Of a stretch of DNA of 64,000 bases, positions 1 to 64,000 are shown piece after piece. The notes under the pieces are model-generated. The model was not told where the DNA came from. It made no database searches and worked only from the letters and a program-made list of their open reading frames with translations. Numbering within the stretch: the stretch's first letter is position 1; the number at the start of each line of letters is the position of its first letter. Origin of the DNA: Mammaliicoccus vitulinus (lineage in GTDB: Bacteria; Bacillota; Bacilli; Staphylococcales; Staphylococcaceae); NCBI RefSeq assembly GCF_029024305.1, contig NZ_CP118974.1, positions 1,302,001 through 1,366,000 on the forward strand. The letters are read 5' to 3'. The position numbers and the translations under genes were made by a program.

Positions 1-118
1 AAACATTATTCACGGATCTGATTCTAATGAATCTGCTGCACGTGAAATAAGTTTATGGTTTGATGAATCGGAACTTAATGATTATATATTAAATGATGAA
101 AAATGGGTATATGAATAA
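1..118 (+). CDS. ndk: Nucleoside diphosphate kinase, C-terminal end (partial)
   Basis: Only the last 38 codons are in the window, read in frame from base 2 and ending in TAA at 116-118. The translation contains [17 protein letters not shown], the hallmark end of Ndk, which follows the phosphorylated active-site histidine (the H of HGSDS). The enzyme moves the gamma phosphate from ATP to other nucleoside diphosphates in the cytoplasm. The order ndk-aroC-aroB is the usual one in staphylococci, which supports the call. A terminator follows at once, so ndk is probably transcribed apart from aroC. Confidence 0.93.
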
Positions 119-127
119 TAAACACAA

Positions 128-174
128 GCGAGGAATAGTTTAACAAATTTTTGTTAAACTATTCCTCGCTTTTT
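128..174 (+). terminator. Rho-independent terminator of ndk
   Basis: A perfect 20-bp inverted repeat (left arm GCGAGGAATAGTTTAACAAA) closes on a tiny loop and is followed by five T. It lies 10 bases after the ndk stop codon. Confidence 0.9.
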
Positions 175-240
175 GTTAATTTAAAGCGTTAAATATGATA
201 TGATTAATTTTATATTTAATTAACAGTAGGGAGAGATAAT

Positions 241-1407
241 ATGCGTTACTTAACATCTGGTGAATCACATGGACCACAACTGACTGTCATTATTGAAGGT
301 GTTCCAGCTAATTTGAAAATTGACGTCAATGAAATCAATGAAGAAATGTTTAAACGTCAAGGCGGTTACGGACGTGGTCGTCGTATGCAAATTGAAAAAG
401 ATGCTGTAGAAATCGTTTCAGGTGTGAGACATGGTTATACTTTAGGTAGCCCTATTACACTCATCGTAAAAAATGATGATTTTAAACATTGGAGAAAAAT
501 CATGGGTGCAGATCCATTAACTGAAGAAGAAATAGAAAATATGAAAAGAGTTATTACGAAACCGAGACCAGGACATGCAGATCTTGTTGGTGGGATGAAA
601 TATAACCATAGAGATTTAAGAAATGTCCTTGAGCGTTCTTCTGCTCGTGAAACAGCAGCAAGAGTAGCTGTAGGTGCTGTTTCTAAAATTTTATTAAAAG
701 CTTTAGATATAGATATTTATTCTAGAGTTATCGAAATAGGTGGCATAAAAGACGATTTTGAATACTCTCTTGAAGAAGTGAAAGAAAATATTGATCACAA
801 TGATGTACGTTGTATTAATGATGACGTAGCAGAAAAAATGAGAAATCGAATAGATGAAGCGAAAAATGATGGTGATTCTATCGGCGGTATCGTTGAAGTT
901 GTTGTAGAAAACATGCCTGCAGGTATTGGAAGTTATGTACATTATGACCGTAAATTAGATGGTCGTTTAGCTCAAGCGGTCGTTAGTATTAACGCTTTTA
1001 AAGGTGTTAGTTTCGGTGAAGGATTTAAAGCTGCTGAAAAACCAGGTAGCGAAATCCAAGATGAAATTGCATATGACAGTGAAAAAGGTTATCACCGTTT
1101 ATCAAACCATTTAGGTGGGCTTGAAGGTGGTATGTCAAATGGTATGCCAATCGTTATTAACGGTGTTATGAAACCTATACCAACATTATATAAACCATTA
1201 AATTCTGTCGATATAGATTCTAAAGAGAGCTTTAAAGCTACAATCGAAAGATCAGATAGTTGTGCAGTCCCTGCTGCAAGTGTAGTGTGTGAACACGTCA
1301 TTGCATTTGAAGTTGCTAAAGCAATTACAGAAGAGTATCAATCTAACCATATTGACCAATTACAAGATGCGATTAAAAACCATCGTAATTGGAACTTGAA
1401 TTTCTAG
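241..1407 (+). CDS. aroC: Chorismate synthase
   Basis: Converts 5-enolpyruvylshikimate-3-phosphate to chorismate, the last shikimate step, using reduced FMN. The 388-residue length is normal. Visible family signatures are [10 protein letters not shown] at the N-terminus, [11 protein letters not shown] near 45, [17 protein letters not shown] near 110, and [14 protein letters not shown] near 132, which line the FMN and substrate pocket. The start ATG follows GGGAGAGATAAT, a good ribosome site. aroB begins 8 bases after its stop, so the two are co-transcribed. Confidence 0.97.
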
Positions 1408-1415
1408 GTGATGAC

Positions 1416-2489
1416 ATGATTTTTAAAACAACTTATAATGACAACAACTACCCGATTATATTGAAGCAAAATGCATTGACAGATATAAAACATTATTTGA
1501 AAGAAAATGAACAAAATATCGTTTTAATTGATCAAGATGTTTATCGATTTCATAAAGAATATTTAAAAGAACAGCTTGAAGATGATGATATTAAATTTTT
1601 AACAATTATGAGTGGTGAAGTATGTAAGCAAATGTCTTACTTTGAATCAATCAGTGAAAAATTGTTATCTATGAATATCACTAGACAGTCACAATTAATT
1701 GCGATCGGTGGAGGCGCTACTGGAGACTTTGTTGGATTCCTTGCCGCGACGTTACTACGAGGTATTGATTTCATTCAAGTACCTACAACATTGCTTGCAC
1801 ACGATTCTGCAATAGGTGGCAAAGTTGGCATTAATGCTTCAGTTGGTAAAAATTTAATAGGTGCTTTTCATAGACCACGTGCAGTTATATATGACACGAA
1901 ATTTTTAGAAACGTTACCACATACAGAAATTAGAAGTGGTTACGGTGAAATATATAAGCATGCAATTTTAAATAGTGAAGCTGATACAACACGTCTAATG
2001 GAAGTGTATCCGTCGATTAAAGAGTTGTCTCAATTAGAAAATATTGAAACGTTTTTAAAAATGGGTATTGAAACAAAATTAAAAATTGTCATTGAAGATG
2101 AGTTCGAAGGTGGCGTGCGTAAGCATTTAAATTTAGGACATACATTTGGGCATGGTATAGAATACTTAACTAAAATTGCACATGGTGAAGCTGTTATGAT
2201 TGGTATTCTATTCCAAAAAGTTATCAATAAAAACAGAAATTTATATGACACGTTAGATACAATTGATGCATTAATCAATTATTTAAAAGAGCTTGGATAT
2301 CCACTCAATATATTGAATGATGCTGATATTGAGCTTATTTTTGAGTATATGAAAAAAGATAAAAAAAATATTGGACAATCGATTCAAATGGTTTTACAAA
2401 AAGGCGAAGCTTCGTTTACAATTGAATCCGTTTCTAAAGATGAAGTATTAGACGCTTTTAACGAACTTAAAGCTCTAATTAATGAATAG
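1416..2489 (+). CDS. aroB: 3-dehydroquinate synthase
   Basis: Makes 3-dehydroquinate from DAHP, the second shikimate step, with NAD+ and a divalent metal. The protein shows the NAD-binding run GGGATGDFVGFLAATLLRG and PTTLLAHDSAIGGKVGIN, and the metal-site HTFGHGIEY. I place the start at ATG 1416, behind AGGTGATGAC: this gives 357 residues, close to family size. An in-frame ATG at 1389 lies inside aroC and has no ribosome site. In staphylococci aroA follows; here the TPR gene follows directly. Confidence 0.95.
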   Translation: MIFKTTYNDNNYPIILKQNALTDIKHYLKENEQNIVLIDQDVYRFHKEYLKEQLEDDDIKFLTIMSGEVCKQMSYFESISEKLLSMNITRQSQLIAIGGGATGDFVGFLAATLLRGIDFIQVPTTLLAHDSAIGGKVGINASVGKNLIGAFHRPRAVIYDTKFLETLPHTEIRSGYGEIYKHAILNSEADTTRLMEVYPSIKELSQLENIETFLKMGIETKLKIVIEDEFEGGVRKHLNLGHTFGHGIEYLTKIAHGEAVMIGILFQKVINKNRNLYDTLDTIDALINYLKELGYPLNILNDADIELIFEYMKKDKKNIGQSIQMVLQKGEASFTIESVSKDEVLDAFNELKALINE

Positions 2490-2504
2490 AAGGAGTCCTA
2501 TAAT

Positions 2505-3743
2505 ATGGAAGATGTATATAAAGTAATTGACGATATTCACATGAAAAATATCGACCAATTAGATGAAAAAGTGAATAGAGTTTTACAATCAGATGATCAT
2601 GATGCGTTATTTATGTTAGGAGAGACATTATATAAATACGGTATTGTCGATCAAGGTGTAAAAATATTTGAAGAATTATATTTTCTTTATCCAGATGAAA
2701 ATGAATTGCTCATTTATTATATAGAAGGGCTAATCGATCAAAATGATTTAGAAAGAGCACACGAAGTGCTTTATAACAGTCCTCATTCAACAGAAAAATT
2801 AATGCTAGAAGCTGATTTATATCAGCAACAAGGTTTATTTGAAGTTGGTATTGAAAAACTTATCGAAGCTAAAGAAATGCAACCAGATGATATCATCACC
2901 ACTTTTGCTTTAGCTGAAATGTATTATTATGATGGTCAATATTTAAAAGCAATGTCAAACTATGAAACAATCACACAAACAGGTGAAGACATTATAAATG
3001 GTATTTCGATTTATGCGCGCATGGCTGATGCAAGTTTACAAAGTGGTGCATATGAAGAAGCGATTAATTATTATGAAAATGTTTCGGAAATGGACATGAC
3101 TGCGGAAGATTACTTCAAACAAGCGATCAGTTATCAAAAAAATGACTTAACACTTGAAGCAATTAAACAACTTGAAAAATTATTAGAAAAAGATCCTGAC
3201 TTTATGCAAGCTTATCATTATTTACTTCAAATATTTGAATCTGAAAAAAATTATGAAAAAGCGATTGAAATAGGTAAAGAAGGACTTCGACTAAATGCAT
3301 ATTACAAAGAGTTAATGACGGATACGGCGAGATTAATGTTAACAACTAATGATGAACACGGTGCGATTCTTTTACAAGATGCACTTACAGTAGATCCATC
3401 ATATACAGAAGCTGCCATCATACTTGCTGACTATTATCGTGAAAAAGATAATACAACCGGTTTAATTAACTTGCTTACTTATGTAGATCATGAAGATATT
3501 GATCCAATTGTAGCATGGCATGTTGGTTATGCATTTGGCGTAGAAGAAAGAGATAAAGAAGCACAACATTTCTACGAATTAGCGTACCCAGATTTATTGC
3601 AAAACATCGACTTCTTAAATGACTATTACCATTATTTAATAGAAATCGGTAATATTGAAACAGCTAAAAATATATTAGAGTCTGTTCGCAAGCAGGATCC
3701 TGAGAATCCATATTGGGATCAAGAATACGAAAGACTATTATAA
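2505..3743 (+). CDS. ypiA: TPR-repeat protein, YpiA family
   Basis: A 412-residue soluble protein made almost wholly of tetratricopeptide-like helical pairs, visible as recurring patterns such as AEMYYYDGQYLKAMSNYETI and EAINYYENVSEMD. It has no signal peptide or membrane segment. B. subtilis ypiA sits at the same place, ahead of ypiB-ypiF-qcrABC. The biochemical role is not known; TPR arrays usually serve as protein-binding scaffolds. The ribosome site is AGAAGGAG, 15 bases after aroB, so it is likely part of the aro transcript. Confidence 0.85.
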   Translation: MEDVYKVIDDIHMKNIDQLDEKVNRVLQSDDHDALFMLGETLYKYGIVDQGVKIFEELYFLYPDENELLIYYIEGLIDQNDLERAHEVLYNSPHSTEKLMLEADLYQQQGLFEVGIEKLIEAKEMQPDDIITTFALAEMYYYDGQYLKAMSNYETITQTGEDIINGISIYARMADASLQSGAYEEAINYYENVSEMDMTAEDYFKQAISYQKNDLTLEAIKQLEKLLEKDPDFMQAYHYLLQIFESEKNYEKAIEIGKEGLRLNAYYKELMTDTARLMLTTNDEHGAILLQDALTVDPSYTEAAIILADYYREKDNTTGLINLLTYVDHEDIDPIVAWHVGYAFGVEERDKEAQHFYELAYPDLLQNIDFLNDYYHYLIEIGNIETAKNILESVRKQDPENPYWDQEYERLL

Positions 3744-3755
3744 GTAGGGTTAAAT

Positions 3756-4289
3756 ATGAATCATACATGGCTTAATTATGAAAAACAGCGGTTCATTGAA
3801 TATATATTGTACCAATATGATTTTAAAATTGCTGAAAGTGTATGGATATTAAATTTACTTAAAAGTAGTCCGAAATATTTATCAAATATTTCATTCGTTA
3901 GAGAAACGACTCATGATCGAATTTTATCGATAAGCACAGATCGATCTAAACAATTACCCTTATTATATTGTAAAGAACAATTTTGTATAGAAAATGGACG
4001 ACAAATATTTCATGATATAAGACTAGATGAGACACACTTAAATGTATTGCTCTATTTAAACAACAATGATGACCGTTTGAATAGATTATTGCTCTTACAA
4101 ATGCTCGTCGCATATTATGGAGAAGAAAAAGACCTTCGTCCATTAAACAACAATCAAAATAGTCTTCATCATTGGGGGCAATTAATTAGAAATGAAATTG
4201 ATAAATCATTAGATTATAACGATCAAGATACTTTTTTAGAAATGTCTAAAATATTACAATTCATTAATGAGTTGGAGGAACGTCAGTAA
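3756..4289 (+). CDS. ypiB: YpiB family protein (UPF0302)
   Basis: A 177-residue protein of the conserved YpiB (UPF0302) family, recognised by its position between ypiA and ypiF and by the N-terminal pattern EKQRFIEYILYQYDFKI...ESVWILNLL. It carries no catalytic motif that I recognise and no membrane segment. Its stop overlaps the start of ypiF by one base (TAATG), which suggests translational coupling. Function is unknown. Confidence 0.8.
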   Translation: MNHTWLNYEKQRFIEYILYQYDFKIAESVWILNLLKSSPKYLSNISFVRETTHDRILSISTDRSKQLPLLYCKEQFCIENGRQIFHDIRLDETHLNVLLYLNNNDDRLNRLLLLQMLVAYYGEEKDLRPLNNNQNSLHHWGQLIRNEIDKSLDYNDQDTFLEMSKILQFINELEERQ

Positions 4290-4726
4290 TGTTATTTAAT
4301 CATGTTGACTTAAAAGAATTAAAAAACAACTTAGAATATATAGATACAGCGATTATACCTGTTTCCAATATCGATATGAATCATCAATTATTGGCTTCAT
4401 GTGACAAAAATGAAACAGTACAACTCGTAGGCATGTTAGCTGAAAAACAATTTAAAGGTAGGTTATTGTTAACCCCTTCATTTTTTACGAGCGGAAATCA
4501 ATACGAGCATGTAATATCATTCATCCAAAGCTTAAAAGAATATGGACTAAACAACATTATCGTTTTAAGCAGTGAGAAAATCGATCTAGATACAGATATT
4601 CAACTTTATTCAGTGAATACAATCCCTATGGGTGATCTAGACGATGATATGAAACGCACACTCATAGAAGATGAAGTTAAACAATTCATGAAGTTCATCA
4701 TCAAAAGTTGGAACAAATCATCATAA
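4289..4726 (+). CDS. ypiF: YpiF family protein (DUF2487)
   Basis: A 145-residue cytoplasmic protein assigned to the YpiF/DUF2487 family mainly by synteny: in B. subtilis ypiB-ypiF lie directly upstream of qcrABC. Here an IS element and repeats now separate ypiF from qcrA. The sequence shows alternating strands and helices (DTAIIPVSNIDMNH, GRLLLTPSFFTSG, NIIVLSS) as in a small alpha/beta fold. No active site is recognised. Start ATG is preceded by GGAGGAACGTCAGTA. Confidence 0.75.
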   Translation: MLFNHVDLKELKNNLEYIDTAIIPVSNIDMNHQLLASCDKNETVQLVGMLAEKQFKGRLLLTPSFFTSGNQYEHVISFIQSLKEYGLNNIIVLSSEKIDLDTDIQLYSVNTIPMGDLDDDMKRTLIEDEVKQFMKFIIKSWNKSS

Positions 4727-4770
4727 AGATAAAGTAGGTTGGGATATCAATACCCAATTTCAAAATTAAG

Positions 4771-4810
4771 GTCTCTTCATTAGGTCATCGCCTAGTGAAG
4801 AGATTTTTTT
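4771..4810 (+). terminator. Terminator of the aroC-ypiF transcript
   Basis: Imperfect inverted repeat TCTCTTCATTAGG / CGCCTAGTGAAGAGA followed by seven T, 45 bases after the ypiF stop. It would end the aroC-aroB-ypiA-ypiB-ypiF unit before the repeat island. Confidence 0.8.
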
Positions 4811-4825
4811 GTGTTTAGAGTGTTG

Positions 4826-4921
4826 CGATTTTGAAAGTGCACGCTTGTCTTATGAATATGGCTCGAGCCAGTAGTCGCGTGCGTCTACTATTCCCCCGGG
4901 TTTCAGCACTTTACAAAATCG
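4826..4921 (-). repeat. 94-98 bp dispersed element, copy 1
   Basis: Runs from CGATTTTGAAAGTGC to GCACTTTACAAAATCG, so its ends form an inverted repeat of about 15 bp. The interior is GC-rich, with CTCGAGCC and CCCCCGGG blocks. Four more copies lie at 26260, 33398, 33605 and 63773. This copy is diverged inside. Strand is given relative to copies that read CCCGGGGGAATAG on the plus strand. I do not recognise a published name for it. Confidence 0.9.
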
Positions 4922-4930
4922 ATACAAAAA

Positions 4931-5057
4931 TGTCTTGGATTAACATCGGAATTAACTCACGACATGGGCAATGTCTTGGATTAACATCGGACTTAACTCA
5001 CGACTTGGGCAATGTCTTGGATTAACATCGGACTTAACTCACGACTTGGGCAATGTC
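4931..5057 (+). repeat. 41-bp tandem repeat, family B
   Basis: TGTCTTGGAT recurs at 4931, 4972 and 5013, and TGTCT at 5054, an exact 41-bp period. The unit contains an imperfect dyad, GTCTTGGATTAA paired with TTAACTCACGAC. The fourth unit is cut by the IS element. The array abuts the CCCGGG side of the 96-bp element, as the family A arrays do at 26.4 and 63.5 kb. Confidence 0.92.
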
Positions 5058-5085
5058 TGTACTGAACCCAAAAAGTTGAACTTTT

Positions 5086-5916
5086 TTAGTATGATATTTT
5101 AAAGGTTTGTTTCCTGAATTTTTTAGGAGATAAGCCTTTTAATTTTGATTTGATTCTTTCATTATTATAAAAATGAATATAACGATGTATAGCTTGTTCT
5201 AGTTGCTGAAAATCTTCGAATTCTTGACCATAATACATCTCTTGTTTAAGTAGTCCGAAAAAGTTTTCCATAACTGAGTTATCTAAACAATTACCTTTTC
5301 TAGACATACTTTGAAATACTTTATTTGCTTTTAATAATTTAGTGTATTGCGAATGTTGATAATGCCAACCTTGATCTGAGTGTATCGTTAAACGATAGCT
5401 TAAATCTGGACGCATAGCTATCATTTCTTTTAGTGGATTGATGACAATCTCTAACGAAGGACGTTTTGAAATTTCAAAACTAATAATCTCCGAACTATAT
5501 AAGTCCATAAAAGGAGATAAATATAATTTTTGGCCATTCTTCAACTTGAATTCTGTAATATCTGTCACTATTTTTTGAAAAGGGACATGTGTTTTAAATC
5601 TACGATTTATTATATTTTTAGCGACCTTACCAACTTTACCTTTGAATGATCGAAATTTACGCCCTCTATGCGTAAATTTCGAACAAGATAACCCTAATTC
5701 TTTCATTAATCTTCTTACTTTTTTATGATTTACATTGATACCTCTATTACTTAAATCTTGTGTAACGCTTCGATAACCATAGGTATAATTAGATTCCTTA
5801 CATATTTCTTTTATTACTTTAATCAGTTCATCATCTTTATTAGGTTTATTGAACTGATTTATCCAATAATAATATACAGATTTAGCTAATTTAGCGACTT
5901 TGAATAAAATACTCAA
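5086..5916 (-). pseudogene. IS150-type transposase catalytic subunit (OrfB), fusion frame broken
   Basis: Encodes the rve integrase-type domain with all three DDE residues visible: TDITEF, HSDQGWHYQHSQY, and NSVMENFFGLLKQEM, preceded by the HTH_21-like segment YGYRSVTQDL. Active IS3 elements make an OrfA-OrfB fusion by -1 frameshifting. The orfB frame lies -1 to orfA, as expected, but a TAA at 5941-5943 interrupts it nine codons upstream of the first usable start (TTG 5916). Upstream of that stop the frame still reads SEIVKIIT, typical of the junction. The full transposase is therefore probably not made. Confidence 0.8.
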
Positions 5917-5957
5917 TTTTATATTAAGTGTTTCGTGTAGTTACGTAATGATCTTTA

Positions 5958-6494
5958 CTATTTCTGATTTTTGCTTCCGTATATGTCGGTCAAGGCTTGT
6001 AACTTTTTTTGATAAGCAATACCTGCCTTTAACGTTTCAACTTCATTGCGAAGTCTTTCGAGTTCTTCACGTTCATTTTCATTTAGAGATGAATTTTTAT
6101 TATCAGTTTCCGAATATTTTTTATCCATATTGATAGACCGTCCCTTTTGTTTATTAGCTAGATCAAGACGACACTTTTCATCAAATTGATGTTGCCAATT
6201 GGCAACCATTATAGGATTAATAATCTTAAAATGATTAGCTGTTTCTCGATAAGACAACATATTTTCTTGTCTAAATTTTATAACAGATAATTTAAATTCG
6301 CTAGTATAAACAGTGTTTCTTCTTTTTTCTTGTAAGCCATCTTCTCCAAACTCTTTATATTGATTGACCCATATTTGAATGACAGATGAACTGGAAATGT
6401 CATGTTTTAAGGTAAGTGCTTTATAACCTGATTGACCATCTAAGTACTCTTTTACTAATTTTAATTTAAAGTTAAAATCATATTTTTTTCTCAT
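5958..6494 (-). CDS. IS150-type transposase HTH subunit (OrfA)
   Basis: A 178-residue protein with two helix-turn-helix segments, KLVKEYLDGQSGYKALTLKH and KLSVIKFRQENMLSYRETANHF, then a leucine-rich coiled coil (ENEREELERLRNEVETLKA) ending in ALTDIYGSK, the standard OrfA tail in this group. OrfA binds the terminal inverted repeats and normally regulates or joins OrfB by ribosomal frameshift. It is intact here. Codon content resembles the host, so age and origin cannot be judged by eye. Confidence 0.88.
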   Translation of the reverse strand: MRKKYDFNFKLKLVKEYLDGQSGYKALTLKHDISSSSVIQIWVNQYKEFGEDGLQEKRRNTVYTSEFKLSVIKFRQENMLSYRETANHFKIINPIMVANWQHQFDEKCRLDLANKQKGRSINMDKKYSETDNKNSSLNENEREELERLRNEVETLKAGIAYQKKLQALTDIYGSKNQK

Positions 6495-6549
6495 AAATAA
6501 TGCACCCCTATAAGCTAGATTTGAGGTTCAACTTTTGGGGTGCACATCA

Positions 6550-6817
6550 GACTTGAGCAATGTCTTGGATTAACTCAGTACTTAACTCATGACTTAAGTA
6601 GTGTCTTACGTTATGTCGTGAGTTGAATCATTTCTACGGACTATCTTCCGGTAACATTACTTAAAAATGCATCTCGCAACAGTTTAAATTTGGGGACATC
6701 ACTATCAAAAATCAGTTTTTTAGACTGAATTTCTCCTTAAATATTAAAGCCTTTTCATTTTTTTGAATTTTACGTGTTAAAACCTAAATAAATAAACATT
6801 TAAATTGTGACAAAGCG
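6550..6817. other. Degraded 41-bp repeat remnant and otherwise featureless DNA
   Basis: 6550-6630 continues family B in worn form: TGTCTTGGAT at 6561, then ACTTAACTCATGACTTAAG and GTCGTGAGTTGAA. From 6630 to 6817 I see no open frame with a ribosome site and no strong hairpin. The qcr promoter follows. Confidence 0.7.
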
Positions 6818-6846
6818 TTGACCGTCTTGAAATAATAGGCTAAAAT
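6818..6846 (+). promoter_or_regulatory. SigA-type promoter of qcrABC
   Basis: TTGACC (6818-6823), a 17-base spacer, and TAAAAT (6841-6846), 49 bases before the qcrA start. TTGTGACAAA just upstream of the -35 resembles ResD/SrrA-type sites, but that is only a weak likeness. Confidence 0.72.
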
Positions 6847-6894
6847 TAAGTTGTCCTAGTTATAAAAGAACGATTAATAGAGGGGGGAATCTAA

Positions 6895-7398
6895 ATGAGC
6901 CAACGTGTCACACGACGCCAATTTCTAAACTATTCATTAATGGGTGTTGGGTCATTTATGGCTGCTGGTATGATTTTACCTATGGGTAGATTTGCGCTTG
7001 ATCCTGTTTTCAAAGCGGATGCACAAGGCGATTTGATTGCTACAGGCGTAAAGGAGTCAGAACTTGGCAAAGAGCCTATAAAAGTGGACTTTAAATTCGA
7101 ACAAGAAGATGCTTGGTATACGAGTGAAGTTACAGAATTTGCTTGGGTATACAAAGATGGAAAGGACATCGTAGCATTATCACCGGTCTGTAAACATTTA
7201 GGATGTACAGTAACTTGGAATGGTGATGACTCAAATCCTAACCAATTCTATTGTCCATGTCATAACGGTCGTTATGAAAAGAATGGTAAAAACATTCCTG
7301 GTACGCCACCATTAGCACCACTTGATCAATACGAAGTGAAAGTTAAAGATGGCATTATTCAAATCGGTAAAAAACACGAGAACGAATTAGCTAAATAA
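6895..7398 (+). CDS. qcrA: Menaquinol:cytochrome c reductase, Rieske iron-sulfur subunit
   Basis: Carries electrons from menaquinol to cytochrome c on the outer face of the membrane. The 167 residues match B. subtilis QcrA. The N-terminus has a twin-arginine motif (TRRQFLNYSLMGVG) followed by one membrane helix. The 2Fe-2S ligands are clear: CKHLGCTVTW (Cys and His) and FYCPCHNGRY (Cys and His). The ribosome site AGAGGGGGGAA is strong. First gene of qcrABC; S. aureus lacks this complex, so it is a lineage marker. Confidence 0.97.
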   Translation: MSQRVTRRQFLNYSLMGVGSFMAAGMILPMGRFALDPVFKADAQGDLIATGVKESELGKEPIKVDFKFEQEDAWYTSEVTEFAWVYKDGKDIVALSPVCKHLGCTVTWNGDDSNPNQFYCPCHNGRYEKNGKNIPGTPPLAPLDQYEVKVKDGIIQIGKKHENELAK

Positions 7399-7411
7399 GG
7401 AGGGATTAACA

Positions 7412-8086
7412 ATGATAGATAAAATCTATGATTGGGTCGATGACAGACTTGATATTACACCAATTTGGCGAGATATTGCTGATCATGAGGTGCCAGAGCA
7501 TGTTAACCCTGCTTATCACTTTTCAGCTTTCGTTTATTGTTTTGGTGGTCTAACGTTTTTCATTACAGTAATACAAGTATTATCAGGCATGTTCTTAACG
7601 ATGTACTATGTTCCAGATATCGTTAATGCTTGGAAGTCAGTTTACTATTTACAACACGATGTAGCTGCTGGTGTTATCGTACGTGGTATGCACCATTGGG
7701 GAGCAAGTTTAGTAGTAGTCATGATGTTTTTACATACACTTCGTGTATTTTTCACAGGATCTTATAAACAACCGAGAGAATTAAACTGGGTTGTAGGTGT
7801 TTTAATATTCTTTGTAATGCTTGGATTAAGTTTTACTGGTTATTTATTACCATGGGATATGAAAGCACTTTTTGCAACAAAAGTAGGTTTACAAATTGCA
7901 GAGTCAGTTCCTATCATTGGGCCGTGGGTTAAGACATTACTAGCAGGGGATGCAGAGATAGTTGGTGCACAAACTTTAACTCGTTTCTTTGCGATACATG
8001 TATTCTTCCTACCAGCTGCACTATTCGCGTTACTGGCAGCACACTTTATAATGATCAGAAAACAAGGTATTTCAGGTCCACTATAA
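7412..8086 (+). CDS. qcrB: Menaquinol:cytochrome c reductase, cytochrome b subunit
   Basis: The 224-residue b6-type half of cytochrome b, with four membrane helices. Haem-ligand histidines are seen in RGMHHWGASLVVVMMFLHTLRVF and AIHVFFLPAALFALLAAHFIMI; GYLLPWD lies at the quinol site. As in Bacillus, the C-terminal helices of cytochrome b are carried by QcrC. AAGGAGG lies 6 bases before the start, and the gap to qcrA is 13 bases, so the genes form one operon. Confidence 0.97.
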   Translation: MIDKIYDWVDDRLDITPIWRDIADHEVPEHVNPAYHFSAFVYCFGGLTFFITVIQVLSGMFLTMYYVPDIVNAWKSVYYLQHDVAAGVIVRGMHHWGASLVVVMMFLHTLRVFFTGSYKQPRELNWVVGVLIFFVMLGLSFTGYLLPWDMKALFATKVGLQIAESVPIIGPWVKTLLAGDAEIVGAQTLTRFFAIHVFFLPAALFALLAAHFIMIRKQGISGPL

Positions 8087-8123
8087 AAATAACGTGAATA
8101 AATGAAAAAGGAGGTCATGCGAC

Positions 8124-8912
8124 ATGCATCGCGGTAAAGGGATGAAGTTTGTTGGTGACTCAAGAATTAAGTCATACGACAAACCAAAGTTAAATAGAGA
8201 TTACTCAGAATTTCCAGGTCGTACAGAGAGTTTCTGGCCTGACTTTCTATTAAAAGAATGGATGACTGGTGCGGTTTTCTTAATTGCATACTTATGTTTA
8301 ACAGTCGCGCATCCATCGCCACTTGAACGTGTGGCAGATCCATCTGATACTGGTTATACACCATTACCAGACTGGTATTTCTTATTCTTATATCAAATAC
8401 TTAAATATACATTCGCATCTGGTCCTTATAATACATTTGGGGCAATCGTCTTACCAGGTATAGCATTTGGTGCTTTATTATTAGCGCCTTGGTTAGATAG
8501 AGGACCTGAACGTAAATGGACGAAGAGACCATTTGCTTCTGGATTTATGTTAATTGCAGTTGCTATCTTATTCTATACAACATGGGAATCAAGTTATTAC
8601 CATGATTGGAAACAACAAGCTAAGCAAGGTGAAATCGTATTCTCTAACTTAGATAAATCTGACCCAGTATATACTGACATTATCAAGTCAAACTGTACAA
8701 GTTGTCATGGTGGTGAGTTGACTGGGGGACAAGGTCCAAACTTGGTTGAATCGAAATTACCTAAAGAGGGTGTCCATGGATTTGTAGAAAAAGGTGCAGG
8801 TAAAATGCCGAGCTTTAAAGATACACTTTCAAAAGATGAAATCGATAAAGTATCTAAATACGTTGCAGATTTACATGAAACAGATGCAAACGGTAAAGAA
8901 TTGAAAAAATAA
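8124..8912 (+). CDS. qcrC: Menaquinol:cytochrome c reductase, cytochrome b/c fusion subunit
   Basis: A 262-residue fusion typical of Bacillales. The first part supplies the subunit IV helices of cytochrome b, with PLPDWYFLFLYQILKY before them, and the C-terminal third is a cytochrome c domain with the haem site CTSCHGG and a likely Met ligand in GAGKMPSF. The in-frame ATG at 8124 lies 10 bases after AAGGAGG; another ATG at 8117 is out of frame. A terminator follows. Confidence 0.96.
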   Translation: MHRGKGMKFVGDSRIKSYDKPKLNRDYSEFPGRTESFWPDFLLKEWMTGAVFLIAYLCLTVAHPSPLERVADPSDTGYTPLPDWYFLFLYQILKYTFASGPYNTFGAIVLPGIAFGALLLAPWLDRGPERKWTKRPFASGFMLIAVAILFYTTWESSYYHDWKQQAKQGEIVFSNLDKSDPVYTDIIKSNCTSCHGGELTGGQGPNLVESKLPKEGVHGFVEKGAGKMPSFKDTLSKDEIDKVSKYVADLHETDANGKELKK

Positions 8913-8920
8913 TTATTAAA

Positions 8921-8946
8921 GCCACCATTTTATGGTGGCTTTTTTC
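8921..8946 (+). terminator. Terminator of qcrABC
   Basis: Hairpin GCCACCATTTTATGGTGGC followed by six T, 8 bases after the qcrC stop and just before ypjA. Some readthrough into ypjA is possible. Confidence 0.88.
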
Positions 8947-8960
8947 AAAGGAGTAATCTA

Positions 8961-9554
8961 ATGGCATTTTGGAGATATGTAATGGGACAAAAGTCAGTGC
9001 TCATAACATTGTTTATAGCAAATCTGCTCGGCACAATTTATGGATATATATGGTATGGCGGACAATTATTAGAAAGTAAATGGTATTTTTGGCCTTTCAT
9101 CCCTGATAGTCCTACAGCAACTTTATTTCTAGTAATTGCTATTGCAGCTATTTATTTCAATAAGCATTTAGGATTGTTTGAATGTTTAGCGTTTGTGACA
9201 TTAATTAAATATGGTGTATGGGCTGTCGTGATGAATTTATTTGTTATGATTCATTATGATCAACTTGTTCCTATGGCAATTATGCTCATGACTTCTCACG
9301 GGATCATGGCGATTCAAGCATTTATGTTCTATCCATTATTTCACATCAAAACTTGGCATATCATCGTCACAATGATATGGGTATTTCATAATGACGTCAT
9401 AGATTATGTGTATCACCAATATCCTGTATATAGTATGTTAAGCCAGTACGAGTCACATATCGGATATTTTGCTTTTTGGTTAAGTATTGGCGCTTTTCTA
9501 TTATTATTATATTTACAAAAAAACATAAAATTACGTTCGAAATATTTGACGTAA
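8961..9554 (+). CDS. ypjA: YpjA family integral membrane protein (DUF1405)
   Basis: A 197-residue membrane protein with about six hydrophobic helices and a conserved N-terminal YGYIWYGGQL after the first helix. ypjA lies directly after qcrC in B. subtilis too. Function is unknown; steady linkage to qcrABC suggests, but does not show, a role near the respiratory chain. Start ATG lies 8 bases after AAAGGAG. Confidence 0.82.
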   Translation: MAFWRYVMGQKSVLITLFIANLLGTIYGYIWYGGQLLESKWYFWPFIPDSPTATLFLVIAIAAIYFNKHLGLFECLAFVTLIKYGVWAVVMNLFVMIHYDQLVPMAIMLMTSHGIMAIQAFMFYPLFHIKTWHIIVTMIWVFHNDVIDYVYHQYPVYSMLSQYESHIGYFAFWLSIGAFLLLLYLQKNIKLRSKYLT

Positions 9555-9607
9555 CGGCCGTCACTCCGTAATATAATAAATAACAGGGATATAAAGGAGG
9601 AAGTTAT

Positions 9608-10294
9608 TTGTTTTCATATATCATATATTTTATCATCATTATGCTTGTCCCTATGTACTTTCAATTTAGAGTAAAATCAACTTACAATAAATATTCAAGA
9701 GTACGCTCAACAAGTGGGAAGACGGGTAAACAAGTAGCTGAAGAAATTTTAGCTGCTAACGGTATTCATGATGTGGAAGTATTACAAGGTGAAGGATTCT
9801 TATCAGATCATTTTGATCCATCTAAAAAGCGTGTTGTATTATCACCTGCTAACTATCAACAACCAAGTGTAGCAGGAGCAGCAATTGCAGCTCACGAAGT
9901 TGGACATGCAATTCAACATGCTCAAGGATACGGGTTCCTAAAATTTAGAACAGCGCTTTTACCGCTAGCTAGTTTAGGAAGTTCATTATCATACATTATT
10001 ATTTTAGCTGGTATCGTATTAACAGCAATGAGTAGTACATTCGGTACAACATTATTATGGGTTGGTATTGTGTTTATGTCATTCGCTGTTTTATTCTCAT
10101 TAATTACATTACCAGTTGAATTTGATGCAAGTAAACGGGCAATGCGCCAAATTGAGAAATTAAATATGGTTAACGAACAAGAATATAGACATGCTAAAAA
10201 AGTTCTATCAGCAGCTGCGATGACATATGTTGCCGCAACAGCAGTAGCAGTAGCAGAACTTGCAAGATTTATTCTAATGGCTCGTAATAGTTAA
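9608..10294 (+). CDS. yugP: Membrane zinc metallopeptidase, YugP family
   Basis: A 228-residue membrane protein with a first helix at residues 1-17, the zinc motif HEVGHAIQHAQGY (HExxH) near residue 98, and two or three further hydrophobic helices at 115-165 and 200-225. This is the COG2738 (YugP) arrangement. The start codon is TTG at 9608, chosen because AAAGGAGGAAG lies 6 bases upstream. No substrate is known. B. subtilis has an unrelated gene at this spot, so the locus differs locally. Confidence 0.88.
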   Translation: MFSYIIYFIIIMLVPMYFQFRVKSTYNKYSRVRSTSGKTGKQVAEEILAANGIHDVEVLQGEGFLSDHFDPSKKRVVLSPANYQQPSVAGAAIAAHEVGHAIQHAQGYGFLKFRTALLPLASLGSSLSYIIILAGIVLTAMSSTFGTTLLWVGIVFMSFAVLFSLITLPVEFDASKRAMRQIEKLNMVNEQEYRHAKKVLSAAAMTYVAATAVAVAELARFILMARNS

Positions 10295-10306
10295 TGACTA
10301 TTAAAG

Positions 10307-10347
10307 ACTATCGATTTAAGTTTATAACTTATATCGGTAGTTTTTTT
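10307..10347 (+). terminator. Terminator after the yugP-like gene
   Basis: Imperfect hairpin ACTATCGATTTAAGTT / AACTTATATCGGTAGT followed by seven T. Confidence 0.75.
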
Positions 10348-10497
10348 ATTTTATAATGAATCATAAATTGTAGATTTAAATGTTCCATAACGTTCTATCA
10401 GTTTATAACATTGTCATTATATGCATGAATCATATATAATTTTATTATGTGAGTTCCTTTGTATATTAATATAAACGTAATGTGAGGAGGAATATTA

Positions 10498-10812
10498 ATG
10501 GATATGAAAGAAATGCAAAAAGAAGTAGATACTTATATTTCTCAATTTAAAGCTGGCTATTTTTCACCATTAGCTAATTTAGCTAGATTAACGGAAGAAG
10601 TAGGAGAACTGGCAAGAGAAATTAATCATAGTCATGGTGAGAAAAAAAAGAAATCTACTGAAGAAGAAAATACGATTGAAGCTGAACTAGGCGATAATCT
10701 ATTTGTATTAATTTGTTTAGCAAACTCATTAAATATAGATTTGAATAAAAGTTTTGAAGATACTATGCATAAATTTAATGTAAGAGATAAAGATAGATTT
10801 GAACGTAAATAA
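10498..10812 (+). CDS. ypjD: MazG-like nucleotide pyrophosphohydrolase (YpjD family)
   Basis: A 104-residue single-domain MazG-type protein. The metal-binding motif is seen as RLTEEVGELAREINH (EExxE) around 27-40, with EAELGDNLFVLICLAN (ExxD) around 61-75. Such enzymes hydrolyse nucleoside triphosphates to monophosphates, often cleansing the pool; the substrate here is not known. It precedes bshA by 19 bases and is likely co-transcribed. B. subtilis has dapB, mgsA and bshB1 between these two genes; they are absent here. Confidence 0.88.
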   Translation: MDMKEMQKEVDTYISQFKAGYFSPLANLARLTEEVGELAREINHSHGEKKKKSTEEENTIEAELGDNLFVLICLANSLNIDLNKSFEDTMHKFNVRDKDRFERK

Positions 10813-10831
10813 GTCATTATGGAGGAATAGT

Positions 10832-11953
10832 ATGAAAATCGGTATAACGTGTTATCCATCAATGGGCGGTTCAGGCATAGTAGCGACTGAACTAGGATTA
10901 GAAATGGCAAAGAGAGGTCACGAAGTTCATTTTATAACGTCTAATATGCCTTTTAGAATGAGAGAGCCTGTGCCAAACGTTACTTTTCACCAAGTTGACG
11001 TTAATCAATACTCTGTTTTCCAATATCCGCCATATGATATAACATTAAGTGCAAAAATTGCAGATGTCATCAATGATTATGATTTAGATATTTTACATAT
11101 GCACTACGCAGTCCCACATGCAATTTGTGGTATTTTAGCAAGACAAATATCTGGGAAAGATGTCAAAATCATGACGACATTACACGGTACGGATATAACA
11201 GTATTAGGTTATGATACATCATTACAAAGTGCCATTCGCTTTGGAATTGAAAAAAGTGATGTTGTCACGAGTGTTAGTGATAGTTTAAAAGAAGAAACAT
11301 ATGAAGTAATAGAACCAGATAAAGACATTCAAACAATATATAACTTTGTACAAGAAGATAACTTCCCGCAAGTTTATAATACAGATTTAAGGACGAGATA
11401 CGGAATAGAAGAAGATGAAAAAGTCATCACATTTGTATCTAATTTTAGAAAAGTAAAACGTGTCCATGATGTTGTAGAAACTTTCTATAAGATTAACAAA
11501 AATGTTAAATCTAAATTACTGTTAATCGGGGATGGACCGGAATTACAAGTTGCTAGAGAACAAATTAAACATCTCAATATTGAAAATCATGTACTTTTCT
11601 TAGGCAAACAAGATGAAGTTAATATTTTTTACCAAATGTCTGATTTAACATTGCTCTTAAGTGAAAAAGAAAGCTTTGGATTAGTGCTATTAGAAGCGAT
11701 GCTAACGGGCGTTGTTCCGATTGGTACGAATGCAGGCGGTATAAAAGAAGTCATTAAAAACGGTGAGACAGGTTATACCGTTGATGTAGGTGACACGGAT
11801 AAAGCGAGTGAATATGCAATTGAGTTATTAACAAATGAATCGTTATATAAAAACATGCAAAGTAAAATGATAGCAGATGTCCGCAAACGTTTCTCTTCGA
11901 AAGTAATTGCTGATCAGTATGAATCTTGTTACAACGATATGTTAGGAGTTTAA
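10832..11953 (+). CDS. bshA: Bacillithiol synthase step 1, N-acetyl-alpha-D-glucosaminyl L-malate synthase
   Basis: GT4 glycosyltransferase that joins GlcNAc from UDP-GlcNAc to L-malate, the first step to bacillithiol. The 373 residues start MKIGITCYPSMGGSGIVATELG, the family signature, and the C-terminal half has the nucleotide-sugar site SEKESFGLVLLEAM. I chose ATG 10832, which has TGGAGGAATAGT before it; an in-frame upstream ATG lies inside ypjD without a ribosome site. cca follows after one base. Confidence 0.95.
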   Translation: MKIGITCYPSMGGSGIVATELGLEMAKRGHEVHFITSNMPFRMREPVPNVTFHQVDVNQYSVFQYPPYDITLSAKIADVINDYDLDILHMHYAVPHAICGILARQISGKDVKIMTTLHGTDITVLGYDTSLQSAIRFGIEKSDVVTSVSDSLKEETYEVIEPDKDIQTIYNFVQEDNFPQVYNTDLRTRYGIEEDEKVITFVSNFRKVKRVHDVVETFYKINKNVKSKLLLIGDGPELQVAREQIKHLNIENHVLFLGKQDEVNIFYQMSDLTLLLSEKESFGLVLLEAMLTGVVPIGTNAGGIKEVIKNGETGYTVDVGDTDKASEYAIELLTNESLYKNMQSKMIADVRKRFSSKVIADQYESCYNDMLGV

Positions 11954-11954
11954 A

Positions 11955-13166
11955 ATGAGTCCTTATCAAGTTTTTGAAGATGCTCGATGGATATTAGAAG
12001 TGCTAGAAAATAACGGTCATCAAGCTTATTTTGTTGGTGGTTCTGTAAGAGATTATTTAATGGATAAACATATTTCTGATGTAGATATAACAACGAGTGC
12101 TTTGCCAGAAGAAGTTGAAGCATTATTTGAAAAGACATTACCGATTGGAAAAGAACACGGTACGATCATTGTGTTAGGACAAGAACAACAATTCGAAGTA
12201 ACGACATTTAGAAAAGATGGAGATTACGTTGACCATAGAAGACCAACATCTGTACAATTTGTAACAGACTTATATGAAGACGTCGCAAGAAGAGACTTTA
12301 CTATGAACGCGATAGCTATGGATAAATCTTATCAATTACATGATTATTTTGATGGTTTAAGCGCGATTAAGAATAAAATCATAACAGCTGTAGGCACACC
12401 GATTGATAGAATGGAAGAAGATGCTTTGCGTATTATGAGAGGTGTTAGATTCCAAGCGCAAACTGGCTTTAATCTCGATAGAGAAACAGAAGAAGCTATG
12501 CGTCAAACAGCGCATTTATTGGACAAAATTGCTATTGAAAGAATTGTCGTTGAATTAAAGAAAATGATCACTGGCCAATTTATAAATCGTACCATTTCGA
12601 CAATTAATCATTTGGACATGTTTAAACATATGCCATTTTTCAAACATATTCATCACGACACCATTTTCATACCGCAGCAATCCAATTTTGAATTATGGAT
12701 TGGATCATTGTGTTATTTATACGATTTAGAGTTTTCACGTTTAACGCATTTAAAAATAAGCAATCAAGAGAAGCGTGAAATCATTTCATATTATAATCTT
12801 TTAAATGCGTTTAAACATGAAGACAAATCAAGAGTAAACATGATTAGCTTAGTTTATTCATATGGGGACAAGAAAGTGAAGGACGTGCTTCAATTTATAC
12901 AAGAAAATGAAGCACGTCTCAATATACAATTTCACCCTACAATTATGAATGCTATTTTAGTAGATGAAATTTATGATAAACTACCTATATACGATAAAGT
13001 AGACTTAAATATCAATGGACAAGTACTAATGAGTACTTTTAATAAAAAGGGTGGACCTTGGATTAAAGATACATTAAACAAAGTCGAACAAGCAGTAATC
13101 TTAAATAAAGTAAAAAACACACAAAATGATTTAATAGAATGGGTGCGAGAGAATGTCGAAATATAA
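11955..13166 (+). CDS. cca: CCA-adding tRNA nucleotidyltransferase
   Basis: Adds or repairs the 3' CCA of tRNA without a template. The 403-residue class II enzyme shows GGSVRDYLMD, the metal-binding pair SDVDI, the RRDFTMNAIAMD motif and EDALRIMRGVRF, all in order within the first 170 residues. The later part is the helical tRNA-binding body. Its 3' end overlaps birA by 14 bases, as in related genomes. Confidence 0.96.
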   Translation: MSPYQVFEDARWILEVLENNGHQAYFVGGSVRDYLMDKHISDVDITTSALPEEVEALFEKTLPIGKEHGTIIVLGQEQQFEVTTFRKDGDYVDHRRPTSVQFVTDLYEDVARRDFTMNAIAMDKSYQLHDYFDGLSAIKNKIITAVGTPIDRMEEDALRIMRGVRFQAQTGFNLDRETEEAMRQTAHLLDKIAIERIVVELKKMITGQFINRTISTINHLDMFKHMPFFKHIHHDTIFIPQQSNFELWIGSLCYLYDLEFSRLTHLKISNQEKREIISYYNLLNAFKHEDKSRVNMISLVYSYGDKKVKDVLQFIQENEARLNIQFHPTIMNAILVDEIYDKLPIYDKVDLNINGQVLMSTFNKKGGPWIKDTLNKVEQAVILNKVKNTQNDLIEWVRENVEI

Positions 13167-14121
13167 ACATGAAATTGTCAATTATTTATATCGAAATGAT
13201 GAATACTTATCTGGTCAACACATTGCAGAGACATTAAATTGCTCACGCGTTACTGTTAAAAAAGTAATAGATCAACTTAGAAAAGAAGGATTTGAAATTG
13301 AATCCATATCTAATAAAGGTTATAAAATTGCAAAGATCCCTACAACTTGGCAAGAAGACATCGTTAATATAGAACTTAAAGATAATTTATTGTTAAATCG
13401 TGCAATTGTTCAAACACAAGTTGATTCTACACAAATACTCGCTAAAGCTCATGTCAATGACACGGACAATCATTTTATTGTGCTAAGTGATGAGCAGACT
13501 AAAGGTCGAGGTAGATTTAATCGAGAATGGTCATCTTTAAAAAGCAAAGGGCTTTGGATGTCGGTCGTATTAAGACCAGATATACCGATTCAAAAAATGT
13601 CGACATTCAATTTGTTTATTAGTCTTGCTATTCAAGAAGTGATTGAACAACATTATCATATACAATGTAAAATTAAATGGCCTAATGACATATATATAGG
13701 CAATAAAAAAGTATGTGGCTTCTTAACTGAGATGATAGCTGATACGGATGGTGTAAATGCTATTATTTGTGGAATAGGTATTAATTTAAATCAAACACAA
13801 GAAGAATTTGATAAAGTTAATCAATCACGCGCTACGAGTTTAAATATAGAGAATGGTAAACCTATAGAACCTTATCAATTTCTGAGCGTCCTTATAAAAG
13901 CAATCGAACAAAGATATGATCAATTTTTAAATTTACCATTTAGTGAAATTAAAGAATTATATAAAAGTAAAAGTATGATTTGGAATAAAACACTAACTTA
14001 TACTGAAGGTAATAAACAAATTGTTGGTCGTGCAATTGACATTCAAGACAATGGGTTCTTAACTGTGATATCTGAAGATGGCGATTTACATCAATTTATG
14101 AGTGCAGATATCGAAATATAG
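13153..14121 (+). CDS. birA: Biotin--protein ligase / biotin repressor
   Basis: Bifunctional 322-residue enzyme: residues 1-60 form a winged helix (GQHIAETLNCSRVTVKKVIDQL) that can repress biotin genes, and the remainder activates biotin and transfers it to carrier proteins. The ATP/biotin loop GRGRFNREWSS and the catalytic KWPND motif are present. A C-terminal SH3-like cap follows. The full N-terminal domain marks it as the regulatory type. No biotin operon or operator is seen in this window. Confidence 0.95.
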   Translation: MSKYKHEIVNYLYRNDEYLSGQHIAETLNCSRVTVKKVIDQLRKEGFEIESISNKGYKIAKIPTTWQEDIVNIELKDNLLLNRAIVQTQVDSTQILAKAHVNDTDNHFIVLSDEQTKGRGRFNREWSSLKSKGLWMSVVLRPDIPIQKMSTFNLFISLAIQEVIEQHYHIQCKIKWPNDIYIGNKKVCGFLTEMIADTDGVNAIICGIGINLNQTQEEFDKVNQSRATSLNIENGKPIEPYQFLSVLIKAIEQRYDQFLNLPFSEIKELYKSKSMIWNKTLTYTEGNKQIVGRAIDIQDNGFLTVISEDGDLHQFMSADIEI

Positions 14122-14131
14122 GAGAGATAAT

Positions 14132-16825
14132 ATGGCGCAAAGATACGCTGTTGTAGATTTAGAAACTACTGGAAACCAAATCCAATATGACGAAATCATA
14201 CAAATTGGTATTACATTTATAGAAAATCATCAAATTATAGATACATATCATTCATATGTTAAAACTGATTTGGAAATTCCGTCTTTCATCCAGGCATTAA
14301 CAAATATAAATGAATTAGATTTACAAGAAGCGCCTTATTTTGAAGAAATTAGTAAATCTTTATTTAATAAGTTGAAAAACTGTGTGTTTGTCGCGCATAA
14401 TGTTTTATTTGACTTGAATTTTTTAAAGTCTCATTTCGAAAAATATCAATTGGAATTTGAACCGAAATTAATAATTGATACGATGGAGCTTTTTAAAATT
14501 GCATTTCCAAATGAAGAAAGTTATCAACTAAGTGAATTGAGTCAATCATTAGAAGTGGATTTAAATCAAGCACATAGTGCAGATGAAGATGCTAAAGCAA
14601 CAGCTTTATTATTTATAAAAGCCATTCAAAAAATTAAAAATTTACCGATTGATACGATAAAACAACTTTACTATTTATCTAAATCTTTAAAATATGATTT
14701 GAAAGATATTCTGTTTGAAATCGTTAGAACGAACCATGGGCAAGAAACAGTTTCTAGCAATATAAAGAAATATCAAAACATCCATTACTTAAAGCAAACA
14801 CCTATTCGTAAATCTCACAATAGAGAGACGATTACAATTGATGAAGCATATGAAAGAATTCTCACAACATTTAATTTTGATTATCGTAAAGAACAATATC
14901 AGTTAGTACAACAGTTATTCGATTCATTATTGCATAATGAAAATGCGCTTATTGAAGCACCATTAGGAAGCGGTAAATCAATGAGCTTTGTACTCGCTTC
15001 ATTGCTTTATTATTTAGAAACAGGTGAACATATTCTCGTATCTACGCATACGAAGCTACTTCAAAATCAACTGTTAGAACAAGAATTTAATAAAGTATTG
15101 ACTGCATTAAACCTTGATTTAAAAGCTATGATTATAAAAAGTAAAGATCACTATATTTCTCTAGGTTTAATTTTGAATATTCTTCAAGATGATACGGATA
15201 ATTACGAAGCAACGATCTTAAAAATGCAATTGTTAGTGTGGATTTTAGAGACTGAAACTGGAGATATAGAAGAACTGCATTTAAAGGGCGGACAAAAAGT
15301 ATTCTTTGAACAAAAAAGAACAACTTATGTTCCTTTTAAAAATGATATACATTACTATCAATTTATTAAAGAAAGTGCCCAAAGTGTAGAGATTGGTATT
15401 ACAAATCATGCACATTTATTGCAACATAGTACAGAAGATACGGTATATCAGTTGTTTAAACATATTATTGTTGATGAAGCACACCGCATACAAGACTATG
15501 CACTTAATCAAGTGACGGATGATTTAAATTATCAACATATTAAATATCACCTCGGATTATTAGGCAAAAATGAACAAGAAAAATTGTTTAAACGATTAGA
15601 TAAACTTGAAAACAGAAGAGTGATTGAACAATACCCAATTAACCCGATAGATATATATCAACTTAAAAGAGATATCGAATTGCTACATGAGCAAAATGAA
15701 AATTTATTTGATGAATTGATGGCGCAAATCAATAACAGACAAGATTCTCAAGTTGGAGATGATCAACAAATTCATTATTTTTATGATATCGATATAACAA
15801 ATATTTCGGAAATATTTAAACGACAAATTAGTACTATCAATCAAATCTTATCTAGATTCAAATCTTATACACACGCACATGTTAAAGCATTCAAAAAAGA
15901 ATTGATTTATATTTACCACCAATACACTAAAATATATAACGTTATTAAATCTGGCCAGATACCTTTTGTTTCTATTAAAAAGATTACTCAGAAATCGACG
16001 CTTTCACTTTTTGTGAAAAAAGAAGAGGTTAAAGATTTACTTAATGAAGTATTTATCGAGCAATTTAATAGTAATATATTCATTTCTGGAACGTTAACTG
16101 TAAATGAATCATTTACTTCATTTAAATCTATGTTCCCTGAAAATATTGATTTTCACACATACTACTTAAATGACATTTATGATTTGAAAAACCAAGCGAC
16201 TTGTTTTGTTCCTAACCATATGCCGACTTACCAGTTCCATAATCAAGATGAATATATTGAAACAATCGTTCATTATTTATCTACATTCGTCAGTGAAACA
16301 AATCAAAAATGTTTAGTGCTGTTTACGAATTATTCAATGCTTTATCAAGCTTATCGTTATATGGAAGAACTTGAAGTATTCGAAGACTATGTATTATTAA
16401 TGCAGCAACAACATTCACATGTATATAAACTTGTTCAACAGTTTAACCAATTTGATAAAACGATACTGCTCGGAACGTTATCTTTCTTTGAAGGTTTTGA
16501 TTATCAATCTTCAGGCATTAAATGTGTCATGATGACGAAGTTACCATTTATACATCAAGATGATCCGAGATACCATTTAATGAAAGATGAATTTGATAAT
16601 CCATTTAAAGATTTCGTCTTGCCTGACGCTGTAACAAAATTCAGACAAGGTATTGGTAGATTGATTAGAAATAAAAACGATCAAGGTTTATTAGTGTGCT
16701 TTGACCGAAGAATTTTAGATAGTAATTATAGTAAATTTTTCATTAATGCTTTAGGTGAAATACCCGTAATTGAAGGCGATATAGATAATTTCCAAGATAA
16801 ATTAAGAAAATATCCAAACAGATAG
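14132..16825 (+). CDS. dinG: DinG-type protein: 3'-5' exonuclease fused to a superfamily 2 helicase
   Basis: An 897-residue DNA repair protein of the Gram-positive DinG type. Residues 1-170 are a DnaQ-like exonuclease with DLETTG, HNVLFDLNFL and HSADEDA. The helicase part has Walker A APLGSGKS near 282, a DEAH box near 450 and motif VI QGIGRLIR near 860. Iron-sulfur cysteines of proteobacterial DinG are not evident, which fits this subgroup. Start ATG 14132 follows ATAGGAGAGATAAT; the in-frame ATG 30 bases earlier lies within birA. Confidence 0.94.
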   Translation: MAQRYAVVDLETTGNQIQYDEIIQIGITFIENHQIIDTYHSYVKTDLEIPSFIQALTNINELDLQEAPYFEEISKSLFNKLKNCVFVAHNVLFDLNFLKSHFEKYQLEFEPKLIIDTMELFKIAFPNEESYQLSELSQSLEVDLNQAHSADEDAKATALLFIKAIQKIKNLPIDTIKQLYYLSKSLKYDLKDILFEIVRTNHGQETVSSNIKKYQNIHYLKQTPIRKSHNRETITIDEAYERILTTFNFDYRKEQYQLVQQLFDSLLHNENALIEAPLGSGKSMSFVLASLLYYLETGEHILVSTHTKLLQNQLLEQEFNKVLTALNLDLKAMIIKSKDHYISLGLILNILQDDTDNYEATILKMQLLVWILETETGDIEELHLKGGQKVFFEQKRTTYVPFKNDIHYYQFIKESAQSVEIGITNHAHLLQHSTEDTVYQLFKHIIVDEAHRIQDYALNQVTDDLNYQHIKYHLGLLGKNEQEKLFKRLDKLENRRVIEQYPINPIDIYQLKRDIELLHEQNENLFDELMAQINNRQDSQVGDDQQIHYFYDIDITNISEIFKRQISTINQILSRFKSYTHAHVKAFKKELIYIYHQYTKIYNVIKSGQIPFVSIKKITQKSTLSLFVKKEEVKDLLNEVFIEQFNSNIFISGTLTVNESFTSFKSMFPENIDFHTYYLNDIYDLKNQATCFVPNHMPTYQFHNQDEYIETIVHYLSTFVSETNQKCLVLFTNYSMLYQAYRYMEELEVFEDYVLLMQQQHSHVYKLVQQFNQFDKTILLGTLSFFEGFDYQSSGIKCVMMTKLPFIHQDDPRYHLMKDEFDNPFKDFVLPDAVTKFRQGIGRLIRNKNDQGLLVCFDRRILDSNYSKFFINALGEIPVIEGDIDNFQDKLRKYPNR

Positions 16826-16887
16826 CAGTTGTATGCATAATTTGATAAAATAACTATAGGTAATTTATTTGAATAGGAGAAATAATA

Positions 16888-18180
16888 ATGAATATTACGA
16901 TTAAACAAGCGAAAGATTACGTCAATCAAGAAGTGACAATCGGTGCTTGGATTGCAAATAAGCGATCTAGTGGGAAAATAGCATTTTTACAGTTAAGAGA
17001 CGGTACAGGGTTTATGCAAGGTGTAGTAGTAAAAGCTGAAGTATCAGAAGATATGTTCAAACTTGCTAAATCATTAACTCAAGAAACGTCAGTATATGTA
17101 ACGGGGACAATTACAGAAGATGATCGTTCTAAATTCGGATATGAAATGCAAGTAAGTGGCGTAGAAGTTATATCAGAATCACATGATTATCCAATAACGC
17201 CTAAAAATCACGGAACTGAATTTTTAATGGATCATAGACATTTATGGTTACGTTCTAAACGTCAACATGCTGTTATGAAAATTAGAAATGAAATTATACG
17301 TGCGACTTATGAATTCTTTAATAACAATGGATTTACTAAAATAGATCCACCAATTTTAACAGGTAGTGCTCCAGAGGGTACGAGTGAGCTCTTCCATACA
17401 AAATATTTCGAAGAAGATGCTTTCTTATCTCAAAGTGGACAATTATATATGGAAGCAGCTGCAATGGCTCATGGTAGAGTGTTTAGCTTCGGACCAACAT
17501 TTAGAGCTGAAAAATCTAAAACAAGACGTCATTTAATTGAATTTTGGATGATTGAACCAGAGATGGCATTTATGAAACATGATCAAAGTTTAGAAGTGCA
17601 AGAAAACTATGTTCAACATATTGTGACGTCAGTATTAGAAAATTGTACTTTAGAATTAGATTTACTTGAAAGAGATACGGCTAAATTAGAAAAAGTTTCT
17701 ACACCATTCCCAAGAATCACTTATGATGATGCTGTAGAATTCTTGATTAAAGAAGGATTCGACGATATCGAATGGGGCGACGACTTTGGTGCGCCACACG
17801 AAACAGCTATTGCAAATCATTATGATAAACCAGTGTTTATTATTAATTATCCAACAAAAATCAAACCATTTTACATGGAACCGAACCCAGAGAATCCAGA
17901 CACAGTATTATGTGCTGACTTAATTGCACCTGAAGGTTACGGAGAAATAATTGGTGGTTCAGAAAGAATCAGTGATTTAGAGTTAATTAATCAAAGAATT
18001 CAAGAACATGGATTAGATCCAGAATCATATAGCTATTACACTGACTTAAGAAAATACGGCAGTGTGCCACATAGTGGATTTGGATTAGGACTTGAAAGAA
18101 CAGTAGCATGGTTAAGTGGCGTAGAACACGTTAGAGAAACTTCACCATTCCCACGTTTACTTAATCGTTTATACCCATAA
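16888..18180 (+). CDS. asnS: Asparaginyl-tRNA synthetase
   Basis: Class IIb aminoacyl-tRNA synthetase of 430 residues. The OB-fold anticodon domain is at 1-110 ([21 protein letters not shown]). Motif 2 is seen in [21 protein letters not shown] and motif 3 in [13 protein letters not shown]. It charges tRNA-Asn with asparagine. There is no room for a T-box leader in the 62-base gap upstream. Confidence 0.97.
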
Positions 18181-18212
18181 TAATACGCCCAATAATTGGG
18201 CGTATTATTTCT
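18181..18212 (+). terminator. Terminator of asnS
   Basis: Hairpin TAATACGCCCAATAATTGGGCGTATTA followed by TTT, directly after the stop codon. Confidence 0.82.
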
Positions 18213-18234
18213 ATTACAAAGTAGGTGAAAAAGA

Positions 18235-18927
18235 ATGTATACTCGTGAAATGTTAAGAGAAAAACCAGTTGTTATACAAAGAGCTTTATTTAATCATTAC
18301 GTAGAATTAGGCTTAAATGAAAAACAATTTGTTATTCTAATAAAATTATTAGATCAAGAAAATGAACGTAATATACAACCACCATTAGAAGATGTTCAGC
18401 AAGGAACAAGTTTGTCAATTCAAGAAGTCAGTCATATCATCAATCAACTTTCACAACTGAAATGTATAGACATTAAAATTGAAAAAGACGAACAGCATAA
18501 ATATAATGAATTCATATCATTTGATCCATTGTTTGAACAATTGGCATTAGTCTTAAATGAAACAAAACAAGAAAACAAGGCAGAAGATCAAAATAACCAA
18601 TTTAAAAAATTATTCCAAGAGTTTGAATCTACATTTGGTCGACCTTTAACACCATTAGAAGTCCAAACGTTAAATCATTGGATAGATACAGATCATCATT
18701 CCAATGAACTTATACGAAGTGCACTTAATGAAGCACATAGTTTAGATAAACTAAGTATCAAATATATAGATAGAATTTTATTGAATTGGAAGAAGAAAAA
18801 CATTACAACTGTTCAATCTTCAAAAGAAGAAAGCGAAAAGTTCAATCAAAACAAAAAATTAAAACAAAATGTTAATTCAATACCGATTTTTGATTGGGTG
18901 AACGGGGAGAATCCATATGATAAGTAA
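18235..18927 (+). CDS. dnaD: DNA replication initiation protein DnaD
   Basis: Primosome component of low-GC Gram-positives that remodels DNA and helps load the helicase with DnaB and DnaI. The 230 residues hold an N-terminal winged-helix domain (about 1-100) and the DnaD C-terminal domain (about 125-200) with FGRPLTPLEVQTLNHW and the YIDRILLNWKKKN motif. It overlaps nth by 11 bases. The order asnS-dnaD-nth is standard. Confidence 0.95.
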   Translation: MYTREMLREKPVVIQRALFNHYVELGLNEKQFVILIKLLDQENERNIQPPLEDVQQGTSLSIQEVSHIINQLSQLKCIDIKIEKDEQHKYNEFISFDPLFEQLALVLNETKQENKAEDQNNQFKKLFQEFESTFGRPLTPLEVQTLNHWIDTDHHSNELIRSALNEAHSLDKLSIKYIDRILLNWKKKNITTVQSSKEESEKFNQNKKLKQNVNSIPIFDWVNGENPYDK

Positions 18928-19585
18928 AAAGAAAGCATTAGAAATGATGGATGTAATAGATGAAATGTTTCCTGATGCTGAATGCGAGCTTGTACACGAT
19001 AATTCTTTTGAACTTACAATTGCCGTCTTGTTATCTGCACAATGTACAGATGTACTTGTCAATAAAGTAACGAAGTCCCTTTTTCAAAAATATAAAACAC
19101 CTGAAGACTATTTAAGTGTCAGTTTAGAAGAATTACAAGACGATATTAGATCAATTGGATTATATCGCAATAAAGGAAAAAACATTCAAAAGCTATGTCA
19201 ATCATTATTAGATCATTATGATGGTGTCGTACCAAGCACACATGAAGAGTTAGAATCGTTAGCAGGTGTCGGGCGTAAAACAGCAAATGTTGTCATGAGC
19301 GTTGCATTTGGTGAACCAGCACTAGCAGTAGATACACACGTTGAAAGAGTATCTAAACGACTAGCAATATGCAAACTTAAAGATAATGTACGACAAGTAG
19401 AAGACCGATTATGTAGTATAATTCCGAAAGAAAGATGGACAAAAAGCCATCACCAATTAATATTTTTCGGAAGATATCATTGTGTAGCGCGTAAACCAAA
19501 ATGTGAAGCATGTCCTTTATTAGACGATTGTAGAGAAGGACAAAAAAGATTAAAAGCCGGACTTGTAAAGGTTGAAGATGCATGA
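18917..19585 (+). CDS. nth: Endonuclease III
   Basis: Base-excision repair glycosylase/AP lyase for oxidised pyrimidines. Length is 222 residues. The helix-hairpin-helix with catalytic lysine is ELESLAGVGRKTANVV, the catalytic aspartate lies in AVDTHVERVSKRL, and the 4Fe-4S ligands follow the C-x6-C-x2-C-x5-C pattern at CVARKPKCEACPLLDDC. It overlaps both dnaD and ypoC, so translation is likely coupled. Confidence 0.97.
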   Translation: MISKKKALEMMDVIDEMFPDAECELVHDNSFELTIAVLLSAQCTDVLVNKVTKSLFQKYKTPEDYLSVSLEELQDDIRSIGLYRNKGKNIQKLCQSLLDHYDGVVPSTHEELESLAGVGRKTANVVMSVAFGEPALAVDTHVERVSKRLAICKLKDNVRQVEDRLCSIIPKERWTKSHHQLIFFGRYHCVARKPKCEACPLLDDCREGQKRLKAGLVKVEDA

Positions 19586-19929
19586 TAGAAAAACAAGACT
19601 TTATAGAACTAGAAGAACAAATCGAACCATTAGTAATAAATAAAAAACTGAAAAGTGATTACGCACATCAATTATTAGATCAATATTATGCGCTCATCAT
19701 TGGTTATATCGAACAGATCAATCAAATAGACAAATTTGATATAAGTGAAATATCTAACTATCCAGTTATACCCATGAATTTTGAAGAACGATATCAATAT
19801 ATCAATTACAGAATTTATCACTTTATGGGATATAGACAAATGGTAACCTTAAAAGATGAGCTAATCAAAATGAACGCAAGATACCAACTTAAACTCAAAA
19901 GAGAAGCTAAATTAAAACAAGATGACTGA
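19582..19929 (+). CDS. ypoC: YpoC family protein
   Basis: A 115-residue small protein matched to YpoC by position (nth-ypoC-ponA in B. subtilis, though ponA is convergent here) and by its length. It is charged and helical, with YQYINYRIYHFMGYRQM as the most conserved-looking part. No catalytic motif is seen and function is unknown. Its ATG overlaps the nth stop as ATGA. Confidence 0.75.
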   Translation: MIEKQDFIELEEQIEPLVINKKLKSDYAHQLLDQYYALIIGYIEQINQIDKFDISEISNYPVIPMNFEERYQYINYRIYHFMGYRQMVTLKDELIKMNARYQLKLKREAKLKQDD

Positions 19930-19966
19930 TTAAAGTAATATTAAATAGAGCTATGACAGTAATGTA

Positions 19967-20007
19967 AAAGAGCGTAAATTCTTCTAACATAAGAATTCAC
20001 GCTCTTT
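19967..20007 (+). terminator. Terminator hairpin after ypoC (repeat-associated type)
   Basis: AAAGAGCGTAAATTCTT / AAGAATTCACGCTCTTTTT. Nearly the same arms recur at 26561-26597 and 63367-63408, each time 10-25 bases from CTGAGTCTTCGTGC or its complement (here 20020-20033). Confidence 0.85.
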
Positions 20008-20044
20008 TTACTTTATCCACTGAGTCTTCGTGCAATTTGACTGT

Positions 20045-20079
20045 GAATTTATCAAGTCAGGGCTCACATGATAAATAGA
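20045..20079 (+). repeat. Single unit of the 41-bp family A palindrome
   Basis: GAATTTATCAAGTCAGGG then CTCACATGATAAATAG, the same palindrome that forms tandem arrays at 26382 and 63467. One copy only, and no 94-98 bp element beside it. Confidence 0.88.
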
Positions 20080-20089
20080 ATATATAAAA

Positions 20090-20131
20090 AGAGCTCTTCA
20101 CGAGGCGATAACCTCGTGAAGAGCTCTTATA
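20090..20131 (-). terminator. Terminator of recU-pbp2
   Basis: Near-perfect hairpin with 17-bp arms (AAGAGCTCTTCACGAGG) and a 6-base loop, followed on the minus strand by a T run. It lies 20 bases past the pbp2 stop. Confidence 0.88.
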
Positions 20132-20151
20132 TTTATATCCAAACGATTTCT

Positions 20152-22515
20152 TTATTCATCTTCTGCTTCTTTGGCCGCTTCTCTAGCTGCGTTTGAACTT
20201 GAGCTATTTGAGCTACTGGAGCTGTCAGAACTATTTGAATCACTACTTGAACTTTGTTCATTGCTAGATTCTGAAGTAGGTGACTCGGTTGTTTGTTCTT
20301 CTGTTGTTACATTTTCAGTATTAGCTGATTGTTGTTGTGTCGTGCTTTGTGCATTTGATGAATTTGAATTCGTTTGTGGTTCATTTGTTGTTACATTATT
20401 ATTGTTGCCTGAGAAATTATAACTATTTTGTTGATTATCAGTATTACCAGTACTTGGTGCTGAGTTACTTGTTGTTTGGTTATCTTCATTACCTGCAACA
20501 CTTAAGCTCTTGCCACTTCCAGTTACTGAATCAGGCTTTTCAAAGTCTGAACCGTCATAGCTTGAAATCTCTGACATAACTTCATTGAATAAAATTTGTG
20601 GTTTGATTTGTTCATCATGTCCTAAGAATGAGTTTTCACCGTATTCTTTAACTTTATTGAAGCCCATCCAAACAGACATTGTGTACTGTGGTGAATAACC
20701 TGTAATCCATACGTCTTTCGCTGCATTTTCAGGTAATTGATATTCACTGTATACTTCGTCACCATAAGTACCTGTACCTGTTTTAGCTGCGACATTTACA
20801 CCATTTATACCATAACCGTAAGCTGAACCATATGCTTCGAAAGTACCTTTAAGCATTTCTGTTAACATATATGCTGTGTAATCTTCCATTGCTTTATGAC
20901 TATCACTTGAGAATTTAATTGTTTCATCATCTTGTGTAACAACTTTTCTAATCGATTTAGGCTCATTATATGTTCCGCCATTACCCATACTTGCAAATGC
21001 TGATGCGAGTTGAGTAGGGGAGAATTCTGATTGTGAACCACCGAGTACTTCTGATGGTCCAATTTGGTCTTTATAATTTAAATTAACTTTAGATGCAAAG
21101 TCTTTAACGGCTTTTTCACCAGCGTTTTGATTCGTTTCTTGCCAAGATTTGAGTGCTGGTATGTTATAGGATCTTGCTAAAGCATCTGCCATAGTGACTG
21201 ATCCATGTCCTTTACCGTCATAGTTCTTAAAGATACTACCATTAACATTATATTCACTTTCATCTTGGAACTTATGATTGGTAGCATATTGCATATTTTC
21301 TATTGCTGGTCCATAAGCTAAAATTGGTTTAAGTGATGAACCAGTAGGGTGTAAATCTGTTGCTTGGTTTCTATCTACAACATCCTTGTAATCTTTACCA
21401 CCACTGATACCAACTAGTCCACCAGTTTTCGTATCTACTATGGATGACCCTGTAATTTGGTCTTTATTCTTGTAGAAAGTACCATTATCTACAGAATCTT
21501 GTAATGTTTTTTGAACATTTTTATCCATGTTTGTGTATATCTTCAGACCACTTGTCATAATATCGTTTAAAGATTGACCTTTGAACGCTTTATTTTCAGT
21601 GATTTCTTGTTTTACATAATTAATGTATGAAGCGTACTCGTTATCAGGTGTATCTGTCATAGCATCATTTCTTTCTTCTACCGTTCTTTGAACTAAGTTC
21701 TTATCTATAGGTGTATCTTGTGCTTCTTTCATTTCTTTCTTAGAAATTCTACCATGTCTTTCCATTAAATAAAGTACAGTGTCTTTACGTTTTTCTGCTC
21801 CCTCAGGATTGTCATAAATATTATATTGATTTGGTACTTGAGGTAAGCCAGCTAAATATGCTGTTTCTGCTAAGTTTAAATCTTTTAACTTTTTGTTGAA
21901 GTAATACTTAGATGCAGTTTGTGAACCGTAAATACCATCTGAATAATAAATTTTATTTAAATACATTTCAAAAATTTCATCTTTAGAGTATTCTTGTTCA
22001 AGTCTATATGAAAGGTAAGCTTCTTGAGCCTTTCTTTCTATAGATTTCTTATCAGTTAAGAATGAACGCTTTACAACTTGTTGCGTCAGTGTTGAGGCAC
22101 CTTGTGAACCGAATCCACCAGTAAAGTTTTTCATGACTGCTCCAGATAAACGTTTATAATCTAATGCGCCATGATCATAGAATCGATTATCTTCTGTTGC
22201 TAGTACCGCGTCTTTTAATGTATCAGGTACGTCATCGAATTTAACATGTTCTCTCTTTTGTCCCATATAAAGGGTAGTCACGAGTTCGTTGTTTTTATCA
22301 TAAATTTTAGTTGGTAATTGGTCTTTAAGCGCACTTTCATTGAAAGCAGGAGCTTTCCAAGCATAATATGCAAATACGAGAACACCTACTATTACCATTG
22401 CCAAGAATGCTAGTACGAGAATACCAAACACCTTAATTATTGTTCTCTTGATATTCCTCTTTTTCTTAGGTTGTTCTTTGTTATTTTTACTATTAGAAGC
22501 TTTTGATTGACTCAT
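20152..22515 (-). CDS. pbp2: Class A penicillin-binding protein (transglycosylase/transpeptidase)
   Basis: Polymerises and cross-links peptidoglycan at the outer membrane face. 787 residues: cytoplasmic basic tail (1-28), one membrane helix (about 29-50), GT51 domain with [12 protein letters not shown] and [12 protein letters not shown], then the transpeptidase domain with TGSSLKP (SxxK), SYN in ARSYNIPAL, and KTGTGT. The last 120 residues are a Ser/Asn/Thr-rich disordered tail ending [12 protein letters not shown], a fast-evolving feature. The start overlaps the recU stop as ATGA. It corresponds to PonA of B. subtilis and PBP2 of S. aureus. Confidence 0.95.
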
Positions 22516-23147
22516 TTGAGCGCCTCACTTTCTGTTTTTATCAATTGATCAACTATTTGTATGTAGTTAATTCTTGGTCTAAATTGGATTGGAATGGCAA
22601 AACCATCTGACTCTATTTCTTTTAAAGTAATGGATTTTTTTCCTCCAGATTTATATCTGTCCCAATATACCATAAAATTCCTAAAAGGCAATAAAAATAC
22701 GCTATCATGGTAGCTAAATTTTATCAATAAAAAACATACGCCTTTTTGGCTTGAAACTTGTTTCATATGTACTACTTGGTGATCGTGGATATTATTTAAT
22801 GGGAAACTTGTTTTGTTTTTTGTTTCCTTAGCTTCAAAATCAATATAGTATCCATTATAAACACCATTGTAATCTGTCGTTGAAGGTTTTCTAAAATAAG
22901 CTTCTTTAATAACAGCTTTTTGTCTTTTAGGATAATCTACATCGACAATTTGGATAGGTGTCGGTTTCTTATGAATAACTGCTACATTTTCTAACCTGTA
23001 ATATTGATTTGATTTATCAATTTCCTCTTCAAAATTCATCCCTCTCTTACCATATTGTATTTTACTATACTTAGGGGAGTCTTGACTTGGGACTTCAGAA
23101 GTATTTTTGATCCCTTTTTTACCATTTGGATAATTCAAATTTATCAC
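22512..23147 (-). CDS. recU: Holliday junction resolvase RecU
   Basis: A 211-residue nuclease that cuts Holliday junctions and modulates RecA in Firmicutes. It has the central RecU nuclease core: [17 protein letters not shown] (catalytic Asp and E-x-K), then [14 protein letters not shown]. The first 60 residues are the usual basic arm. It forms a two-gene operon with pbp2. A good SigA promoter lies upstream. Confidence 0.95.
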
Positions 23148-23175
23148 CTAGCTTTATATCATAAAAACTCTAAAC

Positions 23176-23204
23176 ATTATACCTTATTTCATTATAAGTT
23201 ACAA
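23176..23204 (-). promoter_or_regulatory. SigA promoter of recU-pbp2
   Basis: On the minus strand: TTGTAA, a 17-base spacer, TATAAT, 28 bases upstream of the recU start. It is the strongest consensus promoter I saw by eye in the window. Confidence 0.8.
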
Positions 23205-23307
23205 AAGTTTTTTATGATACATAAATATTCTAGAAGTTTTCTAGTTATGTTATCATTTTATCGTGAGGACTTTTAAAAAACAAACTTCATTGATAGTAGG
23301 GATAAAA

Positions 23308-23637
23308 ATGATACAAGATCTTATAAATGAATTGAACAAGATGCAACAGATTTTTAAAAACGCTAAAGATGACCATGAGTATGACTTTTATAAAGACGTC
23401 GTGCCATTTGTTGAAGCTGTTGACGAATTGTTAGACAAACTCGCATTAGAACAACATAGGGTTATTCAATTACAATATATGAATGAACAAAAGTTTCAAC
23501 TTCTTATTGATAATTACAAAGAGTTATCAGTTGAATGTCATTATAAAAGAACAAGCAAAAAACTGTTTCTCGAAAAACATAAAGCTGTTCAACATGATAT
23601 GAGCTACATCTATACACATTTAGGTGATTTGTCATGA
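23308..23637 (+). CDS. yppE: YppE family protein (DUF1798)
   Basis: A 109-residue helical protein, divergent from recU, as in Bacillus and Staphylococcus. It begins MIQDLINELNKMQ, and the rest is a set of charged helices typical of DUF1798. I start at ATG 23308, after AGTAGGGATAAAA; an in-frame GTG at 23263 lacks a ribosome site. Its end overlaps ypsA by 4 bases. Function is unknown. Confidence 0.78.
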   Translation: MIQDLINELNKMQQIFKNAKDDHEYDFYKDVVPFVEAVDELLDKLALEQHRVIQLQYMNEQKFQLLIDNYKELSVECHYKRTSKKLFLEKHKAVQHDMSYIYTHLGDLS

Positions 23638-24194
23638 CTTCCATATACTTTACTGGCTATAAGCCGTTCGAATTAAATATATTTAAAGATGATCAGCCAG
23701 AAGTTAAAGTCATAAAAGCATATATAGAAGAAATCATTAAGCAAGAAGTTGAAGAAGGTTTGGAATGGGTGATTATATCAGGGCAACTTGGATTTGAACT
23801 TTGGACTGCTGAAGTTACAATACAAATGAAACATAAATACCCTCAATTGAAACTGGCAATTTTAACACCATTTTTAAATCATTTTAATAAATGGAATGAA
23901 ACGAACCAGCAAAAATATCAAAGCATAGTTGCTCAAGCTGATTATGTAAATGCTATACATCAAAGTGAATACCAAGGCGGATTCCAATTCCAACAAGCAA
24001 ATGATTTTATATTGAATAATACCGACAAGACAATTTTGTTTTATGATGATGAACAAGAAGCTTCACCAAAGTACTTCCAAAGTAAGTTAGTTGATTTTGC
24101 CGAAAAGACAAATTATACTTATACTGTTATGACATTCATGGATTTACAAGACTTTATGGAATATAATTATAATAATGAAAATGAATCTTATTAA
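23634..24194 (+). CDS. ypsA: YpsA family protein (DUF1273, SLOG superfamily)
   Basis: A 186-residue protein with YFTGYKPFELNIF near the start and VIISGQLGFELWTAEV near 45, the nucleotide or ligand loop of the SLOG fold, then ILTPFLNHFNKWNETNQ. YpsA affects cell division in B. subtilis and S. aureus according to published work; the ligand is not settled. Its place beside gpsB, a division gene, agrees with that. It lies 13 bases from gpsB. Confidence 0.88.
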   Translation: MTSIYFTGYKPFELNIFKDDQPEVKVIKAYIEEIIKQEVEEGLEWVIISGQLGFELWTAEVTIQMKHKYPQLKLAILTPFLNHFNKWNETNQQKYQSIVAQADYVNAIHQSEYQGGFQFQQANDFILNNTDKTILFYDDEQEASPKYFQSKLVDFAEKTNYTYTVMTFMDLQDFMEYNYNNENESY

Positions 24195-24207
24195 ATGAGG
24201 TGTAAAT

Positions 24208-24522
24208 ATGGCTGATGTAACATTAAAGCTATCTGCTAAAGATATTTATGAAAAGGAATTTGAAAGAGGTTTAAGAGGATTTAAAACTGAAGAAGTAGAT
24301 GCATTTTTAGATGATATTATTTCAGACTATCAAAAAATGGCTGATTTAAATAATGAAGTCATCAAACTGACAGAAGAAAATTCTAAATTAAACAAAGAAA
24401 TTGAACAGCTAAGAATACGTGTAGCTTCGGGAAGACCACAAGGCTCACAACAATATAATTCTAATAATGTAGACATATTAAAGCGTATTTCTAACCTTGA
24501 AAAAGCAGTATTCGGTGAATAA
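24208..24522 (+). CDS. gpsB: Cell-cycle protein GpsB
   Basis: A 104-residue DivIVA-like adaptor that links peptidoglycan synthases to the division machinery. The N-terminal membrane/partner-binding part reads [21 protein letters not shown], followed by a coiled coil ([15 protein letters not shown]). A Ser/Gln/Asn linker and a short C-terminal trimerisation helix ([15 protein letters not shown]) complete it. The order gpsB-rnpB-rlmL is conserved in the group. Confidence 0.95.
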
Positions 24523-24560
24523 ATTATAGTTATTTATCACAGTTTATGCTATAATTCGTT

Positions 24561-24956
24561 CTTGAGTGGTATTTCGGATAATCGCTACGTTAAGTAGAGG
24601 AAAGTCCATGCTCACACATTCTGAGATGAATGTAGTGTTCGTGCTTGGCGAAACAATAAGCCAGGGCAATTAATTGACGGCAACGAAATAACCTAAGTTA
24701 TTTATAATATGGTTAAATTAGTTTGAAAGTGCCACAGTGACGGAGCTTGTACAGAAATGTAGAAGGTGGAACGCGGTAAACCCCTCGAGTGAGCAATCCA
24801 AAATTGGTAGGAGCACTTCTTTGACGGAAATGAACGGAATAAGAAGGTATGTCATCATACAGACAGATGATTATCACTGGCGTACGAGTGTAACTAGTGC
24901 ACGTTAGCAGTACTAAAGGACAAAACATGGCTTACAGATTTATCACTCACTAGTGT
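24561..24956 (+). ncRNA. rnpB: RNase P RNA, class B
   Basis: The catalytic RNA that matures tRNA 5' ends. Diagnostic conserved segments are present in order: GGATAATCGCTACG, AGAGGAAAGTCCATGCTC near the 5' end, GAAAGTGCCACAGTGACGGAG in the middle, GGTGGAACGCGGTAAACCCC, and TTACAGATTTATCAC near the 3' end. TATAAT at 24550-24555 is a likely -10 box, placing the 5' end at about 24561. The 3' end is estimated from the conserved tail. It sits between gpsB and rlmL as in other Staphylococcaceae. Confidence 0.95.
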
Positions 24957-24957
24957 T

Positions 24958-24982
24958 GCTCTCCCAAGTAGGAGAGCTTTTT
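24958..24982 (+). terminator. Terminator of rnpB
   Basis: Hairpin GCTCTCCCAAGTAGGAGAGC followed by five T. Confidence 0.88.
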
Positions 24983-25020
24983 ATTTGTAAATTATAATTT
25001 AAATATAAAGGAGTATATAC

Positions 25021-26142
25021 ATGTATCAATTACTCGCGACTAGTCCTATGGGATTAGAATCAATTGTTGCTAAAGAAGTACAAGAGTTAGGATATGAAAC
25101 GACAGTAGAAAATGGTCGTGTTCTATTCGAAGGTGACGAAACAGCTATCGTTAAAGCAAATTTATGGTTAAGAACTGCTGATAGAGTCAAAATCGTAGTA
25201 GGACGATTTAATGCTACAACTTTTGATGAACTGTTCGAAAAAACAAAATCATTACCTTGGGAGGATATTATAGGCGCTCAAGGCATGTTCCCAGTACAAG
25301 GTAAAAGTGTTAAATCTAAATTATTCAGTGTATCTGACTGCCAAGCAATCGTTAAAAAAGCGATAGTTGAAAAACTTAAACATGTATATCAAATTCAAGG
25401 TTGGATAGATGAATCTGGTAGTAAATACCAAGTAGAAGTATCTTTATTAAAAGATGAAGCTTTCCTCACAATCGATACATCAGGAGCAGGACTTCATAAA
25501 AGAGGGTATCGTTTAGCACAAGGTGAAGCACCAATGAAAGAAACATTAGCGGCAGCACTTGTTAGATTAACAAACTGGAGTGGAGAAACACCATTTATAG
25601 ATCCATTCTGTGGTTCAGGTACACTTGCAATAGAAGCAGCGTTAATCGCACAAAATATAGCACCAGGCTTTAATCGTAGCTTTGCAAGTGAAGAGTGGGA
25701 CATTATTCCAGAAGGTTTATTTGATCAATTAAGACAAGAAGCTGATGATGCAGCACTTTATGATAAAGAAATAGATATATTAGCAAGTGATATTGATCCT
25801 AGAATGGTAGAAATTGCAAAAGCAAATGCCGTTGAAGTAGGTCTTGGAGATATCATTAAATTTAAAGTACAAGATATACATGACCTTACAGTACCAGAAG
25901 GACCTGTTTCTATAATTGGTAATCCGCCATACGGAGAACGTATCGGTGAACGAAGTGAAGTAGAAGCTATGTATAAACACTTAGGTGAAATATTGACTCA
26001 AAATAATCAAGTTTCATTATATATGTTAACAAGCTATAAAGAATTCGAACCTTTAGTAGGTCATAAAGCAACAAAGAGAAGAAAATTATTTAATGGTTTT
26101 ATAGAATGTACTTATTACCAATATTGGGGTAAAAGAAAATAG
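25021..26142 (+). CDS. rlmL: 23S rRNA guanine N2-methyltransferase, RlmL/YpsC type
   Basis: A 373-residue SAM-dependent rRNA methyltransferase with an N-terminal THUMP domain (about 1-160) and a C-terminal Rossmann domain. Motif I is PFCGSGTLAIEAALIA, the motif II acid is in LASDIDPRMVEIA, and the catalytic motif is NPPYGERIG, characteristic of N2-guanine enzymes. This is the short single-methylase form of Firmicutes, lacking the RlmK half found in E. coli. The exact target base is inferred from the family. Confidence 0.92.
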   Translation: MYQLLATSPMGLESIVAKEVQELGYETTVENGRVLFEGDETAIVKANLWLRTADRVKIVVGRFNATTFDELFEKTKSLPWEDIIGAQGMFPVQGKSVKSKLFSVSDCQAIVKKAIVEKLKHVYQIQGWIDESGSKYQVEVSLLKDEAFLTIDTSGAGLHKRGYRLAQGEAPMKETLAAALVRLTNWSGETPFIDPFCGSGTLAIEAALIAQNIAPGFNRSFASEEWDIIPEGLFDQLRQEADDAALYDKEIDILASDIDPRMVEIAKANAVEVGLGDIIKFKVQDIHDLTVPEGPVSIIGNPPYGERIGERSEVEAMYKHLGEILTQNNQVSLYMLTSYKEFEPLVGHKATKRRKLFNGFIECTYYQYWGKRK

Positions 26143-26150
26143 ATAAAAAA

Positions 26151-26177
26151 TGGTAGCTCTTAGAGCTAGCATTTTTT
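26151..26177 (+). terminator. Terminator of rlmL
   Basis: TGGTAGCTCTTAGAGCTAGCA hairpin followed by TTTTTT. Confidence 0.8.
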
Positions 26178-26259
26178 CGTTTGTTCTTTTAAGTATATGC
26201 TGAATGTTGAAAGATTAACCAAACAAGCAACATAGAAGGGCTGTATATTTTAAAATCTA
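26175..26259 (+). repeat. Segment shared, inverted, with 33492-33604
   Basis: TTTTTCGTTTGTTCTTTTAA, then CAAACAAGCAACATAGAA and TATATTTTAAAATCTACG, match the reverse complement of the spacer between the two elements at 33.5 kb. It abuts the 94-98 bp element in both places, so it may be an extension of that element. Confidence 0.8.
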
Positions 26260-26357
26260 CGATTTTGAAAGTGCATGCTTGCCTTATGAATATGGTTCGA
26301 GACTGTAGTCGCGCGCGGCATACTATTCCCCCCGGGCGTCAGCACTTTGCAAAATCG
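26260..26357 (-). repeat. 94-98 bp dispersed element, copy 2
   Basis: From CGATTTTGAAAGTGCATG to GCACTTTGCAAAATCG, with the GC-rich core CCCCCCGGGCGTCAGC. Opposite orientation to the copies at 33.4, 33.6 and 63.8 kb. Its CCCGGG side faces the family A array. Confidence 0.92.
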
Positions 26358-26381
26358 TGGTGAATATTATAGAGATTTTTG

Positions 26382-26499
26382 CTATTTATCATGTGGACCT
26401 TGACTTGATAAATTCAACGGCTCTATTTATCATGTGAGCCCTGACTTGATAAATTCAACGGTCCTATTTATCATGTGGAGCCTGACTTGATAAATTCCC
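26382..26499 (-). repeat. 41-bp tandem repeat, family A, three units
   Basis: CTATTTATCATGTG begins at 26382, 26423 and 26464, an exact 41-bp period. Each unit is a palindrome, ATTTATCATGTG against a partner ending TTGATAAAT. It is the reverse complement of the array at 63.5 kb. Confidence 0.92.
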
Positions 26500-26560
26500 A
26501 AAGGGTAATCCAAGTGAAAGCCGATCAAATCGCACGAAGACTCAAAAGACAAATTAAAAT

Positions 26561-26597
26561 GAGCGCAAATTCTTGATTCCAAAAGAATTTGCGCTCT
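26561..26597 (-). terminator. Terminator of the ba3 oxidase operon (repeat-associated type)
   Basis: GAGCGCAAATTCTT / AAGAATTTGCGCTC hairpin, 5 bases past the subunit I stop. GCACGAAGACTCA, complement of the tag seen at 20.0 and 63.4 kb, lies at 26532-26544, between hairpin and array. Confidence 0.82.
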
Positions 26598-26602
26598 TTT
26601 AC

Positions 26603-28255
26603 TTACCAAAGTTTACCTTCACCTAAGCCTTTAGCTCCTGGTGGTGGATCTATAAACATTTGACTTATTGGCACTGTATAAGCAACTAAAATTAATAGTA
26701 CTGTAATTACAATTAAAAATCTCCAATTTTCAACGAGTTTCGTTACAGGTTGATGTTCATCTAAAGCTTCAGCAACTGGATATTCTTCTTCGCCTTTTGG
26801 TGACAAGAAAGCTAAATGTATAAATACCATAACAACTAATATAATAGAAATAAATAATATTGTTCCCCCAACTGCTTGTAATACTTGATAAGGTATCCAT
26901 TCAGCAGCTTGTTTAGCACCGCCGTATTCGGAATACGTAGATCTTCTTGGAGCGCCTTTTACTAATCCAACGTAGTGCATGGCGCCACTCATGATTGTCA
27001 TACCAATAGCCCAAGTTAATCCTTGAATAATAGCTAGTTTATTTGTGAACTTCGTTAATTTTCTACCTGTACAATGTGGTATCAACCAATACATAATTCC
27101 GAAAAATGTTAATATAACAGCTGATGCGATTGTTAAATGGAAATGACCTGTTACCCAAATAGTATTATGAATCAAACCATTCATTTGTGCTGAAGCATTT
27201 ACTAAACCGCCAGCACCTCCAGGTATAAAGGCCAACATACCTAAAAATGGTAAAACAAATCTTGCATCGTGCCATGGTAAAGATTTAAACCAATTGAATA
27301 ACCCTTTGTATCCTAAAGAACGACCGTGATTTTCAAAAGTTGCAAACAAACTAAATGCTGTCATAAATGAAGGAATGACTACCATAAACGTTAAAATAAC
27401 TTGCAAATACTTCCACATATCGTCGATACCAGGTTCAACTAATTGGTGATGTATCCCAACAGGAATACTGAAGAATAAGAAGAGCATAAATGACATTCTC
27501 GCTAAGTTATCTGAGAAAGCTTTTCCACCGATAATTTTTGGTACAATTGCATACCAACACATATATGCTGGCAATAACCAGAAATACACAAGTGCATGAC
27601 CAAAATACCAAAATAATGTTCTGCTTAAAGAAACATCGACTCTTTCAACTAAACCTAATGACCAAGGTATTAATTGTAAAAGTACGGTAGCAGCGACACC
27701 TAATGAACATACAATCCACATTACCCCGTTAATGGCTACCATATAGCTAAGTAGTGGAGATTTCTTAGTAGGGTAAGTCTTCTTAAATTCTCGATACTTT
27801 AAAATTTGTCCAACTACAGAAATCCAACTTCCTACAACGACGAGCGCCATGCCTATATAGAAAATGACATGTGCTTTTAATGGTGCATAAAACGTATATA
27901 GAACAGTTGCTTTGTTCAGTAAGACCATTGTAGCTGCCATAAGTGTCCCAACAATCATTACCCAAAAACCAATCCAACCAAATTTCCTTTGTACTGTAGT
28001 TAAATGCCCACATGTTTTAGCGACTGCTGAATATTGAAAGCCTAAGATAAAGAAAGTTGTAAGCACGAGCGCTAATACAATACCATGTACCGTTAATATT
28101 TGATAATAAGAAATGGCCTTAGGTAATTGTAATAAACCTGATCTTACAAAAGTTTGTAATAATCCAGCGAGTCCCCCTAGAATTAAACAACAAACTGCCA
28201 CATACATATGTGCCATAACGAGTTTACTATCCGTCTTGTTTAAACGTGTTATCAT
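26603..28255 (-). CDS. cbaA: ba3-type haem-copper oxidase, subunit I
   Basis: The 550-residue catalytic subunit of a B-family (ba3) terminal oxidase, with at least 12 membrane helices. Visible ligands and markers include the haem-b His in TVHGIVLALVLTTFF, the CuB His with Tyr in WYFGHALVYFWLLPAYMCWY, the pair GIHHQLVEPG, and the haem histidines in TGHFHLTI. It reduces oxygen to water with electrons from cytochrome c or the CuA subunit. It overlaps the subunit II stop as ATGA. The symbol follows usage in Bacillus and Thermus. Confidence 0.93.
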   Translation of the reverse strand: MITRLNKTDSKLVMAHMYVAVCCLILGGLAGLLQTFVRSGLLQLPKAISYYQILTVHGIVLALVLTTFFILGFQYSAVAKTCGHLTTVQRKFGWIGFWVMIVGTLMAATMVLLNKATVLYTFYAPLKAHVIFYIGMALVVVGSWISVVGQILKYREFKKTYPTKKSPLLSYMVAINGVMWIVCSLGVAATVLLQLIPWSLGLVERVDVSLSRTLFWYFGHALVYFWLLPAYMCWYAIVPKIIGGKAFSDNLARMSFMLFLFFSIPVGIHHQLVEPGIDDMWKYLQVILTFMVVIPSFMTAFSLFATFENHGRSLGYKGLFNWFKSLPWHDARFVLPFLGMLAFIPGGAGGLVNASAQMNGLIHNTIWVTGHFHLTIASAVILTFFGIMYWLIPHCTGRKLTKFTNKLAIIQGLTWAIGMTIMSGAMHYVGLVKGAPRRSTYSEYGGAKQAAEWIPYQVLQAVGGTILFISIILVVMVFIHLAFLSPKGEEEYPVAEALDEHQPVTKLVENWRFLIVITVLLILVAYTVPISQMFIDPPPGAKGLGEGKLW

Positions 28256-28731
28256 TTTTTATCCACAACCTTTATCATCGACTTCATATCTGCATGTCCG
28301 ACACCACAATATTCATTACAGATGATAAGATATTCACCTTTATGATTGAATGTCTTTGAATATTCACTAATGTGTCCTGGTTCTAACATCATGTTGACGT
28401 TCGTTCCAGGTAAACTGAATCCATGCAATGTATCTTTACTTGTCGCAATGATTTTTACTTTTGAGCCTTTAGGTATTTCGATTTTCCCAGGTTGATAGTT
28501 AAAAGCTGAGGCTACAATAACGAGTTCGTAATCATAGTCTTTACCGTAAACTTTATGAAGCCCTGGTTTATTAAAAGGCTCAATTTGTTCGACTTTATCT
28601 GAGTTAACGTATGCTCTACCAGATGCAGCTGGTTTATGACCATTATGTAACCCTGTAATTATTAAAATTATAAGAAACAATGCTAAAGAAGCTGTTCCTA
28701 CGCTTAACCATAGCTTTTCATATTTATGCAC
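28252..28731 (-). CDS. cbaB: ba3-type oxidase, CuA subunit II
   Basis: A 159-residue membrane-anchored cupredoxin: one helix near the N-terminus, then the CuA site with HGFSLPG and CNEYCGVGHADM (C-x3-C-x3-H-x2-M). It takes electrons from a c-type cytochrome and passes them to subunit I. I prefer GTG 28731 as the start: AAGGGGTGA lies 8 bases upstream. A GTG at 28740 would add three residues but overlaps the ribosome site. Confidence 0.94.
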   Translation of the reverse strand: MHKYEKLWLSVGTASLALFLIILIITGLHNGHKPAASGRAYVNSDKVEQIEPFNKPGLHKVYGKDYDYELVIVASAFNYQPGKIEIPKGSKVKIIATSKDTLHGFSLPGTNVNMMLEPGHISEYSKTFNHKGEYLIICNEYCGVGHADMKSMIKVVDKK

Positions 28732-28743
28732 AGATTTCACCCC

Positions 28744-28899
28744 TTACATTCTGATTAAAAATAAAATAAAACAAATTACCCATAATACTGCAAAAATGCC
28801 TCCCAATGTAAAAACTGAATAGAGTGTGCCTCTAAGGTCGAGGTCGTCATGTGAATAGTCATCAGTTTTTTTACTAATGTCATTATTTTGGACTGTCAT
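28744..28899 (-). CDS. ba3-type oxidase small subunit (IIa-like), 51 residues
   Basis: A short gene just upstream of subunit II. It encodes 51 residues: a polar N-terminal part (MTVQNNDISKKTDDYSHDD), LRGTLYSVF, and a single membrane helix (GGIFAVLWVICFILFLI) ending in RM. Size, single helix and place fit subunit IIa (CbaD) of ba3 oxidases, which packs against subunit I. AAAGGATG lies 5-8 bases before the ATG. The stop is 12 bases from the subunit II GTG. The identity is inferred from context and topology. Confidence 0.82.
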   Translation of the reverse strand: MTVQNNDISKKTDDYSHDDLDLRGTLYSVFTLGGIFAVLWVICFILFLIRM

Positions 28900-28934
28900 A
28901 TGATTCATCCTTTCTTATATTCTCTTCATTATTT

Positions 28935-28940
28935 ATAATA
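28935..28940 (-). promoter_or_regulatory. Probable -10 box of the oxidase operon
   Basis: TATTAT on the minus strand in CTATTCTATTATAAATAATG. It puts transcription start near 28928, about 41 bases from the centre of the palindrome at 28955-28984. No good -35 is seen, which is common at activated promoters. Confidence 0.5.
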
Positions 28941-28954
28941 GAATAGAGATAGAA

Positions 28955-28984
28955 AAAATAATGTGATATAAATCACATTATTTT
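28955..28984. promoter_or_regulatory. 30-bp perfect palindrome with CRP/FNR-family core
   Basis: Arms AAAATAATGTGAT and ATCACATTATTTT are perfect 13-bp complements around ATAA. The core TGTGA-N6-TCACA is the consensus bound by CRP/FNR-family regulators, including FNR of Bacillus and ArcR of Staphylococcus. It lies between the divergent oxidase operon and dynA, and is positioned about -41 from the inferred oxidase start, as for class II activation. Confidence 0.82.
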
Positions 28985-29017
28985 AAATTATTTGTGCAAA
29001 AATGAAGGGGAATTAAA

Positions 29018-32000
29018 ATGAAAAGTAATCAAGAATCATTAGATTTACTCTATAAACTTAAAAAAGAAATTGAAAAATCTTCAAATCACCAATTAATCAA
29101 ACAAATTAATGAAATGATTAAGAAAGTATATAACGAACAATATACTGTGAGTTTCGTAGGGCATTTTTCGGCAGGTAAATCTACTTTAATCAACAATGTT
29201 ATCGGACAAAATATTTTGCCAAGTTCACCGGTACCGACAACGAGTAATACCGCACAATTAATTTCGTCTAATAAAAATAGTATTTCTGTTAACTTAAGTG
29301 ACAATCAATATACAGTGGTAGAGAACCAAGAAGATGTAAAAAGGTTAAATACAGAAGATCGTGAAGTAGAATCTATAGAAATAGAATTTACTTCAGATAA
29401 ATTTAATAAAGGATTTACTTTCCAAGATACACCTGGTGTTGATTCAATGAGCGACAACCATAGAGAAAGTGCCTTTCAATATTTACTCACTTCCAATTAC
29501 GTTTTTTATACGGTCGATTACAACCATGTACAATCTGATATGAACTTTAACTTCATTAAATCACTTAACAAATTAGATATTCCAGTTATTTTAGTTGTTA
29601 ACCAAGTTGATAAACATGATGAAGATGAAATCTCTTTTGATACATATAAGCGCAGGGTCAGTAAAGCTGTTGCAGATTGGAATCTTAATCTAGAAAAAAT
29701 ATTTTACGTTTCGAAATATGATACGCCAAATAATGAAAAAGTTGAATTTAATCAGTATATCCATCAACTTGATCAACAACGCACGGAGCATCAAGTATTT
29801 ATTGAACGTGTGACCAATTATATTAGACAAGAACAACTTGAATATATTAATCGTCATATGGAAATTATTCTTTCAGACATCGATTCAACCGACGAATCTT
29901 TTGATGAAGATTATCAAACATTTAAAGAAAAGTTCAATGTACAAAATGAACAGTCACTCATTCAAAATAAAGAGCAGTTCACAACGAATTTAAAAGAAAA
30001 ACGCAAAGAAATATTAGATAATGCATATTTAATGCCTTATGAAATGAGAGAAACCATTCGCTTATATCTAGAAACAACAGCGAAAGATTATAAAGTAAAA
30101 GGTTTATTCAACAAAGATAAGAAAAAAGCACAGATTCAAGAAGAAAAATTAGGCGAAGTAAAAAAAGAATTAGATTTAAAAATCCATGACGAAATCACTA
30201 AAGTGTGGATTAAATCATTAGAGAACCTCAACAAATACATTAAAGATGCCGCATTATTCGAAAAAATCATCAATCAACAATATACGATATCTGAACAAGA
30301 GTTGGCAGATCATGTACAAGAACAAACATCAATTACAAATGATTACGTGCTTATATACACGAAAGGCATAGCAGAAATCATCAATCGCAAAATTCGCAAT
30401 GAAACGAATCAACTTATAGAAGAGATTGTAAAGGCTAGTGAAGTACGCAATGAAAAGATTGAAGATACAAACAAGATAAACGAATACGAAGAATATGTTG
30501 AATTCAAAAACTTAAAATCATCTCTTATAACAAATAACTATCAACATTATTATATACATTTAGATGAATCCATCGATAAACTCATCGATAGACATTTTGT
30601 ACGTATAGAAGATATAGATTTAGGTGAGCAAAGAGAGCAAAAACATCAATATAAAGAAGAACAATCAAATCAAAAAGTAAGTAATATAGACAACATTAAA
30701 GACCAATTAGAACAATTAAAGAAATTACCGCTATTTGAAGGTGAAGTTGAAAACATTCATGATCAAGTTCAGCGTATAGAAAACAATATTACGAAAATTG
30801 CTGTATTTGGTACATTTAGTGCTGGGAAAAGTAGTCTCATTAACGCCATTTTACAAAGACCGATTTTATTAAGTTCACCAAATCCGACAACAGCGAGTAT
30901 TACGGAAATCAGTTATGGCACGAAACAAGAAGTCACGTTTAAGACGTATGCACAATTGCTCGAAGAAATTAATCATATTACGGAATTTGCGAATAAAAGC
31001 TATGAGTCTATAGAAGAATTTATAGAAGATAATAATATTAAACAACATGCTTCATTATCGAGTCATCATATCGCATTTTTCGAAGCGGTTGAAACGAACT
31101 TTAAACATTATGAAACGACGCTTAAACAAGATCAAGCTGTTGAATTTGAACTAGATGAACTAGAAAAGTTAACTGCGGATGATACACATGCTGCATTTGT
31201 GCACAAAATTAATTTAAGACTTGAAGAAGAATGGCTAAAAGATAAAATTATAATCGACTCTCCAGGTTTAAACTCAAACAACCAGAGACATACGAGAGAG
31301 ACAGAGCAAATCATCGCTTCAAGTGATCTCATTATATATGTAAGTTATTATAATCATGCATTTACAGACAAAGATGCTGCGTTTTTAACTTATATGCGTG
31401 ATATGAATAATTTACAACAATCCCAAGGACTAAAATTCATCATCAATGCGATAGATTTAGCTGAATCTGAAGAAGATAAAAATGCAGTTATTGCATATGT
31501 AGAATCATCATTAGATGCATTGAATATTAAACCTGAATGTTATCCAGTATCTAGTAAACAAGCGCTCAAAGAATATGATGATTATTTTAACCGATTTATG
31601 ACTGCTGTCGATTATTTTGTCAAAGTTGAAAGTAAAACTGTGCTTCAATCACAAGTAGAATCAAGAATTAATCAACTCATCAATGAATTAGAACAAATGG
31701 TTCATACATATAGACAAGATAAAGCGCAATTAGAAAAGAGAAAGGCAACGTTGCTTGAGTATAAAGAAAAGAAAAATTTCACAAATCAAACTGTTGTAAA
31801 GTCGCATCACCAATTAGAAAAAGAAATTCACGATCAACTTTACTATTTGAAAGACAGGCTTAATATACAACTCAATGATATTGTGAAGAAGCATTTCAAT
31901 ACTTCAACCGTAACTGACAATTTTAAAGCGTCTTTACAAACAAGCACGAAACAATATGTAGATGATTTAAATCAGAAGTTGAGTCTGGAAAGTTCACTCA

Positions 32001-32446
32001 TAGTTGAAAGATTAAAGAACTTTTATGCAAGAACGTTTGATGATTTACTGACACCAACTATTGTAGAATTAAATGAAGCATCGATACTCGTATCAAAATT
32101 CAAACATGAATTCATCAATAAAACAATTCCCGAACCGATTAGCATTCGCATTCAAGATATTGCTCAACAAACAATCCATTCAATTTCTAAAAAAGACTTA
32201 TTAAAAACATCTAAAGCAAGGGACGTACAAAAGGCGATATTAAATGATACAATGATGCTGCTAAATCAACCAATCGTGTCCTTTAATCATGTTTTGACAG
32301 TTAACTTAGAAAATTATGATACAATTGCTGAAGCATATATCGAGAAGTATAACGAAGAAACGATTAAACTGATTGACTCATATTTATCTGTTAATATAGA
32401 TAACGATGTTATTGAACAAATTGAGCACGTCTTAAAAGAGATATAA
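29018..32446 (+). CDS. dynA: Two-headed bacterial dynamin-like GTPase
   Basis: A 1142-residue protein with two complete dynamin-type GTPase modules in tandem, as in B. subtilis DynA (YpbR). P-loops are GHFSAGKSTLINN near 47 and GTFSAGKSSLINA near 606. The switch motifs are DTPGVDS near 139 and DSPGLNS near 747; NQVDKHD near 195 is a G4 motif. Long charged helices form the stalks. DynA tethers and fuses membranes and helps the cell resist membrane damage. ypcP follows after 11 bases. Confidence 0.94.
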   Translation: MKSNQESLDLLYKLKKEIEKSSNHQLIKQINEMIKKVYNEQYTVSFVGHFSAGKSTLINNVIGQNILPSSPVPTTSNTAQLISSNKNSISVNLSDNQYTVVENQEDVKRLNTEDREVESIEIEFTSDKFNKGFTFQDTPGVDSMSDNHRESAFQYLLTSNYVFYTVDYNHVQSDMNFNFIKSLNKLDIPVILVVNQVDKHDEDEISFDTYKRRVSKAVADWNLNLEKIFYVSKYDTPNNEKVEFNQYIHQLDQQRTEHQVFIERVTNYIRQEQLEYINRHMEIILSDIDSTDESFDEDYQTFKEKFNVQNEQSLIQNKEQFTTNLKEKRKEILDNAYLMPYEMRETIRLYLETTAKDYKVKGLFNKDKKKAQIQEEKLGEVKKELDLKIHDEITKVWIKSLENLNKYIKDAALFEKIINQQYTISEQELADHVQEQTSITNDYVLIYTKGIAEIINRKIRNETNQLIEEIVKASEVRNEKIEDTNKINEYEEYVEFKNLKSSLITNNYQHYYIHLDESIDKLIDRHFVRIEDIDLGEQREQKHQYKEEQSNQKVSNIDNIKDQLEQLKKLPLFEGEVENIHDQVQRIENNITKIAVFGTFSAGKSSLINAILQRPILLSSPNPTTASITEISYGTKQEVTFKTYAQLLEEINHITEFANKSYESIEEFIEDNNIKQHASLSSHHIAFFEAVETNFKHYETTLKQDQAVEFELDELEKLTADDTHAAFVHKINLRLEEEWLKDKIIIDSPGLNSNNQRHTRETEQIIASSDLIIYVSYYNHAFTDKDAAFLTYMRDMNNLQQSQGLKFIINAIDLAESEEDKNAVIAYVESSLDALNIKPECYPVSSKQALKEYDDYFNRFMTAVDYFVKVESKTVLQSQVESRINQLINELEQMVHTYRQDKAQLEKRKATLLEYKEKKNFTNQTVVKSHHQLEKEIHDQLYYLKDRLNIQLNDIVKKHFNTSTVTDNFKASLQTSTKQYVDDLNQKLSLESSLIVERLKNFYARTFDDLLTPTIVELNEASILVSKFKHEFINKTIPEPISIRIQDIAQQTIHSISKKDLLKTSKARDVQKAILNDTMMLLNQPIVSFNHVLTVNLENYDTIAEAYIEKYNEETIKLIDSYLSVNIDNDVIEQIEHVLKEI

Positions 32447-32457
32447 AGGAGAACAAA

Positions 32458-33342
32458 ATGGGAAACAAAATATTATTAATAGATGGTATGGCTTTATTAT
32501 TTAGACATTTCTATGCGACAAGTATACACAAACAATTTATGAGAGATTCTAAAGGTATTCCAACAAACGCCGTGCAAGGTTTCGTGAGACACGCTTACAC
32601 AGTTATAAATGACATACAACCTACTCATGTTGCAGTATGTTGGGATATGGGTTCGAAGACATTCCGTAATGATATGTTCGAGTCATATAAAGCAAACCGT
32701 ACTGCACCACCTGAAGAAATGATTCCACAATTTGATAGAGCGAAAGAAATCGCAGAAAAGTTAGGCTTGCTTAACATAGGCATTAAGAACTATGAAGCGG
32801 ATGATGTCATCGGTACAATTAGTAAACAAGCACAAGCAGAAGGCCATGAAACATATATCGTTAGTGGCGACCGCGATTTATTACAATGTATCAATACGAA
32901 TGTTGATATTTGGTTAACGAAAAAAGGCTTCAATATTTACAACAAATATGACATTTTAAAATTTAGAGATGAATACGGATTAGAACCACATCAATTAGTA
33001 GATGTAAAAGCCTTTATGGGCGATACAGCTGATGGTTATCCGGGTGTAAAAGGAATAGGTGAGAAGACAGCTATTAAACTTATACAACAATATGAAACAG
33101 TTGAAAATGTTTTAGAAAATATGCATGACTTAACGGCAGGTCAACAGAAAAAGATTATTACGTATAGAGATGATTTAGCGATATCTAAACGTCTTGCACA
33201 AATTCATACAGATGTACCTTTAGAAACGGATGATTTATTAAATGAAATGACTTACAATCATCAAATAGAACATTCAATCAACATTTGTAATGAACATGAA
33301 TTATTTGTTTCAAGTAAATATTTATCTACTAACTATTTATAA
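32458..33342 (+). CDS. ypcP: 5'-3' exonuclease of the Pol I family (YpcP)
   Basis: A 294-residue stand-alone flap/5' exonuclease. The N-terminal metal site is LLIDGMALLFRHFYA, the central acidic cluster YEADDVIGT and SGDRDLLQ, and the helix-hairpin-helix YPGVKGIGEKTAIKLI. It likely removes RNA primers and flaps alongside Pol I. The ribosome site is AAAGGAGAACAAA. ypcP lies near ypbR in B. subtilis as well. Confidence 0.94.
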   Translation: MGNKILLIDGMALLFRHFYATSIHKQFMRDSKGIPTNAVQGFVRHAYTVINDIQPTHVAVCWDMGSKTFRNDMFESYKANRTAPPEEMIPQFDRAKEIAEKLGLLNIGIKNYEADDVIGTISKQAQAEGHETYIVSGDRDLLQCINTNVDIWLTKKGFNIYNKYDILKFRDEYGLEPHQLVDVKAFMGDTADGYPGVKGIGEKTAIKLIQQYETVENVLENMHDLTAGQQKKIITYRDDLAISKRLAQIHTDVPLETDDLLNEMTYNHQIEHSINICNEHELFVSSKYLSTNYL

Positions 33343-33346
33343 AATA

Positions 33347-33391
33347 AATCACCCAATCCGAAAATGATTCCAACGGATTGGGTGATTTTTT
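33347..33391 (+). terminator. Terminator of dynA-ypcP
   Basis: AATCACCCAATCCG / CGGATTGGGTGATT hairpin followed by a T run. Confidence 0.88.
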
Positions 33392-33397
33392 ATTTCT

Positions 33398-33491
33398 GAT
33401 TTTGTAAAGTGCTGACGCCCGGGGGAATAGTATGAGTGAGAGACTACAGGCTCGAACCATACCCCTAGGCAAGCATGCACTTTCAAAATCG
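33398..33491 (+). repeat. 94-98 bp dispersed element, copy 3
   Basis: From TGATTTTGTAAAGTGCTGACG to GCACTTTCAAAATCG, with core CCCGGGGGAATAGTATGAG and AGACTACAGGCTCG. Nearly the same as copy 4. No 41-bp array beside it; the ypcP terminator occupies the CCCGGG side. Confidence 0.92.
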
Positions 33492-33604
33492 TAAGATTTT
33501 AATATATATAGACGTTCTATGTTGCTTGTTTGGTAAGTCTTGCAACATAGAGCATGTATTTAAAAGAACAAACGAAAAAATAATATAGACATGAATATCC
33601 TCAA
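33492..33604 (-). repeat. Segment shared, inverted, with 26175-26259
   Basis: GTTCTATGTTGCTTGTTTGG and TTAAAAGAACAAACGAAAAA match the reverse complement of the stretch beside copy 2. No open frame with a ribosome site is seen. Confidence 0.78.
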
Positions 33605-33699
33605 CGATTTTGCAAAGTGCGGACGCCCGGGGGAATAGTATGAGTGAGAGACTACAGGCTCGAGCCATACCCCTAGGCGAGCATGCACTTTCAAAATCG
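33605..33699 (+). repeat. 94-98 bp dispersed element, copy 4
   Basis: From CGATTTTGCAAAGTGCGGACG to GCACTTTCAAAATCG. Direct repeat of copy 3, 207 bp downstream. Confidence 0.92.
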
Positions 33700-33716
33700 T
33701 GAGATTTTGAGAATGG

Positions 33717-34118
33717 TTACTTCTTGCTTTTTAATTTTTTCCTCAAAGCTTGTTGTGCTAATTGATTTGCTTCCTTATTCTGTGATCTAGGTATCCACTT
33801 TACAAATATTAAATCAAAGGCTCGTTCTAATTGTTTGAATTCATTAAAATAACATTTAAACATTTCATTTTTAACAAAATCTTTCTCTATACTATCTCCA
33901 ACTAATTTTGAATCGGTGTATATCAAAGCATTTTTGACATTTAAATCAATCGCATTTTGAATTGAAAAGATTAAAGCTTCCCATTCTGCACGATGATTAT
34001 CCATTACACCGATATTTTTAGTGAAATAATGTCTTTCATTCTCAATTATAATCACGCTTGAACATGAACTTTCTCCAGGATTACCTTTAGTAGCTGCATC
34101 AAAATAAATCTGTGGCAT
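33717..34118 (-). CDS. RNase H-like protein (YpdQ type), catalytic site altered
   Basis: A 133-residue RNase HI fold. Three acidic positions are seen: Asp7 in YFDAATKGNPG, Glu45 in HRAEWEAL and Asp69 in YTDSKLVG. The fourth, normally Asp in an AD-x-LA motif, is Asn118 in NKEANQLA. The basic protrusion of E. coli RNase HI is missing. B. subtilis YpdQ, of the same type, has been reported without RNase HI activity. I start at ATG 34118, after AGAGATGATATCA; a TTG six codons upstream is possible. It is convergent with ypcP. Confidence 0.8.
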   Translation of the reverse strand: MPQIYFDAATKGNPGESSCSSVIIIENERHYFTKNIGVMDNHRAEWEALIFSIQNAIDLNVKNALIYTDSKLVGDSIEKDFVKNEMFKCYFNEFKQLERAFDLIFVKWIPRSQNKEANQLAQQALRKKLKSKK

Positions 34119-34308
34119 TGATATCATCTCTTTCAATTAATTTCTCTATTATGACTAATTTACATGAACAGTATATATAGTTCAACGAATCTCTTCTGAA
34201 TAAATCTTAAATAGACATATTAAAGGAAAATATTTAAAGTTCTTAAAATTGCATAAATATTTTATAGAGTTTTATTATTATAGTATTTTATTATCAGTAA
34301 AAAGATGA

Positions 34309-34314
34309 TATACT
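34309..34314 (+). promoter_or_regulatory. Probable -10 box of the surface-protein gene
   Basis: TATACT in AAAGATGATATACTATTTTC. The -35 region is poor. Start of transcription would fall at about 34320, on the edge of a perfect palindrome, leaving a 5' leader of about 240 bases. Confidence 0.5.
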
Positions 34315-34320
34315 ATTTTC

Positions 34321-34341
34321 GAACAAAATTGAATTTTGTTC
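34321..34341. promoter_or_regulatory. 21-bp perfect palindrome, candidate operator
   Basis: GAACAAAATT, G, AATTTTGTTC: 10-bp arms with perfect complementarity and one central base, just downstream of the TATACT box. A repressor bound here would block the promoter. I cannot name the regulator. Confidence 0.6.
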
Positions 34342-34381
34342 CATATCTTATATGCGAATAATTTAAACGGAAGGAGAGTTA

Positions 34382-34435
34382 ATGAAATATTACCATTTGC
34401 ATATTAATAGTGTGCACTTCACTCATATATCTTAG
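34382..34435 (+). CDS. 17-residue leader ORF upstream of the surface protein
   Basis: ATG preceded by GGAAGGAGAGTTA, an excellent ribosome site, encodes MKYYHLHINSVHFTHIS and stops at TAG. Four of 17 residues are histidine. It lies in the 5' leader of the adhesin gene, 123 bases before its start. No function is known. Chance occurrence is possible, but the ribosome site is stronger than that of the adhesin itself. Confidence 0.45.
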   Translation: MKYYHLHINSVHFTHIS

Positions 34436-34558
34436 ATTCAATTAAAGATCATATAATGAAACATTACTAAAAAGATAAAAACAAAATAGTAACGGGAAAG
34501 AATCTGCCATGAGTAAAGTTGCTCTCCAAAGAAATTTATTTAGTAAAGGGGATTGCTA

Positions 34559-37500
34559 ATGGACAAGCAACGGCGATTACAAAAGTTTAGTATCCGTAAG
34601 TACACGGTAGGTACTTGCTCGATATTAATCGGTACGCTCATATTTTTAGGTGTACCAACTCATGATGCATTTGCTTCTGAGAATGACGCAAATGTAATCA
34701 AACATGAAGATTCATTAAATGATAAAGACAAGGATGTTGTAGAAGACAATACAAACAACAAAGATTCAGCTAATCAAGATAAAGCATTAGATTTATCTAG
34801 CGAATCAGTCCCTAATAATGTTGAAACGTCTGAAGTAGAACCAACAAATGAAGATCATTTATCAGAATCGACAGAACAAGAAAATAATGCGGAAGTAGAG
34901 GCTCCAAGTGAGGAACATTCATCAGAGGCAACAGCTAAAGAAGCGCATGCAGAAGAGGATCATGAAACATTAGCAGAACAAAATGCAAAAGTAAATCATG
35001 AGGAAAATAACCAATCAGAAGAATCGACAGCGCCGCAAGATCATCAAGAGCTTGAGAACAAGGACGCTGTTAAACAACAAACCGGGAAAAATGTTGAAAC
35101 ATCTGATAATAAACGAAATGAACATGAAAGTTCTCGAGACATAGAAGCTGACAACGATAGCGTTTCATCAGAAGACGACAAAGCTGAAAGACCGAACACG
35201 TCCGCAGTGTCTGATCCAATGAAAGCAACAGATACAGCTGCTAATCGTGTAGAGTTTCAACCAAGTGTGCCAGAGTCTATTGCAGTAGCTGATATTTCTG
35301 TACTAACAGACTATGATCGGGAGCGTGTCTTGAAGCGGATTTTGAAGGCCAATGCCCAGTTGAGTGCTGAAAATGTAAGTGTCGCTCCTGACGGTACTGC
35401 AACGATTGTCTATGATGGTGCAACTGCTGTCATCGAGGGGGCAAAACTTGTCCATGCAGCGGACGCAATTTCAGAAGGGACAGGCTTCCGTGAGGTTGTA
35501 GGTCCAAATAGAGAAACAGGAGCCTTTAAAGCGGCAAATGGGGAGTCAACTACAAAGGAAGGTGGAACTGTTGATGGAACGGTTGTTTATCACCAAGATA
35601 TCCAACTAGACCCCGTAACAGGTAAGCGAAATATTACTTGGACGATAGAGTATAACCTTGCGAATTATGCTTGGCCATCAAGACCGTTTATTTATTTTAC
35701 TGTACCACATGGAGTAGAAGTTCAATCAATTGAAAAATATGATGGTTTTGGACGAGGGCGAAATTGGGAACGCGAATGGACTGTTAATCCGTCAACTTTT
35801 AATAATATTAGTCGATGGATTGTTTCAAAAAAACACCCTGAGCGGAATAAGTGGAGAGATACGTTTGATAATGAGTGGAATACTCGTATAGCACGTGGTT
35901 ATGATAATGAGTTTACAAGTTTCTTAAATGACAACTTAAAAGATAAAATGAACGAGGCTTATCTTTCTGAGGAAGTTGGTGGTGGTGATAATCGTGCCTA
36001 CAAAATGGTCGTTCGTGCAGTAGTAGATGCAGAGACCAAAGTGGATTTGCCGTTTATGGCAGGTTTGGTTGCTTCTAATAGACTAAATCCAACTAACCGT
36101 GTTACGGGTAATATGCGAGCAATCCCAATTCCTGATAATCTACGCTACAATCCAACTGCGTCTCGTGTTACTCGGCCAGAAGGTGGATTGACTGCGGTTG
36201 ATGTGACTGGTGCCGTAGCGGATAAGGGAAATGGTACCGTAGCAATCAAAGAAGGTGTCACACTTCCAACTACCTCTGGAGATTATACTGTCCCAGTCGT
36301 CGTGACATACGCAGATGGGACAAAAGATGAGTTGAACGTACCTGTTACGATTACGAAAGTAGCGAAGGCGACGAATTTTGAAAATTATTTTGTCTGGGAA
36401 GATACACCAACGACCAAAGAATTTACGACAGGAACAATCACAGCTGCGAACGAACGTCCGATTACAGGTCTTCATTTGACTGGAGGTCAAGGCGATCCCA
36501 ATGATCCACAAGCATTTGTGCATGATGATGTGGTGAACTTCACGCAACCTGCTGATAAGAGTCAAATTATCTTTAGTAAAGGAAATATTGTCCACCATTT
36601 TGCGAACGGAGATATTCTTCCATACTATACGGTTCGAGCTGTTGTCGAGACTGGTTCGTCTACTAAAGAAGCGGTTTCTGAGAAGTTCAAGATTGCTTCC
36701 TTGCGTGTAACAGATCCGACAACTCCGATTGAAAAGCAGGCAAACCAAACGGTTACAGCGGAAGAAATCAAGGATAAGGCATTTGAAAACTACCGTGGTA
36801 CTACGAATGAAGCAGATGGCAATATTGGATACAATATCACAAAGGATCAAATCCAAGCTGAAATCGTTGATTCTGCTGATATTGCTACTGCGCAACCAAC
36901 CACTACTCTACCAACAAAAGGCAAGAACAATCCAGTTTATGTCAAATTGACGACCCCAAGTGGCCAAGACAAGATTGTAACAGTTATTGTTAATTATCCG
37001 TCTGACAAGGATAAGTACAATCCAACGGTAACTAAGGTTACCAAGCCAGAAACCAGTCCAGTTACGGCAGAGGAAGTTAAAAACGCAATTTCGACACCAG
37101 ATGGCGCTGAAATTACCAACAAGGAAGTTAAAGTTGATATTCCAACAGAGGTCGGTAAGCATACAGTCCCAGTCGAAGTGACATACGGTGATGGTTCTAA
37201 AGAAACAGTCGATGTTCCTGTTGAAATCACTAAGGTGGATGACAACCAGAAATACGATCCAGTTGTCGCTCCAATCAGTAAACCAGAAACTGAGGAAGTC
37301 ACAGCCGATACCATCAAGGATGCCGTAACTGCTCCAGATGGTGCAGAAATTACCAACAAGGAAGTCAAAGGTGAAATTCCAACAGAGGTCGGTAAACATA
37401 CAGTCCCAGTCGAAGTGACATACGGTGATGGTTCTAAGGAAACAGTCGATGTTCCTGTTGAAATCACTCATGATGCTAACAAAGATACAGATGGTGATAG

Positions 37501-40500
37501 CACACCAGACAAAGACGATAATGATATCGATGGTGACGGTGTAAACAATGAGGACGAAAAACTCATTGGTACTGATCCTAAGAAAACAGATTCTGACGGA
37601 AATGGTACACCTGACGGTGAAGAAGATTATGATAACGACGGCATTAAGAACAGTGATGAATCTGATCCAGCTTCTAATCAACCAACAGATAAAGATGGAG
37701 ATGGTAATCCAGATATTATTACACCGAAAGATACAGATGGTGACGGCACACCAGACAAAGATGATAATGATATCGATGGCGATGGTGTAAACAATGAGGA
37801 CGAAAAACTCATCGGTACAGATCCAACAAATCCAGATACTGACGGTAATGGTACACCTGACGGTGAAGAAGATTATGATGGCGACGGTATTAAGAACAGT
37901 GACGAATCTGATACATCTTCTAACCAACCAACGGATAAAGATGGTGACGGTAATCCAGATATCACGACTGCGAAAGATACAGATGGCGACGGTACACCAG
38001 ACAAAGATGATAATGATATCGATGGCGATGGTGTAAACAATGAAGATGAAAAACTCATCGGTACAGATCCAACAAATCCAGATACTGATGGTAATGGTAC
38101 ACCTGATGGTGAAGAAGATCATGACGGCGACGGCATTAAAAACAGTGATGAATCTGATCCAGCTTCTAATCAACCAACGGATACTGATGGTGATGGTCAA
38201 CCAGATATCAATACACCGAAAGATACTGACGGAGATGGTACGCCAGATAAAGATGATAATGATATCGATAGCGACGGTGTAAACAATGAGGATGAAAAGC
38301 TCATTGGTACAGATCCAACAAATCCAGATACTGATGGTAATGGTACACCTGATGGTGAAGAAGATCATGACGGAGATGGCATTAAAAACAGTGATGAATC
38401 TGATCCAGCTTCTAATCATCCAACGGATACTGATGGTGATGGTCAACCAGATATCAATACACCGAAAGATACTGACGGAGATGGTACGCCAGATAAAGAT
38501 GATAATGATATCGATGGCGACGGTGTAAACAATGAGGATGAAAAGCTCATTGGTACAGATCCAACAAATCCAGATACTGATGGTAATGGTACACCTGATG
38601 GTGAAGAAGATCATGACGGAGATGGCATTAAAAACAGTGATGAATCTGATCCAGCTTCTAATCATCCAACGGATACTGATGGTGATGGTCAACCAGATAT
38701 CACGACACCGAAAGATACTGACGGAGATGGTACGCCAGATAAAGATGATAATGATATCGATGGCGACGGTGTAAACAATGAAGATGAAAAACTCATTGGT
38801 ACAGATCCTACAAATCCAGATACTGATGGTAATGGTACACCTGATGGTGAAGAAGATCATGACGGAGATGGCATTAAGAACAGTGACGAATCTGATACAT
38901 CTTCTAATCATCCAACGGATACTGATGGTGATGGTCAACCAGATATCACGACACCGAAAGATACTGACGGAGATGGTACGCCAGATAAAGATGATAATGA
39001 TATCGATGGCGACGGTGTAAACAATGAGGATGAAAAACTCATTGGTACAGATCCAACAAATCCAGATACTGATGGTAATGGTACACCTGACGGTGAAGAA
39101 GATCATGACGGCGACGGCATTAAGAACAGTGACGAATCTGATACATCTTCTAACCAACCAACGGATAAAGATGGTGACGGTAATCCAGATATCACGACTG
39201 CGAAAGATACAGATGGCGACGGTACACCAGACAAAGACGATAATGATATCGATGGCGATGGTGTAAACAATGAAGATGAAAAACTCATTGGTACAGATCC
39301 AACAAATCCAGATACTGATGGTAATGGTACACCTGATGGTGAAGAAGATCATGACGGAGATGGCATTAAAAACAGTGATGAATCTGATCCAGCTTCTAAT
39401 CATCCAACGGATACTGATGGTGATGGTCAACCAGATATCACGACACCGAAAGATACTGACGGAGATGGTACGCCAGATAAAGATGATAATGATATCGATG
39501 GCGACGGTGTAAACAATGAGGATGAAAAACTCATTGGTACAGATCCAACAAATCCTGATTCTAACAGTAATGGTACACCTGACGGTGAAGAAGATTATGA
39601 TGGCGACGGTATTAAGAACAGTGACGAATCTGATACATCTTCTAACCAACCAACAGATACAGATGGTGACGGTAATCCAGATATAACTACTCCATATGAT
39701 TCTGACTCAGACAGTGACTCAGACTCGGACAGTGACTCAGATTCAGATAGCGATTCAGACTCGGATAGTGATTCTGACTCAGATAGCGACTCAGACTCTG
39801 ACAGCGATTCAGACTCGGACAGCGACTCAGACTCCGATAGTGACTCAGACTCAGACAGCGATTCAGATTCAGATAGCGATTCAGACTCGGATAGTGATTC
39901 TGACTCAGATAGCGATTCAGACTCGGGCAGCGATTCAGACTCGGACAGCGACTCAGACTCCGATAGTGACTCAGACTCAGACAGCGATTCAGACTCAGAT
40001 AGCGACTCAGATTCAGATTCAGATAGCGATTCTGACTCTGACAGTGACTCTGATAGCGACTCTGATTCAGATAGTGACTCAGATTCAGATTCAGATAGCG
40101 ATTCAGATTCAGATAGCGATTCAGATTCAGATAGCGATTCAGACTCGGATAGTGATTCAGATTCAGATAGCGATTCTGACTCTGACAGTGACTCAGATTC
40201 CGATAGTGACTCAGATTCTGATAGCGACTCTGATTCCGATAGTGACTCAGATTCTGATAGCGACTCTGATTCAGACAGTGATTCAGATTCAGACAGCGAC
40301 TCTGATAGCGACTCTGATTCAGACAGTGACTCAGATTCAGATAGCGACTCTGATTCAGATAGTGACTCTGATTCAGATAGTGACTCAGATTCAGATAGCG
40401 ACTCTGATTCAGACAGTGACTCTGATTCAGATAGCGACTCTGACTCAGACAGCGATTCAGATTCAGATAGCGATTCAGACTCGGATAGTGATTCTGACTC

Positions 40501-42016
40501 AGATAGCGATTCAGACTCGGACAGCGACTCAGACTCGGACAGCGACTCAGACTCCGATAGTGACTCAGACTCAGACAGCGACTCAGACTCAGATAGTGAT
40601 TCTGATTCCGACAGCGACTCAGATTCTGATAGTGACTCAGATTCTGATAGCGATTCAGACTCAGACAGCGATTCAGATTCAGATAGCGATTCAGACTCGG
40701 ACAGCGACTCAGACTCCGATAGTGACTCAGACTCAGACAGCGACTCTGACTCAGATAGTGATTCTGATTCCGACAGTGATTCAGACTCTGATAGCGACTC
40801 AGATTCTGATAGCGACTCTGATTCCGACAGTGACTCTGATTCAGATAGTGACTCAGATAGCGACTCAGACTCAGATAGTGACTCAGATTCAGATAGCGAC
40901 TCTGATTCAGATAGTGACTCAGATAGTGACTCAGATTCTGATAGCGACTCTGATTCAGACAGTGATTCAGATTCAGACAGCGACTCTGATTCAGACAGCG
41001 ACTCTGATAGCGATTCAGATTCTGACAGCGACTCTGATTCCGATAGTGACTCAGATTCCGACAGTGATTCAGACTCTGATAGCGACTCTGATTCAGATAG
41101 CGACTCAGACTCTGATAGCGACTCTGATTCCGATAGCGACTCAGATTCTGATAGTGACTCAGATTCCGACAGTGATTCAGACTCTGATAGCGACTCAGAT
41201 TCAGATAGCGATTCAGACTCAGACAGCGACTCTGATTCAGATAGCGATTCAGATTCAGACAGCGATTCAGATTCAGATAGCGACACAGACTCAGACAGCG
41301 ACACAGACTCAGACAGTGATTCAGATTCTGACAGCGACACAGACTCAGACAGTGATTCAGATTCCGATAGCGATTCAGACTCAGATAGCAACGTAAATAA
41401 AGGCAGCGATGCTGACAACAATACACCTGGTTATGGTAAGGATAGCAGCAGTACTTCTGTGAAACCTGGCATGAGTACTCATATCCCTCAAACTGGAGAT
41501 AATACTTTCCCTCCTGGAACTAAGTTTGAAGTACCTCCTAGCAAAGTTCCTAATGGTTGGATTGTAACTGTTGATCCTAATACAGGCGATATAACTGTAA
41601 CACCACCTGCAAATGCAGTTCCTGGTAGCATCGTTAATATTCCTGTTATGGTCACTTATCCAGATGGTACTTCTGAAGAGGTGAATGTTGAAGTTGTTGT
41701 AGCAGGAGATTCAGCAGCACAAGATTCTGTTACATCTAATCAAGCTGATGTTCAGAATAAACAAATGTCATCTAATTCAGAAGAACAAACAGCAAACGCT
41801 ATGCAAGTTTCTAAAGATAATGTTTCTAGAAATAGTGACATGAATAAAGACATGAGTAACGACATGAATAAAGATGATGCTTCTAAAGCTAAAGTTTTAC
41901 CTGATACAGGTGAACAGCCTATAGAAAATACAACTTTATTTGGTAGTCTGTTTGCAGGACTTGGTTCATTATTCCTATTTGGTCGTCGTAAAGATGAAAA
42001 AGAAGAAAATGAATAG
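34559..42016 (+). CDS. Giant LPXTG-anchored SD-repeat surface protein, mosaic adhesin
   Basis: A 2485-residue wall-anchored protein. Order: signal peptide of YSIRK type ([16 protein letters not shown], 1-41); acidic low-complexity linker (42-230); a segment resembling streptococcal surface proteins (about 235-520); Rib-like beta modules, including two near-identical copies with [11 protein letters not shown] and [18 protein letters not shown] (about 820-970); nine 82-residue calcium-binding-type repeats (975-1712); 282 Ser-Asp dipeptides (1714-2277); a last module with [22 protein letters not shown], a hydrophobic helix and [11 protein letters not shown]. Sortase A would link it to peptidoglycan. 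ATG 34559 follows AAAGGGGATTGCTA. The ligand is unknown. Confidence 0.93.
37481..39694 (+). repeat. Nine 246-bp tandem repeats (thrombospondin type 3-like)
   Basis: Nine in-frame units of 82 residues, each with [28 protein letters not shown] and [12 protein letters not shown]. The DxDxDG pattern is that of calcium-binding type 3 repeats. Units differ at only a few sites (PASNQ, PASNH, TSSNQ), and the DNA is almost the same. The first unit ([13 protein letters not shown]) and the last (PDSNSNG) are the most diverged. Confidence 0.95.
39698..41389 (+). repeat. Ser-Asp dipeptide repeat, 1692 bp
   Basis: A run of GAY-TCN/AGY hexamers encoding 564 residues, one of the longer SD regions I know of in Sdr-type proteins. 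Exceptions are a Gly-for-Asp-adjacent change (GACTCGGGCAGC near 39926) and several Asp-Thr pairs close to the end. It acts as a stalk across the cell wall and is the usual target of SD glycosyltransferases, which are not in this window. Confidence 0.97.
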
Positions 42017-42033
42017 TAATTAATGAATCAAAC

Positions 42034-42067
42034 AAGTGGTTAAACCTTTGATGGTTTAACCACTTTC
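42034..42067 (+). terminator. Terminator of the surface-protein gene
   Basis: AAGTGGTTAAACC / GGTTTAACCACTT hairpin followed by TCTTA; the T run is weak. Confidence 0.75.
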
Positions 42068-42124
42068 TTATACTTAAATATAAAAAGTAAAATTAAATAT
42101 GTATATGAAAGGATACATTAATAA

Positions 42125-43723
42125 ATGGATATTAATTATCATATATGCGAAATTTTAAAGAATCACAAAAGCTGTAAAAGGGTGTTTGTTAGCTTAGGTC
42201 ATCCGTCTATGAAAGCTGTAGTTAAAAATTTTAATTATGATCATGTTGATAGAAATGTACAAAAATTTATAGATACGTATCGGAAGAAAAGTGGGAAACA
42301 GCCTACATGGATAAAAATAGATGTTGTAACGTCTATAGAAAGCTTGCCGTATGAAAAGTTGAAAAATGATTTAATTCAAACACGTAGAAACTATGTGCAA
42401 TATGGATTTTCATTACATGAAAATTGGAAACTCGCTTTCTTACCTGAAGAAATCAATGCAAATGCTTTTATAAGACCTACGAATAAAGAAAATGTTTTCA
42501 TACTATCTGAAAAGAATATCACACACTATATTAGAAGGTATAAAGATTTATTTATGGTTTATTTGCATAATGACTATGAAAATAAACAAGTTTATAAATT
42601 CTATACTGAAAGCTATTTGATTGAAGGAAATGAAGTCATAAAGTTAGAATCAGAAGGATATAGAAAAGGATTGAGATTTATTGAGGATCTTAGCAGTGAA
42701 ATAGATAGCATGATTGAAAAAGCTACTGAATTTTTGAAAAATCAAATTCAAGATAGTGGTCAATACATTTATGGATACTTCCCACATTTCGATAAAGAAA
42801 TAGATTTTTATAATAATTTAAGGCACAGTTCTTCAACTTATGCACTAATAGAAGCCTTAACGTACTTGAACAAAGATGTAAGTATTATTAGAAAGCCCAT
42901 TGATTATTTAATTAAAAACTATTTATATGAAGTGGATGATTTTGCTCATATTTATGATGATACAAATGGCGTTAATGAAATAAAATTAGGGCAAAATGCA
43001 ACATTTATATTGGCGATTTGCGAGTATTTAAAATATGCAGCAGACGATGGTTCATATCTAGAAGCTGCACAAAAAGTAGCAAAAGGTATATTACAGATGA
43101 TTGATAAAGATGCTCATACAGTTCATATATTAAATTATCCAGATTTAACTGTGAAAGAAAAGTTTAAAATTGTATATTATGATGGGGAAGCAGCTTTAGC
43201 ATTATTAAGATTGTACCAATTAGATCATAATGAACAATGGCTTAACACAGTTAAAATGCTCTTCGAGACATTCATACAAGAACAATATTGGAAATATCAT
43301 GACCATTGGCTTGGCTATTGTACAAACGAACTTGTGCAAATTGACCCACAAGAAAAATATTATAAATTTGGTATACAAAACGTTTCTAGCTACTTAGATT
43401 ATATACAGCAAAGGGAGACGACTTACCCGACATTTTTAGAAATGTTAATGGCGACATATCACTTAGTTGAAAAAGCTAAAAAAACCGGTTATTCCGAACT
43501 CGTCAAAGAATATTTAGATGAAGAAAAATTCATTAAAACCATTCATATACGAGCTGATTATGAAAGAACGGGCTATTTCTATCCAGAAATTGCAATGTAC
43601 TTTAAGAATCCAGCTAAAATATTGAATTCTTTCTTTATTAAACACCATGGTTACCGAGTTAGAATTGATGATATTGAACATTATTTATCAGGTTACGTAC
43701 AATATCAGAAAGTGTTTAAATAG
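42125..43723 (+). CDS. Uncharacterised 532-residue protein, helical toroid-like C-terminal part
   Basis: I do not recognise this gene with certainty. There is no signal peptide or membrane helix, so it is probably cytoplasmic. Residues 1-190 form an alpha/beta part with ENWKLAFLPEEINANAFI. Residues 215-520 are repeated helical pairs with RHSSSTYALIEALTYL, FILAICEYLKYA, and YYDGEAALALLRLYQL. Such motifs at regular spacing recall alpha/alpha-toroid enzymes (glycosidase or epimerase-like folds). The ribosome site is GAAAGGATACATTAATAA. It follows the adhesin but has its own start after a terminator, so a functional link is not shown. Confidence 0.7.
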   Translation: MDINYHICEILKNHKSCKRVFVSLGHPSMKAVVKNFNYDHVDRNVQKFIDTYRKKSGKQPTWIKIDVVTSIESLPYEKLKNDLIQTRRNYVQYGFSLHENWKLAFLPEEINANAFIRPTNKENVFILSEKNITHYIRRYKDLFMVYLHNDYENKQVYKFYTESYLIEGNEVIKLESEGYRKGLRFIEDLSSEIDSMIEKATEFLKNQIQDSGQYIYGYFPHFDKEIDFYNNLRHSSSTYALIEALTYLNKDVSIIRKPIDYLIKNYLYEVDDFAHIYDDTNGVNEIKLGQNATFILAICEYLKYAADDGSYLEAAQKVAKGILQMIDKDAHTVHILNYPDLTVKEKFKIVYYDGEAALALLRLYQLDHNEQWLNTVKMLFETFIQEQYWKYHDHWLGYCTNELVQIDPQEKYYKFGIQNVSSYLDYIQQRETTYPTFLEMLMATYHLVEKAKKTGYSELVKEYLDEEKFIKTIHIRADYERTGYFYPEIAMYFKNPAKILNSFFIKHHGYRVRIDDIEHYLSGYVQYQKVFK

Positions 43724-43744
43724 ATAATGATATTTAGAAATAAA

Positions 43745-43788
43745 AATTCACCCTTTCGTAGAATAAATTCTTCGGAAGGGTGATTTAT
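43745..43788. terminator. Bidirectional terminator between convergent genes
   Basis: AATTCACCCTTTCG / CGGAAGGGTGATTT hairpin between the 532-residue gene and the queuosine transporter; A- and T-rich on both sides. Confidence 0.78.
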
Positions 43789-43833
43789 ATTGAGAAAGGA
43801 TCGAAACCCAAACTCTTAAATATTTATTTTGCT

Positions 43834-44523
43834 CTATTCAGCAATTTTGCCTTTTCTATACATTGATTTTGCAATATAGCCGAAAGGTACGTTAGATATT
43901 GTTGTAAGTAGTTTTAAGAAATATGTGGTGATGAAAATTTCGAACACAACACTATTTGGTAAGTTACCGTAAAATGCGATTAATACAAATATCGCTGTAT
44001 CTACGATTGAACTGACTACTGTACTTCCATATGCTCTTATATAGAAAGTCTTATCAGATGAAAACTTTTTCTTAATTAAAGTAAACAATAATACATCTAA
44101 ATGTTGACCAATAATATAAGCAATGATCGAACCTAAAGCGATTCTTGGTACAATATTAAATATTGTTTCGAGTGCTTGTTGTGAAACGTCATCTTGTGCT
44201 GGTATAAACGCCAATGAGCATTGTAGCAATATCACCATAACTATAACGGATGAAAATCCTAACCAAACTGCTTTTTTAGCTTGTTTTCTACCATAGATAT
44301 CGTTTAATATATCTGTTGCAAGATAAATTGAAGCGAACATCACATTTCCGAGCGTTGCACTGACTGAAAATAGTTCTACTGTTTTAATAACCTGTATATT
44401 TGCTATAATAGTACCTATAGCAACCCAAACAAACAGACCAGTTTTTCCAAAAATTCGGTAAAGGACTAACATTAATATAAATGTAACGAAGAATGTGCCA
44501 ATACCTATTAATTCATTATACAT
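43834..44523 (-). CDS. ypdP: Queuosine precursor transporter, YhhQ/YpdP family
   Basis: A 229-residue membrane protein with six or seven helices, of the COG1738 (YhhQ) vitamin-transporter-like family that imports preQ0/preQ1 or related bases. Typical segments are SVSATLGNVMFASIYLATDILNDIYGRKQA, ALGSIIAYIIGQHLDV and RAYGSTVVSSIVDTAIFV. The assignment is strengthened by a preQ1 riboswitch in its leader. B. subtilis ypdP is at a similar place. It implies salvage of the modified tRNA base queuosine. Confidence 0.92.
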   Translation of the reverse strand: MYNELIGIGTFFVTFILMLVLYRIFGKTGLFVWVAIGTIIANIQVIKTVELFSVSATLGNVMFASIYLATDILNDIYGRKQAKKAVWLGFSSVIVMVILLQCSLAFIPAQDDVSQQALETIFNIVPRIALGSIIAYIIGQHLDVLLFTLIKKKFSSDKTFYIRAYGSTVVSSIVDTAIFVLIAFYGNLPNSVVFEIFITTYFLKLLTTISNVPFGYIAKSMYRKGKIAE

Positions 44524-44532
44524 AACTTTGTT

Positions 44533-44571
44533 CCTCCTAAATTTTGATATAGCGGGTGTTTAGAAACCGCG
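44533..44571 (-). promoter_or_regulatory. PreQ1-I riboswitch
   Basis: On the minus strand the leader reads GCGG-TTTCTAAACAC-CCGC, then TATATCAAAATTTAGGAGG. GCGG/CCGC is stem P1. Loop CTAAA pairs exactly with TTTAG in the tail to form the H-type pseudoknot, and that tail runs straight into the AGGAGG ribosome site. TTC in the loop and the A-rich tail match the aptamer consensus. Ligand binding should hide the ribosome site and lower transporter synthesis. Confidence 0.88.
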
Positions 44572-44675
44572 ATAATCGAACTTTCCTATTATAAGGCGCA
44601 AAGTTATAAAAATCAACAAGCTTTATCATAAACAATTCATATTATGAATGTTATAATAACGGTCTAAGTAAGGGA

Positions 44676-44870
44676 GTGACACGCATTTTAGTTCAAGAAG
44701 AAAAGTTAGCTATTAAACAAATAGATCAATTAATGGAAACATACTGCAAAGGGTGTTTGCTTAAGACGCATTATAGGGAATCAAAAGGCAAGCACCAAGC
44801 GCATCAATATTGTATATCTGAGTGTTCTATCGGTATACGAATAAAACAACTAGGCAACAAATTGCAATAA
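44676..44870 (+). CDS. ypeQ: Small zinc-finger protein, YpeQ type
   Basis: About 61-64 residues with a treble-clef-like set of ligands: YCKGCLL, then H-x-H in [10 protein letters not shown] and CISEC. The likely role is zinc binding; no function is assigned. Start is uncertain. GTG 44676 sits inside the ribosome site AAGGGAGTGA. The codon at the right distance, 44685, is ATT, a rare start. No ATG or TTG is available between. cvfC follows 10 bases later behind AAGGAGG. Confidence 0.75.
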
Positions 44871-44880
44871 GGAGGATATT

Positions 44881-46005
44881 ATGGAAATTGTTAGAGTTGA
44901 ACCAACACCAAGTCCTAATACAATGAAGATCATTTTATCATTTAAAAAGGAAGACAGATCGTCAAAGACTTATACAGAAATTAATGATCATAATCCTGAA
45001 TTCATTAACCGTATTTTACAATTAGAAGGTGTGAAATCTGTATTCCACGTGATGGATTTTATTGCTGTTGATAAACGTCCGAAAGAAAATTGGGACACTT
45101 TACTTAAAGATGTTACAGCTGCTATATCTGGCTCAGATCAAGATGGCGATTTAAATCAAAATCAAGTGAATGAACATTTTGGTGAAGTAAAAGCAGAAGT
45201 GTTAAAATTCAAAGGTATTCCTTACCAAATTAAATTGACAACACAAGATGAAGAAAAGAGAAAACAATTACCTGAAATTTATATCGATAGCATGTTAAAA
45301 GCAACGAAAGACTCTGATAATGTCGTCTTCTTAAGAAAATGGGATGATTTAGGTGTACGTTATGGTGAAGTTGAAGAAGTTCTTGAAACAGTTCAAGAAG
45401 AAATACTCGCTTTATATCCTAAATCAATTTTAGATGAACTTGTGGAAGAAGCTTTAACAAGTGATATTACAATACCTGAAAAACAATTTGTTCATGTAGA
45501 CAAAGAAACGTTTGAACAAGAACAAGATTGGAAAGTAAAATTAAGAATGTTAAACGACTTTCCAACACCAACTGAAGAGGATTATCCTTTATTAGAGGCA
45601 GCATTAAATGATGATAAGCCTCAAGTACGAAGAATGGCTATCGTGTTATTAGGTATGATAGAAACGAAAGAAACGTTACCATATTTATATAAAGGTATGA
45701 AAGATAAAGTCGTTTCAGTAAGAAGAACTGCTGGAGATTGTTTAAGTGACTTAGGCTTTAAAGAAGCTTTGCCTGTCATGATTGAAGCTCTTGAAGATCC
45801 TCAAAAAATTGTGAGATGGCGTGCAGCTATGTTTATTTTTGATGAAGGTGACGAAACAGCTCTAGAAGCATTGAAAAACAGACAAAATGATCCAGCATTT
45901 GACGTTAAATTGCAAGTAGAAATGGCAATTGAAAGAATTGAAAACGGTGAGGCAGCATTAGGCTCCGTTTGGAAACAAATGGCCAATAGAAAGAAAGAGG
46001 GATAA
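44881..46005 (+). CDS. cvfC: Conserved virulence factor C family protein
   Basis: A 374-residue protein with an N-terminal NifU-N/Scaffold-like domain ([14 protein letters not shown], residues 5-85) and C-terminal HEAT-like repeats ([32 protein letters not shown] and following, about 225-360). S. aureus CvfC, named from a silkworm infection screen, has the same size and layout, and B. subtilis YpgR is the counterpart. The molecular role is unsettled. brxA begins 4 bases after its stop. Confidence 0.92.
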
Positions 46006-46009
46006 TAAA

Positions 46010-46447
46010 ATGAATGCATACGAACAATACATGAAAGAATTAGCACAACCAATGAGAACTGAATTGACTGGTCAAGGCTTTGAAAGTTTAGAAACAACTG
46101 ACGCTGTTAAAGATTATATGGATAATGCAAAGCACGATGAAACAACATTTATCGTTGTAAACTCTGTATGTGGATGTGCTGCAGGCTTAGCACGTCCAGC
46201 AGCTGTCACTGTTGCTCAACAAAATGAAAAGAAACCATCTAGAACAGCTACTGTATTTGCTGGTCAAGATAAAGAAGCTACAGAAACAATGAGAGAATAT
46301 ATTGCTCAAGTACCATCAAGTCCATCTATGGCGTTATTTAAAGGTAGCGAACTTAAATACTTTATGCCTCGTGAACATATTGAAGGAAGAGATATCCAAG
46401 AAATTTGTATGGATATTAAAGACGCTTTTGATGAATACTGTGACTAA
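46010..46447 (+). CDS. brxA: Bacilliredoxin (YphP family)
   Basis: A 145-residue thioredoxin-fold protein with the Cys-Gly-Cys active site in [15 protein letters not shown] near 55. Bacilliredoxins remove bacillithiol from oxidised protein thiols. bshA in the same window supplies the first step of bacillithiol synthesis. Whether this is the BrxA or BrxB paralogue rests on gene order (cvfC-like ypgR then yphP), which favours BrxA. It overlaps the next gene by 17 bases. Confidence 0.9.
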
Positions 46448-47231
46448 TGTTAGGTTAACAACTGCCGTTAAATCAAATGCATCTCTCTACAAACAAGTAG
46501 AAGATGCATTTTCTATATTATCGGCATTAGATTTGGTCAATCATATAAACGTAATTGACCGAAAAAAATTAACCATTCGCCAATTATTTCAACAGGATAC
46601 AACGCCGCTTATCGTATTTGAAAGTAGTGGGCCGAAACTGTATTTTACTGCTGAAACACCCATTTATTTTCACTTAGATACCGTAAAAGTGAAATTACAG
46701 TTGATGAAACAAAACAAACAACCTGTGCTCGTTGAAATGGTGGATTATGTAGCTAAAGATTTACCCTCATTTAATTTTGTAGATGGAACGATGGGGTTTG
46801 GAAGAGACAGCTATTTAATACTCAAAACATTTAAACAAGCTACCATTTACGCCATAGAACAACATCCTTTAATACATTATGTGATATCAGAAGGCATGAA
46901 AAGATATTTAGACGAAGAAACATATAAACGCATTCATTTTATAAATGATGATTACAATAAATGGGTCAAAAGGCATCCAGAAGTCTTGGATTTGCTTTAC
47001 TTAGATAATATGTTTGAACGCACACTAGACGAAAACGATCGAATGGGTGAGTTATCTAAAATGACGGGAACCAATCAAGAAATAGTGTCCGTATCAGATT
47101 ACAAATATTTAATCGTAAAAGCACATTATAAGAGTCCGTCTTTCAAAAAATTAAAAGTCACGCAATGTATTCGAAAAAGTACCAAAACACATTACGGCTT
47201 GAAAATTAATCATAAAAGACTTGGACATTAA
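46431..47231 (+). CDS. ypiP: Class I SAM-dependent methyltransferase, YpiP type
   Basis: A 266-residue putative methyltransferase. The SAM motif is seen as [21 protein letters not shown], followed by [13 protein letters not shown] and an acidic [10 protein letters not shown]. The rRNA target often listed for this family is not proven. I use ATG 46431, within the brxA end, or GTG 46440 in the same frame; neither has a strong ribosome site, so translation is probably coupled to brxA. Confidence 0.8.
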
Positions 47232-47275
47232 TATTCTGCAAAACTAAAATAATAAAAATTAATGTAAAATACCAC

Positions 47276-47327
47276 GCATATCACGCTATTCACTGAGATA
47301 AAAATCAGTAGCGTGATATGCTTTTTT
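47276..47327 (+). terminator. Terminator of the ypeQ-ypiP unit
   Basis: GCATATCACGCTA / TAGCGTGATATGC, 13-bp arms, followed by a T run. Confidence 0.88.
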
Positions 47328-47365
47328 ATTTTAATTTGTGATTATAAAGTACATTGGAAACATAA

Positions 47366-47404
47366 AAATAACCACCATGGTTTATAAGTCCATGGTGGTT
47401 ATTT
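47366..47404 (-). terminator. Terminator of the 24-residue peptide gene
   Basis: AAATAACCACCATGG / CCATGGTGGTTATTT hairpin with 15-bp arms. It lies 15 bases past the stop of the small minus-strand gene and could also serve the plus strand. Confidence 0.8.
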
Positions 47405-47418
47405 ACCCCTTAAGAGCA

Positions 47419-47493
47419 CTATTCAGTAATACACATACTAATCATGTAGCTTAATAATAAGAAAAATCCTATAACAGCGAATATTTCATTCAT
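47419..47493 (-). CDS. 24-residue single-helix membrane peptide
   Basis: Encodes MNEIFAVIGFFLLLSYMISM then CITE. A hydrophobic helix spans most of it. AAAGGAGG lies 8 bases before the ATG, and a strong hairpin follows the stop, so it has the full form of a gene. TATAAT boxes lie upstream on the minus strand near 47537 and 47598. No function or family is recognised. It could be a regulatory membrane peptide or a type I toxin; no antitoxin RNA is evident. Confidence 0.7.
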   Translation of the reverse strand: MNEIFAVIGFFLLLSYMISMCITE

Positions 47494-47664
47494 TGAAATA
47501 GCCTCCTTTGAAATGATATCTCTTTGGTAATTTAATTCCATTATACATAATAATCATCAAAGTTTCTATATTTAATCGTGATCTATTTCTATTATATCAG
47601 TAGTAAAACAGACACTTTTTAGTTAATATAGATATGGAAGAATAAGAAAAAAAGAGGTGCACTA

Positions 47665-48618
47665 ATGAATAACTTTGATAAAGCGTATCATGATTTATGT
47701 AACAAAGTATTAGAAGAAGGTGAAAGTAAAGACGATAGAACTGGTACAGGTACTATTTCTATTTTTGGTCACCAAATGAGATTTGACTTATCAGAAGGAT
47801 TCCCTCTACTAACGACTAAAAAAGTTTCGTTTAAATTAATCGCAACTGAACTATTATGGTTTATAAAAGGCGATACGAATATTAGATATTTATTGCAATA
47901 TAAAAATAACATTTGGAATGAGTGGGCGTTTAAAAAGTGGATTGAAAGTGATGCTTATAAAGGGCCAGACATGACTGACTTTGGTCGCCGTGCTTTAGTC
48001 GATGACAAGTTTAATGAACAGTATAAAGCGCAATTAGCTATTTTTAAGGATAAGATTCTTAACGATGATGAGTTCATGAAAACATACGGTGATTTAGGTA
48101 ATGTATATGGTAAGCAATGGAGAGACTGGAAAGATCAAGATGGTAAGCGTTTTGATCAGCTCAAGAGTTTAATTGATAACATTAAACAAAATCCAAACTC
48201 TCGTAGACATATTATATCTGCTTGGAATCCAACTGAAATTGATACGATGGCTTTGCCACCATGTCATACATTGTTCCAATTTTATGTTAAAGATGGCAAA
48301 TTAAGTTGTCAATTATATCAAAGAAGTGCCGATATCTTTTTAGGTGTTCCTTTTAATATTGCGAGTTATAGTCTACTTACACATTTAATTGCTAAAGAAT
48401 GTGGGCTTGAAGTAGGCGAGTTTGTTCATACTTTTGGTGATGCTCATATTTACAAGAACCACATCGAAGCCATTAATGAACAACTTTCTAGAGATTCATA
48501 CGCTGCACCAAAACTTAAAATTAACACAAATAAGTCATTGTTCGATATAGAATATGAAGATTTAATAATTGAAGATTATCAATCACACCCAAGTATTAAA
48601 GCACCAATAGCAGTTTAA
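47665..48618 (+). CDS. thyA: Thymidylate synthase
   Basis: Makes dTMP from dUMP with methylene-tetrahydrofolate. The 317-residue ThyA has the catalytic cysteine in [13 protein letters not shown], the dUMP-binding [17 protein letters not shown], and [14 protein letters not shown]. It includes the longer insertion near residues 90-140 typical of staphylococcal ThyA. dfrA follows after 15 bases, the usual pairing, because ThyA turns over the folate that DfrA reduces. Confidence 0.97.
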
Positions 48619-49110
<492 letters not shown>

Positions 49111-49111
49111 T

Positions 49112-49861
49112 ATGTTAAGAACGGCTAAAACTATAGGTTATATCATTGGTTATGCAGCGCTAGTGTCTTCACAATTAAAGAAAGTGAAAATTAGAAAGAC
49201 ACAAATAGATGATGTACGTATACAAGATGAAATGGTTTATTTATATGCAAGAAGATGGGCTTCAAGAATATTAGATTCTGCTGGGGTCAAAACTCATGTT
49301 ACAGGTAACACTGATCCGTTTGACGAACCAGTATTATACATTTCGAACCATGAAGGTAATTTTGATATTCCTGTGTTGATTAACAACTTGCCACAACCAT
49401 TTGGCTTTATTTCAAAAAAAGAAGTAGAAAAAATCCCATTTTTAAAACCTTGGATGGAAGAGATGAACTGTATATATTTAGACCGCTCTAATAGAAGAGC
49501 AAGTTTACAAATGATTAAAGATGGTATTAATAAATTAAAAGAGCAACATTCACTACTTATCTTCCCAGAAGGAAGCCGAAGTAAAGGTGGAGAAATGCAA
49601 GAATTTAAAGCTGGCTCATTAAAATTGGCAAAATCTGCAAAAGTTAAAATCGTTCCAATCGCTATATATGGATCTTCTAATATTATGGAAAAGTATAATT
49701 CAAAGAAAATGGTTCCTGGAGATGTGTATGTTCACATATTAGACCCTATAGAACCAACTGTATTTGAAGATAAAACGATGCAAGAAGTTAGCCAATTTGT
49801 TCAAGGGAAGATTAGCAATACTGTTCAATCATTAAAGGAGAATCATTATGTCAAAAATTAA
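49112..49861 (+). CDS. plsC: 1-acyl-sn-glycerol-3-phosphate acyltransferase
   Basis: A 249-residue membrane-associated acyltransferase that makes phosphatidic acid. Motif I (H-x4-D) is NHEGNFD, motif III FPEGSRSKGG, and a hydrophobic N-terminal helix anchors it. I chose ATG 49112, behind GGAAAGGAAAAAATAGT; a longer frame starts inside dfrA. B. subtilis ypkP has the same position after dfrA. degV overlaps its end by 14 bases. Confidence 0.92.
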   Translation: MLRTAKTIGYIIGYAALVSSQLKKVKIRKTQIDDVRIQDEMVYLYARRWASRILDSAGVKTHVTGNTDPFDEPVLYISNHEGNFDIPVLINNLPQPFGFISKKEVEKIPFLKPWMEEMNCIYLDRSNRRASLQMIKDGINKLKEQHSLLIFPEGSRSKGGEMQEFKAGSLKLAKSAKVKIVPIAIYGSSNIMEKYNSKKMVPGDVYVHILDPIEPTVFEDKTMQEVSQFVQGKISNTVQSLKENHYVKN

Positions 49862-50690
49862 AATCGTTGTTGATTCAACAACAGACTTATCAGCAAGCTA
49901 TTTAGAAGAGAACAATATCACCGTTGTGCCATTGAATATTTTAATCGATGGTGTTACGTACGAAGATCAGACTGAAATTAGTTCAACAGAGTTTCTTGAA
50001 AAAATGAGAGAAGCAAAAGAGCTACCTAAAACGAGCCAACCAGCAATAGGCAAGATAGTAGAAACTTACGATGCGTTAGGTAAAGACGGCTCTGAAATCC
50101 TCAGTATACACATGACTGCAGAATTATCAGGAACATTCAGTGCAGCTCAACAAGCTGCACAAATGACTGATAGTGAAGTTACCGTGATTGATAGTAATTT
50201 CATCTCTTTAGCTTATGGTTTCCAAATAGAAGAAGTTGTGAAAATGGTGAATGAGGGTAAGACGGTTGAAGAAATCATTGAACAACTTGAAATTATAAAA
50301 AACAACTTAAGATTATTTGTTGTGATAGGTAATATAGACAACCTTATTAAAGGCGGTAGAATCGGTAAAGCGAAAGGCTTACTTGGTTCATTAATGAACA
50401 TTAAACCTATTGGTGAAGTGATTAACGGCAAAATTGAAATGATGCATAACGCGAGAACACAAAATGCAGTCATTAAATACCTTATGAAAGAGCTTGATGT
50501 CTTTTTAGAGAAAAAAGAAATTATAAAAATAGGTATAGCTGATGCAAACGCAGAACAATTGATGAATAAACTGATGAATACAATTAAAGAAAAGAAAAAT
50601 ATTCAACTGTTTGATACTGCTGTAACGACACCTGTTGTATCAACACATACTGGCGAAGGCGCTATAGGCGTGTTCTTCTATGGAAAATAA
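49848..50690 (+). CDS. DegV family fatty acid-binding protein
   Basis: A 280-residue DegV/FakB-like protein. It begins KIVVDSTTDLSASYLEENN, and has TSQPAIG and HMTAELSGTFSAA for lipid head-group contact. The C-terminal part has GGRIGKAKGL. Family members bind fatty acids for phosphorylation by FakA; which one this is cannot be told. AAAGGAG lies 6 bases upstream of the ATG. Co-transcribed with plsC, which fits lipid supply. Confidence 0.93.
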   Translation: MSKIKIVVDSTTDLSASYLEENNITVVPLNILIDGVTYEDQTEISSTEFLEKMREAKELPKTSQPAIGKIVETYDALGKDGSEILSIHMTAELSGTFSAAQQAAQMTDSEVTVIDSNFISLAYGFQIEEVVKMVNEGKTVEEIIEQLEIIKNNLRLFVVIGNIDNLIKGGRIGKAKGLLGSLMNIKPIGEVINGKIEMMHNARTQNAVIKYLMKELDVFLEKKEIIKIGIADANAEQLMNKLMNTIKEKKNIQLFDTAVTTPVVSTHTGEGAIGVFFYGK

Positions 50691-51246
50691 ACATTGGATC
50701 AATCATAAGGCTTGGTTTTTTGCTTTTATTACTCTTATTATTTTAATCCTTTTAGCCTTGGTATATGTCTTTATATCTATATCAAATGATGACCAATATC
50801 CACATAGCAAGAATGAGCAAATCAATAAAGATTTTACGATTTCTTTTAATAATGCAGAACTTGAATCACTCATGAATGCTTCAATTGCACAGTATGATAT
50901 TCAAACTAACATCACTAAAAAAGCATTATCCTTTGATACGCACACTAAAATCTTAGGAAAAGAAATCCCTATTAAGCTTAAAACTAAACCAGTAAAGTTA
51001 AATAACGATACGATAAAGTTTGACATACAAGCTATAGATATTGGCAAGTTGAATATTTCAAACCCATTTATTCTATCGCAAATCAAAAAGCATAGTGATC
51101 TTCCACCCTATATTCATGTAAACCCTAAAGATGAGTCTTTCTATCTCTCTTTAGACCAATTAGATATTGACAATGTTGAATCTATACAAATTCAAACATT
51201 AGATATTTCAGCAAAAAAATGGTACTTTGATATTAAGTTAAAGTAA
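50680..51246 (+). CDS. ypmS: YpmS family membrane-anchored protein (DUF2140)
   Basis: A 188-residue protein with one N-terminal membrane helix (about 12-33, FFAFITLIILILLALVYVFI) and an extracellular beta-rich domain. YpmS is found after degV in many Firmicutes. Function is unknown. The start overlaps the degV stop by 11 bases and lacks its own ribosome site, which suggests coupling. Confidence 0.85.
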   Translation: MENKHWINHKAWFFAFITLIILILLALVYVFISISNDDQYPHSKNEQINKDFTISFNNAELESLMNASIAQYDIQTNITKKALSFDTHTKILGKEIPIKLKTKPVKLNNDTIKFDIQAIDIGKLNISNPFILSQIKKHSDLPPYIHVNPKDESFYLSLDQLDIDNVESIQIQTLDISAKKWYFDIKLK

Positions 51247-51270
51247 ACTATCATCAAGGGAGGTACAACT

Positions 51271-51789
51271 ATGGCGTACGCAACATTAGCTGGGGGATGT
51301 TTTTGGTGTTTAGTCAAACCATTCAATGAATTTCCTGGTATTATTGAAGTAACTTCTGGTTATAGTGGTGGACACATTGATAACCCTACTTACGAAGAAG
51401 TATGCACAAATCAAACTGGACATGTAGAAGCCGTTCAAATTGAATACGATGAAGAAGAAACGAATTTTGAAGCTATTTTAGATATATACTTTAAAACCTT
51501 TGATCCAACTGATAACAAAGGTCAGTTTTTCGATAGAGGGGAAAGTTATGAACCCGTCATTTTCTATCATGATGAAGAACAAAAAGAAACAGCATATCAC
51601 AAAATAAATCAATTAAACGAGCAACAAATCTTTGATAAACCCGTTGTTACACCCGTTAAACCTTTTAAGAACTTTTACCCTGCGGAAGCACATCATCAAG
51701 ATTATTACTTAAAGAACCCCGCACATTATCAAGGTTATCAACAAGGTTCTGGACGTAAAGCATTTATAGAAAAGTATTGGGGGCGTTAA
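51271..51789 (+). CDS. msrA: Peptide methionine sulfoxide reductase MsrA
   Basis: Reduces the S form of methionine sulfoxide. 172 residues with the catalytic GGCFWC near 10 and GYSGGHIDNPTYEEVC, and AEAHHQDYYLKNP near 137. AGGGAGGTACAACT precedes the ATG. msrB follows one base after its stop, so both stereoisomers are handled from one transcript. Confidence 0.97.
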   Translation: MAYATLAGGCFWCLVKPFNEFPGIIEVTSGYSGGHIDNPTYEEVCTNQTGHVEAVQIEYDEEETNFEAILDIYFKTFDPTDNKGQFFDRGESYEPVIFYHDEEQKETAYHKINQLNEQQIFDKPVVTPVKPFKNFYPAEAHHQDYYLKNPAHYQGYQQGSGRKAFIEKYWGR

Positions 51790-51790
51790 A

Positions 51791-52219
51791 ATGCTTAAAA
51801 AAAGTAAAAACGAATTAAATGAAATGGAATATTTAGTAACACAACAAAATGGCACTGAACCACCATTCCAAAATGAATATTGGAACCATTTTGATAAAGG
51901 AATTTATGTAGATAAATTATCTGGTAAACCACTATTTACTTCAGAAGAGAAATTCGAATCTGATTGTGGTTGGCCAAGCTTCTCAAAAGCGTTAGATGAC
52001 CAAGAAGTTATTGAACTTGTAGATAAAACTCATGGTATGATAAGAACTGAAGTACGCTCTGATGATTCTGATAGCCATCTAGGACACGTTTTTAATGATG
52101 GTCCTAAAGAATCAGGTGGTTTAAGATATTGTATTAATTCAGCTGCTGTACAATTTATACCTTACGATAAGTTAGAAGATTTAGGGTATGGAGAATTAGT
52201 AAATCATTTTAATGACTAG
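51791..52219 (+). CDS. msrB: Peptide methionine sulfoxide reductase MsrB
   Basis: Reduces the R form of methionine sulfoxide. 142 residues with [23 protein letters not shown] and the catalytic cysteine in [13 protein letters not shown]. The zinc-binding cysteine pairs of some MsrB enzymes are absent, as in staphylococcal relatives. Part of msrA-msrB-crr-yozE. Confidence 0.96.
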
Positions 52220-52233
52220 AGGAGAAGATACTT

Positions 52234-52737
52234 ATGTTTAAAAAATTATTCGGCGGTAAAAAATCAAAAGATTCAAATGTTGAAGTATTTGCACCAATTT
52301 CAGGTGAATATGTAGCAATTGAAGATATTCCAGATCCAGTTTTCGCTCAAAAAATGATGGGTGAAGGTTTTGGAATCAAACCTTCTGAAGGTATAGTAGT
52401 CGCACCATTCGACGGCGAAGTAGTAAACGTATTTAAACCTTCAAATCACGCGGTTGGTATTAAAGCGTCTAACGGTTTAGAAGTTCTTATTCACGTTGGT
52501 CTTGAAACAGTGCAATTAGGCGGAGAAGGTTTTGAAGCACTCGTTAACACGGGTGATGTCGTAACTAAAGGTGACGAATTATTAAAATTCGACATCGAAA
52601 CAATCGAAGCTAAAGTTAAATCTGTTATCAGCCCTGTTATTATTACAAATACTGATGATGCAGAAGATATTAATATTGAATCATTAGAAAGCTTAGTTAA
52701 GGGTGAAACTAAGGCTATTGATGTGAAAATGAAATAA
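52234..52737 (+). CDS. crr: PTS glucose-type EIIA component
   Basis: A 167-residue soluble phosphocarrier. It takes phosphate from HPr and gives it to sugar EIIB domains. The phosphorylated histidine is in [14 protein letters not shown], and IMPVFAQ-like [18 protein letters not shown] is near 30. GAGGAGAAGATACTT gives a strong ribosome site. yozE starts on the base after the stop. Confidence 0.95.
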
Positions 52738-52959
52738 ATGAAACAATATTCTTTCTATCAATATGCACTAACAAAGCGTAATGAGAATAGCGAAGTTGGA
52801 GAATTAGCTGATTTAATTTTCCAGGACTTATCATTTCCAAAGTTTACAAATGATTATCATACACTTTCTGATTATTTAGAAACAGAAGCGATGTTTACAA
52901 AGCCCATGAGTGTTTTCGATGATTTATTTGATTCTTATGAAGAATGGTTGAAGTTCTAA
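52738..52959 (+). CDS. yozE: YozE SAM-like domain protein (UPF0346)
   Basis: A 73-residue acidic helical protein of the YozE family, with SFYQYALTKRNENSEVGELA and a C-terminal DLFDSYEEWLKF. B. subtilis YozE has a solved sterile-alpha-motif-like fold; no function is known. Its ATG directly follows the crr stop (TAAATG) with no clear ribosome site, so it depends on crr translation. Confidence 0.88.
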   Translation: MKQYSFYQYALTKRNENSEVGELADLIFQDLSFPKFTNDYHTLSDYLETEAMFTKPMSVFDDLFDSYEEWLKF

Positions 52960-52966
52960 CTGATTA

Positions 52967-52998
52967 ACACTTTGGTGTCTAGTGCACCAAAGTGTTTT
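52967..52998 (+). terminator. Terminator of the msrA-yozE operon
   Basis: AACACTTTGGTG / CACCAAAGTGTT hairpin followed by TTTC. Confidence 0.86.
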
Positions 52999-53054
52999 TC
53001 TTTGTAAGGATTAACTGTTAAAATAAATTATATTTTCAAGAAAGATGTGAGTAA

Positions 53055-54482
53055 ATGAAACCATTTAAAAATAAGCAAAAAAAAAAAATTACAATGCCTC
53101 TATATAAGTTGTTCATTATATTATTTGTTACGGTACTCTTAACATCAGTCGTAACATTTGCTTCTTATAAGTTTGGGTTATACTTTGGGAATGACAAGCA
53201 AAAAAGTTTAAATAAAATAGAAGAGGCATATAAACAAATAGATGATGACTATTACAAAGATGTTGATGATGAAAAATTAACACAAGGTGCTATTGACGGT
53301 ATGATCAAATCACTAGACGATCCTTATAGTGAATACATATCTTCTAAAGACACGACAACATATAACGAAGAAATTTCCGGTGACTTTGTAGGTATCGGAG
53401 CAGAGATGGAAGTACATAAAGGTTATGTAAGAATTACGAGTCCAATGAAAGATTCTCCTGCAGAAAAAGCAGGTATTAAACCATTAGATGTCGTAACTAA
53501 AGTAGATAACCAATCAATCAAAAATAAATCATTAAATGAAATTGTAAGTAAAGTTCGTGGTAAAGAAGGAACAACCGTTAATTTAACGATTAAAAGAGAA
53601 GGCAAAGAACCTTTCGATGTACAAATTAAACGTGATAAAATCCACCTTACAAGTGTTGATTATACGAAAAAGAATGACACTGGTATCATTTCAATTTCTA
53701 AGTTCCAAAATAAGACAACAAAAGAATTAAAATCAGCGCTAAAACAAGCTAAAAAAGATAACGTTAAACATGTTGTATTAGACTTGAGAAATAATCCTGG
53801 TGGTTTATTAGACGAAGTTGTCACAAGCGTTAACTTATTTGTCGATAAAGGTAAACCTGTTATTTATTTAGAAACGAAAGGTGATAAACCTCAAGCTGTA
53901 GAAACTGAAAATGATAAAATGGCCGGAATAGATGATATGGATTACTCTGTATTAGTTAATAAAGGCTCAGCAAGCGCTGCGGAGATATTCGCAGGGGCAT
54001 TACAAGATTATAAAATTGCTGACGTTCTAGGTACCACTACGTTCGGTAAAGGAATAGGCCAAGTTCATAAAGAATTTAATGATTCTAGTATTCTGAAGTA
54101 TACAAACATGAGATGGTTAACACCTAACAAATCGTATATCCATAAAAAAGGTATCAAACCTGACAAAACAATCTCTGCACCAAAATACGAAGGTATTGAA
54201 ATTATTGATCCAACTAAATCTTATGAACTAGGTGATAAATCGAAAGAGATTAAGTCAATTAAGATTGGTTTAGACGCTTTAGGGTATAATACTAGCAACG
54301 AAAATGAAACTTTTGATGCGCAGTTAGAAAACAACGTTAAAGCATTCCAAAGCGAACATAAATTAGAGCCAAATGGTGTGTTCACAGATGAAACGACTAA
54401 GAAATTTATCGAATTATTACGTAAAAAAATTCGTGCTGAAGATAAACAATTAGACGAAGCGATCGATTATATTCATAAGTAA
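53055..54482 (+). CDS. ctpA: C-terminal processing peptidase, S41 family
   Basis: A 475-residue secreted membrane-anchored serine protease. It has an N-terminal helix (about 16-38), a PDZ domain (about 105-190), the S41 core with catalytic Ser in NKGSASAAEIFAGAL and Lys in TTFGKGIGQ, then a peptidoglycan-binding_1 domain (about 395-455) with GYNTSNENETFDAQLE. Such proteases trim wall or exported proteins. A run of 12 A at 53077-53088 lies in codons 8-12. Confidence 0.94.
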   Translation: MKPFKNKQKKKITMPLYKLFIILFVTVLLTSVVTFASYKFGLYFGNDKQKSLNKIEEAYKQIDDDYYKDVDDEKLTQGAIDGMIKSLDDPYSEYISSKDTTTYNEEISGDFVGIGAEMEVHKGYVRITSPMKDSPAEKAGIKPLDVVTKVDNQSIKNKSLNEIVSKVRGKEGTTVNLTIKREGKEPFDVQIKRDKIHLTSVDYTKKNDTGIISISKFQNKTTKELKSALKQAKKDNVKHVVLDLRNNPGGLLDEVVTSVNLFVDKGKPVIYLETKGDKPQAVETENDKMAGIDDMDYSVLVNKGSASAAEIFAGALQDYKIADVLGTTTFGKGIGQVHKEFNDSSILKYTNMRWLTPNKSYIHKKGIKPDKTISAPKYEGIEIIDPTKSYELGDKSKEIKSIKIGLDALGYNTSNENETFDAQLENNVKAFQSEHKLEPNGVFTDETTKKFIELLRKKIRAEDKQLDEAIDYIHK

Positions 54483-54497
54483 ATGGAGGTAAGCATT

Positions 54498-55013
54498 TTG
54501 AGAAAAGCAACACGAGCAGATATACATCACATTAATAAACTTACTGAGATGGCTAAATCCATTATGGCAGCCGACCAAAATCCACAATGGGATCATCGCT
54601 ATCCTCTAGAAAAAGATTTCTACCAAGATATTGATAATGGACATTTATACTTATACGAAACGAACGATGATATTATAGGTTACATTTGCATTAACCAACT
54701 GCAAGCAGAGTGGTATCAACAATTTGAGTGGCCATTAAGTATTGAGCATGCTTTTGTTATTCATAGAATGGCAGCTAATCCTGAATATAAAGGGATTGCG
54801 CAAGAAATGATGCAATTTGCTATTGATATTACTACAGAAGCGAACATACCCATTTTATTAACAGATACTTTTTCTCTTAATTCAAGAGCGCAACGTCTGT
54901 TTGAAAAATTTAACTTTAAAAAAATTGGCGAATACGAAACAGATGAGTTTCCATTTGACAAAGATGCCCCATTTTATGCATATTATAAATTGATAAATAA
55001 CAAGGAGAAATAA
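54498..55013 (+). CDS. GNAT-family N-acetyltransferase
   Basis: A 171-residue GNAT protein: RKATRADIHHINKL, YICINQL, and the acetyl-CoA loop in IHRMAANPEYKGIAQEMMQFAI. The substrate cannot be told. The best start is TTG 54498, because GGAGG lies at 54485-54489 within the upstream ATG codon context; ATG 54483 would place that ribosome site inside the gene and leaves none before it. The gene lies between ctpA and murG, as in staphylococci. Confidence 0.88.
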   Translation: MRKATRADIHHINKLTEMAKSIMAADQNPQWDHRYPLEKDFYQDIDNGHLYLYETNDDIIGYICINQLQAEWYQQFEWPLSIEHAFVIHRMAANPEYKGIAQEMMQFAIDITTEANIPILLTDTFSLNSRAQRLFEKFNFKKIGEYETDEFPFDKDAPFYAYYKLINNKEK

Positions 55014-55016
55014 ATC

Positions 55017-56084
55017 ATGAAAAAAATAGCCTTTACCGGTGGTGGTACGATAGGGCATGTAGCTGTAAACTTAGCCCTTATACCAGAAGCCCAAAAACGC
55101 AATATTGAAACAATATATATAGGTTCTAAAGACGGTATTGAAAAAGAAATGATAATTGACTCAGCTAAAGATACTAAATATATTTCAATATCTAGCGGCA
55201 AGCTTCGAAGATATTTATCTTTTGAAAATTTAAAAGATATTTTTAAAGTTATGAAAGGTGTTTTCGATGCACGTAAAGTATTAAAAAAAGAAAAACCGGA
55301 TCTTGTATTTTCAAAAGGAGGTTTCGTCAGTGTACCTGTCATCATTGCAGCTAAATCTTTGAAAATACCAACTATCGTTCACGAATCAGATGTTACGCCT
55401 GGTTTAGCAAATAAAATCGCGATGAAATTTGCAACTAGAATGTATACGACTTTTGAAGAAACATTAAAATATGTTCCAAATGAAAAATCAGATTATATCG
55501 GTGCCATTATAAGAGAAGATTTAAGAGGCGGTTCTAAAGAAGAAGGTTATAAATTAACAGGGTTTAATTCAAAACTTCCGGTACTATTAATTATGGGAGG
55601 AAGTTTAGGTTCTAAAGTACTTAATGAATCAATTAGAGCAAACCTTAACTATTTAACTAAAAAGTACCAAATTATTCACTTAACAGGTAAAGGTCATCTT
55701 GATAATACAATCAAAAATGAAAATTATGTTCAATATGAATTTGTGTCAAACGAACTTATGCACTTTTATGCTATAACAAGCACTGTGATAAGCAGAGCTG
55801 GCGCAAACGCAATTTATGAATTTGCAACATTAAAACTACCTATGTTATTGATACCACTAGGATTAGATCAATCCAGAGGTGACCAAATCGATAATGCTAA
55901 AATCTTCGAGAAAAATGGTTATGCAAAAGTATTGCAAGAAAAAGAAGTTAATCAATCAAATCTAGTTAGACAATTAGATCAATTAGAAAATGAAAGAACT
56001 GATATCATTGACAAAATGTCCAACTTCAAAGAAAGTTATACTAAAGAAACATTGTTCAACAAAATTGAAGAAGATATAAAGTAA
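55017..56084 (+). CDS. murG: UDP-N-acetylglucosamine--lipid I GlcNAc transferase
   Basis: Makes lipid II from lipid I on the inner membrane face. The 355-residue GT28 enzyme starts with FTGGGTIGHVAVNLAL, the glycine-rich loop, and has the donor site IMGGSLGSKVLNESI and VISRAGANAIYEFATLKLPMLLIPL. The ribosome site is CAAGGAGAAATAAATC. It is separate from the dcw cluster, as in staphylococci. Confidence 0.96.
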   Translation: MKKIAFTGGGTIGHVAVNLALIPEAQKRNIETIYIGSKDGIEKEMIIDSAKDTKYISISSGKLRRYLSFENLKDIFKVMKGVFDARKVLKKEKPDLVFSKGGFVSVPVIIAAKSLKIPTIVHESDVTPGLANKIAMKFATRMYTTFEETLKYVPNEKSDYIGAIIREDLRGGSKEEGYKLTGFNSKLPVLLIMGGSLGSKVLNESIRANLNYLTKKYQIIHLTGKGHLDNTIKNENYVQYEFVSNELMHFYAITSTVISRAGANAIYEFATLKLPMLLIPLGLDQSRGDQIDNAKIFEKNGYAKVLQEKEVNQSNLVRQLDQLENERTDIIDKMSNFKESYTKETLFNKIEEDIK

Positions 56085-56096
56085 GGGGGGAATCGG

Positions 56097-56705
56097 ATGA
56101 GCCAAGCTAATCGTACATTATTAATACTTATCTTCAGTTTGATTTTTGGTGTAATTGCATTTTTCCATGAATCAAGACTCGGTAAGTGGATTGATAATGA
56201 AGTCTATAACTTTATTTATTCAACTGAAAGCTTTATTACAACTTCTATTATGCTTGGTTTTACAAAATTAGGTGAAGTTTGGGCCATGATCGCATTATCA
56301 TTGATGGTTATATGTTATTTAAAACTCAAAAAATATCACATTGAAACATTATTTTTTGCTATTACAATGATATTATCAGGCACATTAAATCCACTTCTCA
56401 AAAATGTATTCGATAGAGAAAGACCCACATTACTAAGACTTATTGATATAACAGGTTTCAGCTTTCCTAGTGGACACGCAATGGGATCGACCGCCTTTTT
56501 CGGTTCATTAATATATGTTATTTATAGAGTGGCAAACAAATCTATAAGACCATACTTAATCGGAATATGCGTCATATGTATTGCAATGATATCATCTTCC
56601 CGTGTCTATCTTGGCGTACATTATCCAACAGATATTATAGCTGGTATCATAGGTGGCGTAATTTGTATTCTATTAACACAAAGCATGCTCAAAAATAAAA
56701 TATAA
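56097..56705 (+). CDS. PAP2-family membrane phosphatase
   Basis: A 202-residue protein with about six helices and the three phosphatase motifs: KNVFDRERPT, PSGHAMGS and SRVYLGVHYPTD. It may dephosphorylate undecaprenyl pyrophosphate or a phospholipid; motif content does not decide. AAGGGGGGAATCGG precedes the ATG. It lies 12 bases after murG, which favours a role in recycling the lipid carrier. Confidence 0.9.
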   Translation: MSQANRTLLILIFSLIFGVIAFFHESRLGKWIDNEVYNFIYSTESFITTSIMLGFTKLGEVWAMIALSLMVICYLKLKKYHIETLFFAITMILSGTLNPLLKNVFDRERPTLLRLIDITGFSFPSGHAMGSTAFFGSLIYVIYRVANKSIRPYLIGICVICIAMISSSRVYLGVHYPTDIIAGIIGGVICILLTQSMLKNKI

Positions 56706-56753
56706 AACGTACGATATTATAATTTATATTCACAACGACATAAATATTACAAA

Positions 56754-56797
56754 AAAACACCCTAGTGATTTGGACAGAATCACTAGGGTGTTTTACT
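56754..56797 (+). terminator. Terminator of the murG-PAP2 unit
   Basis: Perfect 17-bp arms (AAAACACCCTAGTGATT) and a 7-base loop, ending in a T run. Confidence 0.9.
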
Positions 56798-56826
56798 TTT
56801 ATGGGCATAAAAGGGGGTTATAGAAA

Positions 56827-56895
56827 ATGTTCAATCCATACTTAGAGGGGGAACTCTTATATTTGATTGATAATCACTTTCAATTACTATTATAA
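56827..56895 (+). CDS. 22-residue ORF overlapping the first Fur-box promoter
   Basis: ATG preceded by AAAGGGGGTTATAGAA encodes MFNPYLEGELLYLIDNHF plus QLLL and ends at TAA 56893-56895. It overlaps the -35 and -10 boxes of promoter copy 1. The second promoter copy does not keep this reading frame, so the DNA and not the peptide seems to be conserved. It may not be a gene. Confidence 0.25.
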   Translation: MFNPYLEGELLYLIDNHFQLLL

Positions 56896-56915
56896 CCAAT
56901 TGAGAATGAATGTCA
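56844..56915 (+). promoter_or_regulatory. Fur-box promoter, copy 1
   Basis: AGAGGGGGAACTCT (56844-56857), TTGATA (56867-56872), 17-base spacer, TTATAA (56890-56895). TGATAATCACTTTCA overlaps the -35 and TGAGAATGAATGTCA (56901-56915) lies at the start site; both resemble the Fur 7-1-7 box TGATAATnATTATCA with two and several mismatches. Directly repeated 160 bp downstream. Confidence 0.68.
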
Positions 56916-57008
56916 ATTAGTTATTCAAAAAAATTACTATTTTAAATGATAAAATAGTTCTGCTCATATATAATGAACATGTTAAACTCGAAAATGTTAT
57001 CTTTTACT

Positions 57009-57075
57009 AGAGGGGGAACTCTTTCATTGATAATCATTTTCAATTACTATTATACCTAAATGAGAATCGTTGTCA
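57009..57075 (+). promoter_or_regulatory. Fur-box promoter, copy 2, of arlRS
   Basis: AGAGGGGGAACTCT (57009-57022), TTGATA (57027-57032), 17-base spacer, TTATAC (57050-57055). TGATAATCATTTTCA differs from the Fur 7-1-7 box at one position. TGAGAATCGTTGTCA (57061-57075) is weaker. The spacing between the two boxes is 33 bp, the same as in copy 1. arlR starts at 57120. Confidence 0.72.
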
Positions 57076-57119
57076 ATTAAAATAAAGAAAATTTTTACAA
57101 ATTATTACGAGGTGTCGTT

Positions 57120-57794
57120 ATGAAAAGAATACTCATCATAGAAGATGAACAAAATTTAGCTAGATTTATAGAATTAGAACTTAAGCATGAGGATTATGAA
57201 GTTGAAATATGTAATGATGGAGAAAGTGGACTTAAGCAAGCTTTGTCTGATGATTACAATTGTATTTTACTTGATCTCATGCTACCAAAAATGAATGGTT
57301 TAGAAGTTTGTAGACGTGTACGCCGAGAGAAAGATACACCCATTATTATGATTACTGCAAAAGGCGACACTTACGATAAAGTGATTGGTTTAGATTATGG
57401 AGCAGATGACTATATTGTTAAACCTTTTGATATAGAAGAATTATTAGCAAGAATCCGTGTGATTATTAGAAGGAATTTATCAACTGAAGTAGAAAGTCAC
57501 ACAATTACAGTCAATGATTTATCGATTGATAAAAATGCATTTTCAGTTTCAATTCATGGTGAAACAATCGATTTAACAAAAACTGAATATGAATTATTGT
57601 TATTACTTGCTGAAAACCAAAATTTCGTACTTCAAAGAGAGCAAATTTTAAATCATGTTTGGGGATATGAGTCTGAAGTAGAAACAAATGTCGTAGATGT
57701 TTATATTCGTTATTTACGTAATAAGCTTAAGCCATACAAAAAAGAAAACATCATTGAAACGGTTAGAGGAGTGGGGTACGTGATTAGATCATGA
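57120..57794 (+). CDS. arlR: Response regulator ArlR
   Basis: A 224-residue OmpR-type regulator. The receiver domain has the acidic pocket at IIEDE, phosphorylated Asp52 in LLDLMLP, Thr in MITAKGD and Lys in VKPFDIEEL. The winged helix at the C-terminus ends [26 protein letters not shown]. In S. aureus ArlRS controls adhesion, autolysis and metal stress responses. It overlaps arlS by 4 bases. Confidence 0.94.
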
Positions 57795-59167
57795 GACAAC
57801 AATCTTTAAAAACAAAATGGATGATGCTTACTACGACGATTACATTTATTATTTTCGCATTATTTAGTATGTTCATTATTTATTTCATCAGCTTGTACTT
57901 AAAAGATCAAGAGACAAGCACAGCTACTAGAAGTGCTTATGACACAGTTAATTTATTGAAATCCAAAACATTAGGTCAAATTACTTCTACTGATATCAAT
58001 GCTACGATTACTGATACGCAGAAACTTGTTCTCTTTGATAAATTTGGAAAACCAATTTTTGAAGAAACGCATAACAATAATTTGGAATATACACCAAAGT
58101 TCGAAAGAGTAAATCAGCTTAAAATTTTTGAAACAAGTCAAAACAATAAATCTTATATCGTTGTGTACACGCCAGTTAACACGAGTTATTTTAGTGGGTA
58201 TGAAGCTGTTATCCATCCAATGGATAATTATGATGCCATTATTAAATTTATGATTATTTTAGCCACTGTATTCGGATTAACTGCATTATTTTTAATAGCT
58301 ATTATCAGTTATATATTCTCATCTCAAATTACAAAACCTATTACAATTTTATCTGATAAAATGAAACAAATTCGAAGAGACGGTTTCCAAGAAAAACTTG
58401 AAGTACCGACAAATTATGAAGAAACAGATGATATGATTCAAACCTTTAATAATATGATGGAACAATTAGAAGTTTCTTTTGATCAGCAAAAGCAATTTGT
58501 TGAAGATGCTTCACACGAATTGAGAACGCCTCTGCAAATTATTCAAGGGCATTTAAATCTTATTCAAAGATGGGGTAAAAATAATCCTGAAGTATTAGAA
58601 GAATCATTAGATATATCTATAGAAGAAATGACTCGCATTACAAAGCTCGTAGAAGAATTACTTCTATTATCTAAAGATGCCCGTTCTAGTACTGGTGACG
58701 AGATTGATATTGTTGATATCAATTACGAAATACAATCTAGAATCAAATCATTAAAAAAATTACACCCAGAATATACATTTAATTTCGAATCGAATTTCAA
58801 TGCAATAAGAATGAACATTAATCGATTTCACTTTGAACAGATGTTATTAATCTTTATCGATAACGCAATGAAATACGATACAAAAAATAAAAATATCGAA
58901 ATTAACACAAATCTTAAAAATAGAAACATAACAATTGATATAATTGACCACGGAATGGGTATACCTAAAAAAGACTTAGAATTTATATTTGATCGTTTTT
59001 ATAGAGTTGATAAGTCACGATCAAGAAAAGAAGGTGGAAACGGTTTAGGGCTATCAATTGCAAAGAAATTAGTGAATTTTTACGACGGCACTGTAAAGGT
59101 AGACAGTGTTGTAAATGAGTACACTAAAATCTCAGTTGTATTTAAAGATTCTTTTATAAATAAATAA
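57791..59167 (+). CDS. arlS: Sensor histidine kinase ArlS
   Basis: A 458-residue membrane kinase with two helices (about 12-35 and 155-180) around an extracellular sensor. HAMP follows, then the phosphorylated His in [12 protein letters not shown] near 240, N box IDNAMKYD, G1 [22 protein letters not shown] and G2 [10 protein letters not shown]. It phosphorylates ArlR. The signal is not read from the sequence. Confidence 0.94.
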
Positions 59168-59190
59168 GTGTGATTATTGTCAAATTAGCC

Positions 59191-59219
59191 TTTAACTCAA
59201 AACTGTTAAGTGCTAAAAT
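59191..59219 (+). promoter_or_regulatory. Promoter of odhAB
   Basis: TTTAAC (59191-59196), 17-base spacer, TAAAAT (59214-59219). Start of transcription near 59226, inside the cre site. Confidence 0.55.
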
Positions 59220-59224
59220 GGAAA

Positions 59225-59239
59225 TGTAAACGGTTTATA
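59225..59239 (+). promoter_or_regulatory. cre site (CcpA operator) at odhA
   Basis: TGTAAACGGTTTATA matches the ideal palindromic cre TGTAAACGSTTTACA at 14 of 15 positions. It covers the inferred start of transcription, where CcpA would repress. CcpA control of 2-oxoglutarate dehydrogenase is known in related bacteria. Confidence 0.75.
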
Positions 59240-59259
59240 ATTTTCTTGGAGGGTGGAAC

Positions 59260-62046
59260 ATGAAGAATGATAATCATGTCGAAGCACCTGTAAGATTTGG
59301 AACTAACTTAGGGTTAATGTTAGAGATGTATGATAATTACGTTAATGATCCAGAGTCAGTACCAGAAGACTTACAAGTGTTATTCGATGAATTAACTAGT
59401 AGCAACACAGGCGCTGGCCTACAATCAAGTACTGGAGTGGACAACTCAAGTGTCAAGCGTGTAATGCGTTTAATTGATAATATCAGACAGTATGGACATT
59501 TAACTGCAGATATTTATCCAGTGTACCGTCCAGAAAGAAAAAATGTACCTAAATTAACACATCAAGACTTTGGACTATCTAAGGAAACACTTGAAAAGCT
59601 TCCAGCTGTAATCGTATCAGACCATTTCGATGGTGAATTTAATAACGCATACGAAGCAATTGAATATATGACATCATGTTACCAAGGTCCTATAGCTTTT
59701 GAATATACGCATATTAATAATAATGAAGAGCGTGTATGGTTAAAAAGATATATAGAATCAACTAAAACAATTGAAATTACTAATGAAGAAAAAATCGAAT
59801 TATTAAAAAGCTTAGCTGAAGTAGAAGGCTTTGAAAAATATATCCACAAAAACTTTGTAGGTGCAAAGCGTTTCTCAATAGAAGGTGTGGACACATTAGT
59901 ACCTATGTTGCAGCGCGTTTTAAAACGTACAAATGCATCAAATATTCCAAACATCCAAATTGGTATGGCACATAGAGGTAGATTAAATGTGCTAACACAT
60001 GTACTCGAGAAACCATATGAAATGATGCTTTCTGAGTTTATGCACAAAAATCCTTTAATTTTCTTACCTAAGGATGGTTCTTTAGAAATAACTGCTGGTT
60101 GGACTGGAGATGTTAAATATCATCTCGGTGGTACTAAAACAACGAGTAAATACGGAATTGAACAATATATTACGTTAGCTAATAACCCAAGTCATCTTGA
60201 AATTGTTTCACCAGTTGTTCTCGGTAAAGCAAGAGCAAACCAAGATGCGACTATAGATGCTGGTAGACCAAGTCAAGATGTTAATCGATCACTTGCTGTA
60301 TTAATACATGGTGACGCTGCTTTCCCTGGTCAAGGTATTAACTTCGAATCAATGAACTTAAGTAATTTAGATGGATACACGACTGGTGGTTCTTTACACA
60401 TCATTACTAACAATAGAATAGGTTTCACAACTGAATCTACAGATGCACGTTCAACAACTTATTCAACTGATGTTGCTAAAGGTTATGATTTACCAATCAT
60501 TCATGTAAATGCAGATGACGTTGAAGCGACTGTTAAAGCTATCGAAATGGCGATGGACTTTAGAGAAAAATTCAACAAAGATTTCGTAATTGATTTAGTA
60601 GGTTACAGACGTTACGGGCATAATGAAATGGATGAACCTTCAATTACGAACCCTATGATGTATAAAGCCATTAAAGAACATCCATCTATTGAAATATTGT
60701 ATGGTAAGAAACTTGTTGAAGATGGCATTATTTCTGAAGAAGAAATGAACAACATCTTTGATGATGTAACTAAAAGATTAAGAACTGCACACGATAAAAT
60801 AGATAAAGATGCTCAAATGGACAATCCAGAAATGACTTTACCTGATAAAATTAGCGAAGGTCAAGATTATGAATTGCAAAATGCTACTTACGAAGAATTA
60901 AAAGCCATCAATGATGCAATGTTTGATTATCCAGAAGATTTCACAGTCTTTAAAAAGTTAAACAAAGTATTAGATAGACGCCGTGAACCATTTGAAAAAG
61001 ATGGTTTAGTAGATTGGGCTCATGCAGAACAATTAGCATTTGCTACAATATTGCAAACTGGCACGCCTATTCGTTTAACTGGTCAAGATTCTGAACGTGG
61101 TACATTTGCTCAAAGACACGCTGTTTTACATGATGAAAAGGATGGTAAGTTATTTATACCGCTACATCATGTACCAAATGGTAAAGCATCATTTGATATC
61201 CATAACTCACCGTTATCAGAAGCTGCTGTTGTTGGTTTTGAATATGGTTATAACGTAGAAAATCCACATTCATTTAATATTTGGGAAGCTCAGTATGGAG
61301 ACTTTGCAAATATGGCGCAGATGATTTTCGATAACTTTATGTCTAACAGTAATGCTAAATGGGGCGAAAAAAGTGGTTTAGCGCTATTCTTGCCACATAG
61401 TAATGAAGGACAAGGACCTGAGCATTCATCAGCAAGATTAGAGAGATTTTTACAATTAGCTGGTGAAAATAATATGACAATTGCAAACTTGACAAGTGCA
61501 TCTAACTATTATCACTTATTAAGAAGACATGCTAAATATTTAAACACTGATAAGATGAGACCGTTAGTTTTAATGTCACCTAAGAGCTTGTTAAGAAACA
61601 AAATTGTTTCAAGACCAATTGAAGAATTTACTAAAGGTCAATTTGAACCTATATTAGTAGAACCTTACAAAAAGACTAAAGTTAAAAAAGTTATTATTTC
61701 ATCAGGTAAAATGTTTATAGACTTAAAAACTGAATTGCAAAAAAATCCTAACGATGAACTTTGTTTAATTGCTTTAGAACAACTTTATCCATTCCCGAAA
61801 GAAGAGATAAATAATGTTCTATCTGAATTTAGAAATCTAGAAACTGTTCGCTGGGTGCAAGAAGAAGCGAAGAACCAAGGTGCTTGGTCGTTTGTTAGCT
61901 TAAAACTACAAAGTATTCTAGAAGACCGTAAAGTAAATCTTGAATATCACGGTCGTCAAGTTCGTTCTTCAACTGCAGAAGGTGATGGCGAAATTTATAA
62001 AATTCTACAAAGCAAAGTAATCGAAGAAGCTTTAAAACATAATTAG
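59260..62046 (+). CDS. odhA: 2-oxoglutarate dehydrogenase E1 component
   Basis: Thiamine-diphosphate enzyme of the TCA cycle that decarboxylates 2-oxoglutarate. 928 residues; the first part has [22 protein letters not shown], then [11 protein letters not shown], the ThDP motif [14 protein letters not shown] to NNRIGFTT, and [11 protein letters not shown]. The C-terminal half is the transketolase pyrimidine domain with [32 protein letters not shown] precedes the ATG. odhB follows 13 bases later. Confidence 0.96.
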
Positions 62047-62059
62047 GGGGAAATGAATA

Positions 62060-63325
62060 ATGTCAGAGGTAAAAGTACCAGAATTAGCAGAATCAATTAC
62101 AGAAGGAACAATTGCAGAGTGGCTTAAATCTGTTGGTGATCAAGTTGAAAAAGGTGAAAACATCGTTGAACTTGAAACTGACAAAGTGAATGTTGAAGTC
62201 ATTTCTGAAGTTTCAGGTGTCCTATCTGAAATAAAAGCTGAAGAAGGCGAAACTGTTGAAGTAGGGTCTGTAATTGCAGTAGTTTCAGATGGTGAATCAC
62301 AATCAACATCTAATGACTCTAAAGAAACTGAAAAACAAGAAGAACCACCAAAAGAAGATGCTGCTAAAACAGTAGCGCCATCTCCTAAACAAGAAGAAAA
62401 AGAAGAGTCAGAAGCTTCATCAAACGAGAGAGTACAAGCTACACCTTCTGCACGTAAATTAGCGCGTGAGAAAGGTATAGACTTAAGTAAAGTTAAGACT
62501 CAAGCCGGTGATGTTATTAGACCTGAAGATGTTGAAAATGCAGCTAAACCAGCACAACAACCAGCTAAACCAGCTCAGCAAAGTCAACCAGCACAAGCTA
62601 AATCAAATGACAATCCTTCTAAACCTGTTGTACGCGAAAAATTATCACGTAGACGTCAAACGATTGCTAAAAAATTATTAGAAGTATCTAATAATACAGC
62701 TATGTTAACAACATTTAACGAAGTAGATATGACAAATGTTATGGAATTACGTAAACGTAAAAAAGACAAATTCCAAGAAGATCATAATGGTACACGTTTA
62801 GGTTTCATGTCATTCTTCACTAAAGCATCAGTAGCTGCTTTGAAAAAATATCCAGACGTAAATGCTGAAATAGACGGTACTGACTTAATCTTAAAACAAT
62901 TCTATGATATCGGTGTCGCTGTTTCTACAGAAGAAGGTTTAGTTGTTCCTATCGTTAGAGATTGTGACAAGAAAAACTTCGCTGAAATCGAACAAGACAT
63001 TGTAGATTTAGCAGTTAAAGCTAAAGATAAAAAATTAGGATTAGACGATATGATGGGCGGATCATTCACAATCACTAATGGTGGTGTATTCGGATCATTA
63101 ATGTCGACTCCAATTATGAACGGTACACAAGCTGCAATTCTTGGTATGCACTCAATCGTAACAAGACCTGTTGCAATCGATAAAGAACGCATGGAAAATA
63201 GACCTATGATGTATCTTGCATTAAGCTATGACCATAGAATTATCGATGGTAAACAAGCAGTAGGATTCTTAAAAACAATTAAAGAATTAATCGAGAACCC
63301 AGAAGACTTATTATTAGAAAGTTAA
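62060..63325 (+). CDS. odhB: 2-oxoglutarate dehydrogenase E2, dihydrolipoyl succinyltransferase
   Basis: A 421-residue core protein. The lipoyl domain is at 1-77 with the lipoylated lysine in [11 protein letters not shown], then an acidic and Ala/Pro-rich linker, the E3-binding domain ([16 protein letters not shown], near 135), a second linker, and the catalytic domain ending in [16 protein letters not shown], which holds the active His and Asp. The ribosome site is TAGGGGGAAATGAATA. Confidence 0.97.
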
Positions 63326-63366
63326 TTTTAAAAGATGCTGAGACATTAACATCTTAGATTAATATA

Positions 63367-63408
63367 AAAAAGCGTAAATTCTTATTTCGAAGAATTTGCG
63401 CTTTTTTT
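63367..63408 (+). terminator. Terminator of odhAB (repeat-associated type)
   Basis: AAAAAGCGTAAATTCTT / AAGAATTTGCGCTTTTTTT. CTGAGTCTTCGTGC follows at 63419-63432, the same arrangement as at 20.0 kb and, inverted, at 26.5 kb. Confidence 0.88.
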
Positions 63409-63466
63409 AGTTTATCTGCTGAGTCTTCGTGCGTTTTACCTAGTATTTACTTGGATTACCCCTGAT

Positions 63467-63746
63467 GAATTTATCAAGTCAGGCTTCACATGATAAATAG
63501 AGACCGTGATATTATCAAGTCATGGTCCACATGATAAATAGAGTCGTTGAATTTATCATGTCAGGTTCCACATGATAAATAGAGCCCGTGAATTTATCAA
63601 GTCAGACTCCACATGATAAATAGAGCCTTTGAATTTATCAAGTCAGGCTCCACATGATAAATAGAGCCGTTGAATTTATCATGTCAGGCTTCACATGATA
63701 AATAGAGTCGTTGAATTTATCATGTCAGGGCTCCACATGATAAATA
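63467..63746 (+). repeat. 41-bp tandem repeat, family A, seven units
   Basis: CACATGATAAATAG starts at 63487, 63528, 63569, 63610, 63651, 63692 and 63734: six steps of 41, 41, 41, 41, 41 and 42 bp. Each unit folds, ATTTATCATGT against ACATGATAAAT. Arms alternate between ATCAAGTCA and ATCATGTCA in the left half, while the right half hardly varies. Confidence 0.95.
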
Positions 63747-63772
63747 GCAATAAATTTTTATAATATTCCTCA

Positions 63773-63866
63773 CGATTTTGCAAACTGCTGACGCCCGGGG
63801 GAGTAGTATGAGTGAGAGACTACAGGCTCGCACCATACCCCAGGCAAGCATGCACTTTCAAAATCG
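63773..63866 (+). repeat. 94-98 bp dispersed element, copy 5
   Basis: From CGATTTTGCAAACTGCTGACG to GCACTTTCAAAATCG, core CCCGGGGGAGTAGTATGAG. It lies 27 bases after the family A array, with its CCCGGG side toward the array. Confidence 0.92.
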
Positions 63867-63969
63867 TAAGATTGTAAAATTAATTCACGCTTATAACTTG
63901 ATTGATTTGTCATTGTTTCAACTTATTTGTTATAATTTATTAGACTTCATATATGGGAGAGAGATATTC

Positions 63970-64000
63970 ATGAATGGACTTAGAAGTGTGACATTATGGA
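63970..64000 (+). CDS. Start of an unidentified gene (partial)
   Basis: ATG 63970 follows TGGGAGAGAGATATTC and reads MNGLRSVTLW to the window edge. Too short to identify. TTTGTTATAATTTATTAG upstream holds a -10 box at 63930-63935. Confidence 0.6.
   Translation, partial: MNGLRSVTLW

Follow-up and report, generated by a model that had tools for sequence, protein, structure and literature searches.

Palindrome-array repeats of a Mammaliicoccus chromosome as probable gene-less derivatives of an IS1182-family insertion sequence

The described systems closest to the repeats reported here are IS1182-family insertion sequences, MITEs and the intergenic repeats of staphylococci. IS1272, a member of this family from staphylococci, has a length of 1,945 bp and a 548-aa transposase; on insertion it takes the place of inverted repeats, and the target is not duplicated (consulted parts of PMC5678879). 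Insertion into terminator hairpins is described for TnSha1/IS1272 (consulted parts of PMC4923244). The parts consulted of these two papers make no mention of the folded module, here called E, that accompanies the elements below. STAR elements of S. aureus are intergenic direct repeats of variable copy number (consulted parts of PMC3532100), a likeness to the repeats considered here. Primers for dru, the SCCmec VNTR used as an MRSA typing repeat, are printed in PMC3636274 (parts consulted).

We analysed a stretch of 64 kb ("the window"), positions 1,302,001-1,366,000 of a 2.64-Mb Mammaliicoccus chromosome. Its DNA is 88% identical across 1.5 kb to that of Mammaliicoccus fleurettii DSM 13212 (G004), and the label Macrococcus given by a sequence-only reading of the window was wrong. 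The same reading described a terminator hairpin, a 14-bp tag, a 41-bp palindrome array and a 94-98 bp element with inverted ends, and all four are present where it placed them. They make up a composite at 63334-63883 with the following parts:

63334..63409, plus strand: IS1182-family left end (IS positions 1-78, 78% identical; blastn with the intact IS)
63370-63403, plus strand: terminator-like hairpin inside the IS left end, from the sequence; the same left end occurs in 5/5 intact copies
63419..63440, plus strand: remnant of unit C, a 51-bp unit that is tandem elsewhere; contains the 14-bp tag (63419-63432)
63466..63747, plus strand: array of about seven copies of the 41-bp palindromic unit A, in what would be the place of the transposase gene, as inferred from sister copies
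63770..63883, plus strand: E module and the start of the next IS sequence (IS 1754-1867, 88%; blastn), with a covariance-model core at 63783-63857 (89.9 bits)

TRF counts 6.9 copies in the A array; there are seven palindromes if the last, which has one extra base, is included. E itself (about 63770-63870) has inverted ends at 63769-63783 and 63856-63870 (15 nt, 87%). The tag is not a part in its own right; it belongs to the separate tandem unit C. There is also an additional 41-bp unit besides A, unit B.

Further copies lie elsewhere in the window, among them the inverted copy and the short form that had been claimed at 26260-26597 and 19967-20079, both of which are real:

26246..26601, minus strand: inverted composite with left end (26555-26601), C (26524-26545), three A units (26378-26496) and E (26246-26359; core 26269-26347, 51.5 bits with the covariance model)
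26146..26236, minus strand: IS 95-120 piece (26146-26171) together with a single B unit (26201-26236), adjoining the inverted composite (blastn with the IS)
19965..20082, plus strand: short form with IS left-end hairpin, C tag and one A unit, without E (blastn with the IS)
33398..33708, plus strand: two E copies (33398-33511 and 33604-33708), separated by one B unit and a piece of IS 556-594 in inverted orientation
4826..4929, minus strand: divergent E copy, 39.0 bits (blastn with the IS and covariance model)
4929..5058, no strand assigned: 41-bp array of unrelated sequence, 3.2 copies (TRF), on the CCCGGG side of the E copy at 4826-4929

The window also holds an 18-bp in-frame repeat of about 94 copies within an ORF (39696-41396), which we take to be of the serine-aspartate repeat type, an RNase P RNA of class B (24570-24939) and a match to the Staphylococcus sRNA S414 (55545-55719).

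The parent of the composite is present in the same genome. We identified five intact IS1182-family transposase genes (543/548 residues aligned, no stops), and the transposase of one copy (L255) scores 409 bits against NF033551, the IS1182 equivalog, for which the cut-off is 270. The intact IS consists of a left end, a hairpin, a minus-strand transposase gene, E, a second hairpin and an end with ATTTATGTCCC. Its length of 1,941 bp resembles the 1,945 bp of IS1272. E lies 100 bp before the transposase start in all five intact copies, with the left-end hairpin on the opposite side, and a plasmid search placed E beside an IS1182-family transposase gene in two records; it is this transposase that has the five intact copies here. 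On the IS map, the composite at 63334-63883 reads as IS 1-78, C, the A array and IS 1754-1867, and what it has in common with the autonomous IS is the left end (1-78) and E (1754-1867). Other composites map in a similar way. By sequence comparison, the left hairpin of the composite is the left end of the IS, and E is a subterminal module belonging to the IS, which lies before the transposase gene and is directed away from that gene.

Between 63326 and 63950 there is no ORF of at least 90 aa and no transposase match; thus the composite has no transposase gene of its own, and differs in this from IS1272/TnSha1, carrying an array instead. The remaining right end of the IS (1868-1941) was not found beyond E by blastn with the intact IS, so this composite may no longer be mobile. 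We conclude, with a probability of roughly 0.9, that the composite derives from an IS1182-family element, is non-autonomous and has partly decayed; it is formed of the IS left end, an array and E. The sequence-only reading, which suggested one mobile or amplified unit, was right in this respect: the order is that of an IS1182-family IS with an array replacing the transposase gene. Its statement that no named family fits did not hold, as the parent belongs to a named family (NF033551) and a relative of the composite is named dru. The composites partly resemble MITEs, in that many short transposase-less copies have end sequence in common with an intact IS in their own genome; they differ from them in their tandem arrays and covarying subterminal module, and in that some copies are chimeras of two IS1182-family elements.

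The place of the array is seen in sister copies. A second, distant IS1182-family element encodes a 450-aa transposase, and a variant of E, here D, lies upstream of this gene in 4/4 copies searched, all in two genomes (G005 and G006). Nine composites in the present genome retain the ribosome site and start codon of this second element, and the A array starts 15 bp later; thus the array stands in for the gene. D is upstream in 8/9 of these start-codon composites. Counted the other way, 8/11 D-A composites have the start-codon form and three lack the start codon, and one more site has the start codon and D without an array. In M. fleurettii (locus L123), an array abuts transposase codons 1-4, which are followed by the upstream/promoter region and E. 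As read from these sequences, the array stands, in sister copies, where the transposase reading frame should be.

We searched the whole genome for the parts of the composite. The E core pattern with up to 3 mismatches has 113 matches (0 for the reversed pattern), and the tag pattern with up to 1 mismatch has 75 (0 for the control), so that chance does not account for them. Unit A has 135 forward and 134 reverse matches, mostly the same palindromic sites counted from both strands, and unit B has 144 and 133; for the E core, A and B, places are given for the first 100 matches of each pattern. We then mapped the repeats on 434 kb (16% of the chromosome), chosen mostly for holding them, where 110 E copies were called, including one chance call (836230) and one degenerate copy (956893). 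The usual order on one strand is left hairpin, C, A or B, and E. An A, B or C unit lies within 120 bp of E on the CCCGGG side only in 58 of the 110 copies, on the other side only in 3, on both in 5 and on neither in 44; the bias of 58 versus 3 has a binomial p of 3e-14. The unit has the same orientation as E in 59 of the 63 left-side cases and the opposite one in 4. The order that had been described as fixed is thus a strong rule with exceptions, and no fixed law.

Gene-end location is equally marked. The 126 element clusters on the 434 kb fall into 68 between convergent genes, 50 between codirectional genes, 2 between divergent genes and 6 at an edge or unclassed. Among the codirectional clusters, 42 are closer to the 3' end of the upstream gene and 8 to the 5' end of the next gene. 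In all, 118/126 clusters are downstream of at least one gene; for comparison, window gaps of at least 40 bp comprise 14 codirectional, 5 convergent and 5 divergent. On the 434 kb, the proposed preference in order, side and gene-end location was therefore borne out.

Many copies are incomplete. The right-end motif is found within 160 bp of 39/110 E copies (3 for the reversed control) and the left-end motif within 900 bp of 30/110 (control 0). Both motifs are near E in 13/110, and one or both are missing, as searched, in 97/110. Thirty E copies stand apart, with neither an array nor another part of the IS within 300 bp; 16 of these are an array-less short form with a CACCCAATCC hairpin left of E, and three more have this hairpin on the right. 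Many B-type copies have an extra IS 547-594 piece, inverted, between array and E. In one locus (L006, genome 2130333-2130356; candidate scoring covered 40 of 161 candidates), a lone right arm of E (24 bases) lies beside a B unit, and it looks as if an insertion took away the rest of the E hairpin.

The site of the intact copy L255 suggests how gene-end location may arise. In six of seven relatives this site has only a terminator hairpin, with A-run and T-run, between convergent genes. Here it reads GAAAAAA-IS-TTTTTTT and the hairpin is gone in the alignment, which was read by eye. In the seventh relative, G005, this terminator is occupied by a different element that also carries E. By alignment, then, the intact copy sits exactly at the terminator hairpin of its relatives. 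Replacement of the hairpin by the IS, without any target duplication seen, is our reading by eye of this one intact copy, and resembles the behaviour reported for IS1272 and, in its terminator target, for TnSha1. The element that G005 has at this terminator (L303, about 2200-2500; E core 2406-2480) includes a short repeat of about 40 bp and has target hairpin sequence on both sides.

From these sequences and the published work on IS1272, the transposase of intact copies may move the composites in trans. The targets would be hairpins, chiefly terminators, and the hairpin would be replaced. Insertion of this kind, replacing terminator hairpins, would be the reason why composites lie at gene ends with a terminator of their own. 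Arrays would lengthen or shorten by slippage or by unequal exchange between like units.

The same composite was found in no relative at any of the five sites of the window wherever these are comparable, which is the case in none of the seven relatives for site 1, in seven each for sites 2, 3 and 4, and in three for site 5 (the composite at 63334-63883). The element at 33398-33708 is absent at the same site in 7/7 relatives. Site 2 has E with a 40-bp array in G004 and a 51-bp array in G001, and 41-bp arrays are present at site 3 in G001 and at site 5 in G002.

The arrays have a narrow range of periods. Among noncoding arrays in the scanned loci, 89/92 have periods of 39-41 or 51-52 bp, a set in which loci were partly picked by units A, B and C, coding status was judged crudely from open frames, overlapping M. 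fleurettii stretches may double-count loci and three SCCmec records are copies of one locus. In unselected stretches, 10/11 arrays have periods in the narrow range, the exception being 131 bp. The units fall into several classes of unrelated sequence. Three of them, the dru unit included, do not fold more than shuffles do (z-scores 0.1, 0.3 and 1.1); thus the term palindrome array is not general, and the period is more general than the fold. Periods of 40-41 and 51 bp correspond to about four and five helical turns and lie one turn apart. A second hairpin formed from A-unit spacers and neighbouring loops was considered and rejected (mean run of 3.57 with the next loop and 3.53 with the unit's own loop, versus 3.68 and 3.73 with shuffled partners; 83 pairs). 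The derivation from an IS does not account for the array period.

E has a conserved fold. A first alignment, which supplied the structure, has 95.5% of cells paired and 7/16 pairs changed on both sides, a count reached by 6/500 shuffles. A second alignment comprises 19 cores, of which 9 come from loci already used in the first. Here 95.4% of the 304 cells are paired and 11/16 pairs are doubly changed (0/500 shuffles); in slid controls the paired share is 43.6% or less. Neither alignment has any change in the loop ACTACAGG. Conservation of the pairing shows selection on a single strand, either ssDNA or RNA. With a covariance model built from 25 cores, E was identified 89-107 bp before the transposase start in 20/36 loci (8/8 known carriers and 12/28 new ones). 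Of the 16 transposase loci without E, 15 were inspected: in 14 the element terminates with a plain hairpin, and in the other it runs past the locus boundary; the 14 imply that E is not essential to the IS1182 family. Within the order, the model matches in at least 89/157 genomes (at most 30 candidates scored per genome), and a transposase match of any kind, including partial and distant ones, is present in 97/157. In M. fleurettii (L121, L110, L091 and L074) E is itself tandem, repeating about every 120-125 bp, from two times up to four or more. Outside Staphylococcaceae, E cores with other outer stems were seen in Caryophanon and Ureibacillus (L083, L084, L087, L089 and L101). E may be a folded strand (ssDNA or RNA) acting in cis, recognised by the transposase or controlling it; we hold the odds that E is a cis-acting folded site to be about even.

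The same layout is found in SCCmec. In 3/3 plasmid-borne SCCmec records, the dru primers HVR2 and druF2 match exactly to the left of a 40-bp array, druR2 matches exactly within E, and HVR1 matches E in 18/19 bases. In all three records E comes immediately to the right of the array (9.2, 5.2 and 10.2 copies), and a hairpin and ATTTATGTCCCAAGCTC come after E. The HVR1 sequence occurs without mismatch in 12 M. fleurettii loci. Locus L127 of M. fleurettii has the same two flanks as SCCmec dru with a related array between them, and locus L115 matches the SCCmec copy base for base over 465 bp, from the end of the array through E and beyond. The dru VNTR thus has the array-then-E layout of the composite; it differs in unit sequence and in its period of 40 rather than 41 bp, and clustering shows no homology between unit A and the dru unit. 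Judged from these matches, dru is very probably an element of the same kind as the composite, and not the same repeat. In the part of the literature listings that was surveyed, we found no paper linking dru to an IS1182-family element or stating such an origin for the VNTR, and a literature search by repeat sequence returned only primers of other subjects.

Other origins for these repeats have to be weighed against derivation from an IS. A, B, C and E are each also found alone, and the 44 E copies without a nearby unit would fit repeats that are unrelated, merely common to gene ends, and ordered by chance; the bias of 58 to 3 and the identical 15-bp breakpoint in nine composites make this extremely improbable. 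We give equally little credence to REP/REPIN elements moved by a RAYT (Y1 transposase). High copy number, palindromes and intergenic location are shared with them, but PF01797 (Y1_Tnp) has 0 matches in this genome (G000), with matches in 7/40 genomes and in 1/8 of the genus, and E goes with an IS1182-family DDE transposase instead. Two other candidates were rejected: the STAR motif TNTGTTGNGGCCC occurs 0 times on either strand of the mapped 434 kb, and a phage origin finds no match among 50,697 phage records. The arrays could also be chromosome-organising or protein-binding sites, similar to BIMEs, that are kept for helical phasing and were merely spread by the IS. The narrow periods in unrelated unit classes, one turn apart, speak for such sites. 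However, the same array is missing at orthologous sites of relatives, some unit classes have no fold beyond shuffles, no binding protein is known and the choice of scanned loci was guided in part by units A, B and C; we consider this explanation improbable. The earlier suggestion of a chromosome-organising or RNA-processing site is without support of its own; only the narrow periods and the conserved fold of E leave a function possible, and that the arrays have one seems to us rather doubtful.

A different possibility, compatible with derivation from an IS, is that E works mainly as a regulatory or structural RNA (a tsr24-like sRNA). The IS would carry this RNA, which would act on transposase expression or on host transcripts, with the arrays co-transcribed. 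Strong covariation and the fixed loop are as expected of an RNA. Moreover, S. aureus tsr24 (Rfam RF02577) can be aligned, from end to end, with the junction of array and E in SCCmec (27.0 bits, E = 9e-4), and the tsr24 consensus has an E-like core. Against this, tsr24 scores of 27.0 bits (SCCmec) and 20.4 bits (window) are both under the curated threshold of 50, and no Rfam family reaches its gathering threshold at the 63334-63883 site. Folded ssDNA accounts equally for the covariation, and promoter-like pairs are rare at the junctions (3/30 A-E junctions, and none when each was shuffled once). The idea that the array provides E with a promoter was dropped, 3/30 being weak evidence for it. On sequence comparison, we regard a chiefly RNA role of E as possible, with the odds clearly against it.

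Derivation of the composites from an IS1182-family element can be extended to a broader proposal. IS1182-family elements of staphylococci and mammaliicocci may have a gene-less form, in which the transposase frame has been swapped for helically phased arrays (40/41 or 51 bp, of several unrelated sequences) as a working part. Such an array might be a row of hairpins or phased sites that bind or attract a hairpin-seeking transposase, as a landing pad or enhancer beside folded E. The dru locus of SCCmec would be one such element, taken with the mec region from a mammaliicoccal chromosome. We offer this extended form tentatively, as conceivable and on balance unlikely.

The finding offers an origin for a group of intergenic VNTRs found in Staphylococcaceae, dru among them, and hairpin-targeted insertion would explain the gene-end location of the repeats. 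The biology of the IS1182 family gains a conserved folded module, and both the role of E and the reason for the narrow repeat period are now directly testable.
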